Below are positions 1 through 64,000 of a stretch of DNA of 64,000 bases, piece by piece. Source of the stretch: Allorhodopirellula heiligendammensis (GTDB taxonomy: Bacteria; Planctomycetota; Planctomycetia; Pirellulales; Pirellulaceae); NCBI RefSeq assembly GCF_007860105.1, contig NZ_SJPU01000001.1, positions 2,563,700 to 2,627,699 of the forward strand. Direction: 5' to 3'. Made by a program: the position numbers and the translations under genes. Positions within the stretch are counted from its first letter, which is position 1. Every line of letters begins with the position of its first letter. Below the pieces are notes generated by a model, which did not search any database, was not told where the DNA came from, and was given only the letters and a program-made list of their open reading frames with translations.

Positions 1-32
1 CGTTGTTCCAGTAGTCGCTTGCTTGGAAAAGT

Positions 33-69
33 GGACTGATCCGACCGAAGCGTGCGCCGGAGGTTTTGG
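33..69 (+). repeat. Short relic resembling the left end of the ISL3-family element
   Basis: The stretch reads GATCCGACCGAAGCGTGCG and then CCGGAGG. It closely matches the first ~27 bases of the ISL3-family IS at 18698 (GGCTCATCCGACGGAAGCGT then GCGCCGG). No transposase or opposite end is next to it. It may be an old IS end or a member of a short dispersed repeat family; related copies lie at 27004 and 33344. The rest of bases 1-412 shows no convincing gene. Confidence 0.45.
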
Positions 70-412
70 ATGCAAGCCTCGAGGGTCGAATGATTCATCT
101 GTGGGATAGAAGTGACAGTCTGACCGCAGCCAATCCGCTGTCAATTGTGGGCAGGCAAGTCGTTTCGAATCCTCGCCCCGTGGCGCGATGGCCTGCGGCG
201 GGCAAAGCCATGAATCGTTACCGGGGCGCGGTCGACGCGGTCATAATTCATTATGATAGAGACGCTCCAACGGGAAGTGTCACCGGCTCAAACTCAGTCG
301 GTCATGAACGGGCTGAACCGGGCCGATGAGCCCCAGGCGCGGCCAAATTGGCCTTCCCGATGAGAGCGGACCACTGATCAATCCATCACCACGTGAAAAC
401 AGAGTAACCACG

Positions 413-892
413 ATGACGAAGACCCAGACGATCGAGAACCTCCAACGCGCGTTGTCGATGGAACTCACCGCCATGCACCAGTACCAGCTTCACGCCTGCG
501 TGCTGGACGATTGGGGGATGGGTTTATTGGCGAGCAAGATGCGTGAAGAGTTGCAAGAGGAACTCGGGCATTCGGAGGAATTCCTGGTCCGCATCCTGTT
601 CCTGAAAGGGGATCCGAAACTGGACATGGAGAAGACTCCAGTGCGGGCAACGACACTGAAGCAAATGTTTGAAACGGACCTTGCCGACGAGCAGGAAGCC
701 ATCGAGTTTTATACAACAGCGTCCATCCAAGCGAGTGAAGACCGAGACATCGGCACCCGCCAACTCTTCGAGCGGATCGCCGTGGACGAAGAAGGCCACG
801 CCAGTTGGCTGGAGCTGCAACTCGACCTACTCGAGCGCATGGGCGAACCCGCCTACATCGCCAAGCACATGTCGACCGACGCGTCCGAATAA
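413..892 (+). CDS. Bacterioferritin-like ferritin (heme-ligand Met absent)
   Basis: A 159-residue four-helix ferritin of the bacterioferritin family, expected to oxidise and store iron in the cytoplasm. The diiron ligands are all in place: Glu17, Glu50 and His53 (ExxH), Glu93, and Glu126 with His129 (ExxH). In E. coli Bfr the residue after the first ExxH glutamate is Met52, the heme ligand; here it is Leu51, so the protein probably does not bind heme at the dimer interface. The ATG at 413 gives the usual family length; a longer frame from 326 adds 29 unlike-family residues. No strong Shine-Dalgarno is visible. It stands alone on the plus strand, facing the McrBC-like operon, with two hairpins in the gap between. 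DNA-protecting Dps-like proteins are a less likely alternative because the paired ExxH motifs fit Bfr. Confidence 0.85.
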   Translation: MTKTQTIENLQRALSMELTAMHQYQLHACVLDDWGMGLLASKMREELQEELGHSEEFLVRILFLKGDPKLDMEKTPVRATTLKQMFETDLADEQEAIEFYTTASIQASEDRDIGTRQLFERIAVDEEGHASWLELQLDLLERMGEPAYIAKHMSTDASE

Positions 893-929
893 GCACAACA
901 TACCAGCGATCCACGCCCCCACCCGCCCA

Positions 930-952
930 GGCGTTCGCCCCCCCCGAACGCC
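930..952 (+). terminator. Hairpin after the bacterioferritin gene
   Basis: GGCGTTCG at 930-937 pairs perfectly with CGAACGCC at 945-952 around a 7-C loop. It lies 38 bases past the bacterioferritin stop in a convergent gap. There is no T-tract, so termination is an inference from placement. Confidence 0.35.
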
Positions 953-973
953 GCACTACAACGTCAGAATTTT

Positions 974-994
974 CGGCATGTACGATACATGCCG
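974..994. other. Near-perfect palindrome in a convergent gap
   Basis: CGGCATGTA and TACATGCCG form a 9-bp perfect inverted repeat with a 3-base CGA loop, between the convergent bacterioferritin and nuclease genes. It could act as a two-way terminator or a protein site. Bases 995-1254 show nothing else. Confidence 0.35.
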
Positions 995-1254
995 GCAAGC
1001 ATTTCAGCGTCTGCGCCAACTACCCGAAGCGTCGTGAGATCATTGGAACTGGCTGATCCTCATGTGGCCCAGTTGGCCCGCTGAGAATGATCCAATCTTT
1101 CCACATCTGTTCCACCTAGCTTTGGTTCACTTGGAACGGTGCTCCGGGACCGGCGTCCTTTGCCAAAGAGGGTTCGGCAGAAGGTCGCTGAGATCAAATC
1201 GGGCTCTTTCCCACGGCATGAGGACGAGGATCGAATTATCTCGAGAGTTGTCAG

Positions 1255-3732
1255 TCAGCTCCAGGTTCCCTGGTGTTGGATAAGGTCTTTGAGCGAGAAG
1301 TACCCACCGTTGCCTTCAGCAGGACGCCAGAGGAAACCGTTCATGCCGTCGAAGCGAACTTTGTCACCCGATTCAAAGTGGAACCAAGCTCGACCTTTCG
1401 GATTCTCGGCGTCTTGGATTCTCGCTGAGTCAAGGCGAATCGAAAATGGTTTCTTCGTCGCTAGCAACCATTCCAGCAATCGCCACTCAGGCTCGGTTTC
1501 TAACGCAACTTCCGAAACGGATCTGGCCCGTTCCAGTCCCAGCCGCGTCGTCCAACGTCCTTGAGGCGGCATGTAGTCTTGAGCGGTGAACTCGATGTCA
1601 CGGTCCATTGGACGGATGGGGCTCAACCGATACAACACCATCATCTCGTTACGCCTCGCCGGCCAGGGAGTCGTGATCTCCGAACGCTCCACAAAATCGA
1701 ACGATCGAACGTCAGCCACAAGTCGGATGCCCGGATTGCCCAAGCTGGCCGGGGTGTAGATCGCTACTTGCTTGACGTGATGTTGACGCGGCTGTGTTTT
1801 GGCGTAGGGGTGGTAGTACAATCGCTCTGACACTACCCAATCGAGATGCTCCTGTGTTCCAGGTGAGCGCAGCGTTCCGATCAATACCGCTTCGCTGCCC
1901 GCGACCCGCCAATCTCTGGAACGCACGTCTGCCGAGTTCGCAATTGCTCGATCGGCCATCGACCATCCGCCTTGGCGAACCGCCGAGAGCAACCATCCTT
2001 TCAGAAACGCAGTGTTGCTAGGCAGCACGGGGATCGCGCCGACACCGAGTCGTTCCAGCGATTGCCACAAGCGGCTATCACGAAAGTCCGCGTCGGGCGT
2101 GAGGTTCATCGGAAACAATGCTGCTGCTTGAACGACGGATCGCTGCAAACCAGGGACATCTGATGCGGTTTGATCGAGCTCCAAAATTGCGTCGCGGTAT
2201 CGGTGCAAGACATTGATCGCGTCCGCCGGCGGCCCAAATGATTTGAACTGTTGCCTGTACTTGTCGGTCGCGTCGATCCGATACTTGGCGTCCGCAACCA
2301 ATTGAATGATGGGCCAGCCATCCTGCTCGAATCGAATCAGTATGTCCGGCTTCTGTGGAATCAGTGTCTTGTCTTGGTCGGAAAACTGAGGATTGTATTT
2401 CACTCGAATTGTTCGATGCTTGCCCGTCGAGAACGCGACTTGTTGCGTCTCACCTTGTTTCAGCTGAACCGACAATCCGGACGAGCGAACGCGGAACAGG
2501 GCGTCGAGGTTCTGCGGCGGACCGTGTTCGTCTTGGATGATGCGGACAACGGTCAGGTATGTCCAGTATTCGTATAGCACCTCCAGGTCTTTGACCGCCA
2601 ACTGGATCAAATCGCCCTCTAGCCGTAAACCCATTTTCAAAAACATCAGCAGCCGGTAGGCCTCTCGGTAACCCGGAGCCGACACCAACTGCAGTGAAGC
2701 GAACCCCATCGGCGGATTGCCGTCCGCCTCCCTAATCGGTTCTAAATTCAGCAGCCGCGACACACGAATTTTTAAACGGGTGATGCCATCGGACGTTTGC
2801 CTTCGACGCGATGACAACTCGGCTTCGCTGTCATAGATGCTCGCAATTTGACCGAGTGTTCGCTGGACGTCAACGAGTTGATTCCGCAGCCAGCGGTGTT
2901 CCATCGTATCTAGTGTCAACTCAGCCGGCCGCTCGACAATCTGCTCGCGGACGGAGATGCCGCCAAGGCGAACAAGTGATCCTTTGCCTTGACCGCGGCG
3001 CACCTGCGACCTCACCCGCGAGTCCACTCGACGGATCCGCTCCAGCCGGGTTGTTCGCTCGCGACGGACCAGCCCGCGTGAAGGTCGCTGGGCAATGTGA
3101 TTCATCGCGACGTCGAGTTCGTCGATGATCTGCTCGATCAAGACGAGCCACTCGAGCTTGGACGGCGGCCGGTCACTGGACAGCTTGCCCATCTGGTGAG
3201 TTGACCGCAGATATTCGTACGCGAGATTGGTTAAGATCGACTGCACATCAGCGACGATGTCCTGATAGTCCGATTCGTAGTCGATCTTCGTTGGAAAGAC
3301 TTCGACCTCAAAGTCAAGCGTTCGATTTCCATTGACATAAATTGAAAAGAGGCTTCGTCCGATCTGCCCACGGAAGTTCACGCTGCCGTGAACCACGCGT
3401 CCGTTCTCTTGCGAGTTCAATGCCCGAGTGATGACTGGATCGCGATGCCGTAACTCGACCCTGTCGCCGTCATTTGCCCCGCGGAGGTAGATCTGGTACT
3501 CGGTCTGTTCATAAAGTGGCGGTCCGTTCGGGTCACTTGCGTCCGCTGCGAGTGCATCCGGCACACCGCTTCGCATCATCAGGTCACGCCATAGCAGACC
3601 GTCGTCGTGTGGCACCAACCGTAAGCGTCCCATGACGGGCATCGACTGTGCCAACACGGCGTGGTCGCTCTCGCGCACGCGATGCCAATCGAGCGTGAAA
3701 CGATTCGTTGCGATACGAAACAATTGCTTCAT
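1255..3732 (-). CDS. DUF2357-type PD-(D/E)XK nuclease, McrC-like partner
   Basis: An 825-residue protein of the DUF2357/DUF524 restriction-endonuclease-like kind, which in other genomes pairs with McrB-like NTPases in type IV-style restriction of modified DNA. The N-terminal two thirds is the DUF2357 region. The nuclease core is visible as Pro462-Asp463 followed by Asp481-Ala482-Lys483, the PD...DxK signature. The start chosen is the ATG at 3732, two bases after the stop of the McrB-like gene, which implies translational coupling; the frame is open up to 3789 but would then overlap the upstream gene. It is the last gene of the operon XRE regulator, McrB-like, nuclease. The nuclease residues are intact, so the protein could be active even though its usual motor partner lacks the NTPase core. 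Family assignment is by motif and context. Confidence 0.75.
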   Translation of the reverse strand: MKQLFRIATNRFTLDWHRVRESDHAVLAQSMPVMGRLRLVPHDDGLLWRDLMMRSGVPDALAADASDPNGPPLYEQTEYQIYLRGANDGDRVELRHRDPVITRALNSQENGRVVHGSVNFRGQIGRSLFSIYVNGNRTLDFEVEVFPTKIDYESDYQDIVADVQSILTNLAYEYLRSTHQMGKLSSDRPPSKLEWLVLIEQIIDELDVAMNHIAQRPSRGLVRRERTTRLERIRRVDSRVRSQVRRGQGKGSLVRLGGISVREQIVERPAELTLDTMEHRWLRNQLVDVQRTLGQIASIYDSEAELSSRRRQTSDGITRLKIRVSRLLNLEPIREADGNPPMGFASLQLVSAPGYREAYRLLMFLKMGLRLEGDLIQLAVKDLEVLYEYWTYLTVVRIIQDEHGPPQNLDALFRVRSSGLSVQLKQGETQQVAFSTGKHRTIRVKYNPQFSDQDKTLIPQKPDILIRFEQDGWPIIQLVADAKYRIDATDKYRQQFKSFGPPADAINVLHRYRDAILELDQTASDVPGLQRSVVQAAALFPMNLTPDADFRDSRLWQSLERLGVGAIPVLPSNTAFLKGWLLSAVRQGGWSMADRAIANSADVRSRDWRVAGSEAVLIGTLRSPGTQEHLDWVVSERLYYHPYAKTQPRQHHVKQVAIYTPASLGNPGIRLVADVRSFDFVERSEITTPWPARRNEMMVLYRLSPIRPMDRDIEFTAQDYMPPQGRWTTRLGLERARSVSEVALETEPEWRLLEWLLATKKPFSIRLDSARIQDAENPKGRAWFHFESGDKVRFDGMNGFLWRPAEGNGGYFSLKDLIQHQGTWS

Positions 3733-3734
3733 GG

Positions 3735-4625
3735 CTACAACCAGAACGACGTATAGCCTTCGGACGATAAGCGTTCCCACATCAGGCAAAGCCGTGATGC
3801 CGTTCTTGGAAACGTCGCACCCTCGATCGCATCCGGTCGGTCTGCGTCGGCCCAGCTTTTAACCGCTGTTTCAGCATCCTCCGATTCGTTCATGGACTGT
3901 CCATGTGCCAGCCCCAGCAACCCGATCATCGTACGACGAATCGCATTGCTTCCCCCGACCAACCGCGGCAACACTTTCATCATGAGGGCAAGGTCGAGCG
4001 GATCGACCTGCTTACCGTCGCGTGTGCGAAATGAATCCTTCATCTTCTCTGAATTAAGTAGAAACAGGATGACTTCATCTCGAGTTCGGTATCCGACCTG
4101 CAACTTGCTGTCGTAGCGCCGCGCCCGATCCCCGCTGCCGATTGGCGTTCGCTCCGACGTGCCACTAACGACATCCAGGAATCCGGCTTGGGTCAATTCT
4201 TGCCGGTTCTCATCGCCAAGCTCTTCCCAAACGGAGGCTGCCTTTTCGTCCTCGCGACCTCGATAGGCCTTCGCAGCGATACCCAACCCGATACGAATCC
4301 CAATGGGAGCTTCTGGTGAAATATGGATGACCGGGTAGACACCTCTCTGTGCACTCGTCGTTTCGCGGCTGTCGAAGAACGCCACCCACGGAATCGCCGC
4401 CCAGTTGCCTTTGCCAACCGAAGCCTCCACGACCCAATGATCATTCTCACAAAGCATCGGAAGCAACTCGCCCCCTCGTTCTTTGAGCTGTCGCTCCAGT
4501 TCTTTCGCCTCCGTATCCCCGCTCATCCCTGCAGGGCGTTCGGGATAGATCGTCAGCAGCCGTAAACAGACCTCCCAAAACTCCGCCCACTGGCCGACTT
4601 CATCATCGTTCACGTTGTTACTCAT
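3735..4625 (-). CDS. McrB-like protein with DUF3578 domain but no AAA+ core
   Basis: A 296-residue protein. Residues ~15-150 look like the DUF3578 (MrcB N-terminal) domain, with the typical GKGNWAAIPWVAFFD segment and AQRGVYPV. The last ~110 residues (YRTRDEV, DPLDLALMMKVLPRLVGGSN, ending FPRTASRLCLMWERL and SFWL) resemble the C-terminal lid of MrcB-type proteins. The AAA+ module that normally lies between them is missing: there is no Walker A or Walker B and the protein is far shorter than usual family members. The frame is intact, so this looks like a clean in-frame loss or a natural AAA-less variant. A TTG start at 4640 is possible, but the ATG at 4625, 11 bases after the regulator stop, fits better. 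It is coupled to the DUF2357 nuclease downstream. Confidence 0.65.
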   Translation of the reverse strand: MSNNVNDDEVGQWAEFWEVCLRLLTIYPERPAGMSGDTEAKELERQLKERGGELLPMLCENDHWVVEASVGKGNWAAIPWVAFFDSRETTSAQRGVYPVIHISPEAPIGIRIGLGIAAKAYRGREDEKAASVWEELGDENRQELTQAGFLDVVSGTSERTPIGSGDRARRYDSKLQVGYRTRDEVILFLLNSEKMKDSFRTRDGKQVDPLDLALMMKVLPRLVGGSNAIRRTMIGLLGLAHGQSMNESEDAETAVKSWADADRPDAIEGATFPRTASRLCLMWERLSSEGYTSFWL

Positions 4626-4636
4626 GTGGTTCAGGC

Positions 4637-4984
4637 TCAACTATTTCTCTGCCGTTGAATCCGACTGGCTCGATGCGCGAGATCGTTCAGTTCTTCATCG
4701 CGTAACTCGGCAAGCAAACGAAACACCTCGGGTCGCTCGATCACGCGCCGCCGGATGGGTTCTGGTACCTTTTCAGCTAGCAGCAAGAGCTCATCCTCGT
4801 CACCACCGAGTTCGACGGCCAACTTACGGATCAATTGTTCGGAAGCGTGATGCCCATCTTCCAGCTTGTCATTTTCGATCTTTGACAGGTATGTAAATCC
4901 AACGCCAACCCGCTTCGACAAGTCTCGCAAGGTCCACTGCTTGCCTTTCCGCAACTCTCGAATTCGCTTGCCGAACTCCATCAT
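4637..4984 (-). CDS. XRE-family helix-turn-helix regulator
   Basis: A 115-residue regulator with an N-terminal Cro/C1-type HTH (FGKRIRELRKGKQWTLRDLS, then VGVGFTYLSKIEN), followed by a helical tail rich in Glu and Arg. The ATG at 4984 is chosen because it puts the HTH at residue 3, as usual; a second ATG follows at once at 4981. It is the first gene of the minus-strand nuclease operon and is divergent from the PLD-helicase gene at 5080. Such regulators in defence loci usually repress their own operon. The inverted repeat at 5026-5052, midway between the two divergent starts, is a plausible operator. The specific target is inferred. Confidence 0.85.
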   Translation of the reverse strand: MMEFGKRIRELRKGKQWTLRDLSKRVGVGFTYLSKIENDKLEDGHHASEQLIRKLAVELGGDEDELLLLAEKVPEPIRRRVIERPEVFRLLAELRDEELNDLAHRASRIQRQRNS

Positions 4985-5025
4985 TTCAGCCTGCTTGTGA
5001 GAGGACTGACTGCAACGTAAATTAT

Positions 5026-5052
5026 TTGCACTATCAAGGAAACATATCACAA
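5026..5052. promoter_or_regulatory. Candidate XRE operator in divergent promoter region
   Basis: Half-sites TTG-N3-TAT (5026-5034) and ATA-N3-CAA (5044-5052) form an inverted repeat with a 9-base spacer, in the 95-bp gap between the XRE gene and the PLD-helicase gene. Placement and symmetry fit a repressor site serving both directions. No binding evidence exists. Confidence 0.4.
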
Positions 5053-5079
5053 GGCGTTTAGCGGCGGTAGTCAGGCAGC

Positions 5080-6288
5080 ATGAGCGACACCAGCAATCCA
5101 GTCGAGCCGCTTTTCGACTCCGGCATTCGCGACAATCACCGTCGTGGAACAGTAGGTGATTTTCTGCAGCAACAAGCTTCTGCTGGATCAGAACTTTCGA
5201 TCGTTTCCGCGTATTTCACGATCTATGCCTACAAGGCACTTCAGTCGACGCTCGATTCCATCGGGCATCTCAACTTTCTGTTTGGCGAGCCAACGTTTGT
5301 CAGCCGGCTCGACCCGGACAAAAATCAAACCAAAGCGTTCACGCTACTGGACTCCCAACTTCATCTCAGCAACCGACTTCAGCAAAAGCTTGCCGCAAGG
5401 CAATGTGCAGATTGGATTCGCGACAAAGTTGAAATCCGAACCATTCGGCAGACCAATCTGTTGCATGGCAAGATGTATCACATCGATCGTGACGGCGTCG
5501 ACAACGCGATTTTGGGCAGCTCAAATTTCACGGTGCGTGGTTTGGGACTGGGCGCCGATGGCAACAACATTGAATTGAATCTGGTCGTTGATGGAAACCG
5601 AGACCGCCGCGAGCTGAAACAATGGTTCCTCGAATTATGGAACGATCCGCAGCTCGTCAAAGACGTCAAAGAAGACGTTATTCTTTTTCTTGAACGACTA
5701 TACGCAAATCAGAGCCCGCAGTTCGTTTACTACCTGACGCTATTCAAGCTGTTTCGTGACTACCTGGACGGCAATCTCGATGTCGACGAATCGCTCAACC
5801 GACTCGCGCTGCCTGACACAGATATCTGGAAGTCGCTCTTCTCATTCCAAAAGGATGGCGCCAAAGCCGCGATCAACAAGATCCTGCAATATAATGGCTG
5901 CATCTTGGCCGACAGCGTCGGGCTGGGGAAAACGTATACAGCTCTCGCGGTGATTAAGTATTTCGAGCTTCGTAACGAACGCGTTCTCGTGCTCTGTCCT
6001 AAGAAGCTTCGTCGCAACTGGACTGTTTACCAAGCCAACAGCCGTTTGAATCCGTTTACCGATGACCGATTTCGATTCGATGTACTGCATCACACCGATA
6101 TGTCACGCGATCGAGGTGAGTCCAATGGCATCGACCTTGCCGATATCAACTGGGGTGCGTACGACCTTGTCGTCATCGACGAATCCCACAATTCTCGCAA
6201 CAACGCTCAGGCTGTCCAACGGCCAGGGCGATTGCGACACAATAGGCAATATGGGACACTGAGTGAAGGTTCGAATTTGAGCTGTTGA
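5080..6288 (+). pseudogene. Truncated PLD-nuclease/SNF2-like helicase, cut by an IS
   Basis: The reading frame begins as a fusion of a phospholipase D-like nuclease and a superfamily 2 helicase. The PLD motif is H129-x-K131-x4-D136 with GSSN at 146-149. The helicase start shows Walker A DSVGLGKT (278-285) and a DEAH-like box DESH (367-370). Full-length proteins of this type run near 1,000 residues. Here native sequence stops at about residue 381, where the ISAs1-family element begins at 6224; the remaining codons to 6288 are IS sequence. Helicase motifs III-VI are missing and are not found past the IS. The PLD part could still fold. Such PLD-helicases are common in defence islands, in line with the divergent McrBC-like operon. 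Confidence 0.8.
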
Positions 6289-7472
6289 ATCGCAGCAGCT
6301 AGACGAATCCACTCGCCATGGAATTTTTTGATGGAACGCTCCGCTTCGCTGGTGGATCAACTTGGATATGTTACCGATCCGCGTCGAGGAGAACCAATTT
6401 ATCCTTTGGTCAATGTGTTGTTTATGATGATTTGCGGAGTCATTGCTGGGGCAGATGACTTTGTAGCGATCGCTAGGTTTGCCAACACCAAAAAGGAGTG
6501 GCTCGCAAAGTTCTTGGACATGTCCATGGGCGTTCCTTCACATGATCGATTCAACGCAATTCTAAATTCGATCAAACCCGAAGAGTTCGAGCCGATCCTC
6601 CTCGCGTGGATGACACAACTGCACAAGATCACTAACGGGCAAGTCATTGCAATCGACGGCAAGACACTGCGCCGAAGTTATGATCATGCCACTGGCAAAG
6701 CGGCCATCCATATGGTCAGTGCCTGGGCGACCGCGAATCACATCACTCTTGGTCAGACAGTCGTTGATGAGAAAAGTAACGAGATCACTGCGATTCCCAA
6801 ATTGCTGCAAATTATCGAGGTTTCGGGAGGTTTGGTCACCATCGACGCGATGGGATGCCAGACGGAAATCGCGGCAAAGATCATCGCTGAAGGCGCGGAC
6901 TACTGCTTGGCCGTTAAAGGAAACCAGCCAAAGCTTCATGAAGGAATCAAAGCATACTTTTTGGATCATCTTGAAGATGACTTCGCCAGAATCGATGTGA
7001 CGGAGCATCATACCCACGAAACCGCTCATGGGCGAATTGATGATCGCAGCTACTACACTTGTACTGTTCCCGATGATTTTCCCGATCGATCACGTTGGCA
7101 AGATCTCAAAGCGATCGGGATGTCGATCAACAACACTTCGCGCCGCAAAGGTGACGATATCGCAGTGAGATACTACATCATCAGCAAATTGCTTCCTGGA
7201 GAGGAATTTGCCGGAGCGGTGCGTGACCACTGGGGGATTGAAAATAGTTGCCACTGGCAGTTGGACGTGGCGTTTAGCGAAGATCAGTGTCGAGTTCGAA
7301 AGGGCCACGGCGATCAAAACTTAAGCACGCTCAGGCGGACAGCACTTAGCCTTTTGAAGCAAGAAAAGACCGCCAGGTGCGGAATCAAAAACAAGCGTCT
7401 GACCGCCGGATGGGACGACGACTACATGGAGAAAGTCGTTTTCAGTCGGTAAATCCCCGTGCAATCTCCCTG
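6224..7472 (+). mobile_element. ISAs1-family insertion sequence (1,249 bp)
   Basis: The ends are CAGGGCGATTGC at 6224-6235 and GCAATCTCCCTG at 7461-7472, which pair at 11 of 12 positions as terminal inverted repeats, and they enclose one intact transposase gene. The 8 bases outside each end (CCAACGGC on the left, TGCAGACT on the right) do not match, so there is no target duplication. The left flank is inside a helicase gene and the right flank is the start of a sulfatase, which points to a deletion or recombination using this element. Confidence 0.85.
6331..7452 (+). CDS. ISAs1-family transposase (DDE type)
   Basis: A 373-residue transposase of the ISAs1/H-repeat family. It starts with the DDE_Tnp_1-associated domain (LVDQLGYVTDPRRGEPIYPL) and continues into the DDE core with AIDGKTLRRSYD (first Asp), VTIDAMGCQTEIA (second Asp) and HWGIENSCHWQLDVAFSEDQ (Glu region). 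The length is normal and the frame is intact, so the element could still be mobile. A TTG one codon upstream is an alternative start. It lies inside the inverted repeats at 6224 and 7472. Confidence 0.92.
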   Translation: MERSASLVDQLGYVTDPRRGEPIYPLVNVLFMMICGVIAGADDFVAIARFANTKKEWLAKFLDMSMGVPSHDRFNAILNSIKPEEFEPILLAWMTQLHKITNGQVIAIDGKTLRRSYDHATGKAAIHMVSAWATANHITLGQTVVDEKSNEITAIPKLLQIIEVSGGLVTIDAMGCQTEIAAKIIAEGADYCLAVKGNQPKLHEGIKAYFLDHLEDDFARIDVTEHHTHETAHGRIDDRSYYTCTVPDDFPDRSRWQDLKAIGMSINNTSRRKGDDIAVRYYIISKLLPGEEFAGAVRDHWGIENSCHWQLDVAFSEDQCRVRKGHGDQNLSTLRRTALSLLKQEKTARCGIKNKRLTAGWDDDYMEKVVFSR

Positions 7473-9010
7473 TGCAGACTCCCTTCATAATATTTCTATT
7501 CACCATCCTACTCGGGATGCTTACCGTCAATGCATCCGCCCAGGGCTCCAAGCCCAACATCCTGATGATCATGGGTGATGATATTGGTTACTGGAATATC
7601 AGCTCTTTCCATAATGGCGTAATGGGATACGACACGCCAAACATCGATCGATTGGCTAAAGAAGGTGGCCGGCTGGTGACGTACTACGGCCAGCAAAGCT
7701 GTACCGCCGGACGCGCCGCTTTCATCACCGGTCAAACTCCATTTCGGACTGGACTCACCAAGGTCGGCATGCCCGGAGCCAAGCTAGGTATTCAACCGCA
7801 AGACGCAACCATCGCTGAAATGCTCAAGCCGCTTGGCTACATGACCGGACAGTTTGGAAAAAATCACCTCGGTGATCGCGATGAATTCCTCCCCACCGCG
7901 CACGGATTCGACGAATTCTTTGGCAACCTCTATCACCTGAATTCCGAGGAAGAGCCTGAGAACCCCGATTATCCCAAGAGCCCTGAGTTTCGGAAGAAAT
8001 TTGGCCCTCGCGGTGTCCTCAGCGCCACTGCGGACGGAAAGATCGAGGATACTGGGCCGTTGACGAAAAAGCGAATGGAAACGATCGACGAAGAAGTGCT
8101 TGCTAAGGCTAAAGATTTTCTCGATCGTGCGACAGAGGCCGACAAGCCATTTTTCTGCTGGTTCAACACAACACGCATGCACAATTTCACGCATGTGAAG
8201 GAGGAAAATCTCGGCAAGACTGGCCTCGGCTTCTACGCCGACGGCATGGTCGAGCATGACGCCCTTGTCGGCCAACTTCTTGACTACGTCGATAAGCTGA
8301 AACTAACCGAAAACACCATCGTCATCTACACAACTGACAATGGACCCATGGTTTGTCTTTATCCCGATTCCGCCACGACACCTTTTCGTGGGGAGAAGAA
8401 TACGAATTGGGAAGGCGGCTGGCGCGTGCCCGCGCTGGTACGCTGGCCCGGTACCGTGAAGCCAGGCACCGTTTACCGCGATATCGTCTCCGGTGAAGAT
8501 TGGTTCCCAACCCTACTTCGGGCAGCCGGAATTGCGGATGTCAAGGAGCAGTTGCTGAAGGGCATGACCGCCGGCGAAAAGACATTCAAAGTACATCTGG
8601 ATGGTTACGACCAAACCGACTATTTGTCCGGAAAATCTGACAAGAGTGCTCGAGAGGAATTCTTTTACTTTAGTGCCGAAGGCGACCTAATGGCAGTTCG
8701 TCACGGCCGGGTAAAAGCCCACTTCCTCATTCAGGAACATACTGGCCTTGACGTGTGGCGGATGCCGCTGACCACGCTGACCGCACCACTTTTCTTTGAC
8801 CTCGAAGTCGATCCCGGCGAACGTGGCATGGAAGGCGATAATTACAACGACTGGTGGTATCGACGCGCCTATCTGGCGGTGCCTCTACAAAACATAGTTG
8901 GGAAAATGATGGAGACGTTCAAAGAATTTCCTCCTCGACAAAAGTCAGCTAGCTTTACCATTGAACAAGCCAGCGATGCGCTCAGTCAACCGGGTTCAAC
9001 TGGTAAGTAA
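7472..9010 (+). CDS. Sulfatase (arylsulfatase-type), start codon made by IS junction
   Basis: A 512-residue formylglycine-dependent sulfatase, expected outside the cytoplasm. The first ~23 residues are a signal peptide (FIIFLFTILLGMLTVNASAQ). Metal ligands lie in GDDIGY. The residue modified to formylglycine is Cys77 in CTAGR (77-81), a variant of CxPxR with Ala at the Pro position. TTDNG near residue 290 fits the second metal-binding segment. The start is a GTG whose first base is the last base of the ISAs1 element, so the original start codon and promoter were lost and expression would have to come from the IS or its flank. An ATG at 7517 would remove most of the signal peptide. The frame is otherwise intact. 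The substrate is unknown; sulfated polysaccharide is likely from family and context. Confidence 0.85.
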   Translation: MQTPFIIFLFTILLGMLTVNASAQGSKPNILMIMGDDIGYWNISSFHNGVMGYDTPNIDRLAKEGGRLVTYYGQQSCTAGRAAFITGQTPFRTGLTKVGMPGAKLGIQPQDATIAEMLKPLGYMTGQFGKNHLGDRDEFLPTAHGFDEFFGNLYHLNSEEEPENPDYPKSPEFRKKFGPRGVLSATADGKIEDTGPLTKKRMETIDEEVLAKAKDFLDRATEADKPFFCWFNTTRMHNFTHVKEENLGKTGLGFYADGMVEHDALVGQLLDYVDKLKLTENTIVIYTTDNGPMVCLYPDSATTPFRGEKNTNWEGGWRVPALVRWPGTVKPGTVYRDIVSGEDWFPTLLRAAGIADVKEQLLKGMTAGEKTFKVHLDGYDQTDYLSGKSDKSAREEFFYFSAEGDLMAVRHGRVKAHFLIQEHTGLDVWRMPLTTLTAPLFFDLEVDPGERGMEGDNYNDWWYRRAYLAVPLQNIVGKMMETFKEFPPRQKSASFTIEQASDALSQPGSTGK

Positions 9011-9124
9011 ACATCGATTTATGTCAAGGCCCTAATCGGCGGGAAATGTTGTGGGGAAATGTTTCAAGTCACAGATATCTCAGTCACATACAAATTCGAA
9101 TCTCAACTGCGTAGGTCAACGGTT

Positions 9125-11455
9125 ATGTTTCGCTCATTTCTCGTCGCAATATCGCTGGCACTATATTCTACGGCAAGTTTGGTGGCTGACGAACCAGACC
9201 GCATTGAGCTGCCGATTCCGCTATCGCCTTTTGAGGGCAAGATTGGGAAAACGTATCAGGATTCCGTTCCCGATTGGCAGGATCCCGTCTCTGCTCCCGA
9301 AGGCGCGCCCAACGTGATCGTGATCCTTTTAGACGACGTCGGTTTCGGCCAAACCTCAACGTTCGGAGGCCTGATCCCGACTCCGAATCTCGACCAGCTC
9401 GCATCGGAAGGCCTCCGTTACAACCGCTTCCACACCACCGCCATCTGTGGTCCCTCTCGCGCCGCTTTGTTGACCGGCCGCAACCACCACGACGCTGGCA
9501 GCGGTTTCTTGATGGAGTGGGCCACCGGTTATCCGAACTACTCGACCATGATCCAGCCGACGACTGCAACGATCGGCCGAGTACTCAAAGGCAACGGCTA
9601 CGCGACGTAGTGGTACGGAAAGAATCACAACACGCCTGACTGGGAGACGACCGTTTCGGGGCCGTTTGACCGTTGGCCGACCGGGATGGGATTTGACTAT
9701 TTCTACGGATTCAATTCCGGTGAGACACACCAGTTTTACCCAGTGCTGTTTGAGAACACGGTTCCGGTCGAGCCGCAGACCACGCCCGAGGAAGGTTATC
9801 ATTTCACGACGGACATGGTCGATCGCGCGATTGCTCGGATGAAACTCTCCAAGTCGGTCGCGCCTGACAAACCATTCTTCATGTACTTTGCCCCGGGTGC
9901 AATGCATGCCCCGCACCACGTGACTGCCGAGTGGCGTGACAAGTTCAAGGGCAAGTTCGACATGGGGTGGGAAAAGTATCGCGAGATCGTCTACAAAAAC
10001 CAGCTCGAGATGGGAATCATCCCACCCGGGACCAAGCTCACTCCGCGGCCCGATTGGGTTCCGGCTTGGGACAGCCTGAGCGCGGAGCAGAAAACACTCT
10101 ACAACGCTCTGTTTGAAAACTTTGCGGGCTTTTTCGCGCACACCGATCATGAAGTGGGGCGGCTGCTCGATGCAGTGAAGGAACTTCCTGACGCAGACAA
10201 CACGCTCGTGATGTACATCGTCGGTGACAATGGAGCCTCGTCCGAAGGCGGACCCGATGGCACGCTGAATGAGATCAAGGGACTCAACGGAATCAACACG
10301 CCGATCGGGGACATCATCAAGAACCTGGATAAGCTCGGCGGCCCTGAATCGGAACCGCACTATCCGGTTGGCTGGGCCTGGGCCGGCAACACGCCATTTC
10401 AATGGGTCAAGCAAGTCGCGTCGCACCTCGGCGGCAGCCGCAATCCGATGGTTGTCTCTTGGCCGGCAATGATTGAGCACGACGACAAACCGCGCGATGC
10501 GTTTTTGCACCTGGTTGACGTCGTCCCAACGATTTTAGAGGCAGCCAGCATCCCGATGCCTGACACGGTCGATGGTGTCGACCAAAAACCACTCGCCGGA
10601 AAGTCGTTCTTAAGTAGTTTCTCCGATGCGAGTTTCCAGGGCCGTGACGAGCAGTACTTCGAGGTACTCAGCAATCGTTCCATCTACGAAGACGGATGGA
10701 AAGCGAATGCACAGCACACTTTGCCATGGCGTCAGGATCTCGCACCGGGAAACTGGGACAAGGACCATTGGGAACTCTACAACTTGGACAAGGATTTCTT
10801 GGAAGCCAATGATCTCGCTGCCGAGATGCCCGACAAACTTGCCGCTATGAAAACGAAGTTTGACGAAGCCGCGGAGAAGTACAGCGTCTATCCGCTCGAC
10901 GACCGTGGTGCCGCTCGACTTGCTATTCCGAAGCCGCCTGTACCGGGAGCGAAAGAAGGATCTAAGACGTTTACCTACTTCACCGGTGCGATTCGAATCG
11001 CCGAGCCCGCCGCGCCGCCGATGAAAAACAATTCCTGGACCGTTAACGCGGCAATTAGCACCGAGGGAACGAAGACCAATGGCGTTATTATGGGCTTCGG
11101 TGGCGTGGCTGCCGGGATCGTTCTGTACGTCAAAGAAGGCGTTCCTGTTTTTGACTACAACTACTTTGAAGAGCACACCGTCGTGAAAAGCAGCAAGGCA
11201 CTTGACTCGGGTGAAGCGACCGTCGAAGTAGACTTCGACTATGCCGGAGGCGGTGCTGGCAAGGGCGCGACGATCACGCTAAAGGTCAATGGCGAAACTG
11301 TAGGCAAAGGGGAAATGGATGCGACTGTCGGCGGCCGTTTCGGCATCGATACGTTTGGCATCGGTGAAGACAGTGGGCAACCGGTTACCAATGCCTACAA
11401 AGCCCCATTCAAGTTCACTGGCGAGATCGACAAAGTCACCATCGAAATCAAGTAA
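9125..11455 (+). pseudogene. Sulfatase interrupted by an in-frame amber codon
   Basis: A sulfatase frame of 776 residues broken by one TAG at 9608-9610 (codon 162), with homology continuing in the same frame on both sides. The signal peptide begins at the ATG at 9125 ([19 protein letters not shown]). The formylglycine site is Cys108 in CGPSR (108-112); [10 protein letters not shown] gives the later metal-binding segment. The last ~150 residues form the beta-rich C-terminal domain common in large arylsulfatases ([20 protein letters not shown]). Relatives usually read YATAW or YATSW where this gene has YAT-stop-W, so one base change such as TCG to TAG explains the break. The second part could start at an ATG at 9686 but would lack the active site. 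No other lesions are seen, so the change looks recent. Confidence 0.8.
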
Positions 11456-11519
11456 GAATTTCGTGATGTGATGATCTTACTGGAATAAAAAACCAATGTA
11501 TCTCAATGTGGAAAGCTTT

Positions 11520-11876
11520 ATGAATACTCAGGATTTCATTTTTTTCCTGATCGTCGCAGTAGGATGTTCGTCGACCGCATTCGCTGACGATGCGCCAACT
11601 AATGTGTTCGCTCCGACAGTTCAGACCAAAGAGTATTTTGAGCCATTCATTCCTCGACCTGATCAGGAAACGGAGGCTGCCGACAAACTGGCTGCGTTAG
11701 AAAAGAAGTTCGGTCGCAAACCGAACGTCCTGATCTTACTGGTCGACGACATGGGTTGGGGAGATCCCGGTTGCTACGGTGGCGGCCTGTTGATCGGTGC
11801 GCCGACGCCGAATATCGATCGACTGGCTTCGCAGGGCCTCAAGCTGCTCAACACCTACCCTATCGCCGCGACTTGA
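11520..11876 (+). pseudogene. 5' fragment of a third sulfatase
   Basis: About 110 residues of a sulfatase: a signal peptide ([18 protein letters not shown] then TAFADD), a linker, and the start of the catalytic domain ([20 protein letters not shown], then [21 protein letters not shown]). The sequence leaves the family just before the formylglycine motif and ends in PIAAT-stop, so the active site is missing and the product cannot be a working sulfatase. The ATG at 11520 has GGAAA five bases upstream; an ATG at 11496 is also open. The cause of the truncation is not visible, because no IS end adjoins it. Confidence 0.75.
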
Positions 11877-11880
11877 ATTC

Positions 11881-11918
11881 AAAACAGCTCGTTGCGTTGA
11901 TGTGCGGCGAGCTGTTTT
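11881..11918 (+). terminator. Perfect 11-bp hairpin ending in TTTT
   Basis: AAAACAGCTCG (11881-11891) and CGAGCTGTTTT (11908-11918) are perfect inverted copies around a 16-base loop, directly after the sulfatase fragment. The 3' arm ends in TTTT, so it could end transcription in either direction. The loop is long for a classical terminator. Bases 11919-12133 hold no convincing gene. Confidence 0.45.
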
Positions 11919-12133
11919 CTTCGACATGGCAAGGATTTACGCCGACACTTTTGGCGTCGACTGGCATTGCAATCGACTTACTCATCAAATCCGAATCAAG
12001 TCACTACTTGGCGTAAGTGAACTGATTGCATGACGTTGCTGAGTTCAAATCCCGCCGCCATTCAACGCATTGGACACGTCCCGCTGAGTGCATATCGATG
12101 TGCATGACAGCGGCCTTCAAGTACCTGCTATGT

Positions 12134-13081
12134 TCATGTTCGGTTCCTTCTTGCCGATTTTTGCACTCCAGGCCGCCTCACAAACTCTTGCTGGATTTCC
12201 GTTTTTCGCTCGTGAACGAGTTGCAGAAATGCATCTCGGGTTGGGTTTGTATGATCTTTGTGGCTGCACATGACCAACGGGATTGGCTCCATCGCTGGCC
12301 CGATCGAGACGAAAGAAATCTGCTGATTGCGAAGATTCTGAACGCCTTCGGGCACAATGCTGATGCCCTGTTCGGCGGCCACCATCGTTAACACAGTGGC
12401 CATCAGGTCGGCACCACCAGCGACCACGGGCGAAAACCCTGCCGACGAACACGCTGCGATAATGTGGTCGTAAAGGCTGATCGCAACGCCGCGGTCCAAA
12501 AGAACAAATCGCTCTTCGGCAAGATCGCTCAGTCGGACTCGCCGACGCGACGAAAGTGGGTGGGTCTCGGCCATGACGGCGAGCAGACGTTCACGAAACA
12601 GAATCTGCGTGGCGAGGTCCGGATGGCCTGGGGGCAATGGTCGTGTAAAAGCTATGTTGATCTCGCCGCGTTCAAGTGCAGCCAACTGTTTGTCCGGCGT
12701 CATTTCGAACATCTGGATGGTGACATCCGGATACTGCAGTCGAAACCGCCTGATCAAATCAGGGAGAAACAACATGGTGGGTGCCGCAAAAAATCCAATC
12801 GACAATTCACCGAATTCGCCGCGTGAAGCACGAAGCGCGTTCAGCTTGGCTGCTTCGGAAGCGTCCAGGATGGCTTGAGCTTCCTTAAGGAACACGGCCC
12901 CGGCCACTGTCAAACGTACGACTCGCTTGTTGCGGAAAAACAGTGGGGTCCCGATTTCCCGCTCCAAATCAGCAATCTGAGTGCTCAACGCAGGCTGGGC
13001 AACTAACGACTTCTCAGCCGCTCTGGAAAAACTCAGTTCGGAGGCCACGGCGACGAAGTAACGAAGATGTCGTAGTTCCAT
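12134..13081 (-). CDS. LysR-family transcriptional regulator
   Basis: A 315-residue LysR regulator. Residues 1-60 are the winged HTH (MELRHLRYFVAVASELSFSR, then AAEKSLVAQPALSTQIADLE) and the remainder is the two-lobed effector domain (ELSIGFFAAPTMLFLPDLIR at the start). The ATG at 13081 is chosen because it is the standard family start; an upstream ATG at 13099 adds six residues. It is transcribed away from the Old Yellow Enzyme gene at 13234, the usual arrangement for a LysR protein that controls its neighbour, and the ~150-bp gap holds the shared promoter region. The effector is unknown; an electrophile or xenobiotic would fit the neighbour. Confidence 0.9.
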   Translation of the reverse strand: MELRHLRYFVAVASELSFSRAAEKSLVAQPALSTQIADLEREIGTPLFFRNKRVVRLTVAGAVFLKEAQAILDASEAAKLNALRASRGEFGELSIGFFAAPTMLFLPDLIRRFRLQYPDVTIQMFEMTPDKQLAALERGEINIAFTRPLPPGHPDLATQILFRERLLAVMAETHPLSSRRRVRLSDLAEERFVLLDRGVAISLYDHIIAACSSAGFSPVVAGGADLMATVLTMVAAEQGISIVPEGVQNLRNQQISFVSIGPAMEPIPLVMCSHKDHTNPTRDAFLQLVHERKTEIQQEFVRRPGVQKSARRNRT

Positions 13082-13233
13082 TTCTGGAGTTATACACAAA
13101 AACGATTACAGACGCAACATTTATGTATTTTACAAATACAAAGGTCGTCCCGATAATCCTTGTGCAACGGCCGCCTGCGGTGAGGTCATCGCAAGGGAAC
13201 ACCATTCGGACACTTACATTCAGAGGAATCGAA

Positions 13234-14331
13234 ATGACGGCAAAACATGACAATGAGACGCTTTTTCAACCACTCCGCATCGGTGCGATCGAACTTCCGC
13301 ACAGGATCGTGATGGCTCCTTTGACGAGAGTACGTGCTACGGATCGCGTTCCGAATGCATTGATGGAAGAATACTACTGCCAGCGAAGTAGTGCTGCCCT
13401 AATCATCTCGGAAGCGACCGCCATCAGCGAGCAGGGTTATGGCTGGCACGGTGCTCCCGGCATCTACACTGCTGAACACGTCGAAGGTTGGAAGCGGATT
13501 GCCGACTCCGTTCACGCATCAGGTGGGCGAATGTTTCTGCAGTTGTGGCATATGGGCCGAGTGTCGCACCCGGACTACCAGGGCGGTCGGTTGCCAGTTG
13601 GTCCCAGCCCAATCGCGGCGACTGGGGAGGCTCACACCCCCACTGGCAAGAAGCCGTATGTGGTTCCCCAGGCCCTGAGTGCGAAGGAAATTGCACGAGT
13701 CATCGACGACTACGCCGAGGCAACCGGGCGAGCGCGGGACGCGGGATTTGATGGAGTCGAGATCCACGGCGCGAATGGATATTTGATCGACCAATTCTTG
13801 CGAGATTCCGCGAACCAACGCACGGACCAATACGGCGGCTCAATAGAGAATCGTCTGCGGTTTCTCCGCGAAGTTGTTACGGCAGTCACCGACGTATGGT
13901 CGGCGGATCGCACGGGTGTTCGCTTGAGTCCCACCATGAGTGGCAATGGGATGGCAGATAGCGATCCCATCGAATTGTATTCGCGGGCAGCGCGGATGCT
14001 TAACAGGTTCCAGCTCGCCTATCTGCATATTGCAGAAGCGATTCGACCGGGGCGACTCTTCAACGCGGATGCACCCCGCGTGACACCTTCCATTCGAGCC
14101 GAATTTGAGGGCGTGCTATTCGCCAACGGTGGCTACGAAAAATCGACGGCAGCCAATGCGGTACGAACAGGGGAAGCCGATGCAGTTGTGTTCGGCCAGA
14201 AGTTCATCGCCAACCCAGATTTGCCGGCAAGGCTCAGGGATGACGCACCGCTCAACGAGCCCGAAGTCGCGACGTACTATGCGCCCGGAGCACACGGCTA
14301 CACCGACTACCCGTCGCTGGTCAGGAGCTGA
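13234..14331 (+). CDS. Old Yellow Enzyme-family alkene reductase
   Basis: A 365-residue FMN-dependent ene-reductase of the NemA/OYE family that uses NAD(P)H to reduce activated C=C bonds, and often nitro compounds. Recognisable parts are FQPLRIGAIELPHRIVMAPL at the start, LQLWHMGRVSHP, the His-Asn substrate pair in HGANGYLIDQFL, the segment DQYGGSIENRLRF, and the C-terminal flavin-binding stretch FANGGYEKSTAANAVRTGEA. AGGA at 13223-13226 sits at good distance from the ATG at 13234 and decides that start; the frame is open much further upstream without homology. It is divergent from the LysR gene and is followed 79 bases later by a small membrane protein. Confidence 0.93.
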   Translation: MTAKHDNETLFQPLRIGAIELPHRIVMAPLTRVRATDRVPNALMEEYYCQRSSAALIISEATAISEQGYGWHGAPGIYTAEHVEGWKRIADSVHASGGRMFLQLWHMGRVSHPDYQGGRLPVGPSPIAATGEAHTPTGKKPYVVPQALSAKEIARVIDDYAEATGRARDAGFDGVEIHGANGYLIDQFLRDSANQRTDQYGGSIENRLRFLREVVTAVTDVWSADRTGVRLSPTMSGNGMADSDPIELYSRAARMLNRFQLAYLHIAEAIRPGRLFNADAPRVTPSIRAEFEGVLFANGGYEKSTAANAVRTGEADAVVFGQKFIANPDLPARLRDDAPLNEPEVATYYAPGAHGYTDYPSLVRS

Positions 14332-14410
14332 TGATCGCCATCACCAACCCGCCTGCTCACTCACATGTCAAACTCCTGATACCACCCCGGTTTTAACTCG
14401 AAAGTAAATC

Positions 14411-14854
14411 ATGGCAAAACTGATCTGGATTCTAATGGCTCTCGCAGCAGGCTCAGCATTGCCGCTGCAAGGCGGTGTCAATGCGAAGCTTGGAAAAGCA
14501 GGAGCCAGTCCCGCTCATGCGGCGTTCATATCGTTTGCAGTCGGGACGGTGGCATTACTGGCTTATATCCTGCTGACCAAACAAACAGTCTCGTGGGCAG
14601 GCATCAAGCAGTTACCACCGCAATACTGGATCGGCGGAATACTGGGAGCCACGTACGTGACAATTGTCATCCTGGTGTTCCCAAAGCTCGGGCCTGGCCT
14701 AGCATTCAGCCTGATCGTTGCCGGGCAGATGGCGATGGCGCTGTTTCTGGAGCACTACAATATCCTTGTCGCTCAGCAACAATCGGTCAGCTTAGGACGG
14801 TTCATGGGGGTCGTGCTGATTGTCGTCGGCGTCGTGTTCCTGAAACGGTTTTAG
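14411..14854 (+). CDS. Small DMT-type membrane protein (DUF606/YdcZ-like)
   Basis: A 147-residue integral membrane protein with about five hydrophobic segments. It starts MAKLIWILMALAAGSALPLQ and then GGVNAKLGK, the hallmark of the DUF606/YdcZ group of the drug/metabolite transporter superfamily. Proteins of this group are about 140-150 residues and probably dimerise. The substrate is unknown. The gene follows the ene-reductase in the same direction and may share its LysR-controlled transcript. Confidence 0.8.
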   Translation: MAKLIWILMALAAGSALPLQGGVNAKLGKAGASPAHAAFISFAVGTVALLAYILLTKQTVSWAGIKQLPPQYWIGGILGATYVTIVILVFPKLGPGLAFSLIVAGQMAMALFLEHYNILVAQQQSVSLGRFMGVVLIVVGVVFLKRF

Positions 14855-15029
14855 GACGGCACAGTCCGGTAAGCTGAATTGAACCAATGTTTCGGGTGGG
14901 GATTCGCCGGGCACGTCCGCGTCTGTCTATCGGTTACGCTTAGTATTGTGAACGGGAATCGAAGTCAGAAAACGCTTCGCCTTCGCCGGCGGATTGCCAT
15001 CCAATTCACTTTGAACAAGGGACCTGTCC

Positions 15030-15875
15030 ATGAGCTCTGTTACGAGCGCTGATGGTGCAATCATCTTCTACAAAGACTGGGGAAAGCCCAGCGATCAGCC
15101 TGTCGTCTTTCATCATGGCTGGCCTCTCAGCTCCGATGACTGGGATTCCCAGATGCTGTTCTTCCAGTCCAAAGGCTATCGCGTAATCGCGCATGATCGA
15201 CGAGGCCATGGGCGATCCAGTCAGGTTGGCGATGGACACGACATGGATCATTATGCTGCCGACGTTTCCGCCGTGGTGAAGCATCTCGCCTTACGAGACG
15301 CTATACATATTGGCCACTCCACAGGCGGGGGTGAAGCGGCTCGTTATGTTGCGCAGCACGGAGCGGGACGCGTTGCAAAACTGGTACTCATCGGCGCCGT
15401 TGCGCCACTGATGGTGAAAACGCAGCATAACCCGGATGGGCTGCCACTCGAAGTGTTTGATGGTTTTCGTGAGCAGTTGCTGGCCAACCGGATGCAGTTT
15501 TACTGGGACGTCGCCAGCGGACCTTTCTATGGCTTCAACCGGCAAGGTGCGACTGCATCGCAACCCGTGATAAATAACTGGTGGCGCCAAGCCATGACGG
15601 GTGGAGCAAAGGCACATTACGACGGCATTCAAGCCTTCTCGGAAACGGATTTCACTGACGACCTGAAGGCGATCGACGTGCCAACACTTGTCATGCATGG
15701 TGATGATGATCAGATCGTGCCCATCGGAGCTTCGGCGATGCTCTCGGCAAAACTACTGAAGCAAAGCACTCTCAAGATCTACGAAAAGTTCTCGCACGGA
15801 ATGTGTACCACCAACAGCGATGTCATCAATGCGGACCTGTTGGCATTCATTCAAGGAGAGTCCGTCGGCACCTGA
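15030..15875 (+). CDS. Alpha/beta hydrolase, cofactor-free haloperoxidase type
   Basis: A 281-residue alpha/beta-hydrolase close to non-heme chloroperoxidases and related esterases. The oxyanion region is [14 protein letters not shown], the nucleophile Ser lies in GHSTGGGE, the acid Asp in [11 protein letters not shown] and the catalytic His in [10 protein letters not shown]. No signal peptide is present, so it should be cytoplasmic. It probably hydrolyses esters or lactones; perhydrolase activity is common in the group. Its last 25 bases overlap the 3' end of the convergent kinase gene. Confidence 0.9.
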
Positions 15876-18628
15876 CTAGCTCGATTATCAGGCGATACAC
15901 TCCCACGCGATGTCAACGCGACAGCTTCGCGGTGCAACAGCTTGCACATCCAAGCCTCTCGGTTGACACTTTGAACTTCATCCATCGCGAGCTCCGCCGT
16001 TTCAAGCTCGCGACGAGATGCATTGGATTCCCCAATCGCGTGCAGCGCCATGGCCCGCACCAGATTTGGAGCGGGCGGTAACACACCTCCAGCTTCGTTC
16101 TGAAGTATTGTGATCGCTTCACGCGGCCGTTCGTGACGATATTCGGATAATGCTTTTGCAAACAACAAATACGGACGCGCCCAATCCTGGTCCGGCGACA
16201 ATTTGAGACTCAGCGCGCGGTCAATGAGACGTTCTGCCGCGAGGCGAACCTCCATCGAGCGAGGCTTCAAGAGGCAAGCACGACCAACCCTCTCGCAGAT
16301 GAGCGGGTTGGTTGTGTCGCCAAATCGCTCAAGTAGCAATTCACATGCATCGATGTAGCGGTCTTCCTGTCCAAGAAACAGACACAGCTCCGCATATCCA
16401 TCGACATCTTCATGCACTGAATGAATTTCATTGAATACTCTCTCCCATACCACCCTTGCTTCCTCCAGCCGGCCAAGACTTAATAGGGCGGTGCGCAGCC
16501 CCTGATTCGTTGAGCTTTCAGAATGCTGAAGTTCGATTGCACATCGGAAATGAGCAATCGAATCGTCAGCATGACCACTCTTGAGCAGTGTCCAAGCAAG
16601 TTGATGCTCCGCCCGACCGTGCCAAGGCTCAGATTCGAGCACGCGTTGGTAATAATATATTGCCTCGTCGAGTTGATTGAGCGATTCGAAATTGACCGCG
16701 AGATTGTAGTGGACCGCAGATGCGTTTGGCCGGAGTGCAAGTGCCGCGAGATTGTGACCAATCGCCAATTGAGATTTGTGCTGACTTAGTAAGTGGCCGA
16801 GTTCGAAGTTGAGCCAGAAATCCTGGGGGTAGTGATGATGTACTCGCTCCAGAAATTCGGTGGGGTCACCACCAAGCCGTCGCCAACGAGTGCCCATTGC
16901 AACTAGCAAAGTCACTGGTTGCTCATCGATTTCCGCAACATCCGCCAACTCCTGCAATCGATCGACGTTCGCCCACATCTCCTGGTGTCGCACTTCGTCA
17001 CGCCAGGAGTTTGGATCGGCTTGGCGAGCTACTTCGAGAATCCACGCGCGCGATTCTGCAGGTGCGCAGGCGGCCCAATCGTCCAGGGCGGCTATCAAAG
17101 CGACGTGAACCGTCGACAGCTTGATACGCGAAGCGACGACGTCAGGCTCGTCTAAACCGACTGCTCCAATTCGAGCTTCCTGAAAGGCAGCTCGGTATGC
17201 GTCGCTCGATTCTTGATAGTCGATACCACCGGGAACGTACTTTCCCCGACTTAATCGAATCGCATCCAGTTTCTCGGCTAGATCAAGTTCGGTTTGGGCT
17301 TTCACGATTTGTTCTCGAAGTACGCCCGAGCCACCATCTGGCATGCGACCGAGTATCGCGCGGGCTTCAGTAAATCTTCCTTCTTCCTCGAGTGAGAGTA
17401 CGAACGCCAACCGCTGTGTCCACTTCTCCCTTTCGATCCGACGTTGCGATTCGGCTTTGTAATGTTGCAGGGTAAACTCGCTTGCGAATCCAATCAATGC
17501 GACAGACGTGAACAAGAAACCTGCCAATGCAGGATTGCGTCGTATCCAACTCGCCAGTCGCTCCACTCGGCCGACAGGACGTGCATGAATGGGTTCACGA
17601 TTCAGAAATCGCTTCAAGTCGTCAGCAAGTTCTGATGCCGAAGCGTAGCGTTGCTCTGGTAGTTTCCTTAAACACTTAAGGCAGATCGTTTCAAGGTCAC
17701 GAGGAACGCTGGCGTTAATGTGCGATGGCGCTAAAACCTCAAGTTCAATGACTTGTCTTTGTGTCTCAGCGACGGTCTCTGCCCGAAAGGGGGCTCGTCC
17801 CGTGAGCATTTCGTAGAGAATGGCCCCTAAGGCGTACACGTCCACGGAAGTCCCAACGACTTTGCAATCCCCTCTGGCCTGCTCAGGCGCCATGTAGCTG
17901 GGGGTTCCCAGCCGCATTCCACTGACAGTAATTGCCGGATCTCGGTCCATGTGGCGAGCCAGTCCAAAGTCAACAACCTTTAAAATTCCGTCCGCTGACA
18001 ACAAGACGTTGGCAGGTTTCAGATCTCGATGCACGACGCCATTCGAATGCGCAAACTCGACCGCACCTGCCAGGACAAATATCTTTTCTGCTGCTTGCCG
18101 ATCTGGCTGAGGTGTGCCAGCAAGTCGTTCGGCTAAACTTCCTCCTTCCAGAAGTTCCATTGAGAAGAAAGATCGCCCCTCCGTTTCACCCACGTCATAA
18201 ATCTGCACAATGTGGGGGTGTTGCAATGCGGCGATTGCATGAAATTCACGCGCGAAACGAAGCTTTTCTGCGTGACTCGCAAACGGCCCAGATCGCAACA
18301 TTTTAATTGCCACGGTTCGATTGAGTTTGCGATGTCTCGCGCTGAAGACGACTCCCATTCCGCCGCTGCCGAGAATCTCAAGGACGTCGTAATCCGCAAA
18401 GTGTGGGAGCTGCCCTTTGGCTACTTCCGATTCCTGGCGGGACTGATCTGTTGCATTGTCAGAATCAGGAAACATCTCGTTGAGCTGCTGTTCGATGCTT
18501 TGAACATCGTCCAATCGCTGGCGAACGGCAGGCAAGAGTTCCGGGCAGGCTTTACAGGCGTCGGCGGGATCGCAGCCCGTAGCCAGAATGCGTTCCAACA
18601 GTTGCGTGATGCGTTGATCGTCGTACAT
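15851..18628 (-). CDS. Ser/Thr protein kinase with transmembrane and TPR region
   Basis: A 925-residue Hanks-type kinase. A short N-terminal helical part (1-75) precedes the kinase domain (~80-345): glycine loop [10 protein letters not shown], Lys109 in VAIKM, catalytic HRDLKPAN with Asp202, DFG Asp220 and the APE segment MAPEQ. One transmembrane segment lies near 365-385 ([19 protein letters not shown]). The remainder is helical with TPR-like repeats at ~620-900 (for example [20 protein letters not shown]). This is the common planctomycete kinase that follows an ECF sigma gene. Here that sigma gene (20038-20670) is separated from it by an ISL3-family insertion; without the IS the gap would be only ~75 bases. 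Transcription from the sigma promoter is therefore likely broken, or replaced by IS read-out. Confidence 0.9.
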
Positions 18629-18689
18629 CGATAGAAATCCAACAACACGTCAAGCCTGGGGGACGGTACTTGAGAAGCTACGTTTCTTA

Positions 18690-18697
18690 CAGACTAT
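18690..18697. repeat. Left target duplication of the ISL3-family element
   Basis: CAGACTAT directly before the left end. The matching right copy is CAGATTAT at 20034-20041, seven of eight bases identical. An 8-bp duplication is the usual ISL3 size. Confidence 0.7.
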
Positions 18698-20033
18698 GGC
18701 TCATCCGACGGAAGCGTGCGCCGGGTTTGAAGTCGCGGAAGTTACGACGGATGGATAAAAAAGTGTGGACATGCCATCCTTCAAAGAGAATTCTCACATC
18801 TTCTTTGCAGGAACGTACATGTCCACCTCCTTGTTGTATCACTCTTTCGGCATTCGTGGCTACCGGCAGACTCGAATCGAGCCCACCGGAGGCGTTACAC
18901 GGTTCCATGTCCATCCAAATGAGAAGTCGATCTGCTGTTCCTCGTGCCAAAGCAGCAACGTGATCAAACGAGGCGTCACGCAACGCGAATTCAGGTGTTC
19001 GCCGATCGGATTGAAGCAGACCGTCATTGTCGGCACTTTGCCACGTCTGCAGTGCCGCGATTGCGGGGTCGTTCGTCAGATCAAGGTCGGCTTTGCCGAT
19101 GCTCGTCGTAGCTACACCAAGAACTGGGCCAACTACGCATTGCAGCTCACTCGCAGCATGACAATCAAAGACGTTGCCGATCTTCTCGGTGTCACATGGG
19201 ACGTGATCAAGGAAATCAAAAAAAACGATCTCAGGCGACGATTCGCCAATCCTTCCCTGAAAGACGTTCGGTGGATTGCGATCGACGAGATCTGCATCGG
19301 CAAAGGGCATCGCTACGTGACACTGGTAATGAACTTGGATAGTGGAGCGATTATCTTCGTTGGAGACGGGAAATCGGCTGAATCGCTGGTTCCATTTTGG
19401 AAACGCTTGGGGCGTCGGCGGCATCGAATCGAAGCGGTGGCAATGGACATGTCCTCGGCCTACATCTCGGCGGTGCGCGGGAACCTCCCCAAGGCCGACA
19501 TCGTCTTTGACCGCTTTCATGTGGCGAAGTTGATGAACGAGAAGCTGACCACGCTGCGTCGACAACTGTACCAAGAGGCGACGGCCGACGAGAAATCGGT
19601 GCTCAAGGGGAGCCGCTGGTTGCTGCTGAAGAACCCCGAGAATCTGAGCGAGGATCGGGACGAAGAGGCTCACTTGGCAGCGGCGCTGCAGCTCAATGAA
19701 CCGCTGGCCACGGGATACTATCTCAAAGAGGAGTTGCGATTGTTTTGGGGGCACACCTTTCGATGGCCTGCGCAGTTGTTCTTGCGGTCATGGTGCAGGC
19801 GAGCCACCGCGACGGGACTTTCACCATTGAAGACGATGGCCAAAACCCTGACGCGGCTTGAGGAAGGGCTGTTGAGTTATTTCAAACACCGGATTTCTTC
19901 TGGACCGATGGAGGGCACCAATAACAAAATCAAGACGCTCCAACGACAATCCTACGGCATTCGTGATCGCGAATACTTCGAACTACTGCTTTATTCGCTC
20001 CATCAGAAAAAGTACGCTTTAGTCGGATGAGCC
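18698..20033 (+). mobile_element. ISL3-family insertion sequence (1,336 bp)
   Basis: Terminal repeats GGCTCATCCGAC (18698-18709) and GTCGGATGAGCC (20022-20033) are perfect 12-bp inverted copies, and AAGCGT/ACGCTT just inside extends the match. It carries one intact transposase gene whose stop codon lies inside the right repeat. The near-perfect 8-bp target duplication shows simple insertion. It landed at the stop codon of an ECF sigma gene, separating it from its kinase. Confidence 0.9.
18819..20030 (+). CDS. ISL3-family transposase
   Basis: A 403-residue transposase. The N-terminus carries a zinc-ribbon-like Cys set (CCSSCQSSNVI and later LQCRDCG), then a HTH-like part (MTIKDVADLLGVTWDVIKEI). 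The DDE core has IAIDEICIGKGHRY, AVAMDMSSAYISAV, FDRFHVAKLMN and, near the end, GPMEGTNNKIKTLQRQSYGI, all standard for ISL3. AGGA eight bases upstream supports the ATG at 18819; the frame is open from 18765. The gene is full length, so the element may be active. Confidence 0.93.
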   Translation: MSTSLLYHSFGIRGYRQTRIEPTGGVTRFHVHPNEKSICCSSCQSSNVIKRGVTQREFRCSPIGLKQTVIVGTLPRLQCRDCGVVRQIKVGFADARRSYTKNWANYALQLTRSMTIKDVADLLGVTWDVIKEIKKNDLRRRFANPSLKDVRWIAIDEICIGKGHRYVTLVMNLDSGAIIFVGDGKSAESLVPFWKRLGRRRHRIEAVAMDMSSAYISAVRGNLPKADIVFDRFHVAKLMNEKLTTLRRQLYQEATADEKSVLKGSRWLLLKNPENLSEDRDEEAHLAAALQLNEPLATGYYLKEELRLFWGHTFRWPAQLFLRSWCRRATATGLSPLKTMAKTLTRLEEGLLSYFKHRISSGPMEGTNNKIKTLQRQSYGIRDREYFELLLYSLHQKKYALVG

Positions 20034-20041
20034 CAGATTAT
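20034..20041. repeat. Right target duplication of the ISL3-family element
   Basis: CAGATTAT, one base different from the left copy at 18690-18697. It contains the TAA stop (read on the minus strand) of the sigma gene. Confidence 0.7.
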
Positions 20042-20670
20042 TCGTTTTCATTCGAATTGGTACCTAACGATATCTCTTTTAGAGATTGTGACAGAAGTAA
20101 CAGACTTCGGTTCAATCGCCGCTGAATTGTTTTGGTTGAGACGTTAACGATCTGCGCTGCTTCGACCTGCGACATGCCCTGAATTCGTATAAGACTGAAG
20201 ACTTCCAATTCCTCCTCGGGCAATTGCTCGATCGCATCCAGCATTCGTTTGGCACTTTCACTCAGTTCGGACCCACTACTTTCTGGCGCAACGATCAAGG
20301 ACTCTGGAAAGTCAACGAACGCCTCCCCATCGTCCAGGCGTCGGGCCAGGTCATTTAGTTCCCAACGCATATGCTGATTGGCGAGTGAAAAGAACTGCCG
20401 AACACTCGCAGGCCGCGCTTTCTGCATTGCTTTTATCAAACGCCCGACAACGGAACTCAACAGCTCTTCAGCCTGCAAGTTCAGAGGCGCTCCGACCAGT
20501 CGCGGATAATTTCTATAGAGGACCGTGGCACACAATTTGTGCAGTCGACTTACTGCACGACTGAGCAGTTCATGAATCACGGTGTCAGCCGGAGCATCCT
20601 TCGGCAGATCAGCCAAGAGGGCGACGTACTTTTCGACGGCGGCAGTTGTGTTTCCTATGTCGTTTTGCAT
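20038..20670 (-). CDS. ECF-type RNA polymerase sigma factor
   Basis: A 210-residue sigma factor of the planctomycete ECF groups that are normally encoded just before a Ser/Thr kinase. The sigma-2 part spans ~35-120 (AEELLSSVVGRLIKAMQKAR, FFSLANQHMRWELNDLARRL) and sigma-4 ~150-200 (LPEEELEVFSLIRIQGMSQV, then VNVSTKTIQRRLNRSL). The ATG at 20670 is preferred over an open upstream extension to 20751, which is Cys-rich and unlike the family. The gene is complete: the ISL3 insertion begins right after its stop codon. It presumably directs RNA polymerase to a regulon controlled by the kinase at 15851-18628. Confidence 0.88.
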   Translation of the reverse strand: MQNDIGNTTAAVEKYVALLADLPKDAPADTVIHELLSRAVSRLHKLCATVLYRNYPRLVGAPLNLQAEELLSSVVGRLIKAMQKARPASVRQFFSLANQHMRWELNDLARRLDDGEAFVDFPESLIVAPESSGSELSESAKRMLDAIEQLPEEELEVFSLIRIQGMSQVEAAQIVNVSTKTIQRRLNRSLLLLSQSLKEISLGTNSNENE

Positions 20671-20829
20671 TGTTTTTCGCCTGCTGAACGTGAGGCCTCG
20701 AGATGGTTTGTTGCAGCAGGACGGACCGCATTGGGTACAAGGAGGCACCACCGAATCGCCTTGCTATCGGTCCTGTCCAGTCTGTCCGCTTAGTGTAGCA
20801 GAGGGAGTCACGAACAAAGAGCCTCGCAT

Positions 20830-20860
20830 CGCCAACGACGGCCCCTTAGCTACGTTGGCG
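20830..20860. other. 8-bp inverted repeat upstream of pirin gene
   Basis: CGCCAACG (20830-20837) and CGTTGGCG (20853-20860) are perfect inverted copies with a 15-base spacer in the divergent gap between the sigma and pirin genes. It is a possible operator or RNA hairpin. The rest of 20671-20969 shows nothing distinct. Confidence 0.3.
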
Positions 20861-20969
20861 ACGTCCCCCAGTTATGACCAAGGCTCTACCGAGGAACCCT
20901 TGTTTCCACTGTACGGTGCCAAATAGTTCAAATTGACACACGAAGCTCTTCAACCACAGGGTTTTAGCG

Positions 20970-21668
20970 ATGATCAACATTCGCAGATCTGCAGATCGCG
21001 GGCATGCCGATTACGGCTGGCTGATGTCGCATCATACGTTCTCGTTTTCAGCGTACCACGACGTAAACCACATGGGATTTCGAGCGCTCCGTGTGATGAA
21101 CGAGGACCGTGTCGGTGCTGGGCAAGGGTTTGGATCTCATCCACACAAGGATATGGAGATCGTTTCCTACGTGTTGGAAGGAGCTCTGGAACACAAGGAC
21201 TCGATGGGAAACGGTGCCGTTTTACACCCCGGAGAGTTTCAACGCATCTCAGCAGGTACGGGCATCACTCACAGTGAGTTCAATCCGTCGAGTGATGAGC
21301 CAACCCACTTCTACCAAATATGGATTGGTCCAGATCGGTTGGGCCATGCGCCAAGTTATGAACAGAAGCGTTTCGACGTCAGCAGTTCAGCTCAGCAGCT
21401 TCGTTTAGTCGCTTCGGCTGATGGTCGTGAGGGTTCAATCACCATCCATCAGGATGTGCAAATATATGTCGCGCAACTAGCCGCCGAGAAATCAATTGAG
21501 TTCCAACTGGAAGAGAGCCGCCATGCCTGGCTGCAGGTACTGCGTGGTCGCGTCAAATTGAATGGATACGCGATGGAAACAGGCGATGGAGCAGCCGTCA
21601 GTAGTGAAACAGCCCTCGACATTTGCGCCACCCTGGATGCGGAAATCATGTTGTTCGATCTCTGCTAA
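20970..21668 (+). CDS. Pirin-family protein (YhhW-like bicupin)
   Basis: A 232-residue pirin-like double cupin. The N-terminal cupin shows the metal-binding set HPHKDMEIVSYVLEGALEHK (three His and a Glu), followed by GITHSEFNPS. The start MINIRRSADRGHADYGWLMS is typical of the YhhW group, some of which open quercetin with oxygen. It is cytoplasmic. The gene begins a plus-strand run with an isochorismatase-like hydrolase and an amidohydrolase, a set often seen together in detoxification or stress loci. The substrate is unknown. Confidence 0.92.
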   Translation: MINIRRSADRGHADYGWLMSHHTFSFSAYHDVNHMGFRALRVMNEDRVGAGQGFGSHPHKDMEIVSYVLEGALEHKDSMGNGAVLHPGEFQRISAGTGITHSEFNPSSDEPTHFYQIWIGPDRLGHAPSYEQKRFDVSSSAQQLRLVASADGREGSITIHQDVQIYVAQLAAEKSIEFQLEESRHAWLQVLRGRVKLNGYAMETGDGAAVSSETALDICATLDAEIMLFDLC

Positions 21669-21764
21669 GTCGGAATGTCCAGACGCGATAGCAGGCAACT
21701 TCACGTTTTCCGCAAAACTCTAGCTACCTCTACTGATATTATTCAATCAAACCAAAAGGAAACC

Positions 21765-22445
21765 ATGCCCATGACCAACGCTCTTGCTGATACCGACGGT
21801 GGACTGCTTACCAAAGACAACTGCGCACTGGCATTCATCGACTTGCAACCTCAGATGTCCTTTGGCGCCGCCAGCGGGATTGACCGCCAACTGCTCGTGA
21901 ACAACGTGCTCATGCTCGCCAAAGGAGCGAAAGAGTTTGGGGTTCCAACCATCATCACTACGGTAGAAACAGAGTCGTTTAGTGGGCCGACTTGGCCACA
22001 GTTACTGGATGTCTTTCCAGATCAAACGCCAATCGAACGAACCGGCATGAACTCCTGGGATACGCAAGCATTCCGCGATGCGATCAAAGCGACTGGGAGG
22101 AAGAACATCATCCTCTCGGGGCTCTGGACGGAAGTCTGTATCACGTGGCCAACGCTGAACATGTTGGCCGAAGGCTACAACATTTTTGTTGTCGAGGACG
22201 CTTGCGCGGGTACGTCGCCCGCTTCCCATGATGCGGCATTGTCGCGCATGGTCCAAGCCGGCGCCGTGCGGATGACAACGATCGCAACCGTGCTCGAGTT
22301 TCAGCGCGATTGGGCCTATCGAGATCACTACAACGCACTGATGAATCTATTCCGAGAACATGGTGGTGGATACGGCATGGGCATCGAGTACGCCTACACG
22401 ATGGTGCATAAGGCGCCGCCCGCGCGCAAGCACGTGAAGTCTTAA
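21765..22445 (+). CDS. Isochorismatase-family cysteine hydrolase (YcaC-like)
   Basis: A 226-residue isochorismatase-like hydrolase. Catalytic parts are Asp in LAFIDLQPQMSF and the nucleophile Cys in SGLWTEVCITWP, flanked by ERTGMNSWDTQAF. It closely fits YcaC-type hydrolases of unknown substrate. AGGA sits four bases before the ATG at 21765 and ten before a second ATG at 21771, so either may be used; the frame upstream to 21675 has no homology. It lies ~95 bases after the pirin gene in the same direction. Confidence 0.88.
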   Translation: MPMTNALADTDGGLLTKDNCALAFIDLQPQMSFGAASGIDRQLLVNNVLMLAKGAKEFGVPTIITTVETESFSGPTWPQLLDVFPDQTPIERTGMNSWDTQAFRDAIKATGRKNIILSGLWTEVCITWPTLNMLAEGYNIFVVEDACAGTSPASHDAALSRMVQAGAVRMTTIATVLEFQRDWAYRDHYNALMNLFREHGGGYGMGIEYAYTMVHKAPPARKHVKS

Positions 22446-22486
22446 AGACTTTCTTTCCGAACCGATTTGGCTATCCGTGCAATGCG

Positions 22487-22655
22487 ATGAACAGAGATTG
22501 GGATGAGTCCGTGAGAGCTGTCCACGTCGCCGTGACGAGAGAAGTCAAACACGGGTGTGAAGCCGATTTTGAGGCTGCACTGAAGGAGTTTGCTCGCGAG
22601 TCACTTCACTTCCCCGGAACTACGGGCGTTCATCTTATCAAAGGCGTGCATCACG
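22487..22655 (+). pseudogene. 5' remnant of an antibiotic biosynthesis monooxygenase-type gene
   Basis: The first ~52 codons encode VHVAVTREVKHGCEADFEAA and then FARESLHFPGTTGVHLIKG, the start of an ABM-domain protein (normally ~100-190 residues). After that the frame leaves the family and runs out of phase into the amidohydrolase gene, whose ATG is at 22656. The gene seems to have lost its 3' part through a deletion that joined it to the next gene. Confidence 0.6.
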
Positions 22656-24440
22656 ATGGCACCTCAACTCATACTCTACAACGGCAAAGTTACAACACTC
22701 GCTCTGCGACAACCCGAAGTGTCTGCCATCGCAGTTTCCGATGGAGTTGTTTCGGCGATCGGTACTGATAACGAAGTTCTCTCACTGGCCGATGAGCAGA
22801 CGCAGCGAGTTGACTTGAATGGTCGTCGTGTCATTCCTGGACTGAACGACTCGCATTTGCATGTTATCCGAGCAGGGCTTTTCTATAACCTGGAACTGCG
22901 CTGGGATGGCGTTCCGAGTCTGTCGCAAGCGTTGGCCCAACTGAAGCAGCAGGCCGACATGACTCCGCCACCGCAGTGGGTGCGGGTCATCGGCGGCTGG
23001 AACGAATTTCAGTTCAAAGAAGGTCGCATGCCATCACTGGACGAGATTAACAAAGCGGCGCCTGACACACCAGTCTTCCTATTGCACTTGTACGATTCAG
23101 CCCTACTGAACAAAGCCGCCTTGCGCGTCCTGGGGTTCGATCGCAACACACCGAATCCCCCAGGAGGACTGATCGCGCGCGACGCGAAAGGCAATCCAAC
23201 TGGGCTACTGATTGCCGAGCCCAGCGCGTTGGTTCTCTATTCGACGATTGCCAATGCTCCCAAGTTGTCACACGAAGATCAACTGAACTCGACGCGGCAC
23301 TACCTGCGAGAACTAAATCGCTTTGGCGTGACTAGTGCCTCAGATGCGGGCGGTGGTGGGCAGAACTATCCCGAGGATTACTCCGTTGTCAAGCAACTGG
23401 ACGAAGCCGGGCAACTGACCGTACGAATCGCCTACAGTCTATTCGCGCAGAAACCTGGAGAGGAGCTTGCCGATTACACGCGATGGCTGGACATGACGAA
23501 GCCCGGAGATGGAAGTGATTTGCTCCGCGTCAATGGTGCGGGTGAGAATCTAGTTTGGAGCGCTGCGGACTTTGAAAACTTCCTGCAACCGAGACCCGAC
23601 TTGCGGCCACTGATGGAACAGGAGCTCGAAGCCGTCATTCACAACCTTGCAGAAGCCAGCTGGCCATGGCGCATTCATGCTACTTATGATGAGTCGATTG
23701 GTCGCTTTCTCGATATCTTTGAACGTGTTCATCGCGATGTTCCGATCGACCGACTGCGATGGTTCATTGACCATGCCGAAACAGTGTCTGAGCGGAATCT
23801 TGCTCGCATTCAGTCGCTCGGAGGCGGCATCGCCACGCAACATCGTATGGCCTATCAAGGTGAGTACTTCATCCGACGTTATGGCGTGGAAGCCGCCAAG
23901 CGTCGTCCACCGCTGCGGAGGATGTTGCAGATGGGCCTCCCAGTTGGAGCAGGCACAGACGGCACGCGAGTAGCCAGCTACCATCCATGGACTTGCCTGT
24001 GGTGGATGGTGACGTCGAAGACCGTTGGCGGAACCGTACTGCATAGCGAATCAGATCGACTAACGCGCCAAGAGGCACTCCAACTCTACACGCAGGGCAG
24101 TGCTTGGTTTAGCCGCGAGGAGCACCGGAAGGGAACTCTGGAAGTTGGTCGATTCGCGGATCTGGCTGTATTGAGCGATGACTACTTCGCAGTCGAACCC
24201 GACGACATTCGTGCAATCGAAAGCGTCCTGACCATTGTTGGCGGTCGCGTTGTCTACGGCAAAGGAGACTACGCGTCTCTCGCACCAGTGCTTCCGCCCG
24301 TCAGTCCACGTTGGTCTCCCGTCGCCACCCTTGGCGGTTACCACAACACGAATTCCACTACGCCTCTCCGACATGAACACACCCAATTCATGGCTGCCGA
24401 TGGAAGAGTCTGGCAAGCCGGCTGTGGGTGCGGCGTTTAG
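22656..24440 (+). CDS. YtcJ-like metal-dependent amidohydrolase
   Basis: A 594-residue amidohydrolase of the YtcJ group, which hydrolyses amide or ester bonds with bound metal. The start shows LILYNGKVTTL and AIAVSDGVVSAIG (beta-sandwich), then the metal motif PGLNDSHLHVIRAG. Later parts are WRIHATYDESI, FIDHAETVSE, ATQHRMAYQGE and the Asp-containing GAGTDGTRVASYHPW. The C-terminus has GTLEVGRFADLAVLSDDYF, typical of the fold. The ATG at 22656 is the family start; the open frame from 22590 belongs to the ABM remnant region in another phase. No signal peptide is seen, although some relatives are exported. The natural substrate is unknown. Confidence 0.9.
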   Translation: MAPQLILYNGKVTTLALRQPEVSAIAVSDGVVSAIGTDNEVLSLADEQTQRVDLNGRRVIPGLNDSHLHVIRAGLFYNLELRWDGVPSLSQALAQLKQQADMTPPPQWVRVIGGWNEFQFKEGRMPSLDEINKAAPDTPVFLLHLYDSALLNKAALRVLGFDRNTPNPPGGLIARDAKGNPTGLLIAEPSALVLYSTIANAPKLSHEDQLNSTRHYLRELNRFGVTSASDAGGGGQNYPEDYSVVKQLDEAGQLTVRIAYSLFAQKPGEELADYTRWLDMTKPGDGSDLLRVNGAGENLVWSAADFENFLQPRPDLRPLMEQELEAVIHNLAEASWPWRIHATYDESIGRFLDIFERVHRDVPIDRLRWFIDHAETVSERNLARIQSLGGGIATQHRMAYQGEYFIRRYGVEAAKRRPPLRRMLQMGLPVGAGTDGTRVASYHPWTCLWWMVTSKTVGGTVLHSESDRLTRQEALQLYTQGSAWFSREEHRKGTLEVGRFADLAVLSDDYFAVEPDDIRAIESVLTIVGGRVVYGKGDYASLAPVLPPVSPRWSPVATLGGYHNTNSTTPLRHEHTQFMAADGRVWQAGCGCGV

Positions 24441-24586
24441 TTCCAACCAATACAGCCGCTCTTTTAGGTCTTCGATTGGAGTGGGCTATCGCTCACTATA
24501 CGTGTTCTCTTGCAGAGGAAATGAAAGCGTGTCTCATGAAGCGTCCGCAGTGAAATCTGGGAAGCATGTTTGTTGGCTAATGATAA

Positions 24587-25333
24587 TCAAACCGGCAAAC
24601 GGTACAGCGGACGAATCTCTGCCGTCCCTCGATGCGATCCCGGAATCCTGGCGGCGATCGAAATCGCCTCGTTCAGATTCGCGACCCGAATCAGAAAATA
24701 GCCGCCGAGTTGTTCTTTCGTTTCGGTGAACGGACCATCGGTCACTGCTCGAGCTCCGTGGCGAACACGTACACAGTATGCAGTTTTTGGTGGCTGTAGC
24801 GGTGCTGCCGAAATGAACTGGCCGTTCACGTGAAGTTGTTGGCAAACGTCGACGGACTCAGCTAATGCGGGCGCGTGTTCATCGGGAGGCCAAGCCCCTT
24901 CTTGGGCATACATCAGTAGGATATAGTCTCGGCGTTGCTCAGCATCGCTGGGAGGTTGGTCGGCGGTGCCTCGTTCAGGCAGTAACAACGAGTTTGGTAG
25001 CGGGAGCAGCGGTCGAATTTCAATCGTTCCCTTGGTCGCTGGTGGTAGTCGACTCGCAATATCGATCGCTTCGTCAACGTCTCTGACGTCAACGATGCAG
25101 TATCCTCCGAGCTGCTCGGTCGTTTCCGCAAACGGGCCGTCTGTGACTTGGTGTTTTCCATCGCGAACACGCACGCATGTCGCAGTCGCAATCGAATCCA
25201 ACGCGGAAGCTATCAGCCACATGCCTTGCGTTTCCAGTTCTTTGCAGATGGCTGTCGACTCCAGAATGTAATCTCGACGTTCGTCTTCGGTCCACCAACT
25301 TTCCGATGCGTAAATCAGCAACATGTATTTCAT
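24587..25333 (-). CDS. Tandem YCII-domain protein
   Basis: A 248-residue protein made of two YCII-related units (~1-115 and ~135-245). Both carry the same landmarks: MKYMLLIYASE or YILLMYAQE, then CVRVRDGKHQVTDGPFAETT and CVRVRHGARAVTDGPFTETK, each followed by EQLGGY. Family members usually hold one unit and sit beside ECF sigma or DoxX genes; their catalytic role is unproven. GGAGG inside the end of the DoxX gene gives a strong ribosome site for the ATG at 25333, two bases after the DoxX stop, so the two are coupled. The fused duplication is the unusual part. Confidence 0.88.
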   Translation of the reverse strand: MKYMLLIYASESWWTEDERRDYILESTAICKELETQGMWLIASALDSIATATCVRVRDGKHQVTDGPFAETTEQLGGYCIVDVRDVDEAIDIASRLPPATKGTIEIRPLLPLPNSLLLPERGTADQPPSDAEQRRDYILLMYAQEGAWPPDEHAPALAESVDVCQQLHVNGQFISAAPLQPPKTAYCVRVRHGARAVTDGPFTETKEQLGGYFLIRVANLNEAISIAARIPGSHRGTAEIRPLYRLPV

Positions 25334-25335
25334 AT

Positions 25336-25749
25336 TCAGCCCTCCATTGTTTCACTACTGTCCGGCTGGCTGGAGTTTGTTCCATACGCCAATCTGAAGA
25401 TTTCTGGTGTTCGCAGTCCAAGTCCTACCCACGCGACAATACCAATGATGATTGGAAAGTACCACGGATCATCGACACGCAAGTGCGTAAGGACCGCCCC
25501 GCCGAGGTATCCTGTTAGCAAAATTGCTCCCAGAAACGACGTTCGCGGGATCAGATAAATCAACGTCACAGCAATTTCCAGTACCCCGATGGTGGGAAGC
25601 AGATCGAGTGGCAATTCCAGTTGCGCCATCATCTCGTTCTTGCCGGGGAATTCGAAGAATTTTGGAACGCCGCTAGCACCGATCATGAAGAGACCGACAA
25701 GTGCGGTCAGTCCCCAGCCGATGATTCTTTTTATTCTCGATACTCGCAT
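25336..25749 (-). CDS. DoxX-like membrane protein
   Basis: A 137-residue protein with four hydrophobic segments, of the DoxX/DoxX-like family (GWGLTALVGLFMIGASGVPK, ELPLDLLPTIGVLEIAVTLI, SFLGAILLTGYLGGAVLTHL). DoxX-like proteins are inner-membrane proteins whose biochemical role is mostly unknown. It is translationally coupled to the YCII gene downstream. An operon with SRPBCC and VOC genes upstream is a common planctomycete arrangement; here the VOC gene is only a remnant. Confidence 0.85.
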   Translation of the reverse strand: MRVSRIKRIIGWGLTALVGLFMIGASGVPKFFEFPGKNEMMAQLELPLDLLPTIGVLEIAVTLIYLIPRTSFLGAILLTGYLGGAVLTHLRVDDPWYFPIIIGIVAWVGLGLRTPEIFRLAYGTNSSQPDSSETMEG

Positions 25750-25773
25750 GTGGTTGCTCCTGTGATTAATTGA

Positions 25774-25965
25774 CTATGTTTGCGGTTCATCGTGGGGAAC
25801 GATCACAATCCCGCTCACGCCGATTGTGTCGGTAACGATGCCGCATCGAGGTGACGGTAATGTTATTTCAAGCGGTGTGTGAACAATACCTTCGGCTGCC
25901 TGAGCATTGAGTACACGCTTGCAAGCAGATTCTGTTGGAATGCATCGCACTAGCCGGAACCTTCT
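25774..25965 (-). pseudogene. C-terminal remnant of a VOC/PhnB-like gene
   Basis: About 62 codons read in one minus-strand frame. They contain CKRVLNAQAAEGIVHTPLE and CGIVTDTIGVSGIVIV, which fit the end of a PhnB-like VOC domain (usual pattern: gap, PLE, then G-x3-D-x2-GV). The frame is closed by a stop just upstream and has no start codon. Neighbours of the SRPBCC and DoxX kind make a lost VOC gene plausible. Confidence 0.4.
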
Positions 25966-26469
25966 TAGGTTTCACTTCACACTACGCGGATGGCGGTTTC
26001 GGCGGTGAACGGCGTGTTGTTCGCAAAGCCAAACACCCCTAGTACGCCAATGATGCTTTGAGGTCAGCAATAGTTACATTGACCAAAATCCTTCTTGGTA
26101 TTTGTTATTCCTGGCGTCTTGCTTGTTGAACACTTCAGTTTTCATTCGCTGGGTCTCGGAAATCGAGTCCTTGCGATGGTAATCCGGCGCGGAGAGTTTC
26201 GAGTTTCCTCGGCCGCAGTCGATGAAGTGAGGATCGTTCGTCCTCCAAGATCGTGCTCAACTGTTGCAAAGCTGTCAGGTGGGCTGCCACCAGTGCTCGA
26301 AGCGCGAGGCGAATAACGTCCACTGAGAAGTTCCCTTCCATGGCGTCGGTTTGTGCATCGCTTGCCAGACGGCTGTCTGGGCCGTTGAGATGGGGGGCTA
26401 AGGCTATCGTCGAATGCATTTCTGCGTTTGGGCATTGTTTCGGTGAATTCCGGGAGGGACAACGGTAGG
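25966..26469. other. About 500 bp with no supported gene
   Basis: Between the VOC-like remnant and the SRPBCC gene. Open frames here lack recognisable motifs or ribosome sites. One minus-strand frame (up to 26419) has a helical Leu/Arg-rich stretch but no family resemblance that could be supported. Probably decayed sequence. Confidence 0.4.
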
Positions 26470-26928
26470 TCAGGCAGCATTGGGAGTACCCGCTTCGACC
26501 AGGTCAGCAAGCTGAACGAGTGATTCCTGCCAGCCGAGATAACACATCTCTACCGGGATAGCCGCCGGAAGTCCTTCGTGAAGAATTTCGATCTCCGTTC
26601 CGCAACTCATCGATCGCAAGGTGATTGTTTTGGTCATGTCGGCAGCCAGACCAGGATCATCGAACTTGTCAGCCAGTCGGATTCGCTCACTGGGCATCAG
26701 TTCTAGGAATCTACTCTCGAACGAATGGCTGTGACCGGTTCCAAAGTTGGTGAAAGTCATATGGAAGCTGCCGCCTACGTACGGGTCGATCCGGTCGATT
26801 GTGCCCACATAGCCATACGGCGGAAGCCACCGACACAAGGCGTCAGGATCGAGAAATGCTCGGTAAACACGTTCCGCTGGAGCACGCAGCATACGGTGAA
26901 GGCGGACAGTGTTGCTTAAATCGGACAT
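26470..26928 (-). CDS. SRPBCC (AHSA1-like) family protein
   Basis: A 152-residue START-like domain protein of the AHSA1/SRPBCC group (LHRMLRAPAERVYRAFLDPD, then LCRWLPPYGYVGTI, GSFHMTF, and GWQESLVQLADLVEA at the end). The fold makes a hydrophobic pocket, but the ligand is unknown. AGGAGG eight bases before the ATG gives one of the strongest ribosome sites in the window and decides the start. It is the first gene of the minus-strand group SRPBCC, VOC remnant, DoxX, YCII. Confidence 0.9.
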   Translation of the reverse strand: MSDLSNTVRLHRMLRAPAERVYRAFLDPDALCRWLPPYGYVGTIDRIDPYVGGSFHMTFTNFGTGHSHSFESRFLELMPSERIRLADKFDDPGLAADMTKTITLRSMSCGTEIEILHEGLPAAIPVEMCYLGWQESLVQLADLVEAGTPNAA

Positions 26929-27532
26929 GAGACGTTCCTCCTGTTGGTTGGTGGTTGTTTGATGCTTTGTCGAATGGGATTCTCATCATTCGACATCAAA
27001 ATCACGGCTCACCCGAAGAAAGCGTGTGCCGAAGTACCGTGCAAGGTATTTCAAGGCATAGCTCCAGAATCCAATATGATGTCACAGAGCGTCGCCGACG
27101 AGCGGGGGTTTGCCGGGGATCGGCACCACTATTGGCGTATTATTGACTGGAATAACCTTTGCGAAGTTGCATCTCGGCAGCGCATGGTTCGAATGGGGTG
27201 GACTGAAGACGGGAGCCGAGTGCCGTCAAGCACAGAGCGATCGTGGGGGACACCGCCAGCCCGGTCGCTCACGCGACTCGGCTCACTAGGTCCACGCCCA
27301 CCGAGTCAAGCTCTGTTTGTCCCAGCGATTCCAGTCAAGCGTTGTCACTCCAATCTCACAATGGAAACATGGATACTTGAGGCATGCGTCCAAAACCTCC
27401 CACGCACGCCTCCGTGGGATCAGCCAAAACCAACTGAGGGTTCCAGCCAAGCAAACGGCTTTGAAAAAAGGCCACCGCCAATCGCAGGACTCAAGTGCCC
27501 GATAAATCGACAATAACTTCTTTGAGTTCCCC
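26929..27532. other. Gene-free stretch with one ISL3-end-like relic
   Basis: About 600 bp between the SRPBCC promoter and the sulfatase remnant. It holds the relic at 27004-27035. Open frames on both strands have no recognisable family and probably do not code. Confidence 0.4.
27004..27035 (+). repeat. Diverged relic of the ISL3 left end
   Basis: CGGCTCACCCGAAGAAAGCG and then TGTGCCGAAG differ at a few positions from the left end of the ISL3 element at 18698 (GGCTCATCCGACGGAAGCGT, GCGCCGG). No transposase is attached. It is the weakest of the well-placed copies. Confidence 0.35.
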
Positions 27533-28480
27533 TTAGAAGTTAAGTGGAGTCTGGTAGTCATAAGTAACCGGTGTGCCGGTATCGCTGCCGATGTCTTGAT
27601 ATTCGGACACTGAATACTTGAATGGGGTAGTCTTATCAATCGCCCCAGAACCCACTGGCCTGCCATCGACGGTCAATTTTACGGTGCCGCTACCTCCCAA
27701 CTTGTCGCCGCCGAGGTACTCGAACGACATGCCCAATTCATGCTCACCCGCTTGGATCGTGCCATCATTGGCAACCGAGTAGTGTGCGATGTCGATAAAG
27801 TTGTGCGCTGCGTGGAGTTTGCCGTCCTGGAGCTAGAACGCCCAGCCACCGGTGTTGCCGGCTTGGGTGAAGATCATGCCGCTTGCCCCGTCAGCGATTT
27901 TCACTTTTGCGGTGATACTGAAGGACTTGTTCTTTAGGTCAGGAGCCGAGGACTCCGGTATTTCAGGAAGCGTGCCACGATACTCAAAACGGGACCTGCC
28001 TCAGGCTAGATTCGGTTTGCCAGTCAACTCGGTGCTGAATCGATCGGCACCGCGCCAGTCGAGTGGCAACGCCTTGTTTGCCGAGGCTTGCGCCCACCAC
28101 AACGTCTTGAGTTCTTCTCAGCTTTTCGGGATTCTCCTGTGCCAGGTTGTGAGCCTGGGAAAAGTCCTCATCGAGATTATAAAGTTCCCACTTGGCAGCG
28201 AGCGGATCACAGTCACTGCGATTGGGATTCCAGGGCTCGAACGCCATTGAACCGGCCCACCAGCCATCCTTGTACATGCCCCGGTTGGCAAATAGTTCGA
28301 AGTACTGGCTGGTCCGGTGTTCCTCGGTGTCCGGGTCTACGAGCGAGGCGAGGAAGCTCTTACCCTGAATCGGAGTCTGGGCCGTGCCGTTGACGCTACG
28401 GGGCTCCTCGATACCCACACCTTCCAGAATCGTCGGTGCGATGTCGATCACCCGTCGAGCTGTAGTATTCAGATGGCTGG
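27533..28480 (-). pseudogene. Decayed C-terminal part of a sulfatase
   Basis: Minus-strand sulfatase sequence broken into pieces. From 28450 down it reads VIDIAPTILEGVGIEEPRSV, KSFLASLVDP, YFELFANRGMYKDGW and WELYNLDEDFSQAHNLAQ, all typical of the later part of large arylsulfatases. After about 28110 the frame shifts, in-frame stops appear near 28000 and 27830, and homology resumes as the C-terminal beta domain (GTVKLTVDGRPVGSGAIDKT, 27533-27736). The catalytic N-terminal half is absent; the fragment ends where the pstB stop begins. It is closest in layout to the sulfatase at 9125-11455. It cannot make an enzyme. Confidence 0.8.
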
Positions 28481-28506
28481 AGACCCCACAATTTGCCCGC
28501 GTCCAA

Positions 28507-29268
28507 CTAGCCCTTTCGCCCAGAAAGGTAAGCATTCACCAAGGCATTCGTTGACGCGTCGAAAATCGCGTCGGTCTCACCCTGCTCAATAATTTCTCCC
28601 ACACCATCTTGCATCCAGAACACGGCGACGTGATCAGCGATCCGGCGAGCTTGTGCCAAATTGTGTGTGACGATAATAACGGAATACTTTCCACGCATCG
28701 ACTCGATCAGCTGCTCAACTCGCTCCGCCGAAATTGGATCTAAAGCGCTGCATGGCTCGTCCATCAGGAGTACCTGAGGCTGTAGCGCGAGGGCTCTCGC
28801 GATGCACAGTCGCTGCTGCTGGCCTCCCGATAGATCCAGTGCTGGTCGGTCTAGGCGGCTGTGGACCTCTTCCCATAGGCCGACGTCTCGAAGAACCGTC
28901 TCGGTGATCTCATTGATAGCTGGCTTGCTATGTTTGCCGTGCTGGTGCAATGCTAGCTCGATGTTTCGGCGAATCGACATCGGAAATGGGTTCGGCTTCT
29001 GAAAGATCATGCCGACATGTCGGCGGAGGTGAACCGATGTTTCAAACACATCTCGAATGTCTTGCCCATTGAACTTGATAGTGCCGCAGACGCTTGCCCC
29101 TGGGATAATCTCGGTCATTTGATTGAGTGCAGCCAACAAGCTGCTCTTGCCACAACCCGAAGGGCCGACCAGTGCCAGCACCCGCCCCGGCTCGGCGGCA
29201 ATAGTCGCACGCCTCAGGATGGTACGGCCGTTGTACTCGATTGAGAGATCGTCGGTAGAGATCACCAC
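28507..29268 (-). CDS. pstB: Phosphate ABC transporter ATP-binding protein
   Basis: A 253-residue ABC ATPase that drives phosphate import with PstA and PstC. It shows Walker A GPSGCGKSS, Q-loop FQKPNPFPMSI, signature LDLSGGQQQR, Walker B VLLMDEPCSALDP and the switch His in VIIVTHNL. The PNPFPMSI segment is characteristic of PstB. It is the last gene of a minus-strand operon and overlaps the end of pstA by 7 bases. No phoU gene follows; a decayed sulfatase begins a few bases downstream. Confidence 0.95.
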   Translation of the reverse strand: MVISTDDLSIEYNGRTILRRATIAAEPGRVLALVGPSGCGKSSLLAALNQMTEIIPGASVCGTIKFNGQDIRDVFETSVHLRRHVGMIFQKPNPFPMSIRRNIELALHQHGKHSKPAINEITETVLRDVGLWEEVHSRLDRPALDLSGGQQQRLCIARALALQPQVLLMDEPCSALDPISAERVEQLIESMRGKYSVIIVTHNLAQARRIADHVAVFWMQDGVGEIIEQGETDAIFDASTNALVNAYLSGRKG

Positions 29269-30143
29269 TGTCCTCCTGCACCTGGACGCGAAGCCAGACC
29301 CGCCATTCGAAGAAGGATCGCGGTCGATCCATTGATCGCGAGCAGCATGGCTACAAGCACGCAGGCGGTGGCGTAGGCCTGAGTTCCCCCGCCGGGAACG
29401 TTCATTGCCATGTCGTAAATATGAACGCTCATCGACCGGCCTGAGTCGAGCAGCGACTCTGGAGTGCGTGCGACGTAGCCTGCGGTGAATATCAAGGCGG
29501 CTGTTTCTGCTAGAGCGCGGCCCACACTGAGTACGACACCGGCCATCAATCCGGGAGCTGCCGCTGGCAAAACGACTCGGAAAAGTGTCGCTGTGCGATC
29601 AAGCCCAAGGGCGGCCGCAGCAAAGCGATACTCACGCGGAACTGCGGTGATCGCTTGCTCAAAAGTACGGACCAGGAGTGGCAGAACCATGCAGGCGAGT
29701 GTCAAGCCACCGGAGAGAATCGAGTATCCCAGCTCAAGCGTGATCACGAACAGTGCATTTCCGAAGAGCCCAAACACAATCGACGGCACGCCGGCCAAGA
29801 CGTCCAGGAATCGCCGTAGGTTTCGTGAGAACCAGCTGTTTTGTTCGATCATTTCGGTCAGCTCGATGGCAGTTGCCAACGAGAGCGGAATCGCGATGAA
29901 CAAGGTGACGCCCAGCAACAACATGGTGGAGATGAGGATTGGGCCAATGCCTCCGGCGCGTCCAGCGTCTTCTACGGCCTCTGTCAGAAAGGCATAGCTC
30001 ACATGAGTCAATCCGCGAACACCAATGTCGATCAGGATCCAACCGAGAATCGTGACCACCGATCCAGCTGCCAACCAGATAACGCTCGTGACCAACAAAT
30101 CGCGGCGTCGATGTAGATAGAGCGTCGTGGGCAGCGATGTCAT
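29262..30143 (-). CDS. pstA: Phosphate ABC transporter permease PstA
   Basis: A 293-residue inner-membrane permease with about six transmembrane segments and the EAA-type loop FAAAALGLDRTATLFRVVLP. Other landmarks are GGIGPILISTMLLLGVTLFI and GVPSIVFGLFG. AAGGA seven bases before the ATG at 30143 overlaps the pstC stop region and decides this start over an open TTG-initiated extension to 30191. It works as a dimer with PstC and is powered by PstB. Confidence 0.93.
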   Translation of the reverse strand: MTSLPTTLYLHRRRDLLVTSVIWLAAGSVVTILGWILIDIGVRGLTHVSYAFLTEAVEDAGRAGGIGPILISTMLLLGVTLFIAIPLSLATAIELTEMIEQNSWFSRNLRRFLDVLAGVPSIVFGLFGNALFVITLELGYSILSGGLTLACMVLPLLVRTFEQAITAVPREYRFAAAALGLDRTATLFRVVLPAAAPGLMAGVVLSVGRALAETAALIFTAGYVARTPESLLDSGRSMSVHIYDMAMNVPGGGTQAYATACVLVAMLLAINGSTAILLRMAGLASRPGAGGQW

Positions 30144-30153
30144 CGATACATCC

Positions 30154-30999
30154 TTATCCAACGGGTGACCTCGTACGCCGGGAGAATCCAACGACTAGGA
30201 CGCTCACCACCAGCATCAACATTAGCCCGCTAACGAACAATACCGATCGATGCGACGCCGATGCATAGCCCAGTTCCAATGCGATGTTCCCATTCAGTGT
30301 TCGGCCAGGAGACAAGACGGATCGTGGCATTTCGACGATGTTACCTGCCACCATCAGGACTGCCATGGTCTCTCCGAGCGCGCGCGTCAGGGCGAGCATC
30401 ACCGCTGAACCAATCCCGCGGCGTGCTGCAGGCAGAACGAGCCGACTAACCGTATCCCAGCGATCCAGTCCGAGCGCGGCGGCACCCAAGATCCACTCTC
30501 GCGGCAACGAAGCGATGGTGGAATCAGACAGGAGGGCAATCGTGGGTAGAACCATCAAGGAAAGCACGATCGTAGCCGTAAGCAGATTCTGCCCACTTCC
30601 TCCAAACGCAGCGACGAGCGGCGCGAGGACAACCAGTCCCCATAGTCCGAACACGACGGAGGGGATTCCAGCCAAGAGTTCGACTAAGCGTCGATGCCAA
30701 CTCGCCAACCAAGTTGGTGCATAGAAGTTGCTGAAAACTGCTGACGCAATGCCCAGGGGGGCAGCGATGCAAACCGAACCAACGCTCGTCAGAAGCGTGG
30801 CGACAATCATCGGCGTGAAATTGAATTCTCCCGACAGAGGATGCCAACTGGCATCCGTAAAAAAGCGGAAGAGGCCAATACTCCGAAGTGCGGGAGCGGA
30901 CTCCCGTACCAGAAAGCCAAAAACAAGCAGCACGATAGCCGCCGCTGCTATTGCTAGTACGCGACACGCTACCTTGAGCAACAGATCACTGCGCAACAT
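30154..30999 (-). CDS. pstC: Phosphate ABC transporter permease PstC
   Basis: A 281-residue permease with about six transmembrane segments. It carries the long periplasmic N-terminal part typical of PstC (FFTDASWHPLSGEFNFTPMI) and the conserved AGIPSVVFGLWGL, plus the coupling loop LGAAALGLDRWDTVSRLVLP. The ATG at 30999 lies inside the end of pstS, giving a 14-base overlap and likely translational coupling. An upstream non-ATG start at 31023 is open but less likely. Confidence 0.92.
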   Translation of the reverse strand: MLRSDLLLKVACRVLAIAAAAIVLLVFGFLVRESAPALRSIGLFRFFTDASWHPLSGEFNFTPMIVATLLTSVGSVCIAAPLGIASAVFSNFYAPTWLASWHRRLVELLAGIPSVVFGLWGLVVLAPLVAAFGGSGQNLLTATIVLSLMVLPTIALLSDSTIASLPREWILGAAALGLDRWDTVSRLVLPAARRGIGSAVMLALTRALGETMAVLMVAGNIVEMPRSVLSPGRTLNGNIALELGYASASHRSVLFVSGLMLMLVVSVLVVGFSRRTRSPVG

Positions 31000-31858
31000 T
31001 TGATTCGCTTGCGATGGGCACAAAGTATTGCGACTTGACTAGGTCATGCACGTCCGATGACTGGCAGAAGTGGATGAACTCCGCAGCCAATGGCGACGGA
31101 GACGCAGTGGTAATCAAATTCAAGAGACGGCCCATCGGAAAGGTGCCATTGGCTACATTCGCAGTGCTCGCTTCAATGCTACCGAGCGGCAACAAACGAA
31201 TCGGCACTCCGGCTTCGATGTCGGCCTCAGCCGTCCCAATGGAGACGTACCCAATGGAGCCCTTCGCACCGGCCACCGTCTTCACGGCGTGTTCGTTGTC
31301 GCCGACAATGACATCCGCCTTGACGGTCGGGTTCTCGATGTCGAGATAGTGGAGAAACAGCTCAAGCGTCGCTCGTCCCTCGGCTTTATGGACCACTGTG
31401 ATTTCCTGATCTTCCCCACCGACGTCCTTCCAGTTATTCAATCGGTCCTGATAGATGGCAACGATCTGGTCTGTGCTCAGTTCGCTACACGGATTGGATT
31501 TGTGGACGATTAGCCCTACACCGTCTGCGGCAATCTGATGCGAAACGAGATCATTCTCATCGGGCTTGAGTTCCCGACTGGCCATACCGATGTCGGCCAC
31601 TCCCATCCTAGCATCGGTGATTCCTTTCCCAGAGCCGCCGGTTTGTACATCAACGCGGACACTCGGATGCCGTTCTTCGAAACGTTTCGCGATCTCCGTC
31701 GCCAGTGGAGCAACGGTGCTCGAACCCGTGAGCGTTAAACGCCCTTCGAGGTGATGTTGGCCGTTCTGGATTTGCCCCACAGATGTGTTTCGCCCGCAGC
31801 CTGTGATTGTAATACCGAGACAAATCGCAGTCAGTATTGGGAGATAAGTTCTCGTCAT
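30986..31858 (-). CDS. pstS: Phosphate-binding lipoprotein PstS
   Basis: A 290-residue periplasmic binding protein anchored as a lipoprotein (lipobox ITITGCG near residue 20). The phosphate-binding region is seen as LTGSSTVAPLATEIAKRF, TGGSGKGITDARMGVADIGM and AEGRATLELFLHYL. GAGGGA just before the ATG at 31858 is a good ribosome site. It is followed by pstC, pstA and pstB and preceded by a rhodanese and an arsR gene. Because arsenate is bound by many PstS proteins and the operon carries an ArsR regulator, the ligand in vivo could be phosphate under arsenic stress; that is inference. Confidence 0.94.
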   Translation of the reverse strand: MTRTYLPILTAICLGITITGCGRNTSVGQIQNGQHHLEGRLTLTGSSTVAPLATEIAKRFEERHPSVRVDVQTGGSGKGITDARMGVADIGMASRELKPDENDLVSHQIAADGVGLIVHKSNPCSELSTDQIVAIYQDRLNNWKDVGGEDQEITVVHKAEGRATLELFLHYLDIENPTVKADVIVGDNEHAVKTVAGAKGSIGYVSIGTAEADIEAGVPIRLLPLGSIEASTANVANGTFPMGRLLNLITTASPSPLAAEFIHFCQSSDVHDLVKSQYFVPIASESNVAQ

Positions 31859-31912
31859 GGGAATCCCTCTATTGAATATGAAGTCGCTGCGAAAGAGTAC
31901 TTTGCCGCAATA

Positions 31913-32848
31913 CTATGGCGTACAAATTGCCGCCGAGTTTGCTGTCGTCTCGGCCGGGTACTGTTTCAGGGATGCGTACTCTTTCCAGGATCCTTCGTAG
32001 AGCCGAACGTTGGGGAACTTGGCGACATGAGCTAAGTAGAACCGCAGCAGACTGCCTTCCCGTGAGGTTCCACAGTACACGATGATCTGCTTATCACCCG
32101 TCAAGCCTGCCGCTTTGAGCTGGTCTTGAACGCTGGCAAACGAACGGAACTTGTGCGTGTTGTCGTCTTCCATCAACCGCGCCCAGTGGAAACTGATCGC
32201 GCCAGGGATGTGTCCTTTGCGAACCCAGATGTCATCTTCGCCGATGTATTCATTGTGGGGACGTGCATCGACCAGCACCACATCGGGACGATCCTTCGTC
32301 CGCAACAACTCATCGAGATCGATGCTGATTGCCGTGTTCATATCAGCCGGCAAGCTTCCCAATGGATTGCCAAAGTACTCCTGCGTGGTCGGCAGATTGC
32401 GCGTCTGCCATTCGGCCAAGCCGCCGTCGAGAATTCGGATACTCTTGACGCCGAACTTCTCCAGGACGTAGGCCACCATCGAAGCGCTGAGAATTTCGTC
32501 ATTCGGCAAGACTTCTCCGGTCGCATAGATCAGGTGTGTCCGATCTTTGTCGACGCCAGCTCGCACGAGCAGCAGTTTGGTGAGGTCGTCAGGGAGGTAC
32601 TGAACGGGAATTCCACGATCAGTACCGCGTAGCGTGTCGAAGTTAATATGGTGCGCTGTCGGCAAATGCACTCGAAAATAATCCTTGTATCCACCTCGCG
32701 AATCCAGCACGACTGGTCGCTGCGCTGGATCGACGCTCTGCATCAGGGCCTTCGCCTCGGGCGGCGAAATGACCGCGATCTGGCCCAGGGCAATGGAACA
32801 GCTGGTCAAGCCAATAGCTAATGGTAGTAGCAGTGTCAGGATCTTCAT
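31913..32848 (-). CDS. Exported tandem-rhodanese sulfurtransferase
   Basis: A 311-residue protein with a signal peptide (ILTLLLPLAIGLTSCSIALG) and two rhodanese domains (~25-155 and ~175-305). The second has the active-site loop IVYCGTSREG with Cys259. The first has LIYATGEV and no Cys, the usual inactive partner. It should transfer sulfane sulfur outside the cytoplasm, or serve as a thiol sensor. It lies between arsR and pstS with short gaps (~40 and ~55 bases), so it belongs to the same operon. A rhodanese in a Pst operon is uncommon and suggests a link to thiol or arsenic chemistry. Confidence 0.9.
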   Translation of the reverse strand: MKILTLLLPLAIGLTSCSIALGQIAVISPPEAKALMQSVDPAQRPVVLDSRGGYKDYFRVHLPTAHHINFDTLRGTDRGIPVQYLPDDLTKLLLVRAGVDKDRTHLIYATGEVLPNDEILSASMVAYVLEKFGVKSIRILDGGLAEWQTRNLPTTQEYFGNPLGSLPADMNTAISIDLDELLRTKDRPDVVLVDARPHNEYIGEDDIWVRKGHIPGAISFHWARLMEDDNTHKFRSFASVQDQLKAAGLTGDKQIIVYCGTSREGSLLRFYLAHVAKFPNVRLYEGSWKEYASLKQYPAETTANSAAICTP

Positions 32849-32887
32849 GGGGGTTATCGAGTAGGTGGTTGTATTGAGTAAATGGCG

Positions 32888-33211
32888 TCATGTGAACGAA
32901 AGAGTACAGCAACCAAGGTCGATTGCTTTTCCTTTGCGGCGACTGAGTAACTCTGGCGTGAGCGAGTAACGCACGTATCGTCCCTCGCGAGTTCCCGTGA
33001 CCATCCTTGCCCCGCGTAGAGCCTTCAAATGATGTGAAAGTAAAGTCGGCTCTACGCCAAGACACTCGTTGATCTCTGAGACGGACTTCGGTCCCTCAAG
33101 CAACTGCTCAATGACTGCCAATCGGGTTTCATCAGCTAACACCTTGAGAATGCTTGCACACGAGATGTTCTCTCCTGAGTCCTGTCCGAGAACGCTAAAT
33201 GCTGGTTTCAT
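32888..33211 (-). CDS. ArsR/SmtB-family repressor with C-terminal Cys pair
   Basis: A 107-residue winged-helix repressor (ISCASILKVLADETRLAVIE, EINECLGVEPTLLSHHLKAL, VTGTREGRYVRYSL). Besides a Cys near residue 18 and one near 50 it ends DLGCCTLSFT with adjacent Cys101-Cys102. Vicinal C-terminal Cys pairs are used for As(III) sensing in some ArsR proteins such as that of Acidithiobacillus ferrooxidans. The ATG at 33211 is preferred, because the upstream ATG at 33253 lies inside a strong inverted repeat that looks like the operator. It is the first gene of arsR, rhodanese, pstSCAB and probably represses that operon until a metalloid or thiol signal appears. Confidence 0.85.
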   Translation of the reverse strand: MKPAFSVLGQDSGENISCASILKVLADETRLAVIEQLLEGPKSVSEINECLGVEPTLLSHHLKALRGARMVTGTREGRYVRYSLTPELLSRRKGKAIDLGCCTLSFT

Positions 33212-33248
33212 CGTGCTTCGAGTGAATGAACGCGTAGTCAATTGAACA

Positions 33249-33278
33249 GACATTCAATCATAGCGATCTCTGAATGTC
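33249..33278. promoter_or_regulatory. Candidate ArsR operator
   Basis: GACATTCA (33249-33256) and TGAATGTC (33271-33278) form a perfect 8-bp inverted repeat with a 14-base spacer, ~40 bases upstream of the chosen arsR start. ArsR-family operators are typically ATTCA/TGAAT-type dyads, which fits well. Confidence 0.6.
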
Positions 33279-33343
33279 AATCAAGGAGGCATCGGCTGTT
33301 TAGTTCGCTGAGCAAAGCCAACCTGGATCGGTGGCGACAAACA

Positions 33344-33380
33344 AGGCTCATCCGACGGACGCGTACGCCGGAGGCTTTCG
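33344..33380 (+). repeat. Relic of the ISL3 left end
   Basis: GGCTCATCCGACGGACGCGT followed by ACGCCGGAGGCTTT is nearly identical to the first ~27 bases of the ISL3 element at 18698 and shares CCGGAGG with the relic at 33. No transposase or right end is nearby. Confidence 0.55.
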
Positions 33381-33480
33381 AGGTAGAACTCAAGTTTCCC
33401 AAGTCGATTTATGCGTGAGTACCGCTGACAATTGATTCGCAGGCCTGGGAGAAGCGGCATCAAGCTTCAATGTCTCGGAC

Positions 33481-33897
33481 TTAGTGAGCTGAGCCGCGTA
33501 AGCGGTCGGGCTGGCGGTTTCGCATCGCTACCAGGACTGCTCCTGCGATGGCAGCCACACTGATTGCCTTGAACCAAATCGGGTATGGAAGCATGGCCAC
33601 GTTAAACAACACTCCAGCAAGCAACGAAGCCGCGATGACACACGCCGCGACTCGACCGCCAATGTGATACGCAGTCCAAGTGCTGATATAAGCGATGGCT
33701 GCCCACATTGGCACGACAACAGCCAGCACCCAAGCCGGATAGAGGGCGACATGCGCGCACATTGCTTCCATCGTCCCATCGAAGTCCGAGGGCAGGGGGT
33801 GAACGATCGAACTGAAAAACTCAACTGCGACGAGCAATACCATCGCGAGGGCGATTGCCGTAATGACACCGCCGATAACTTGTAGCACCTTGACCAT
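33481..33897 (-). CDS. Four-segment membrane protein of unknown function
   Basis: A 138-residue protein with four predicted membrane helices (VIGGVITAIALAMVLLVAVE, YPAWVLAVVVPMWAAIAYIS, AACVIAASLLAGVLFNVAML, ISVAAIAGAVLVAM). Its HPLPSDFDGTMEAMCAHVAL loop and short basic tail are not a motif of a characterised family. It stands alone between the arsR operon and a gene-free stretch, and no function is proposed. Confidence 0.7.
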   Translation of the reverse strand: MVKVLQVIGGVITAIALAMVLLVAVEFFSSIVHPLPSDFDGTMEAMCAHVALYPAWVLAVVVPMWAAIAYISTWTAYHIGGRVAACVIAASLLAGVLFNVAMLPYPIWFKAISVAAIAGAVLVAMRNRQPDRLRGSAH

Positions 33898-34771
33898 GGC
33901 GAACTAGCTTCTCCATTTGGACTTACGGATAGGATGAGACATGATCCAAAGACAATGCGAGCATCCACTCGCATTCGCTACGCCATTGTATTTGGAAACA
34001 GTTGTGGTAACTGACTCGGTGAGCTCTGAAGTGAACGCTGACCCCGCAGCTGCAGAACGTACTCGAAGCTCAGTATCCATGGAAAACGTAGTCGCACGCT
34101 GCCTGAATTCTCGACCTCCATAATTCAAATTGCTGGCGTCTCGAATTTCCCACGCTGCCGGCGCGATCGCATAGCGGGGCAACGGCCTGTCTTTTTAATG
34201 CGCCAAGTCGACCGCCGCCATACCCACTGCGATCGGCGATAACACGGGACTCGACGCCGAGGTCAGCATTTTCAGTTCGACTATCCGGCCCACTTTCGCT
34301 CTTCAACCAGCCTCTCAAGCTCGCTCGATACGCGTGCTCACAAGCGTTAATGGGTCGGCGAGCATGCGTCGGTGAAACGCAGAGCAAAGTAAGTTCGCTG
34401 AGACATGGCGGCATCAACATATCTTCAACTTTGGCCCCCGGCTCCTGCTCGGTCGACCAGCCTCCATGCACGCTCTATCCAAAGGTGGACTGAACTTGCC
34501 AAGGAGGGCGGTCGCTATTTGCTGTAGGCCGATTTCATGCTGGTGCCAAGTCAAATCGAATCGCCAGTCGACGATTCGGCAACGTCTCGCTTGCGATTTA
34601 TCGATCCGCATGAAAGGGTGCGTGGATCGAGCTGCGTTGTTCTGCTTTTCAACGTACCCCTTCGGCAGAGTTGGCGGTTAAACTGTGGCGTATCGGCCGT
34701 TGGGCAGTTTTTCAATCAGAGCTAGACTGGGCGGGCATGTCCGCTAATCACGAACTAATAAAAGAACAGCG
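33898..34771. other. About 870 bp without a supported gene
   Basis: Frames on both strands are short or carry no recognisable motif. One minus-strand frame near 34430-34610 has LLGKFSPPLDRACMEAGRPS, which could be a transposase scrap but cannot be confirmed. The last ~100 bases are the promoter region of the fucosidase-sulfatase gene. Confidence 0.4.
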
Positions 34772-37700
34772 ATGAAAAATATTGACCTCGAAGTCCTCTC
34801 GAAGATCCTAGCCGGTGCATTTTTTGTTTTGACCTGGACGGCATCTCTGGCTCGGGCGGAAACCCCGACGCCTCCGTACGACGGCAGTTGGGAGTCATTG
34901 CAAGAAATGCCAGTGCCGGATTGGTTCGACGACGGTAAGATCGGCATCTTCATCCATTGGGGTCCCTATAGTGCGATTGGCTACCGCAAGGGAGGTCGCG
35001 GGTACGCGGAACATGTGCCGAAGATGATCTACGACGATCCAACGCACTATTACCCCTATATGAAACAGCGCTGGGGCGCCCATCCTCCGGAGTTTGGCTA
35101 CAAGGACATTATTCCTGAGTTCAAGGCGGAGAACTGGGATCCCGATCAGTGGGCTGCATTATTTGCTGAAGTTGGTGCAAAGTATGTGGTGTTGACGGCG
35201 GAACATCATGACGGTTGGGCTAACTGGGATTCGGATCTAACGCCGTGGAATTGCGTGGATATGGGACCGAAACGCGACTTGGTCGGCGATCTTGGAAAAG
35301 CGGTGCGAGCCAAAGGATTGAAGTATGCACCCTCCTACCACCGAGAACGCCATACTGGATTCTTTGCGAAAGAGAAGTATGTCGTCCATAGCGAGCCTCG
35401 GCCCGATATCGCCGAGGAGATTCGCCGCGTTCCTGAGGCGTCGATGCTTTACGGACCGGAGTTCAGCTACACCAAAAACTATGTGGATGACTATGTCGCC
35501 CGTTGGCAGGAGATTCAAGAAAAGTACCATCCGGATATGCTGTGGATGGACGACTTTCCCATCTACACCCGCGACGGCAATGAGGTTCGTAAGGGAGTCA
35601 TGCAGCCAGAGATCAAATACTTTGATGATCAGGTTCGAGGAATGATCACTGATTTCATGAACGATGGTGCCGCTCGCCGAGCAGATGTCTATGTCAATAA
35701 CAAGGGAGCGAATCGAAACTGGCCAGATGGCGTGGGGTGTCTTGAAAAGGATAATTTAAAACTCAGCGTGATCGGCCCCAAATGGCAGAGTTGCACGACT
35801 TTTGGCACCTCCTTTGGGTATTTAGAAAACGATCATTACAAGGACATCGAAAGTGTCATTCACGAAATGATCGAGGTGATTAGCCGCAATGGAAACTTTC
35901 TTGTTAACATCGGGCCGATGGCCGACGGAACGATTCCCCCGCCACAGCTGGAGCGACTGCGCGCGATGGGTGAGTGGTTGCGGATCAACGGGGCAGCGAT
36001 CTATGGAACCCGCTATTGGAAAGAGTCTGACCAGAACAACGAACGTCTGGCCTTTACCACCAAAGGAAAAAACCTGTACGCCATCAAGCTGGCCGAGCCG
36101 TCTGCACCCTTTGTCATCACGGGCACTGCAGGCTGGAACGAGGGACAAATAACATCGGTATCGCTTCTCGGCTCCGACTCGACCGTGAGCTGGCAGATGA
36201 CTCCGGCTGGATTGGAGGTGAATCCGCCTGCTGACTTGGGTGCAAGTCGGATGGCCTGGGCGTTTGAAATCGTCACCGATCGTGATCAGCATGTTCCAAA
36301 TGTGATTGAGAGCAACGCGACTGAAGCCTTGAAGGGCACCGGAGCGGTTGATCTCGAAGGGGGCGTAGAAAATTCACCCGCGGTGATTCCGCCACCTAGC
36401 GGCACCACGATTGAAGTGGAAACGGCTTCCTCCGTAAGTGGCTTAACAAACTTACCCGTTCCACCTGCGTCTGGAAGATCGGTTACGGCCAATCAAGAAA
36501 CCGGGCATGAAGAACTTGGGTCACTGGTGGATGGAGTGCTCGGTAGGAACTTTGGCCCGATTTTTGGAAACACAGTTCACAAAGGCGCCTACAAGATGGA
36601 CTTGGGAAGTATGCAATCGATCGCTGCCATCACGAGTTGGTCGTTCAACATGAAAGGATTTCGTGGGCCGCAGAAACTCACGCTCTACGGCAGCGACTCG
36701 TCTACGGATCCCGGTTGGGATTTATCTAAATTCACTGCGCTTGGTACGATTGATACCACCGGCACCAAGAAAGCGAGTTTCACCGCGGCATCTTTGCGTG
36801 GTATCGATGGGCAGGCGGTTGGGCGATTCCGCTGGATCGTGTGGGACGTTTCCCCCATCACGGGCCGAGGCGAAAAAACGGCTTTTCAAGAACTAGCTGT
36901 GGAATTGATTCATCCGCCGAGGCGGCCCAACATCCTGTACATTGTTGCGGACGATCAAGCGCCTTTTGACCTTAAAATATATAATCCGGATTCGGAGCTT
37001 GACACGCCGGTAATTGCCCAACTGGCTGCCGAAGGCATGGTGATCGATGGAGCCCATCAGATGGGCGCGTGGTGTTGCGGCGTATGTACTCCGTCGCGCC
37101 ATATGATCATGTCCGGTCGCACTCTTTGGCATGTCCCGGACAAACCGAAACTTGGTCGAAATCCGATCGCTTTGAATCCCCTGCATGTGCCACCGGACCT
37201 GGCCGATCACACCATGGCAGCGGTTTTTAATGCCGCGGGGTACGACACGATGCGAACCTGCAAGAAAGGTAATAGCTACGCTGCTGCAAACGCGAAGTTC
37301 ACGGTGGTTCATGATGCCGTCAAGCGAGGTGCCACTGATGAGTCAGGTAGCGCATGGCATGCGAAGCAGGTGCTCAACTATCTCGACCAACGTAAGAACT
37401 CCGATGACCAAGACCCATTTTTGATTTATTTCGGTTTTTCCCATCCTCACGATACCCGCGACGGGAAGCCTGAGCTGCTCGCTAAATATGGTGCCGTCGA
37501 TCATCGAGAGAAGAGTAGCCTCCCTCCGGCGAATCCCAACCAGCCGAAGCTTCCGCGCAACTATCTCCCCAAGCACCCATTCAATAACACGGACATGAAG
37601 GTGCGCGATGAGGTGAACGTCAGCGGAGTTTGGACCAACCGTGATGAGCGCACCATTCGTAACGAGTTGGGCCGCGAGTTCGCATGTAGCGAAAATATCG

Positions 37701-38437
37701 ACATACAGATCGGCGCAGTTTTAGAAAAGCTGAGGCAGATGGGTGAACTGGAGAATACCTATATCTTTTACACCTCCGACCATGGGATGGCGATCGGCAG
37801 GCACGGATTGCAGGGCAAGCAGAACCTCTACGAGCACACCTTTCGCGTTCCTTACGTGGTGAAGGGGCCCGGCATCAAACCAGGATCTCGTGCTGTCGGT
37901 AACATCTACCACCTCGATGCGCTCGCGACGCTATGCGAACTCGCTGGTATCGAATCGCCAGCGACGAGTGAAGGAATTAGCTTTAAGAAAGTGCTCGAAG
38001 GCAAACAGAATACGGTCCGCGACATTCTGTATGGCGCGTATTGCGGTGGTGCAAAACCTGGAATTCGTTGCGTCAAGAAGGGCGATTGGAAACTGATTCG
38101 CTATGAATCGGCCGAAGAAGGCGTGAGGGAAACCCAGCTGTTCAACCTGGCCGAAAACCCCGATGAGCTGCTGGCCGCACACCACCATCCCAACGTAATC
38201 GCGTTAACCGGCTACACACCAACTTCCCACCAAGTCAATCTCTCCAGTGATCCGAATTACGCTGACAAGCTTCATGAAATGGAGCAGATTCTGCTCGATG
38301 AAATGCGAAATCACTTTGATCCGTATCGCTTTTCCGGCCAACCGGATGATGCGTTGGATACAACCGACACTTCAAATCCCCCGGTAGGTGATAGCGTGCC
38401 GGCGAACAAGCATAATCGCGACCGGCTCGCCAAGTAG
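34772..38437 (+). CDS. GH29 alpha-L-fucosidase/sulfatase fusion
   Basis: A 1,221-residue exported enzyme with two catalytic parts. After a signal peptide (1-29, ending ARA) residues ~35-510 are a GH29 alpha-L-fucosidase: KIGIFIHWGPYSAIG, VVLTAEHHDGWANWDS, and MLWMDDF with Asp260 as the expected nucleophile. Residues ~560-710 look like an F5/8-type (discoidin) carbohydrate-binding module. Residues ~717-1200 are a sulfatase: PNILYIVADDQ (metal), formylglycine Cys772 in CTPSR, and YTSDHGMAIGRHG. Together they could remove sulfate and then fucose, or the reverse, from sulfated fucans such as fucoidan. The frame is intact with no stop or phase change. Neighbours include another sulfatase and a sugar-related group. 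The order of reaction and the exact linkage are inferred. Confidence 0.88.
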   Translation: MKNIDLEVLSKILAGAFFVLTWTASLARAETPTPPYDGSWESLQEMPVPDWFDDGKIGIFIHWGPYSAIGYRKGGRGYAEHVPKMIYDDPTHYYPYMKQRWGAHPPEFGYKDIIPEFKAENWDPDQWAALFAEVGAKYVVLTAEHHDGWANWDSDLTPWNCVDMGPKRDLVGDLGKAVRAKGLKYAPSYHRERHTGFFAKEKYVVHSEPRPDIAEEIRRVPEASMLYGPEFSYTKNYVDDYVARWQEIQEKYHPDMLWMDDFPIYTRDGNEVRKGVMQPEIKYFDDQVRGMITDFMNDGAARRADVYVNNKGANRNWPDGVGCLEKDNLKLSVIGPKWQSCTTFGTSFGYLENDHYKDIESVIHEMIEVISRNGNFLVNIGPMADGTIPPPQLERLRAMGEWLRINGAAIYGTRYWKESDQNNERLAFTTKGKNLYAIKLAEPSAPFVITGTAGWNEGQITSVSLLGSDSTVSWQMTPAGLEVNPPADLGASRMAWAFEIVTDRDQHVPNVIESNATEALKGTGAVDLEGGVENSPAVIPPPSGTTIEVETASSVSGLTNLPVPPASGRSVTANQETGHEELGSLVDGVLGRNFGPIFGNTVHKGAYKMDLGSMQSIAAITSWSFNMKGFRGPQKLTLYGSDSSTDPGWDLSKFTALGTIDTTGTKKASFTAASLRGIDGQAVGRFRWIVWDVSPITGRGEKTAFQELAVELIHPPRRPNILYIVADDQAPFDLKIYNPDSELDTPVIAQLAAEGMVIDGAHQMGAWCCGVCTPSRHMIMSGRTLWHVPDKPKLGRNPIALNPLHVPPDLADHTMAAVFNAAGYDTMRTCKKGNSYAAANAKFTVVHDAVKRGATDESGSAWHAKQVLNYLDQRKNSDDQDPFLIYFGFSHPHDTRDGKPELLAKYGAVDHREKSSLPPANPNQPKLPRNYLPKHPFNNTDMKVRDEVNVSGVWTNRDERTIRNELGREFACSENIDIQIGAVLEKLRQMGELENTYIFYTSDHGMAIGRHGLQGKQNLYEHTFRVPYVVKGPGIKPGSRAVGNIYHLDALATLCELAGIESPATSEGISFKKVLEGKQNTVRDILYGAYCGGAKPGIRCVKKGDWKLIRYESAEEGVRETQLFNLAENPDELLAAHHHPNVIALTGYTPTSHQVNLSSDPNYADKLHEMEQILLDEMRNHFDPYRFSGQPDDALDTTDTSNPPVGDSVPANKHNRDRLAK

Positions 38438-38475
38438 GGCCGGCTTGGTAGGGATGCCTGAACCGAACTTTCACT

Positions 38476-38493
38476 GTATACGGCGGATGAGCC
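38476..38493 (-). repeat. Possible inverted copy of the ISL3 terminal repeat
   Basis: GGCGGATGAGCC differs at one position from the right terminal repeat GTCGGATGAGCC of the ISL3 element. The match is only 11 of 12 bases, and chance is possible. It lies in the convergent gap between the fusion gene and the next sulfatase. Confidence 0.25.
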
Positions 38494-38560
38494 ATTACTT
38501 TCCGTTTGAGAGTTTTCGTGTCTCGGTGAAGGGCCCGATCATCTCACCATTGGAGCGGAG

Positions 38561-40111
38561 CTACTGGGCTTCTTTGTTGAGTGGTTCCTCCACGACGAGG
38601 GCTGCTGGAAAATCGGCGGCATGCAATCCCTCCTTTTCTGCCCAGCGTTTGTTCTGTGATCCCCCAGCGGGTTGGTTCATAGGGATGTCCATGCCGCCTG
38701 CGTCGCCCAGCATCTCGTAGAGTCGCCGCTCCATTTTCTTAGCTACCGGTTGGAACTGCGGATCAGCGATCAAGTTGCGTGTCTCACCTGGATCTGCTTG
38801 GATGTCATACAGTTCGTCCACATCCCATAAGCCGTAGTAACTGATGTATTTGTACTGGTCACCGCGGAGTGCGAACTGCGTTGGGGTCTGCGGGAAATTC
38901 TTTTCCCAATAGTAGACATACAGAAAATAGTCACGCCATTTGCTATCCTTCGAATTGGGAAGATCAAGAAAGCTCATTCCATCCATGTAGTCGGGTGTCT
39001 GCAATCCTGCAGCGTGCATGACCGTGGGGCCAATGTCGATATTGCCGATCATATCTTCCACCACGGTACCGCCTTGGTATAGCTCGGGACACTGCATCAT
39101 CATTGGAACTCGCATAGATGCGTCGTAAGAAACCCGCTTGTCGATCAATCCATGTTCGCCCCACATGAAACCGTTATCTCCCATGTAGATAACTAGCGTT
39201 GAATCGTAGAGTCCCATCTCTTTCAATTGATTGAGCACGCGGCCAACGCTATCGTCGACGCCCAAGAGTGTTTCGCAGTACCGGCGGTAGAGGTAGTCGA
39301 TCCCTTTGTCGCTGTGGTAGGGGAAGTCGATCCCATGCCAGCTGTTGCGTTGGTCGCGAACCCAGCGTGGTGCGTTGCTTGCAGCGGTGACGCCCTCGCC
39401 ACGCGGCAGAAAGCTGAGGTCCTCGTCTGCGTAGGCACCTTTGTCTTGGTCGGCGGGGGTGAAGTTGGCATGCACCGCTTTGTGCGACAGATACAGAAAG
39501 AAGGGTTTGTCCGAGGTCTGCTGTTCCTTCATCCAGTCGATCGCGTAGTCAGTCAATTCTTCGGTGATGTATCCCTTTTGTTTCACGCGTTTACCGTCGA
39601 CATTGAGCGTGTAGTCGGGGTGGGGTGGCCAGTATTGGCCCTGGCCGCGAAAGCTCACCCAGTGATCGAACCCAGGCCGCGGGTTATCATGGCTGCCTCC
39701 CATGTGCCATTTGCCAATGAAGGCGGTCGAATATCCGGCTTGCTGAAGGTATTCCGGAAAGAACCGAGTTCCGTCTGGCACAAGACGGTTGTTGTCGATC
39801 ACCCGGTGTTTATGAGTGTACAGACCAGTCAAGATGGAAGCGCGACTTGGTGAACAAAGCGACGTGGTGACGAACGAGTTTTTTAGGTGGACACCATTAG
39901 CGGCGATCGAATCCAGATTGGGGGTTTGGAGAAAGGGGTGATTCATGAACCCCATGGTGTCGTAGCTATGATCGTCGGTGAGAATGAAGACCACGTTGCG
40001 CGGCTTGACCCCGGCGCGCTTGCCCACGGCGGGAAGGTCTGCTGCCGAGCCGCTCAGTGGAATCGACAGTAAGAGAACAATCGTCAAAATCTGGGTCAGT
40101 CGCGTGCGCAT
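38561..40111 (-). CDS. Exported sulfatase (S1 family)
   Basis: A 516-residue sulfatase with a signal peptide (TQILTIVLLLSIPLSGSAA). Metal ligands lie in FILTDDHSYDT (Asp46-Asp47), and the formylglycine site is Cys86 in CSPSR (86-90). Further landmarks are GKWHMGG and YMGDNGFMWGEHGL. The compact layout with FDHWVSFRGQGQYWPP near residue 150 resembles the N-acetylglucosamine-6-sulfatase-like and heparan-type sulfatases, but the substrate is not settled. It is convergent with the fucosidase-sulfatase gene, with only ~120 bases between stops, and divergent from PhyH. All conserved segments are present, so it should be active. Confidence 0.9.
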   Translation of the reverse strand: MRTRLTQILTIVLLLSIPLSGSAADLPAVGKRAGVKPRNVVFILTDDHSYDTMGFMNHPFLQTPNLDSIAANGVHLKNSFVTTSLCSPSRASILTGLYTHKHRVIDNNRLVPDGTRFFPEYLQQAGYSTAFIGKWHMGGSHDNPRPGFDHWVSFRGQGQYWPPHPDYTLNVDGKRVKQKGYITEELTDYAIDWMKEQQTSDKPFFLYLSHKAVHANFTPADQDKGAYADEDLSFLPRGEGVTAASNAPRWVRDQRNSWHGIDFPYHSDKGIDYLYRRYCETLLGVDDSVGRVLNQLKEMGLYDSTLVIYMGDNGFMWGEHGLIDKRVSYDASMRVPMMMQCPELYQGGTVVEDMIGNIDIGPTVMHAAGLQTPDYMDGMSFLDLPNSKDSKWRDYFLYVYYWEKNFPQTPTQFALRGDQYKYISYYGLWDVDELYDIQADPGETRNLIADPQFQPVAKKMERRLYEMLGDAGGMDIPMNQPAGGSQNKRWAEKEGLHAADFPAALVVEEPLNKEAQ

Positions 40112-40132
40112 GTGTGGGATCTCTGAAGTAGT

Positions 40133-40160
40133 TTGATGGGGATTGGCCTACTAGTATAAC
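40133..40160 (+). promoter_or_regulatory. Candidate sigma-70-like promoter for the PhyH operon
   Basis: TTGATG (40133-40138) and TATAAC (40155-40160) with a 16-base spacer lie in the divergent gap, ~250 bases before the PhyH gene. It is based on consensus only. Confidence 0.3.
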
Positions 40161-40413
40161 AAAACTGCCACCGGCAGAACGTGGGAGCGGTTCTCTGCAC
40201 CGGCGGGATTGGTCGAGCGCCGCCGTCGGTGGTGTGCACGGCGACGCGGTCGCGCGAACCATCCTTTATGGCAGACTGCAGCTCTTTTCTGAAGGTTTGC
40301 GACGGTCAATTCCGTCGGTTGAAGATCGGGAGATTGAGTTTCGGCCGAAATTGACCTCCACCCAGTCCAGCTTTAGACTCTGCGGAGTATTCATCTTTCT
40401 CAAAGGACCTCTG

Positions 40414-41187
40414 ATGCCTACGAACCAACAAGTCGCAGACTTCCATCGCGACGGGTATGTTTTGATTCCTGCGGTTTTCGATCGTGACGAAATGGCCGGC
40501 TTGTTGCGGTATTCCAAGGGTGATCGCGCACTGGGTGCGGAAGCGAAAACGCGCCAGGATGCTAGCGGTGGTGAGAGTCGATTGGCGGTGAGGAACGAGC
40601 TCGACGAAGATTCGATGTATACGGCAATTGCGTGCTCACGCCGGGTCGCTGATCCAATGGAGGCATTTCTCGGTTCGGAAATCTACCACTATCATCACAA
40701 AATGATGCTGAAGGAGCCGCGAGTTGGCGGTGCATGGGAATGGCACCAGGATTATGGCTATTGGTACAACTTTGGATGCCTATATCCCGACATGGGCAGC
40801 GCACTGCTCGCAGTCGACCGAGCCAACCGAGATAATGGATGCCTGCAGGTGTTAAGGGGATCCCATAAGATGGGCCGGATCGACCACGGCAAGGCCGGCC
40901 AGCAGGTCGGCGCGGACATGCAGCGAGTCGAGCAGGCGATGAAGCATCATGAACTGGCGTATTGCGAGATGCAGCCCGGGGACGTGCTGTTCTTTCACGC
41001 CAATTTGCTGCACCGGAGCGACAAGAACGAGAGCGAACACGCTCGTTGGTCGCTGATTTGTTGTTACAACACTCGACACAACGATCCATTCATCACAGGC
41101 AAACATGCCAGTTACAGCCCATTGCAACGCTGGGATGACGCCCGCGTGCGAGCTCGGTTGACATCTCAACAGGATGCAGGTTTATGA
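40414..41187 (+). CDS. Phytanoyl-CoA dioxygenase-family (PhyH) protein
   Basis: A 257-residue Fe(II)/2-oxoglutarate dioxygenase. Iron ligands appear as His111 and Asp113 in WHQDYGYW and a distal His in [13 protein letters not shown] (His200); Arg in HARWSLI probably holds 2-oxoglutarate. AAGGA seven bases before the ATG at 40414 decides the start; the open frame from 40234 has no homology. It overlaps the Gfo/Idh/MocA gene by four bases (ATGA). The substrate is unknown; PhyH proteins beside sugar oxidoreductases are frequent in planctomycetes. Confidence 0.9.
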
Positions 41188-42374
41188 CGCGAATCGCGCT
41201 GCTCGGGGCCGGGTTGATTGGCTCGTTCTACACACAGGCCCTGCATGGAGCGCGTAGCCGCGATCGGGTCGAGCTGGTGTGCTCTCGATCTGCAACCAAC
41301 GCCGCTGCATTTGCTGCGAAATGGGGCGTCGAGCGTTGGACCACGAGCATTGACGAAGCCGTTGCCGATGAGAGAATCGATGTCGTGATCGTGGCCCTGC
41401 CCAATGATCTCCATAAGCAGGCCGTGATCGCAGCCGCCCAGGCGGGCAAAGCCGTCTTGTGCACCAAACCGCTTGGTCGCACGGCCGAGGAGGCATTGCA
41501 AATGCTGCGGGCGGTGGAGGAAGCGGGGGTGTTTCATGGTTACCTCGAGGATCTCGTCTACCCGCCTAAAACACTCAAGGGTCTGCAGTCGGTTCAGGCG
41601 GGCGACTTAGGAAGAATCCTATGGGTGCGATCGCGTGAGACGCATCCGGGACCTCACAGCGATTGGTTCTGGGACAAAGAGCGCGCCGGCGGCGGTGCGA
41701 TTATCGACATGGGGTGTCACTGCATCGAGATTGCTCGCTCGTTTATCGGAAAGAATGTCCGACCGGTCGAAGTCGTGTGCTGGGGTGACACGCAAGTTCA
41801 TCCCATCGAGTCGGAAGATCACGCGGTCGGTATGGTGCGATACGAAGATGGAGCGATCGGCCAATTCGAAGTCAGTTGGGCGTTTCGCGGCGGCATGGAC
41901 TTGCGAGATGAAGTCGCGGGAACCGAAGGCACATTGTGGATGAACCATTGGCTGCGGACCGGAATGGAAATGTATACAGCGAAAGGGACGTCTAGATATG
42001 TTGCCGAAAAGTCCGAGAGCAACGGCGGTTGGCTGTTCCCGGTGGGCGATGAAGTGGCTGCGTTGGGGTACTCCAATATGTTCACCGACATGCTGGACGC
42101 GATCGACCAAGCACGCGAACCCACTGAGACATTCTATGACGGCTATATCGTCAACGCGATCATGGATGCAAGTTACCGGTCCATCCAAACGAAACGCTGG
42201 GAGCCGATCGAGCTACCGATTTGGCGTGGAAAGAAACCGCATGACGATGTGGGGATCGTCCCTGACTTCGACAGGGAGCACGTGTTGTTGAAACAAGAAC
42301 GTATGCCTGATGGCAGAGTCAAATTGATCCTTCGCAACAAAGTAACCGGTGAACTCACTCATCGCTTCAAGTGA
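41184..42374 (+). CDS. Gfo/Idh/MocA-family oxidoreductase
   Basis: A 396-residue NAD(P)-dependent oxidoreductase. The Rossmann motif is [10 protein letters not shown] at the N-terminus, and the family EKP motif appears as [12 protein letters not shown]. The C-terminal sheet domain starts near residue 125 and contains [16 protein letters not shown], where a His is the likely catalytic residue. Such enzymes act on sugars, inositol or related polyols. It is coupled to PhyH by a 4-base overlap and followed by the sialidase-like gene. Confidence 0.92.
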
Positions 42375-42509
42375 GGTCGACCCTCTGCGTGTCTAAACCG
42401 TGGCGGTTTCCTGCTACCCAATCCGCACCCGCGCTATTGATTCTGCGCCCCGATGCACTACCCTATACCCTAGCACAAACTCTATAGACCATCAGCCAGT
42501 GAGCGCAGC

Positions 42510-43835
42510 ATGACCAGCGTGAATGCCATCAAGCAGTATGACCATCGTCGGAACGCCGCGGTGATTCTCGTCATCGCGATTACCTTCGGCTGGATGATCG
42601 GTGACTGGGGTGGCAGTCGCCGAGTTTCGGCGGAGGAACGCACGCAAGTGTCGGATGTGGCAGAGGCCTTCCCGCAGGTTGAAGTTCCTGGCGTCGTGAT
42701 TGATCATTCGCCAGCATCGAGCGGACTTTACATCGGATCGCCGAGCATTGCGATTCTGCCGAACGGCGCTTACGTTGCTTCACACGATTTTTTTGGACCA
42801 AAGTCGGGCGAGCATTCGTCGGCAACGACAGCGATATTTCGCAGTGAGGATCGCGGGCGCACTTGGACTCTCGCGACGCACTTCAAGGACGCATTTTGGT
42901 GCAATCTATTCGTTCACAACGGTTCGTTGTACCTGTTCGGAACGACACGGCACCATGGCTTACTAGTGATCCGTCGCAGCGACGATGGTGGAATCACATG
43001 GACCGAACCACGAGATGCCGAGACCGGAGTGCTGACTGAGGCAGGCGAATATCACACTTCGGCCGTGCCTGTCGTCGCTCATTCAGGTCGTTTGTGGCGT
43101 GCGGTGGAAGACGCTAGCAATGGAAAGAAGTGGGGTGCTCGGTACGGCGCGATGATGATGTCGGCTCCCGTTGATGCAGACTTGTTGCGGCGGGAGAGTT
43201 GGACATTTTCGAATGTCATCAACCGTGACCCGAAGTGGATGGAGGGGCGGTTTGAGGCATTCCTTGAAGGCAACGCGGTCGTTTCGCCTGCGGGGCACGT
43301 TGTTGACATCATGCGGATGCACGATGGCGGTCAGGGTGGCAAGGCGGCAATCGTACGGATCAGCCGGGACGGAGAGCAGGCCACCTTCGATCCGATGCGT
43401 GACACGATTGAGTTTCCAGGCGGTGCCAAAAAGTTTACGATTCGCTTCGATCCGCAATCCCAAGCGTACTGGTCGCTGACTAATCTGGTAGTGCCAATCG
43501 CTCGCCAGGCTGGCGGCGCTGCGGCGTCGATTCGCAACACACTGGCGCTCGTCAAATCGACAGATCTGAAATCCTGGGAAACCAAATGCATTCTGCTCTA
43601 CCATCCTGATACTGAGAAACATGCGTTTCAGTATCCGGACTGGCAGTTCGACGGAGACGATCTGATCGCCGCCATCCGCACCGCCTTTGATGATGGACAG
43701 GGAGGCGCTCATCGCGCTCACGATGCGAACTACCTGACCTTCCACCGGTTCATTGACTTTCGAACTCTGGAGATGTCGGATTCCATTGTCGATATCACAT
43801 CACTGGGCCTTCCTTCGCCACCAAAGTTGGATTGA
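42510..43835 (+). CDS. Sialidase-like (BNR-repeat) protein
   Basis: A 441-residue protein with an N-terminal membrane/signal segment (AAVILVIAITFGWMIGDW). The body is a six-bladed sialidase-type propeller with Asp-boxes SEDRGRTW and SDDGGITW. The catalytic set of true sialidases (Arg triad, Tyr, Glu) cannot be confirmed by eye, so it may act on another acidic sugar or only bind. It lies in a run after PhyH and the oxidoreductase, with a ~135-base gap. Confidence 0.75.
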   Translation: MTSVNAIKQYDHRRNAAVILVIAITFGWMIGDWGGSRRVSAEERTQVSDVAEAFPQVEVPGVVIDHSPASSGLYIGSPSIAILPNGAYVASHDFFGPKSGEHSSATTAIFRSEDRGRTWTLATHFKDAFWCNLFVHNGSLYLFGTTRHHGLLVIRRSDDGGITWTEPRDAETGVLTEAGEYHTSAVPVVAHSGRLWRAVEDASNGKKWGARYGAMMMSAPVDADLLRRESWTFSNVINRDPKWMEGRFEAFLEGNAVVSPAGHVVDIMRMHDGGQGGKAAIVRISRDGEQATFDPMRDTIEFPGGAKKFTIRFDPQSQAYWSLTNLVVPIARQAGGAAASIRNTLALVKSTDLKSWETKCILLYHPDTEKHAFQYPDWQFDGDDLIAAIRTAFDDGQGGAHRAHDANYLTFHRFIDFRTLEMSDSIVDITSLGLPSPPKLD

Positions 43836-43859
43836 GAGGCCGGCCGGCCCGCATCAGCT

Positions 43860-45305
43860 ATGATCCTATCGACCTCCTGTTTTCACGCCCGTTTGTTAAG
43901 TTTCTCGTTCATGGTGATAAGTGGTTTGGCAACGACACCAGTCTCCGGTGGAGATTGGCTGCACGGGCGCGAACGCCAGGTGACGTCGGGGCCGACGAAC
44001 CATGTCCTCACCAATGCGAATGTTTGGTCCCACGACGGCCGCTGGATCTACTTTGACGTGCGATCCGATGCCGCCGGTGCAGCGTTCGACGGGCAGCGAA
44101 TCGAGCGCGTCGAGGTGAGCTCAGGACACACGCAAACAATGTTTCACGCCAGTCGCGGTGCGTATGTCGGCGTTGTCACCGCAGCTCCCCACACGGACAT
44201 GATCGTCTTCATCCATGGTCCAGAGGATCCCTCCGAAGACTGGAAGTACAGTGCATGGCACCGCCGCGGGGTGCTCGTCGACGCAGAGCTTCCGTTGACG
44301 GCGGTCAGCCTTGATGCGCGTGATCTGACACCTCCGTATACGCCCGGGGCACTGCGAGGTGGTAGTCACGTACACACATTTTCACCCGACGGGAGCTGGA
44401 TTGCGTTCACGTATGAAGACCACGTGCTTGCCGAAGCAGACCGCGATCAGCCGCACGAGCTGAATCAACGCGAGGTTGGCGTGAGCGTCCCAGCTGACTT
44501 CTTGCCGAGCGAGTCGGTCGTCGTCAATTCGACGCACCCTCGAAATCATGACGGCACGTATTTTTCTGTCCTTGTTTCTCGAACGCATGACGAACCTCGG
44601 GCCGGATCGGACGAGATCTGCCGTGCCTGTGAAGACGCTTGGATTGGGCGCGACGGGTATCTTCGTAGCGATGGTAGGCGACAGCGCCGCGCGATTGCTT
44701 TTCAGGGCGAAGTCATTGCCGCAGATGGTAGGCATTTCAATGAAGTATATGTGGTTGACATGCCCAATGATCTCACTCGCCCCGGCGACCAGCCCTTGGA
44801 GGGCACACCGACGACTCGCCCCTACCCGCCGCGGGGTGTCGTTCAGCGTCGTTTGACCAATACGGGGGGGCGAAAATTTCCTGGCATCCAAGGACCTCGG
44901 CACTGGTTGAGAAGTTCTCCCGACGGTGATCGGATTGCCTGCCTGATGAAAGACGATGCTGGGGTCGTCCAGATTTGGACCGTTTCGCCACGCAGTGGTG
45001 AGCTGCAGCAGTTATCACACAATAGTCATGATATTGCGTCCGCCTTTACGTGGAGCCCAGACGGACAGTGGATCACGCACGTGATGGATACAAGTGTTTG
45101 TGTTACCAGTACGTCTACCGGAGAAACCTATCGCTTGACGCCGGTGTGTCCGGAAGCGGTCGCGCCACGCCCGGAGGCATGTGTATTCTCCCCTGCCGGC
45201 GATCAGATCGCGTATGTTCGGCGGGTAGCCAACACGGACGCCTCCGGCAAATCCCAAGCATACAATCAGGTTTTCATCCTGACATTGTCGACCGATATTG
45301 AATGA
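43860..45305 (+). CDS. DUF3748 (YidR-like) beta-propeller protein
   Basis: A 481-residue protein with TolB-like propeller repeats (WSHDGRWIYFDVRSD, FSPDGSWIAFTYED, WSPDGQWITHVMD). The opening VTSGPTNHVLTNANVWSHDG is typical of DUF3748/YidR. The first ~30 residues are hydrophobic, suggesting export. No enzymatic role is established for this family. It begins 24 bases after the sialidase-like gene and is likely cotranscribed. An ATG at 43911 is an alternative start. Confidence 0.8.
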   Translation: MILSTSCFHARLLSFSFMVISGLATTPVSGGDWLHGRERQVTSGPTNHVLTNANVWSHDGRWIYFDVRSDAAGAAFDGQRIERVEVSSGHTQTMFHASRGAYVGVVTAAPHTDMIVFIHGPEDPSEDWKYSAWHRRGVLVDAELPLTAVSLDARDLTPPYTPGALRGGSHVHTFSPDGSWIAFTYEDHVLAEADRDQPHELNQREVGVSVPADFLPSESVVVNSTHPRNHDGTYFSVLVSRTHDEPRAGSDEICRACEDAWIGRDGYLRSDGRRQRRAIAFQGEVIAADGRHFNEVYVVDMPNDLTRPGDQPLEGTPTTRPYPPRGVVQRRLTNTGGRKFPGIQGPRHWLRSSPDGDRIACLMKDDAGVVQIWTVSPRSGELQQLSHNSHDIASAFTWSPDGQWITHVMDTSVCVTSTSTGETYRLTPVCPEAVAPRPEACVFSPAGDQIAYVRRVANTDASGKSQAYNQVFILTLSTDIE

Positions 45306-45411
45306 TGCCGGAGTGCGATTGGCTGGGCGGCAAGATTGTAGAGTGTGCCACCTCGCAGCAAGATTTCAGTTGTGCCCCAGGGAAACGTCAATCCGCCAAG
45401 GCCGCCGGTTT

Positions 45412-45431
45412 CAGCACGGGGTGCCGTGCTG
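45412..45431 (-). terminator. Hairpin just after the cytochrome stop codon
   Basis: CAGCACGG (45412-45419) and CCGTGCTG (45424-45431) form a perfect 8-bp stem with a 4-base loop, three bases past the minus-strand cytochrome stop. There is no T-tract. Confidence 0.4.
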
Positions 45432-45434
45432 GAT

Positions 45435-46760
45435 TTAGGTTGCCTCGACAGCGGCCGGCGTCGGCTCCGATTCGCCGGTTGTCGCATCAGGGGTTTCTTG
45501 GAGAGAGCGGATAAAGTTGATCAAGTGCCATACGTCATCCTCCTCAAATTCACCCGGGACGAACGTGACCGCTGGCATCGGAGTGCCCTCGATTCCTTGC
45601 GTGATTCTCATGTACAGCTCTTTCGCTGTTGAGCCGCCGTGGAAGGCGCCGAGCGAAAAGTTCCGCGGTGTGGCGTTGATCGGGGGCAGTGCACCGCGAG
45701 CTAATAGTTTAATGAGCGACTCGCGGTCCTCTGGTTTGATGCCAATACTGACGGTCCATTCCTTCGTCCAGTCGTCGTAATCGGTGTTCTGGCCATCGCC
45801 TCGCCCCTGTTCGCCGTGGCATTTGCTGCACGAAGCGATCTTGCCCTTAAACAGCAAACCTCCCCGCTCCACTGAAGCTTGAAGGGTTTCGGCGCGATCA
45901 TCTTGCATGGCGGCGACGAACTCTTCGTGCGTATCGGGAACGACGAAGTCTGCGGGGGGATCAGGCACTTCGACAACTTCATCGGGTGCTTCCAGCCAAG
46001 CTTCGCCGATATCGGTTGCAAAATCTTCCGCCAGTTCCCAAGATTCGTCAAAGGTTTCCTTGGGCTCTCCGGTAGCATTCTGAGCCGCTGGATCGATTAT
46101 TCGGTCTCCAGATTCCAGGTCCAATTCATACACAGCGTCGTCAACGAGTTGCCGTTCAAGTTCGCCCCGCCAGGAGAGATAAATTACATAGTCGACGAGT
46201 GCTTGGACGTCTTCGTCGGACAGATTCGGGATGGCTACCATGCGGGTACCATTGATGCCGTTCTTGATCAAGCCAGCGAGATCCTCGCGGGTTGGTTTTG
46301 CACCGCGTTCAGTCGACTTGTATTTAAAAATCCCTTTGCGATAGTCACGCGGGTAGGGAGACATCGTCGCAGACAATTCGCCGCGTCCATTGCCCGTGGT
46401 GCCATGACAGGTCACGCAATGGGTCTGAAACAGTCCCCGGCCATCCTGTCCGATACGGCCGGATGCTCGCTGCAGGTTTTCTATCGAGACAACCGATGCG
46501 AGGTCTTCGTCTTCCGTCACGATCGCTGGTAGCTTTGGGTTCTCAGGCGTTCCGAACATCTCCGTGACGACCCAGAACGCGTCCTCGCCAGCCTGCTCCA
46601 TCGGAATGCCCTCCTTGATCTGGTACTTCATCGCGTGGACTAAGTTCGGTTCGAACTCGAGTGGTGCCGGTTCACTATGGCAGCCAGTGACGCAGCACAA
46701 CGCAGCTAAGAGACACATGGTTGCAAATGCACCCGCCGACAGTATCCGATGCGCCACCAC
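45435..46760 (-). CDS. Diheme c-type cytochrome lipoprotein
   Basis: A protein of ~441 residues with two c-heme sites, CVTCH and CSKCH, each in its own cytochrome c domain separated by an acidic linker of about 100 residues. The N-terminus has a lipoprotein signal (FATMCLLAALCCVTGC). It should carry electrons outside the inner membrane. The start is uncertain: an ATG at 46877 adds 39 residues before the signal, while GTG codons at 46760 and 46757 give a normal lipoprotein leader and are preferred. No oxidase genes adjoin it. Confidence 0.82.
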   Translation of the reverse strand: MVAHRILSAGAFATMCLLAALCCVTGCHSEPAPLEFEPNLVHAMKYQIKEGIPMEQAGEDAFWVVTEMFGTPENPKLPAIVTEDEDLASVVSIENLQRASGRIGQDGRGLFQTHCVTCHGTTGNGRGELSATMSPYPRDYRKGIFKYKSTERGAKPTREDLAGLIKNGINGTRMVAIPNLSDEDVQALVDYVIYLSWRGELERQLVDDAVYELDLESGDRIIDPAAQNATGEPKETFDESWELAEDFATDIGEAWLEAPDEVVEVPDPPADFVVPDTHEEFVAAMQDDRAETLQASVERGGLLFKGKIASCSKCHGEQGRGDGQNTDYDDWTKEWTVSIGIKPEDRESLIKLLARGALPPINATPRNFSLGAFHGGSTAKELYMRITQGIEGTPMPAVTFVPGEFEEDDVWHLINFIRSLQETPDATTGESEPTPAAVEAT

Positions 46761-46921
46761 CGTGCCGTCGTGCTCGCGGTGTGACAATTGACCGCGGTGA
46801 AAACCTCCTGTGGGACCATTCAAATCTTTTTGGGGGAGGGTCGCGGCGTGGTCAATATCGGCAGTGCAAAAAATCATGGTTCAATCTGCAACGGGCAGCG
46901 GGGATTCAAGATAGATGAAAC

Positions 46922-48169
46922 TCAGGGCTTTTCGAAATCTCGAGCTTCCTTGGACAGGGCTATCATCATTGTACGCAATCTTTCGTCGAGTTGGCAGAGC
47001 AGCGGGTCGGGCTGTCCCCGCGGACCACGCTGGGGTGAGACCTCAATGGCGTGGTCCACCTCAATGACAACCTTCATCGGCATCGTTTCTTTTGCTTTGC
47101 CGTAGATTGCCTCCTGAATTCGTTGGATCGTTTCGACGACTCGGGTGTCGGTGATCTGTCCAGGCATCATGTATTCGTCTGGAAACGATAGAAGAAACTG
47201 AGCCAAGTCCGCCGCTGCGGCATCGACGAGGTACGGTTCGGGGTCGCGTTCTGGATCAGAAGCTGGCGTGGGACTTTCGGCAAAGTAAGCTGTCGCGACG
47301 GCGCTGCGGATTCTGCGCACTCGCTCACGGACGCTGTCGTCGCTAGCTATTTGCAGATCGTAGCGACGTTCGCAGCGAGATAGCAGGAACTCGATCAACG
47401 CGTCTCGGCGTGGGCGCAGGTCTCCCGCGGACGCTTGACCCACGTGTTCAATCTCTTTGAGGGCCAGGTACGCCTCAGATACTCGCAGAAGTCGAGGTAG
47501 CAGGCGTGCTGGATCGCGGGAGGGAGGCGCCGCTTGCCAGCTCAACGCTGTCTCGAGTTGCCGGAGCTGTTCATCCGCCCATTGCCAGGTGTCTCCCAAG
47601 CAGAGGTACTTCAGGGCAACCGGATGCATGACAACCTTTCCCTGACCCGCGTTCTCACGCTTCTTCGCCGCGGTGCGGGCAATGAAGCTGACTCCGTCGA
47701 GTAGTGGCTTGAGCAGGTCATTGGTGCGATTGGTGGTCCCCTCGGGAAAGAGCACCAGCGGTCGTTCGGCAGTCACCAAAATATCGATCGCAGTCTCGAT
47801 CGCTTGTCGATCGTTGCCTTCGCGGTAGATGCTAAACGCACCCATCCGACGCAACGCGAACGCTTCGAATCCGTTGGTGTTGAAGAGGTGCCAGGAAGCC
47901 ATCGCAAATAGGTGCGTATGCACTTCCCGGGCCAGCCATCCCAGCACAATGGGGTCGGCGTAGCGGCAGTGGTTGGGGGCTAATAGCACTCCATGGCCAG
48001 CGGCAATTGAGTCGGTGAGGCGATCGGCATGCCTGAGTTCGTAGTCGATAACGCATTCGCGCTTGCGCAGATGTCGATCAATCAATCGCAGCTTCTGGAT
48101 GGCTGCTGGCCAGACGTTGCCACGATAGGGCGGCACAAAAGAGTAGGGGCGCGATAGGATAACTGTCAT
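46922..48169 (-). CDS. PlsC-like 1-acylglycerol-3-phosphate acyltransferase
   Basis: A 415-residue protein with an N-terminal acyltransferase domain (~60-250): catalytic LLAPNHCRYADP (NHx4D form) and LVLFPEGTTN. The C-terminal ~150 residues are helical and not part of the enzyme family core. The ATG at 48169 follows the upstream coiled-coil gene stop by only a few bases and suggests coupling; the frame is open to 48223. It may acylate a lysophospholipid. It is the last gene of coiled-coil, DUF6384-like, acyltransferase on the minus strand, pointing to membrane maintenance. Confidence 0.85.
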   Translation of the reverse strand: MTVILSRPYSFVPPYRGNVWPAAIQKLRLIDRHLRKRECVIDYELRHADRLTDSIAAGHGVLLAPNHCRYADPIVLGWLAREVHTHLFAMASWHLFNTNGFEAFALRRMGAFSIYREGNDRQAIETAIDILVTAERPLVLFPEGTTNRTNDLLKPLLDGVSFIARTAAKKRENAGQGKVVMHPVALKYLCLGDTWQWADEQLRQLETALSWQAAPPSRDPARLLPRLLRVSEAYLALKEIEHVGQASAGDLRPRRDALIEFLLSRCERRYDLQIASDDSVRERVRRIRSAVATAYFAESPTPASDPERDPEPYLVDAAAADLAQFLLSFPDEYMMPGQITDTRVVETIQRIQEAIYGKAKETMPMKVVIEVDHAIEVSPQRGPRGQPDPLLCQLDERLRTMMIALSKEARDFEKP

Positions 48170-48173
48170 GTGA

Positions 48174-49595
48174 TTACCGTCCTCGTCGATTGGAGCGTTG
48201 GCCCGCTCGTCGCGCATGTTCACTCATCGCACCCGCCGCAGCGTGGGCCATCGCATTGACGAGGACCTGGGTCATGGGATGGGTCGCCACAGCGGTCACG
48301 CGGTCCATCGCCGTTGGTCCCCAACCCTGAGCGCGGCGGATGGCATTCCAGATCGCGTCGACGTCGGCGGAAGTTTGCGCGTGATCGAGTGAGCCCAGTA
48401 AATCGAATGTGTCTGAAAACTGGCAACGCTGACGGTCGTAACCCGATGCTCGAAACCGCTGGATCAGCCTCCCAATATCCTGATAGGTTTCTTGGGCCTG
48501 ATGCAGCGTGTCTTGGTGACGCCGCGTCGATTGTTCAGAATGCTCCATCTGGTTTTCAATCCCCCGAAGGGACGCAACGATTTGGTCATCGGTTACCTCG
48601 GGCGTGCGACGTGCTTCTTGACGCAGCTCCGTAGATTGTTTCTCCGCAAGCATTTTGCGAAACAGGTCGATCGCATCGCGATAGAATTCACAGCGTGGAC
48701 TCTCGATCTCATTGAGCTCCGCTTGAATCGCCTCGCAGGCAGACGTTTGTGTACCGAGACCTTCGATGGCTGATTTTCTCTCGGCGGTGAGTGACTCGAC
48801 TGTACTGACCTGCGCGGGCAGGCCAAACTTTTCAGCAGCGCGATCACGGTGGTCCTGGATCTCGGACATCACCGTATCGAGAGCGGCACTATCCTCGGCA
48901 ATGATTTTTCGCATCGCAGTGGGTGTGTTTTGCAGGTAGTCGTAATTGCGTTTGGCTTTGGAGTAGTCGACTAGTTTCGCAACGAAGCGATCCATCCTGC
49001 GGGTCATGCCGCGATGATGGTACTGCGATGTACCGAATTGGCGATCCTTGAGGTATGTGAACAGGCGGTCCTCTTCGTAGGCTGGCAGCTTTCGAGCAGC
49101 GTCCTGGCTAACCTCGTCGAGATTGTCCTGGGCTCGCTGCAATGCCACTTCCGCCATCGCTGCACGGTTAGACAGATCAACGAATGCGGGTCGCTCGGTC
49201 AGATGCTTTTCAACTTGCGTGGCAATCTCGTCTTGCCGGTATTCGGCAGCATCAAGTCGTTCGTTGAGCTCTTGAAGTCCTGTTTCGAGATTCGCCCGGA
49301 GTTCATTCTCGTCATCGAGTTGGGCCCTCAACTCTCGCACTCGCCCCTCTTTGCGAAGCAAAATTTCTCGCATGGTGGGGCGGATCTCAGCCCATGTTTT
49401 TTGGACGGATTCCGCCGTGAGGTCGGGAAGATAGTATTCCGCAAGCTTCCTGAGTGTGTCGTCGCGGTCGTTTTCGAGTTGGTCGCGTTGTTGTTCAATT
49501 TGCCCCATCTGTCCACGCAACTGCTCCAGCTTTACGGCGGCGCGGTTGTAGGCGGTAATCAGCTGCTGGTGAGCTTGAGGTCCGGAAATCGGCAT
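48174..49595 (-). CDS. Coiled-coil protein of unknown function
   Basis: A 473-residue, almost entirely helical protein with long coiled-coil stretches (for example LEQLRGQMGQIEQQRDQLEN and VRELRAQLDDENELRANLET). No signal peptide, membrane segment or enzyme motif is visible. The C-terminus is basic (RRAGQRSNRRGR). It sits between a DUF6384-like gene and the acyltransferase and is probably cotranscribed with both. The family is not recognised; a structural or scaffolding role would fit but is unproven. Confidence 0.75.
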   Translation of the reverse strand: MPISGPQAHQQLITAYNRAAVKLEQLRGQMGQIEQQRDQLENDRDDTLRKLAEYYLPDLTAESVQKTWAEIRPTMREILLRKEGRVRELRAQLDDENELRANLETGLQELNERLDAAEYRQDEIATQVEKHLTERPAFVDLSNRAAMAEVALQRAQDNLDEVSQDAARKLPAYEEDRLFTYLKDRQFGTSQYHHRGMTRRMDRFVAKLVDYSKAKRNYDYLQNTPTAMRKIIAEDSAALDTVMSEIQDHRDRAAEKFGLPAQVSTVESLTAERKSAIEGLGTQTSACEAIQAELNEIESPRCEFYRDAIDLFRKMLAEKQSTELRQEARRTPEVTDDQIVASLRGIENQMEHSEQSTRRHQDTLHQAQETYQDIGRLIQRFRASGYDRQRCQFSDTFDLLGSLDHAQTSADVDAIWNAIRRAQGWGPTAMDRVTAVATHPMTQVLVNAMAHAAAGAMSEHARRAGQRSNRRGR

Positions 49596-49646
49596 GGGAA
49601 CGAGCGCGTGAGATGAATAGGATGAGAGAGAATGACGTGCCGTTGG

Positions 49647-50075
49647 CTACAGAAAAAACCAGGCTCCCGTGGCTGCCACCGCTGTCGCAACTGCCGCCAA
49701 GCGGTAACGCCAGATCCAACAGTATGCGATGAATTTTTTCATCCCAGGTTGGGGCGCCTCGTAGGTATGGAGGTTTGCCAGGTATTGATCGATGGCGGCA
49801 TCGATCTCGGCTTCGGTGACGCGGTCTCCTGACATGGCTGCGGTCCGCATCAGTTTTTCACGCAGTCGCACGCGGACCTCGTCATGCCGAAACATCTCCT
49901 CGGCGCTTTCACGCTGCTGTCGCATTTCACGTGCGACATCCATCACCCGCAGGGTTTCCGCAATGGTCATGTCTTCGCCCGGCAGCTTAGTTTGGGCACG
50001 CCGCCGATTGAGTTCATCGGGCGAGAGGGCACCGGGAGCCGGTGCTTGTGCCTGGGCGTTTGCACTGGAAGTCAT
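49647..50075 (-). CDS. DUF6384-like tail-anchored protein
   Basis: A 142-residue protein with a helical body (MTIAETLRVMDVAREMRQQR, VTEAEIDAAIDQYLANL) and one membrane segment at the very C-terminus (YRLAAVATAVAATGAWFFL). The body resembles DUF6384, an uncharacterised family; that match is from memory of the motif. It begins the minus-strand group and is divergent from the TelA-like gene at 50361. Confidence 0.65.
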   Translation of the reverse strand: MTSSANAQAQAPAPGALSPDELNRRRAQTKLPGEDMTIAETLRVMDVAREMRQQRESAEEMFRHDEVRVRLREKLMRTAAMSGDRVTEAEIDAAIDQYLANLHTYEAPQPGMKKFIAYCWIWRYRLAAVATAVAATGAWFFL

Positions 50076-50360
50076 CGATCAATCCCAAACGTCGTGGTTT
50101 CCTGGCAAGGATTCGCTCCCAGGATCTATCGGGCGTTCAACGACCATCACGGCCAGTCGCTGAAGTTTGGACGCCATTCTACGCTGACACGGCATCTTAG
50201 CGGGAGTGGAGGGAACTTTGTCGCGGCGATGTCCTGGTCGCGCACCACGGGCTCCCCAGGACGCGCGAATTTGTAAGGGATGATTGCCGCTCGGTTCGCA
50301 GAACGATAGCCTAATGGTCAGACTCTCTGTTCACCTTCACCTTTTCACGAGTTCTGAGTC

Positions 50361-51614
50361 ATGAGCCAACAAGCCCGAGCAAACGCACCTGCTGCGCCCA
50401 CGTCCGAATCCAAGTCTCAGACAACTGAAGCGACTCACGATCTTGACGCTCGTTCGACTTCGATGCGGGACTATCTCGACCGGGCGCTGGATACACTCAA
50501 AAAGTTTGGCACCGCTGAGAACCAGGCGCCTCAGGAATTGCTCACTCTGCTCGAGGAAGTCAAGCACATCGACGAACCGAAGGTGTTAGCGATTGCTGAG
50601 GTTATCAAGCACATGAGCTCATTCAATGCACTCGTTCGCGAGAACGTTGAAAGTGTGGAAGTGGGGAATCGTTACATGGAGATCGCGCAGATGTTCGATT
50701 CCGTCCGCGACGATAGCAAGCGACTGATCGCACAACTCGATGACGGCAAGATCTCCGGGACCGAAAAGGTCTCGAACTGGTGGATGAAGATGCGTCGCGG
50801 AACGCCGAGTGATCGGTTTGAAAAGATCGTCGAAGTCTACGGTGATGTCGCGAAGGATACGAAGGTGGCGTTGAAGTCCGAAGAGCAGATCATGGACGCC
50901 TACATCGACTTTCGGTTTGCACTCAAGGAAGCCGAGGTGCTCGCTCGCGAACTACTCGACAAGGAGTTGCCCGTCCTCGAGGCTGCCAAAAAGGAGTTAG
51001 CTGACGCCCAGCAAGCTGTCGACGATTACGCCGGCACCGATGAAGGTGGCAAGAGCCATCTGGAACTGCGTCGGGATGAAGCCAGACACAGCCTCGAGGA
51101 AGAGGACAAGACGTACCAGCTCCTCAAGGACATCGCGGAAAACCTTGAGATCGGTTACGATGTCGGGGAGACGCTGATCACCAAACTCAAGCAGACACAT
51201 GACGTCAAAGAACGTGTGTTCCGCCGAGCGGTGACGTTTTTCACGACAAACGAGCACGTGTTTACGATCCTCGGCACGGTCTATACCAGCCAACACGGGT
51301 TGCACGAGGTGACGCAGGCCACCGAAGCGATGAAGGACGGTGTGAATAAGGGCCTCGAAGATGTCGCTAATCTGGGCCGCAAGCTCGAGCGGGCTGCGCT
51401 CAAAGCGGGATACGGTAGCACGATCAATCCGGAATCCGTGCAGAAGCTTGTCGATTCCATCAGTGGATTCCAGATCGAGTCATTGCAGATGATCGCCGAG
51501 CTGCGTAAAGAGAGCGACGAGAGCACCAAGGCGATTCGCAAGAGTGTCGAGGAAGGGAAACGTAAATACCAGGAGACTCTTGCTAAATATGCTCGCGGGG
51601 AATCGATTGGTTAG
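50361..51614 (+). CDS. TelA-like helical protein
   Basis: A 417-residue, mostly helical cytoplasmic protein. Segments such as RVFRRAVTFFTTNEHVFTIL and QATEAMKDGVNKGLEDVANL resemble the end of TelA/KlaA toxic-anion-resistance proteins, but the resemblance is modest. The N-terminal ~35 residues are disordered (QQARANAPAAPTSESKSQ). It is divergent from the DUF6384-like gene. Its stop overlaps the stop of the convergent DUF4198 gene by three bases. A role in membrane stress, alongside the neighbouring acyltransferase, is an inference. Confidence 0.6.
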   Translation: MSQQARANAPAAPTSESKSQTTEATHDLDARSTSMRDYLDRALDTLKKFGTAENQAPQELLTLLEEVKHIDEPKVLAIAEVIKHMSSFNALVRENVESVEVGNRYMEIAQMFDSVRDDSKRLIAQLDDGKISGTEKVSNWWMKMRRGTPSDRFEKIVEVYGDVAKDTKVALKSEEQIMDAYIDFRFALKEAEVLARELLDKELPVLEAAKKELADAQQAVDDYAGTDEGGKSHLELRRDEARHSLEEEDKTYQLLKDIAENLEIGYDVGETLITKLKQTHDVKERVFRRAVTFFTTNEHVFTILGTVYTSQHGLHEVTQATEAMKDGVNKGLEDVANLGRKLERAALKAGYGSTINPESVQKLVDSISGFQIESLQMIAELRKESDESTKAIRKSVEEGKRKYQETLAKYARGESIG

Positions 51615-52420
51615 CGGACCTGCACGTAGGTCCGCTGACGCGGAACGTGCAACGTGATGGTCGAGGCGTAGCTCGTGAATTCGTATTCGTCGCTCTTCTC
51701 ATCCTCTGCGGTGTGGTGCGCGACGACTAAGTACTGATTCGCGGTTTGAGGGACAAATGTGGCCAGCCCTTCATCATTGGTGCGAAACTCGTACTCGGAG
51801 TCGAACTCTCCCTTGAGTTCAGTCCCTTCGGGAATGAAGCTTACGACGACGTCCGAGATCGGCGTGCCCCGGTGAAGGGCCTGCACCGTGATGGGTTGGC
51901 CGACGACAACCTCACTCAACGGGCACGTTTGCAGCACCAACTCGAAGGGAAGGCCGAGCGGGCTTTCGTGAATGTGGTTGTCGAGGTCCGGTTGATCCAG
52001 TGAGTCGGCGACCAGGAAGTACGTCTTGGCGGTCCGGATACCGCGGACCGATGTGCCATGCTGCATAACTCGGTCGAGTTTTTCTACCACGCAGTTCATG
52101 CCTGGCTGCGTAGCCACGAGTGGTGTTGTCCAATACCCCTCCTTTTCTGCTGAAGCGGTCGTGAACATCGTGTCTTTGATGTCGGTGCGAGCCCCGTCGG
52201 GGGTGACATGTTCGACGGTGACCCAATCGAGATCGATGCGTCCCGCCAATTTAAAATCGCGGTGGTGGTTGCCGTGATTGCCCAGGCGGAGATCCACATG
52301 GGCGATCTCCCCGGTGCGGACGACCGGCGAATTTGTCTGCAACCATACATCGTGAGCGATCGCAAATTGAGAACTTTGAAGGGCAACAGTGAGGGACATC
52401 AGTAGTGCGTAGCGAATCAT
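51611..52420 (-). CDS. DUF4198 periplasmic protein
   Basis: A 269-residue exported protein (signal ALLMSLTVALQSSQFAIAHD, followed by VWLQTNSPVVRTGE). It contains two beta-sandwich-like parts typical of DUF4198 (VVVGQPITVQALHRGTPISD, and NDEGLATFVPQTANQYLVVA). Some DUF4198 proteins are tied to nickel or cobalt uptake; no transporter gene is present here. The ATG at 52420 directly precedes the signal peptide and is preferred over 52447. It is convergent with the TelA-like gene. Confidence 0.85.
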   Translation of the reverse strand: MIRYALLMSLTVALQSSQFAIAHDVWLQTNSPVVRTGEIAHVDLRLGNHGNHHRDFKLAGRIDLDWVTVEHVTPDGARTDIKDTMFTTASAEKEGYWTTPLVATQPGMNCVVEKLDRVMQHGTSVRGIRTAKTYFLVADSLDQPDLDNHIHESPLGLPFELVLQTCPLSEVVVGQPITVQALHRGTPISDVVVSFIPEGTELKGEFDSEYEFRTNDEGLATFVPQTANQYLVVAHHTAEDEKSDEYEFTSYASTITLHVPRQRTYVQVR

Positions 52421-52664
52421 GAGTCTTCGTTCTTTGAGGGGTAACATGGAGAAAGGCTTCCTGCCGTCATTTCAACACGCGTCAAGCTTCCCAGCTCGAC
52501 GCCAAATCGGTATATCGAGTGCCGCACTGAGGAGGCACTCAAATTTTTCAGACCAGCTTTTGATTAATAAAATTCTCATCGCAATGCCGTCTGAGCTTTG
52601 CTTGTGATCCTCCGGCAATTCATCAGGACTGACAGCGAGAACGCGAAATGAAGAGCCGTCATGA

Positions 52665-53747
52665 CTAGAGTTCCTCCATCACTTCGTGGCCGTTGCGTGT
52701 CGAGAGAGCGCGCCAAATCTTGAGATCCACACTTTCGTTAACAAAGCCGATACTGCCGTCGCAGCGGGCGACATGAACCCCGCCGGGGTGATTGCTGCGG
52801 GCCCCGAAAACGCCCCAGCCGCAGCTTTGCATATCGGGGATACCGCTTTGGGGTGGATGGTAGTGGGTGTATCCAGTCCAGTATTCTCGTCCGCTTATCC
52901 AGCCGGCTCCGCGTTGCCCCGTCCAACCGCGGTGTAAGCTGCTCGCTCGCGTGTAGGCTTCCATTTGGTTCGGGTCCTCAGGCAGGACGTACCCCGCCAT
53001 CCCGGGTGTGGAGGGGGGCATCGTTCGACTGATAAAGGCACACGTGACGTCAAACATGGTACGTCGACGCATCGCGTCAATCGTTGGCTCACTTGGCGAT
53101 TGCTCGTGAACACCGAGCAAGTGTTCTGAGAAGGCGGCGGTGTTGCTCAGCCCGTCCGTAACGGCTTCAAAGCCAACGTGAGCATTGATCCAATTAATTC
53201 CGTTTGTCGCCACTCGCGTATCGTACTGAGTACCAACTCCGCTGCCATTGTTCATTGCGTAGTTTGTCGCGGAGTAGGCCTGGGTTGGCCCCGCTCCTCC
53301 TAGCGACGTCACATAGAACGTGCGGTCGCTGTCTTCGCTGGGGCAGGTCAGCATTGGTATCGGTGTTGCGGCGGCCACGTCATGGGGCGCCACGAGTTGT
53401 CCTGGGCAACAACCGACTGTGAGCGGCTGATCAAAATGGATCATGCTAAGCATATTGCCCTGCTCAAAAAATGGAGCCATCTGAGAGAACACGGAGAAGT
53501 TTCCAGACGTGCCCGCGCCAGTGGTGTAGTTGCTAGGCAGCTTGCGATGGCTGCTCTCGTAGTTGTGCATCGCTAGGGTGACCTGTTTCAAATTGTTGCT
53601 GCACTGCATTCGTCGCGCTGCTTCACGGGCGGACTGGACGGCGGGTAAGAGCAAGCCGACCAAGATGCCAATGATGGCGATGACGACCAGCAGTTCAACG
53701 AGCGTGAATGCCCGTCGAGGGGAACGTTTCGGATGGAGTGATTTCAT
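52665..53747 (-). CDS. DUF1559 prepilin-like protein
   Basis: A 360-residue member of the large planctomycete DUF1559 family. The leader is a type IV pilin-like N-methylation site and helix ([20 protein letters not shown], then [21 protein letters not shown]), followed by the DUF1559 globular part and the C-terminal [20 protein letters not shown]. The ATG at 53747 puts the leader at residue ~14, as usual; a longer frame to 53906 is unlikely. The family is probably secreted or pseudopilus-linked; function is unknown. A second member lies at 60897. Confidence 0.93.
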
Positions 53748-54251
53748 GGGTAGGTAGTTCTGATTTTGGGTGGATGTGTGCGGTGATTGGGCTGTCGCGG
53801 AAATGTCTGCACAGAGAGCCATGCGGTTGCGTGGGTCTGGCGAGACCCAGAGGTAAGTAGCGCAGGTTTCCCCCTCGGTGCAGGGAGTTTGGTCGAGAGA
53901 CCACACCCGCTATTGACGACATTGACATTCATCAAAGCGCGCAGCGATCCTGAGCAACGCACGGTCTGTTTTTTTGTGCGGTGACGTGAGGATCATCTGG
54001 CAGGCGGATTCGAAGGACGCTGCCGCGCTGGCTGCGAAGACCACGCTGGTGTGAGGAGCAAGACCTCGTTCACCTGCGCGGCAGCGGTGTGTCCGCTGCG
54101 CGACTGTTGGCGCAGCGACGAATCCACGTGCGATTCATGATGTAGCGAAGTCAGTCAGCACATCGCAGCGTCCATCGGCACAGGTACTCCCGAGGAGCTG
54201 TGGCAATGCGACGCTATTAACAATGCGTGGCCGGACTTCTACCGCTCAGCG
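53748..54251. other. 500-bp gap upstream of the DUF1559 gene
   Basis: No gene with motif support on either strand. It should hold the DUF1559 promoter. No riboswitch consensus was found. Confidence 0.4.
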
Positions 54252-54887
54252 CTACGGTATCGGTGGATCGGGGCGGCAGCCACCGGAACTGGCGTGTTCA
54301 TTGGCGATCACGAGACAAAACAGCAAGCGAGGTTCCGGATCAGAGATCGGGCGATCCGCTGGAGCCACAATGACTTCGGAGAAGATCGACCATAGCCAGC
54401 TGATGCCACGGCACTTGGCAGCATCCTCCAAGCTTACCAAACGCACACTCGGCCCTGTCTGAGTCGGGGATGACGACTCCGCCGACGTGTGATCGGTGAC
54501 GACCGCAATTGTGCAGCTATCGGCATTCGGCCCCCGGCAGCAGCAGCACGACGCATCAGTTGTCTTGGCGTTCAGCTTGGCGAGCGACTCTCGCCCATGG
54601 GTACTCGAGACCCGGGCGACGAGGAAGGCGGGAGGGGTGACATTGTGATCGGCGGCCCACTGCAGCTTTTCGATGTCGGAATGGCAGCAGCATTTATCCC
54701 AGCAAAAATCTGCCGTGGCACACCCACAGGAGCAGTTCTCGCACGGAAAACGACCCATCTTCTCAGGGCTCGGTGCCAAGAAAGGCAATCCGATCATGCT
54801 ACACGACACCACCGCCAACAGCAGAGCACTGATGAACTGGCGCAGCGGTCGCAACCGCGGTCGATAGAACGACGAAACCGAAAACAA
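54252..54887 (-). CDS. Cys-rich exported protein of unknown function
   Basis: A 211-residue protein. After an N-terminal hydrophobic segment (FISALLLAVVSCSMIGLPFL) comes a dense Cys cluster (PCENCSCGCATADFCWDKCC, then CHSDIEKLQWA) and a second one (SCCCCRGPNADSC). The tail has a hydrophobic stretch (LLFCLVIANEH). The pattern PC-x-CxCxCATADFCW is seen in planctomycete proteins without assigned function. The clusters could bind metals. Neighbours (DUF4198 and DUF1559 proteins) do not settle its role. Confidence 0.7.
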   Translation of the reverse strand: MFSVSSFYRPRLRPLRQFISALLLAVVSCSMIGLPFLAPSPEKMGRFPCENCSCGCATADFCWDKCCCHSDIEKLQWAADHNVTPPAFLVARVSSTHGRESLAKLNAKTTDASCCCCRGPNADSCTIAVVTDHTSAESSSPTQTGPSVRLVSLEDAAKCRGISWLWSIFSEVIVAPADRPISDPEPRLLFCLVIANEHASSGGCRPDPPIP

Positions 54888-55143
54888 ATTGGGGACAAAG
54901 CCTCAACACGGGCCAAAAAAAGGCTCGCTCCTCACAGTTGATGACTTTAGTCGACGCGACGGCCATTGTAAATTCGCACGCCGTCAAAATTCACTGCGGT
55001 CGTCCGTCGCATCCTAAGGCTACGTGGAATCCCGATTGTCCGCAGATGGACCTCGATCGTCTCGCTTTTTGAGGTTGCAGCTGACCGGCCGCCCCACTCC
55101 ACGTCATCGATCGAAGCCAAGCTCCACGACGTTCTCGCCCTAC

Positions 55144-55995
55144 TCAGGCTGCCCGGCGGACCGTCGGACGCTTCGATTTACTTGTGGCTGGTTTATCGAT
55201 AATGATTTGGCGAATGCGTTCGAGCGCATTGTGCATTGCGACACCGTCGCGAAAACGTTTCGCTGGCGTCGGGTCGAGTGCCTTGCGCGTCCAGTCGACA
55301 AAGTCTTGGTGCAGTCCCTTTTTGAAGCGAGCGTACGACGGCAACGGAATTTCAAAGGGATATTCCGGCAGGACGCCCGAGAGCATTCGGTACACGATCA
55401 GTCCTAGTGAAAACACGTCACTGCGGTAAGTCGGTTTACCCATGGCCTGTTCGGGAGCGATATAGCCGAGCGTACCGGAAGCAGAGATTTGATGTCGCCG
55501 CGATTGATTTCGGGCCAAGCCAAAGTCCGTCAGGCAAATCCGATTATCCGGAAACAAAATGAAATTCTCTGGTTTAATATCCCGGTGAAGTACCCGGTTT
55601 TCGTGGGCATGGGCTACCGCCGCAGTCATCTGTCGAATGTAGTGCACGGCGGTACTGCGAGCTAACCGCCTGCTCAAGCGGTCGTTGAGACTCTCGTCCC
55701 CGAGTGGGAAGACCATCACAAACTGACCGTCAATGTAGCGAGCGTCCTTGAGCGGCAAAACGTTGGGATGAGTCAGTCCCGCCATGATCCGGACCTCCCG
55801 CTGAACATCGTCGAACGACTGGGCGACCGCCTCGCTCGACAAGTCCGGCAGCTTGAGGGCCACCGAACGATCCTCAATGGAATCGTGAGCTTGGAAGACG
55901 ACGGCGAATCCGCCTTCGCCCAACCGGCGCACCAATCGGTACTTATCCAGTCGCGCGCCCACCCGCAGTCGCCGAGTCGCGTCCGAGTCGGCCAT
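55144..55995 (-). CDS. Small Ser/Thr protein kinase
   Basis: A 283-residue Hanks-type kinase with almost only the catalytic domain: LGEGGFAVVFQA, Lys48 in VALKLP, HRDIKPEN with Asp139, DFG Asp157 and YIAPEQAMG. No transmembrane or sensory part follows; the tail is short and basic (KPATSKSKRPTVRRAA). The ATG at 55995 is one option; one at 56019 adds eight residues. It is ~57 bases after the GH57 gene in the same direction, so a shared transcript is possible. The substrate is unknown. Confidence 0.9.
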   Translation of the reverse strand: MADSDATRRLRVGARLDKYRLVRRLGEGGFAVVFQAHDSIEDRSVALKLPDLSSEAVAQSFDDVQREVRIMAGLTHPNVLPLKDARYIDGQFVMVFPLGDESLNDRLSRRLARSTAVHYIRQMTAAVAHAHENRVLHRDIKPENFILFPDNRICLTDFGLARNQSRRHQISASGTLGYIAPEQAMGKPTYRSDVFSLGLIVYRMLSGVLPEYPFEIPLPSYARFKKGLHQDFVDWTRKALDPTPAKRFRDGVAMHNALERIRQIIIDKPATSKSKRPTVRRAA

Positions 55996-56075
55996 TACCA
56001 ATCGTAGCTTTGCAGTCACTCGCAGTTTCTCATATTACACAGGTCAAAACACCAATCGGCAAACCGACCTGGTGC

Positions 56076-58268
56076 TTAGCGATGGGTATGGCTCAATTCT
56101 TCAGGGAGTACGCGGGTCGGCGTCATGTCATTGCTTTTTCCGCAGCGACTTTGGACGTCGATCCGGACAGACCAGCGACCGTTTGCGTCGGCCTGGACGA
56201 TCCAGTGCGGCATGACGCAAACACTCTGATGGACCAGTTCAAAACCAGCTTCACTTTGACTGACGGTGGCGACCGGAAACGCCCAAATGCCGCTGGGGCG
56301 ATCACACGTCAGTTCGACGTCGACATCGAGCCAGCGGTCCGAAAGCGAAAGCGATGACGCGTCGTTCAGTTCAATTCTTTCGCCGAGTTGCCCCAGTCGG
56401 TTGCCTTCAGCGTCGCTGAAGTAACGATCGTCGGCGCCCGCCGGCAAACCCGCGAAGTTCCACTCGACTGCGAAATGGAGGGGGCGGCCGGGAGGCAGAT
56501 TTTCCAGCAGGTAGGCCGCTGACATGGTGTCACTGTCTTGGTCAATGGTGACAGCCTTGGTCAGGGTGATGGGAATACCCCACGCATTGCCGTCGCGTCG
56601 CATCTGTACCTGCACGCGGTCACCGCCACGCCGTAGCTTGGCCTCGAATGGCAGGTCGACGAAGTCACCTCGTTCGGGTGAATCACCGGTCATGACGGAG
56701 TCCAAGGTCGCATGGTTGTCGAAGAAGTGGTCCATCAAGCTCTTGCGGGCAAACCGATCATACTGGACGCACTCATCCAGGCCTTCCTGTTTGAAAACGA
56801 CCCGGTCGTGAATGCTCGCCACGTCATCGCCACTACCGCCAGGACCTGCTAGTACTTTGCGGTGATAGGCCTCGGGGCGGCGCTGCAACGTCGCCAATAA
56901 ATTGTGATTGATTCCTCGGATATCCCATTCGTATAGCCTGCCACCGCGGGCGGGGTCGAGCCACAGAACCATGTGTTCGTTAGAGAGTCGCACCTCCTGT
57001 TGGCCGTCAAAATCATAGTCATCCGCAGTGGCCTGGGGCGTTCCTAAAGTCCCATCGAGTTGGGCCAGTAGCGTGTCAGCGGCAATGAGATGTTCGTAGA
57101 TCGCATTTCGCAGATGGGGCAGATAGATTCCACCAAAAGCTCCGTGCCAGTAGGGGCAATTGCATTGACCGCGGTAGAGATGATCGCGAACCTCGGCGAG
57201 TACGCCGCCGTCATATCCCGCCGCCTCGGCGTTGGCTAGCCGTTTGCTAACGTGCATCATCCGTGCGTACATCTCATTCGTTTCGTCGTACTTCGTTTTG
57301 AAGTTACGCCAAAAACCGCCGCGAATGAACGTCTGCAGCCGTGGCCATTCGGAACTCCGCTCCAGCGCGTGACTGACGTCCTCAAGCGTCTCTTGAGCTT
57401 CGACGGGTAAGGACCACTCGGTCATCTCCCGGTAGCTGCCGTCGGGGAGATAAGTCTTGCCTGCTGCGGGGACGCGGCGGATCGCCTCCGCCAGCGTAAT
57501 TGTGTGCAGCCATTCCTGATTTTCGGTCAACGCATCAAAGAACGAGCGTAGCCAACCCTCGTCGTACACGTGCGCTTTTGTGTCCGGCCAAGTACCAAAC
57601 TTTTCGCCATCGTCGCCAAACGTCATGACCGCGCCGGGGTGTTGCTGGGCGACCTCGCGCAGGTATGAAATCGTCTCGCCGGCCGGGCGGAATGGAATCG
57701 TGTAACGCAAGTGCTCACTGCCTGGGAAAATACGCAGTAAGCGGCCTTGATCTTCAACGAGATAGTAGCTCGTCAGATCGTCGTCGTTTAGACCGGCGGC
57801 TTTGAAGTGATAGTCGTCCAGGACGGTATAATGGATGCCTGCATCAACGACGTCGGTCGTCAAATTCGATTCCCATACGCGTTCGGGCGTCCACATCGCG
57901 CCCGGCGTCACGCCCACGTTACGCTTGAGCCAGCGACTGTAGGATTGGATCTGGCCGATACGATCGCGACTCGGCAACATCGTCAGAATGGGTTCGTATT
58001 GCGGCCCACCCACGATCTCGACACGACCGGCGTCGACGAGCAATCGCAGACGATCGAGGTACTCGGGATGCCGTTCGGCCAGCCACATCATCAGCGGGCC
58101 CGACGTGTGCAGCGAAATCTGCAATGCGTCATAGGGCTCGAACACCTCGAGGAACGGTAGGTAGCTGTCCTGATAGGCTTGCTCAAAGACGCCGTCGAAG
58201 TTGCCAATGGGCTGGTGATTATGAAGAACCAAGCAGAGATGAACGTGCGGCGTCATAGTGGCTGGCAT
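56076..58268 (-). CDS. GH57 glycoside hydrolase, 4-alpha-glucanotransferase type
   Basis: A 730-residue GH57 enzyme. The N-terminal barrel opens HLCLVLHNHQPIGNFD, with the nucleophile Glu129 in MWTPERVWE and an acid Asp in TFGDDGEKFGTWP (219-220). The C-terminal half holds the DUF1925/1926-like parts seen in 4-alpha-glucanotransferases (for example DVELTCDRPSGIW). It should act on glycogen or malto-oligosaccharides in the cytoplasm; no signal peptide is present. A second ATG at 58256 is possible. The small kinase follows downstream. Confidence 0.92.
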   Translation of the reverse strand: MPATMTPHVHLCLVLHNHQPIGNFDGVFEQAYQDSYLPFLEVFEPYDALQISLHTSGPLMMWLAERHPEYLDRLRLLVDAGRVEIVGGPQYEPILTMLPSRDRIGQIQSYSRWLKRNVGVTPGAMWTPERVWESNLTTDVVDAGIHYTVLDDYHFKAAGLNDDDLTSYYLVEDQGRLLRIFPGSEHLRYTIPFRPAGETISYLREVAQQHPGAVMTFGDDGEKFGTWPDTKAHVYDEGWLRSFFDALTENQEWLHTITLAEAIRRVPAAGKTYLPDGSYREMTEWSLPVEAQETLEDVSHALERSSEWPRLQTFIRGGFWRNFKTKYDETNEMYARMMHVSKRLANAEAAGYDGGVLAEVRDHLYRGQCNCPYWHGAFGGIYLPHLRNAIYEHLIAADTLLAQLDGTLGTPQATADDYDFDGQQEVRLSNEHMVLWLDPARGGRLYEWDIRGINHNLLATLQRRPEAYHRKVLAGPGGSGDDVASIHDRVVFKQEGLDECVQYDRFARKSLMDHFFDNHATLDSVMTGDSPERGDFVDLPFEAKLRRGGDRVQVQMRRDGNAWGIPITLTKAVTIDQDSDTMSAAYLLENLPPGRPLHFAVEWNFAGLPAGADDRYFSDAEGNRLGQLGERIELNDASSLSLSDRWLDVDVELTCDRPSGIWAFPVATVSQSEAGFELVHQSVCVMPHWIVQADANGRWSVRIDVQSRCGKSNDMTPTRVLPEELSHTHR

Positions 58269-58612
58269 TTAGGAGTGAAAGTGAGGCGAAGTGAGTCCAA
58301 GTCGTGACATATTGTACGGCTCGTGTCGATCATTCCGAATACCATCGATGAATGGATTGATTCGAAGTTTCGGGGTTTTTCGGCCCATTAAGCGGCGTGT
58401 TTGGTACATCCCTGAGAGTCTCGGTAAGACCGGGGAACTGCATAACCGTTAATCTCAACAGCCCATGGACTGATTATCGACGATCGTCGGAAATAAATTG
58501 AACAATTGCTTCAAATGCGTTTTCGATTCGACGAGGTTCCATCAAATTTTCGTGTTTTGCTCTTTTCAGCGCGCCGTCGGCTACGCTCGCCTCCCTATTC
58601 CTATGAGCCGCC
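58269..58612. other. Divergent promoter region between GH57 and sigma fusion
   Basis: About 340 bases, AT-rich toward 58500. No coding signal on either strand. It probably holds both promoters. Confidence 0.5.
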
Positions 58613-60742
58613 ATGAATAAAAACCTCCACATCCCGCCGCCATGCCCCTCGTCGACACCGACCGAATCCGCGATTCCAGCACAAATTGCTCGCTTGAGTG
58701 ACCGGGACTTACTCGACGGATGGCGGCGGGATGGTAGCCGTGCGGCATTTGACGAGCTGGTGCGGCGCTATCGCGTGATGGTGCTGAGCATCTGCAGGCG
58801 GCATTGCTACCAAGATCAAGATGCTGATGACGCGTTCCAGACAACCTGGGTGTGTCTGGCGCAAACAGCATCGCAGATTCGCCACCCCGAGCGACTCGCC
58901 GGCTGGTTGCACCGTGTCGCGACCCGCGCCTGTCAGCTGACTCTGAAACAGCGACGTCGCCTGGCGAATTCATCCGACCCACGCGACTCCAGCGATCTCA
59001 TCGATATGAATGACGTCCCCAGCGAGGATGAACAGGCCCTCGAAGCTCTATCGCGCCGCCACGAAGCCATCGTGCTCGACGAGGAACTCTCCGAGCTACC
59101 TGAACACTATCGCACAGCCATCGTCATGCATTTGATCGAAGGCGACAGCTATCAGAATATTGCCGAGCGGCTCGAATCAACCGTCGGGGCTGTCCGCGGG
59201 CATGTGCAGCGGGGCAAACAGGCTCTGGCTGCGCGACTTCGCCATCGCGGCGTCGTCCCCGTGCTCGCCTATGCAGCAGTGCAGTTGCTCGAAGTCAGCG
59301 AAAGTGTGGCAGCGGAGGTGACTAGCCGAACGATTCCGGCGGATTGGGACCTTTCGACGGCTCCGCCGGCCTCATCCACCGACCCGACCGGACCGCCGGT
59401 TAATCTCTATTCTCTCTCTAAGTCTGGAAGTTCGATGTTACGTATCTCTTCATGGGTTGTTGCAGGTTGTCTTGCCACCGCGGCAGTTGGCGGAATGTGT
59501 CTATCTCAAGTATCGGCGCTAGGGGATAACGGCGAGAAGCCGATGACTCTGCGCATGGCTGACGCGGGCGGAGCGGCAAACGAAGGACCTCCTGTGGTCG
59601 TAGGTCAAACGACGAGTACGTCTCCGCCTACTGAGCAACTGCCCCGACCAGCGACGGTGGCGCCAAAACCCATCGCCGAAACGCCGCTCAATTCATCCGG
59701 CTATCGCACGAAGGTCGCTAAGCAGGTTGCCGAAAAAATGGACTCGCAGGTAACACTCGAACTCGACTTGGGATTGGAGTCGCTCGCCGACGCCCTATCC
59801 CAACAGCTCGGTGTTCCGGTGCTGGTCGACGTTGGCGCCTTCGATCAAGCCAACTTGAATCCTTCGCAGACGACCGTGGCAATCTCCAGTGGTGATCAAC
59901 CCCTGCGAAGTTCGCTGCGCAGAGTTCTACAGCCGTTGGGACTGCGGGCCGAGGTGCAAGACGAAGGGCTTGTCATCACTACGGACTTCACCGAGTTAGC
60001 ACGGCGGGGCATCTTGACGGACAAATGGGTGGGGCTCTCGGACGAGTTCATCGCACGCGTCGATGATGTGTTAGCGACATCGGTGGCGTTGCCGCAGCCA
60101 GGAACGGCGCTGGAAAGTGTGATTGCGGAACTCTCGCTAGCAGTGGATTTTCCGATTGTCGTCAATGCGCTCGCGCTCGAAGAGGCTGGATTGACAGTTG
60201 ATGTTCCGATTTCAGGACACCAGCGCAGCTCCCATTCAGAAGATCTGCCGGCGGAGAGCGGTGTGGAAACGGCGACAACATCTCAGACGAAGTCTTTAAT
60301 GCAAAAGCTGCCACTGGGCGCGGCACTCAATTTCCTGCTCCAAGACCTCGGGCTAACCTATACGCTCCGGGACGGTATGATCTCAATAACGACGAGGGAA
60401 CAGGCAGAGACTCGCCTGCTGACGAGGTTGTATTTCCTCGAAGGTACGGGACTGCCACGGGGCGAATTTACGTCAGCAATCTCGATGATTCAAACGACTA
60501 TTGAGCCCGCTAGTTGGGAGTCTCTCGGAGGCGTGGGGACGCTGGTACCAGTCGGCGATGGCGAATACGCTCGCCCCGCACTGTTAGTCGGAGCGACTCT
60601 CAGTGTCCACGAGCAAATCGCCGACCTGCTGCAGTCACTGCGTGAGTCCCACATCGGACCTGATCCGATTTGGAGCGGCCGGCCGCCAACCCCAGTTGCT
60701 CCGCCTGCTAATGGCGGAATGGGTGGGGGAGGAATGTTCTAG
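58613..60742 (+). CDS. ECF sigma factor fused to membrane and STN-like repeats
   Basis: A 709-residue fusion. Residues ~30-110 are sigma region 2 (AFDELVRRYRVMVLSICRRH, YQDQDADDAFQTTWV) and ~155-210 are sigma region 4 (LPEHYRTAIVMHLIEGDSYQ, NIAERLESTVGAVRGHVQRG). A membrane segment follows at ~276-300 (MLRISSWVVAGCLATAAVGG). The outer part has an STN/secretin-N-like unit at ~378-457 (LGLESLADALSQQLGVPVLV) and a second at ~490-600 (GTALESVIAELSLAVDFPIV, KLPLGAALNFLLQDLGLTYT). The protein ends in Gly/Met-rich GGMGGGGMF. Sigma factors with extra C-terminal domains are known in planctomycetes, but here sensing and transcription sit on one chain, so release may need proteolysis. The frame is intact. 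Confidence 0.82.
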   Translation: MNKNLHIPPPCPSSTPTESAIPAQIARLSDRDLLDGWRRDGSRAAFDELVRRYRVMVLSICRRHCYQDQDADDAFQTTWVCLAQTASQIRHPERLAGWLHRVATRACQLTLKQRRRLANSSDPRDSSDLIDMNDVPSEDEQALEALSRRHEAIVLDEELSELPEHYRTAIVMHLIEGDSYQNIAERLESTVGAVRGHVQRGKQALAARLRHRGVVPVLAYAAVQLLEVSESVAAEVTSRTIPADWDLSTAPPASSTDPTGPPVNLYSLSKSGSSMLRISSWVVAGCLATAAVGGMCLSQVSALGDNGEKPMTLRMADAGGAANEGPPVVVGQTTSTSPPTEQLPRPATVAPKPIAETPLNSSGYRTKVAKQVAEKMDSQVTLELDLGLESLADALSQQLGVPVLVDVGAFDQANLNPSQTTVAISSGDQPLRSSLRRVLQPLGLRAEVQDEGLVITTDFTELARRGILTDKWVGLSDEFIARVDDVLATSVALPQPGTALESVIAELSLAVDFPIVVNALALEEAGLTVDVPISGHQRSSHSEDLPAESGVETATTSQTKSLMQKLPLGAALNFLLQDLGLTYTLRDGMISITTREQAETRLLTRLYFLEGTGLPRGEFTSAISMIQTTIEPASWESLGGVGTLVPVGDGEYARPALLVGATLSVHEQIADLLQSLRESHIGPDPIWSGRPPTPVAPPANGGMGGGGMF

Positions 60743-60803
60743 CGGAGATCTCGTTGTGAGCAACGGTGATTATGTATTCGCATTGCTAACCACGACCTCC
60801 GCT
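60741..60803. terminator. Candidate two-way terminator
   Basis: AGCGGAG (60741-60747) and CTCCGCT (60797-60803) pair across a ~50-base loop, with extra inner pairing TCGTT/AACCACGA. It lies in the convergent gap between the sigma fusion and the DUF1559 gene, and the stem starts at the sigma-fusion stop. Confidence 0.35.
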
Positions 60804-60896
60804 CGTCCGCTACCGCTGGGTGAAGAGGTCTCGTAAGCGGACCAACTTCACATTCCTATGCTGTTAGAGATTCAAGCGTGCCGAGCACACTCAGCT

Positions 60897-62096
60897 CTAT
60901 TCATCGAGGCTGGCGGTCTCGTTGGAGGCCCGAGTGCCCATCGCACCCCAGACTCCAAAGGGACTTTTCGATCCAGGGGCCTTGTGTCCGCCGCCGATGG
61001 AGACCGTCCACGCATTGGCATCGCTGCCGCTGTCTACGGATTCGGTCACGAATCGCACGGCACCATCGCACAGCAGAACGTGGGCACCGCCGGCGTGATA
61101 GCTACCTGCGGAATAGACCCCGGACATTCCGCCCAACGCGGTGCTCGATGGAAGTCGACACGTTGGTGAGTTTGGCGGCAGCACGGTCGTGATGCCAGTG
61201 TAGCCGACGTGTCCCTCCGCCCACCGCCGGCCGCGCGGATACAACGTACCAGCAACGTACTGACGGGGACTCTCCGGATCGGTAATCTGACCGCCTTGCT
61301 GATTCTTACAACCAAGAATCGGCTGGCGTGCAAACAACGGATTGTCTAACTGGTACTGGTAGGCGATGACTTCACGCCCTTCGGGGGTGCTATCGCCGAC
61401 ACCGATTTCAGCCATGGCAACGGTATTCGACAACCCATCACGGATATCTCGAAAACCGAATTGATATTCACGCGTGAACGCACCACGCTTGGACGCCTTG
61501 TCGCCTTGGTTGCCCGTCCACGCACTGTTAAATTTGGTATGGGTGTCACGATAGGCTGCACCGACAAATCGTCCGCCGTCGCCATAATTGAATGCGTAGT
61601 TCGTCTGTGCCATGCCGCCGTGTCGCGCTGAGTCGCTCGGGCAACGCAGGGTTGGGGATTGCTGACGGAATGGCTCGTAGGCGGCACCGGCAAATACCGG
61701 ATCATTCGACCCTGGCGTGGGTCCCATCGCGGGAAATAGGTAGCCGGCCTGGGATTGAAATGGATTAGAAATCATCTGCCATAACGCCTGTTGCTCCATG
61801 TAGGGCAGCATTGCAACGAGACCGCTGAGCCGCAGGTTGTTCGCGTCGGGAGAATTTGTATTGCTATCCACGCCGGTCCCACCACTGCCCATCGGAAGCT
61901 TGTCATAGGCAGCATGATAGTTGTGGAGGGACAGGCCCAGCTGCTTAAAGTTATTGCTGCAGCTCATCCGCCTGGCCGCCTCACGAGCCGCCTGCACAGC
62001 TGGAAGCAGCAAGCCCACGAGCACGCCGATGATCGCAATGACAACCAGTAGCTCGACAAGTGTAAAACCTTGTCTATTTGACTTCAAAAATCTCAT
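60897..62096 (-). CDS. DUF1559 prepilin-like protein
   Basis: A 399-residue DUF1559 protein with leader [20 protein letters not shown], then [22 protein letters not shown], and the C-terminal HAGGAHVLLCDGAVRFVTES. GGAG six to seven bases before the ATG at 62096 fixes the start; the frame is open to 62246. It lies ~70 bases after a small lipoprotein gene in the same direction, forming a pair often found in planctomycetes. Function is unknown; secretion through a pseudopilus system is assumed. Confidence 0.93.
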   Translation of the reverse strand: MRFLKSNRQGFTLVELLVVIAIIGVLVGLLLPAVQAAREAARRMSCSNNFKQLGLSLHNYHAAYDKLPMGSGGTGVDSNTNSPDANNLRLSGLVAMLPYMEQQALWQMISNPFQSQAGYLFPAMGPTPGSNDPVFAGAAYEPFRQQSPTLRCPSDSARHGGMAQTNYAFNYGDGGRFVGAAYRDTHTKFNSAWTGNQGDKASKRGAFTREYQFGFRDIRDGLSNTVAMAEIGVGDSTPEGREVIAYQYQLDNPLFARQPILGCKNQQGGQITDPESPRQYVAGTLYPRGRRWAEGHVGYTGITTVLPPNSPTCRLPSSTALGGMSGVYSAGSYHAGGAHVLLCDGAVRFVTESVDSGSDANAWTVSIGGGHKAPGSKSPFGVWGAMGTRASNETASLDE

Positions 62097-62166
62097 TTCA
62101 ATCTCCAAATAAGAGCATCTAAAACAACACGGTAAACAAGCAACAAAAGTAGTTGCTAAGGATCTA

Positions 62167-62337
62167 CTAAACTTCTGATGCGGGGACGTTGACGGGTTTG
62201 ATTTCCTCTTCTTCCGTTCCCATCTGCTCATTCGGATCGATCGCACCTAAGTCCGTCGTCGCGGTGCTGCTCCCACAACCAGAGATTGAATTGCAGGCGA
62301 TCAATAGCCCAAAAACTAATAGGTAGAAATGACGCAT
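62167..62337 (-). CDS. Small lipoprotein paired with DUF1559 gene
   Basis: A 56-residue lipoprotein: signal MRHFYLLVFGLLIACNSISG with lipobox ISGCG, followed by a short acidic tail (EQMGTEEEEIKPVNVPASEV). AAGGA nine bases before the ATG supports this start. Small lipoproteins next to DUF1559 genes are recurrent in planctomycetes; function is unknown. Confidence 0.75.
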   Translation of the reverse strand: MRHFYLLVFGLLIACNSISGCGSSTATTDLGAIDPNEQMGTEEEEIKPVNVPASEV

Positions 62338-62792
62338 TGTTGTGATTCCTTGGAGAATAATCATGAAGCTCTTAAGCCCGATCGCCGACTGAAAAACTCA
62401 TTCGCCCTTCCTTGCCAACTGTGTTGGCAGGTCGCCAAATGATGAAAATACGGCGCAGATCGGGCACCTGGCAGATTTGTCGCAACGAAAGATTCGGCCC
62501 CGTAGCGACGGGGTGTAGGGGTGTTACGCCCTCTAACGGTCTAAACGTATGACAGACGAGGCATCTTACTTACCAAAAACCAGAAAACGAGAAATTTCTG
62601 AACTTTTTAGTATTCTCACACTAAACGGTTGTTTAATTTGTGATTTCTGGAACTCTCCGGAAAACACTAGGTAAGTTCGGTGGCGAGGCTACGTATTCCT
62701 TTTACCAGCCCCATCCCCAGTCCCTCCAAGAATCACGCGCATCAAGCCGCGTTCCCGCCCTCGATCAGCCGCCTCTGTTATTAGGCCTCACC
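62338..62792. other. 450-bp promoter region of the sigma/FecR pair
   Basis: AT-rich around 62570-62645. No gene is supported. A frame open from 62640 joins the sigma gene but has no homology before its ATG at 62793. Confidence 0.5.
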
Positions 62793-63347
62793 ATGATCCG
62801 ACCAAGTCATGACACTTGCGACGACGCTCAACGCTATGAGCGTTTCCTTGATTTATTCACCGCTGATCGCGACGGTATCTACGGTTATATTTTTTCTTTG
62901 TTGCCCAATCATGCCGATGCCGAAGACGTCTTCCAGAAGTGCTGTATCGTGCTCTGGCGTAAACTCGATCTCTACGTCGAGGGAAGTTCATTCTTGGGAT
63001 GGGCGTGTACGGTGGCGCATTACGAAGTTCTCAATTTCCGTCGAACCGTCAAACACGATCGGCTTTGTTTCAGCCAAGAGTTGATTGAGCAACTGTCACA
63101 TCAGCAGCAGGTATTGCAGGGCGGCAAGAGCCCGCGAAGTGAGGCCCTGCGGTCCTGTCTGCAGAAGCTCACGACGATGGATCGAGAATTATTAGACACA
63201 CTCTACGGCCCCGATCAGAGCCTCGCTGAGCATGCCAAGGCAACGGGCAAGGCGTTGCAATCACTGTACAATCGCGCAGGGATGCTACGCCGCAAACTCG
63301 GTCAGTGTGTCCAGCAGTCGTTGCAGTTGTCAGGAGTTGACTCGTGA
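62793..63347 (+). CDS. ECF RNA polymerase sigma factor
   Basis: A 184-residue ECF sigma factor. Region 2 appears as FLDLFTADRDGIYGYIFSLL, NHADAEDVFQKCCIVLWRKL; region 4 as LQKLTTMDRELLDTLYGPDQ, ATGKALQSLYNRAGMLRRKL. The layout fits the Rhodopirellula/Verrucomicrobium sigma-70 group. The ATG at 62793 is preferred over the open extension from 62640. Its stop overlaps the GTG start of the FecR-like gene by three bases, a tight sigma/anti-sigma arrangement. Confidence 0.92.
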   Translation: MIRPSHDTCDDAQRYERFLDLFTADRDGIYGYIFSLLPNHADAEDVFQKCCIVLWRKLDLYVEGSSFLGWACTVAHYEVLNFRRTVKHDRLCFSQELIEQLSHQQQVLQGGKSPRSEALRSCLQKLTTMDRELLDTLYGPDQSLAEHAKATGKALQSLYNRAGMLRRKLGQCVQQSLQLSGVDS

Positions 63348-64000
63348 TTAATCGATTGGAGGAGGGGCGATTTGACCAGTTGCTCAACGCCTTGATTGAC
63401 CGGCGAATCACTGCTGTGCAGTTTGAGGAGCTGGGGTTTTTGCTGCTGGATGACCCCATCCGGCAGCGACGTTACCTCGATGAGATCGCGATTCATCTTG
63501 AGCTCGCTCAACTTCTACGATGTGATCGATACACTCCAGGAATTCCCGTCGAGATCGAGTCGGCGGCCAAGCGTTCTCGGTTGAGCCACTATCGAATGGG
63601 GCTGCTCGCATTGGCGATGACGATTCTGATCGTTGCGACATCAGCGGGCTTGCTAATCAAAGCAGGTCTCGGTGGGAGAGTTTCCGAATCGATGCCGCGA
63701 GGTGCAGACTTGATTCGTTCGCATGCTGCTGGCGAGGAGCTGTCAGCTCAGGTTGCGGTTGTATTGGCGCAGAATTCGAGTGCTGAGTTTTTTGGGACGA
63801 TGCCGCCAGCCGTGGGTGCCACAATGGAGATGAATCGCCAGTACATCATGACGTATGGCTCGATCGAGTTGGCGTTCCCGAAAGGAGCGACAGCATTGTT
63901 GGAGGCGCCGGCAATTTTTTTGGTCGCCTCCACCGAACGATTGTATCTCGAGTCCGGCCAGTGTTCGGTGCACGCACCCGACGGAGCCGAAGGTTTTCAA
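63344..64000 (+). CDS. FecR-like membrane regulator (partial, runs off window)
   Basis: At least 219 residues, continuing past base 64000. The GTG start at 63344 overlaps the sigma stop as GTGA. The cytoplasmic part (FDQLLNALIDRRITAVQFEE, DDPIRQRRYLDEIAIHLELA) looks like an anti-sigma region. A membrane helix follows (MGLLALAMTILIVATSAGLL), then the FecR-type outer part (GSIELAFPKGATALLEAPAI, LESGQCSVHAPDGAEGF). Planctomycete relatives often end in a LamG-like domain, which would lie beyond the window. It probably controls the sigma factor at 62793. Confidence 0.85.
   Translation, partial: MINRLEEGRFDQLLNALIDRRITAVQFEELGFLLLDDPIRQRRYLDEIAIHLELAQLLRCDRYTPGIPVEIESAAKRSRLSHYRMGLLALAMTILIVATSAGLLIKAGLGGRVSESMPRGADLIRSHAAGEELSAQVAVVLAQNSSAEFFGTMPPAVGATMEMNRQYIMTYGSIELAFPKGATALLEAPAIFLVASTERLYLESGQCSVHAPDGAEGFQ

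Follow-up and report, generated by a model that had tools for sequence, protein, structure and literature searches.

A single chain joining GH29 and S1 sulfatase domains through a middle module in a marine planctomycete

Fusions of a glycosidase with a sulfatase are already known, from P36 and from the multi-domain sulfatases of planctomycetes. According to the available text of the respective papers, P36 of Formosa agariphila joins a GH78 alpha-L-rhamnosidase to an S1_25 sulfatase, the two halves acting consecutively in ulvan breakdown (PMC8511951), and the GH78-S1_25 pairing is said to exist in N. ulvanivorans as well (PMC8360166). Two planctomycetes isolated from Porphyra, P1 and P2, were credited with 34 and 21 multi-domain sulfatase genes, respectively, the call being made on length (>600 aa); most often these genes carry glycoside hydrolase and hypothetical domains, which was attributed to gene fusion (PMC4807772). 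The porphyran locus of Bacteroides plebeius encodes the S1 exo-sulfatase BpS1_11, which acts before the GH29 exo-enzyme BpGH29 (PMC12316285, available portion). Wenyingzhuangia fucanilytica has the fucoidan exo-sulfatases SWF1 (S1_17) and SWF4 (S1_25), which act on terminal fucose, and its locus has GH29 and GH95 genes (PMC6315715, available portion). A sequence-only reading of the DNA studied here had held that GH29 enzymes and sulfatases usually cooperate as separate proteins in fucoidan breakdown. The accessible part of PMC4807772 indicates that joining a glycosidase to a sulfatase is nothing exceptional among Planctomycetes, although we found no GH29-sulfatase fusion named in the accessible text of the open-licence literature searched.

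We analysed a stretch of 64,000 nucleotides (the window) from the marine planctomycete Allorhodopirellula heiligendammensis. An open reading frame on the + strand runs from an ATG at 34772 to a stop codon ending at 38437 and encodes 1221 aa with zero internal stops. It reads GH29, middle module, S1 sulfatase, and its four Pfam matches (Alpha_L_fucos, Fucosidase_C, Sulfatase and SGSH_C) each exceed the curated cut-off. As in a P36-type fusion, both catalytic domains lie with intact motifs on a single chain (Pfam and sequence).

34772..38437, + strand: single ORF, GH29 - middle module - S1 sulfatase, 1221 aa (ORF and Pfam)
34772..34858, + strand: putative Sec-type signal peptide, residues 1-29 (visual inspection: a positively charged N-terminus, then a hydrophobic segment, ...SLARA/ET)
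34862..35992, + strand: GH29 catalytic domain, residues 31-407 (PF01120 1.6e-89; 7snk 2.4e-60)
35549..35551, + strand: D260 codon, catalytic nucleophile as judged from the alignment with 7lnp (D264N mutant)
35744..35746, + strand: E325 codon (CLEKDN), putative acid/base (alignment and motif conservation)
36029..36268, + strand: Fucosidase_C domain, residues 420-499 (Pfam 7.1e-06)
36302..36919, + strand: middle module (MID), residues 511-716 with a conserved core at 544-711, putatively F5/8-CBM32-like (relatives and model)
36926..37951, + strand: S1 sulfatase domain, residues 719-1060 (PF00884 1e-32)
37085..37099, + strand: CTPSR formylglycine motif, residues 772-776, with C772 (sequence)
37796..38197, + strand: SGSH_C, sulfatase C-terminal subdomain, residues 1009-1142 (Pfam 3.7e-14)
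38357..38434, + strand: C-terminal tail, residues 1196-1221, of low conservation (23% identical to that of Stieleria tagensis)
38561..40111, - strand: stand-alone sulfatase, tail to tail with the fusion (ORF and Pfam)

The sequence-only reading had described one intact frame with both halves, GH29 motifs with Asp260 in MLWMDDF and a full sulfatase with CTPSR at 772. All three were borne out: the frame is unbroken and Pfam finds both families, MLWMDD begins at residue 256 and hence places D260 within the motif, and CTPSR starts at 772 within the PF00884 match. A frame break or assembly artefact is unlikely because S. tagensis, known from another assembly, carries the identical 1221-aa architecture at 82% nucleotide identity (locus L024; L060 was taken as the same locus). 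In the comparison with this one species (NG86), both catalytic halves showed purifying selection, with dN/dS of 0.078 for GH29 and 0.091 for the sulfatase; the middle module had 0.172. Structure prediction gave a 1186-residue model of the fusion (pLDDT 63, pTM 0.48) from a shallow 21-row alignment, and we claim no domain interface from it.

We consider it reasonably probable that the protein is a bifunctional exo-sulfatase/exo-alpha-L-fucosidase for sulfated fucose-rich (fucoidan-type) glycans, secreted or periplasmic, in which the sulfatase comes first. The C-terminal S1 sulfatase, formylglycine-activated at C772, would strip a sulfate from the non-reducing-end residue, and the N-terminal retaining GH29 domain, with D260 as its nucleophile, would then release the desulfated residue as an alpha-L-fucoside. 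The middle module may keep the chain on the polymer or hold the two halves together. We infer that the protein is exported, that its sugar is fucose, which of the sulfates leaves, the sulfatase-then-fucosidase order and binding by the module. P36, with its consecutively acting halves, and the fucoidan exo-sulfatases SWF1 and SWF4 are precedents for this reading.

A module does lie between the halves, as the sequence-only reading had it, but its F5/8-type label did not emerge from sequence: the window module matched zero Pfam families at E up to 10. One of ten module relatives reached F5_F8_type_C_2 (E 0.17), and a profile search of the PDB with alignment A1 gave zero matches at E up to 1. Weak pointers came from the distant relative L119 (F5_F8_type_C_2, E 0.005) and from a model built on a shallow alignment of 10 rows (pLDDT 52), for which Foldseek returned the CBM32s 4a42 (7.3e-05) and 7d29 (4.5e-04) together with SUN domains and virus capsids. 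Taken with the distant relatives, this low-confidence model hints weakly at an F5/8-CBM32 fold for the module. The module was also found on GH141-like beta-helix proteins (beta-helix-PDZ), on other sulfatases and on one sulfatase-GDSL esterase protein; L071, the beta-helix-PDZ module protein tested, matched 9rx2 (6e-33) and the GH141 BT1002 (6.6e-15).

A second gene with the module exists in this genome, as part of a + strand cluster that also encodes L-fucose isomerase, GH29, sulfatases and two GHL15 proteins; one of these two matches the endo-1,3-fucanase 9joc (9.7e-99). Against the main reading, the fusion is about 117 kb from this cluster, and within the window one sulfatase alone adjoins it, on the other strand. 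Across 149 genomes of the family, module and GHL15 occurred together in 13, each being present in 24 (expected 3.9; p 1.5e-6); by genus they did so in 6 of 68 (p 0.007). In G075 and G011, about 4.6 kb separates the SULF-GH29-module fusion from a GHL15 gene; counting the other way, none was found in the fusion genome G013 or in G106, which bears a cut-off fusion. A fucoidan link of the fusion is likely, on the basis of the GH141-like module partners and of the L-fucose isomerase and endo-1,3-fucanase relative clustered with the other module gene. The earlier suggestion that a fusion would let one enzyme act on sulfated fucose ends is upheld in part, by the single chain and this likely link. The best solved GH29 match is an exo-alpha-L-galactosidase, so it is the surroundings, rather than the domain itself, that indicate fucose.

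The GH29 half matched Alpha_L_fucos (residues 31-407) at 301.2 bits against a curated cut-off of 25.2 (E 1.6e-89). D260, the Asp of W-x-D, aligns with the residue altered in the B. plebeius GH29 mutant D264N (7lnp), and the CLEKDN motif holding E325 was found in 8/8 GH29-sulfatase fusions. Among solved structures the top hits were 7snk/7ljj (2.4e-60), the exo-alpha-L-galactosidase of B. plebeius, followed by the Thermotoga maritima fucosidase. This ranking would suit an alternative that we regard as unlikely, namely that the fusion is not a fucosidase but an exo-alpha-L-galactosidase with an L-galactose-6-sulfatase (or similar), directed at red-algal galactans of the agar/porphyran type; the fucosidases, however, score close behind (193 vs 208 bits). 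In the sulfatase half, Sulfatase (719-1060, 1e-32) and SGSH_C (1009-1142, 3.7e-14) both exceed their curated cut-offs, and the C/S-x-P/A-x-R activation motif lies within the PF00884 domain. The single sequence best matched 6hr5 (2.4e-22), whose PDB title reads alpha-L-rhamnosidase/sulfatase (GH78) and which we take to be P36; by profile 6hr5 ranked sixth. A match to the exo-L-galactose-6-sulfatase 7lha (S1_11; 2.8e-20, profile 3.5e-35) again favours the galactan alternative, against which it counts that structure matches in both kinds of search scatter over many S1 subfamilies without singling one out. The module was more frequent among porphyranase-bearing genomes (3/6 genomes, p 0.053; 3/4 genera, p 0.012), but the porphyranase family PF18206 had no match in the fusion's own genome. 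The B. plebeius GH29 and S1_11 pair does work consecutively on porphyran (PMC12316285, available portion), yet fucose is what the other proteins bearing the module, and their cluster, indicate.

A Gly at the His position of GKWH, an S1_25 feature in the accessible part of PMC6315715, appears in the window as CKKG and in 19/128 sulfatase domains, the window's own match to 6hr5 being weak. Type-B fused sulfatases have GKFG at this position, whereas the window's type A has CKKG, and the type-B sulfatase of L006 has 6hr5 as its best solved match (2.3e-62). PF03781 (FGE-type, a family broader than true FGE) gave 8 matches above cut-off in 7 frames of the genome.

Trees and architectures showed that the fused sulfatases fall into five clades although their GH29 partners belong to a single one, and that two domain orders exist, the reverse order (SULF-GH29-module) occurring in 3 ORFs and 2 sulfatase clades. 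GH29 alone, GH29-module and fusions stand side by side in this clade, and for 15/18 of its stand-alone genes a sulfatase ORF of >=100 aa (partial in some cases) lies on the same strand no more than 3 kb away. The module was present in 8/8 GH29-sulfatase fusions, 4 of which (L061, L067, L068 and L143) had been found by module search. A single common clade for the 8 fused sulfatases was rejected (p-AU 1.9e-92; quick tree, group named after the tree was seen). The sulfatase tree held 68 of 128 domains (all 16 fused plus the 52 nearest), and the GH29 tree 48 rows with >=300 aligned residues, short pieces such as L028 being left out. Architectures were counted over 74 sources, with 5 repeat loci left out; where a contig or fetch end truncated the ORF (L007, L022, L072, L081), the visible part was counted. 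Loci L005-L029 were found by exact peptide patterns, a bias to close relatives, and most others by the module, a bias to module carriers. On several independent occasions, relatives have fused this type of fucosidase to differing sulfatases, and such repeated joining suggests that the two reactions belong together in the breakdown of sulfated seaweed sugars.

The sequence-only reading had seen in the fusion a fixed order of attack. This was not sustained: the fusion does not prove such an order, because relatives have the halves reversed and sulfatases of five clades. Inspection by eye showed that a Glu-Trp loop pair, present in 14/14 rows of a distant GH29 branch, is missing from 27/27 covered rows of the fusion's clade, where a basic stretch replaces it (GYRKGGRGY in the window; the replacing residues depend on the alignment). 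Because this pair is missing, the sugar of the clade may not be plain fucose; it is also missing in 4 rows of a sister branch, so the loss is not special to the fusion's clade. A His replacing TmFuc W67, presumably the -1 subsite Trp, was dropped from consideration since the alignment is ambiguous there, and the absence of the pair alone was kept. The missing pair and the basic stretch fit an alternative that we think improbable, in which both halves are active but GH29 accepts or prefers fucose that keeps its sulfate, leaving the sulfatase to act afterwards on the liberated sugar or on the next residue, the order being reversed or absent. Five sulfatase clades on one GH29 clade would suit a fucosidase indifferent to one fixed sulfate, and the flipped domains of the 3 ORFs also speak for this alternative; but the sister rows lack the pair too, and in the available text desulfation is the first step for both P36 (PMC8511951) and BpS1_11/BpGH29 (PMC12316285). 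Equally improbable is a neutral event, in which two adjacent co-transcribed genes fused as the genome rearranged and the single chain brought no functional gain: gene fusion and multi-domain sulfatases are common in Planctomycetes (PMC4807772, available portion), the nearby sulfatases make joining mechanistically easy and unfused forms coexist with fusions, but five sulfatase clades on one GH29 clade are probably more than one accident would yield, the module's constancy adding little since half of the fusions were found through it.

The bifunctional sulfatase-then-fucosidase reading may be extended tentatively to the module, which could be an undescribed fucoidan-specific binding or docking domain, a common socket for endo-fucanase-like beta-helix proteins, one GH29 clade, several exo-sulfatase clades and a GDSL esterase. 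With the fucosidase joined to at least five sulfatase clades, one bound chain might then carry a sulfated fucose end through consecutive reactions. Fucoidan breaks down slowly, and to our knowledge it is mostly unknown which sulfatase must precede which glycosidase on it (in part from the accessible introduction of PMC12786026). Through the fusion, one particular sulfatase can be matched with one fucosidase, and the five fused kinds make up a group whose members may all act at the same end of the sugar. The order of desulfation becomes directly testable in one protein by single-site mutants, and the module, for which the window gave no Pfam match, becomes a candidate domain for fucoidan binding.

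Among the described systems, the accessible text on the multi-domain sulfatases of P1 and P2 names neither a GH29 pairing nor a shared module (PMC4807772). Like P36, the window fusion places an exo-glycosidase and an S1 exo-sulfatase on a single chain. Unlike P36, it has GH29 instead of GH78, its inferred substrate is fucoidan and not ulvan, and its relatives comprise several fusion types against one for P36, for which the accessible text mentions no module resembling the window's (PMC8511951, PMC8360166). SWF1 and SWF4 are separate proteins, unlike the fusion; the His-to-Gly change of SWF4 (KFG) is matched by GKFG in the type-B fused sulfatases and by CKKG in the window's type A, whose sulfatase is not assigned to S1_25. 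BpS1_11 and BpGH29 also differ in being two separate proteins, with L-galactose as the sugar, but like the fusion they pair an S1 sulfatase with GH29, and BpGH29 is the closest solved GH29 to the window's.

The sequence-only reading had placed a GH29 enzyme and a full sulfatase in one intact frame. Positions 34772-38437 (+) indeed form a single ORF of 1221 aa, in which a Pfam search recovered both catalytic families, and D260 within MLWMDD and C772 within CTPSR lie where that reading put them.

Pfam matches of the fusion protein
Residues 31-407 (+), Alpha_L_fucos, 1.6e-89
Residues 420-499 (+), Fucosidase_C
Residues 719-1060 (+), Sulfatase, 1e-32
Residues 1009-1142 (+), SGSH_C

NCBIfam yielded sulfatase matches only, all under their cut-offs. 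In alignments, D260 occupies the position altered in mutant 7lnp of BpGH29, the Bacteroides plebeius exo-alpha-L-galactosidase, and a Glu of that enzyme falls on E325, a plausible acid/base. Judged by eye, the N-terminal segment resembles a Sec-type signal peptide.

The search for related loci returned 25, and the same layout was found in Stieleria tagensis (L024 and L060, treated as one locus), also at 1221 aa. Identity to the window is 87% for GH29, 75% for the middle module and 87% for the sulfatase (82% at the nucleotide level), with dN/dS values (NG86) of 0.078, 0.172 and 0.091, respectively, and 0.82 over the last 26 residues. Selection keeps both catalytic halves in this single species-pair comparison. 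The window's genome (7.18 Mb assembly) holds four GH29 matches, the fusion's GH29 sharing 25-33% identity with the other three, and 121 places matching PF00884, a count that includes fragments belonging to the same frame. Module search found the fusion in none of five sampled congeners, although one without the module would escape; G091, G130 and G141 carry one module each (45-47% identity), and no module was detected by this search in G045 and G115. The fusion is patchily distributed and may have spread by horizontal transfer. Other features of the window and genome were recorded alongside.

Other features
5080-7452 (+), PLD-nuclease/SNF2-ResIII ORF adjoining a DDE transposase; mobile element
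6328-7452, transposase ORF upstream of 9059-11455
7472-9010, sulfatase ORF upstream of 9059-11455
9059-11455 (+), sulfatase frame broken by an in-frame TAG (814 aa, 1 TAG), both pieces matching PF00884; looks like a decaying gene
18765-20030 (+), ISL3-type transposase; mobile element
G000:C1:1755129-1758203 and C2:1567787-1570528, frames of 1230 and 1106 aa with two sulfatase matches each; a two-sulfatase gene was described previously (PMC4807772)

The tree built from 68 sulfatase domains scatters the eight GH29-fused ones over five places; on it the fused label needs at least six changes, five of them forced by starred branches.

Clades of GH29-fused sulfatases
Type A: window, L060, L061; also R. 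maiorica L007 (contig ends inside module)
Type B: L006
Type C: L005
Type D: L067, L068
Type E: L143

A single clade for all eight was tried and rejected (cost 1879 log-likelihood units, p-AU 1.9e-92), on a quick tree, with the group named after the tree was seen and L143 on a long branch. Identity to stand-alone sulfatases reaches 62-87% for type A and 78% for type B; for C and D it drops to 52-58%, and for E it does not exceed 43%. All fused GH29 domains fall in a single clade (30 rows, support 99/96) that mixes eight fused, five module-only and 17 stand-alone forms; here the fused label takes six changes, three forced. A same-strand sulfatase ORF, in some cases partial, lies within 3 kb of 15/18 stand-alone clade genes (L028 added). 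None was found for L015 and L020 within the piece examined, and the third miss, L029, has a sulfatase ORF at 5 kb. The module is present on 8/8 fusions, a count that is partly built in because four of the eight were found via module search. In L143:3132-6602 (SULF-GH29-module) the match covers only the final 54 residues (1103-1156 of 1157), a possible truncation.

Pfam gave no match within module residues 511-716. The F5/8-type label thus lacks a direct hit but is likely correct as F5/8-CBM32-like, given an F5_F8_type_C_2 match (0.005) in distant relative L119 and a weak model resembling CBM32s, as well as other beta-sandwiches. Iterated profiles (74 sources) detected the module in 55 ORFs; GH29, module (MID) and sulfatase (SULF) profiles were seeded from the window, those for beta-helix, PDZ and GDSL from L071 and L070.

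Architectures of module-bearing ORFs
beta-helix-PDZ-MID, 27
GH29-MID-SULF, 5
GH29-MID, 5
MID-SULF, 3
SULF-GH29-MID, 3
SULF-MID, 2
beta-helix-PDZ-MID-SULF, 2
SULF-MID-GDSL, 1
GH29-PDZ-MID, 1
MID without other match to the six profiles, 6 (one cut by fetch end)

Pfam on three of the module-alone ORFs (not the cut one) gave BSP peptidase twice and GH92 once. Because distant copies are attached to BSP peptidases, a GH92 and a HEAT-cytochrome protein, the superfamily reaches beyond fucose. Within the window's family the module occurs in 24/149 genomes (E up to 1e-6), against 5/294 drawn from the phylum (E up to 1e-8), the window's genome counted in both, and in 15/288 from the phylum of the Pontiellaceae genome G440. 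The beta-helix protein that was tested, L071, matches 9rx2 (6e-33) and GH141 BT1002 5mqp (6.6e-15), its Pfam GH141_M match falling under the cut-off; endo-fucanases in GH141 were reported in 2025 (PMC12786026). In 29/29 ORFs that have both a GH141-like beta-helix and the module (L071:8480-11461 and 28 similar), a PDZ domain separates the two; PDZ also occurs in the GH29-PDZ-module protein L141. L066:5730-10118 joins GH141-like beta-helix, PDZ, module and type-B sulfatase in a single chain of 1463 aa. L070:9130-13158 joins sulfatase, module and GDSL esterase in 1343 aa, making a desulfating and perhaps also deacetylating chain.

The second module gene of the window's genome, a beta-helix-PDZ-MID protein, lies in a run (C1:2429975-2481366, +) whose other genes include those for an MFS transporter, L-fucose isomerase, a GH29, sulfatases and esterases as well as two of GHL15, which counts for fucose as the sugar. 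One GHL15 matches endo-1,3-fucanase 9joc (9.7e-99); we take this gene to be GH168, GHL15 being broader as a family. A GH95 lies at C1:2540064, and in G075 (L067) and G011 the SULF-GH29-MID fusion has a GHL15 gene about 4.6 kb away. Against fucose, the window's fusion is about 117 kb from the isomerase run, GHL15 was not found in fusion genome G013 or in G106, whose fusion is cut off, and among solved GH29 structures the nearest is that of an exo-alpha-L-galactosidase. Module and GHL15 occur together in 13/149 genomes (24 with each, p 1.5e-6; by genus 6/68, p 0.007), in favour of fucose, but the module is enriched in porphyranase genomes too (3/6, p 0.053; genera 3/4, p 0.012), and both tests are confounded because large carbohydrate-rich genomes hold many such families. 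The window's own genome, however, has no match to the porphyranase profile PF18206.

In S1_25 sulfatases such as the fucoidan exo-3-O-sulfatase SWF4, Gly replaces the usual His (PMC6315715). At this column, 91/128 sulfatase domains carry His and 19/128 Gly. The type B sulfatase has GKFG, its best solved match being 6hr5 (2.3e-62), presumably the S1_25 half of the GH78-S1_25 fusion P36. The window's type A reads CKKG, with weak matches only, across many S1 subfamilies; that its sulfatase half is a 3-O-sulfatase would be a guess.

By analogy with P36, where the sulfatase precedes the glycosidase on the terminal residue (PMC8511951), and with B. plebeius, where S1_11 precedes GH29 (PMC12316285), the sulfatase half would act first and the GH29 half after. 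The order of reaction need not follow chain position, because three relatives carry the reversed domain order. A live alternative is that the GH29 half may tolerate sulfate on its sugar, as its basic loop in the fusion's clade would suggest. In that loop a Glu-Trp pair, found in 14/14 rows of a distant GH29 branch, BpGH29 and the T. maritima fucosidase TmFuc, is missing by eye from 27/27 covered rows of the clade (three without coverage), but the loss is not clade-specific, since the sister branch (four rows) also lacks the pair.

Glycosidase-sulfatase fusions have been described (PMC8511951, PMC8360166), and multi-domain sulfatases are common among Planctomycetes (PMC4807772). A pairing of GH29 with a sulfatase, its repeated emergence and the module in common did not turn up in the open-licence literature searched. 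P36 carries sulfatase and glycosidase on one chain as the window's protein does, but its glycosidase is GH78 whereas the window's is GH29.
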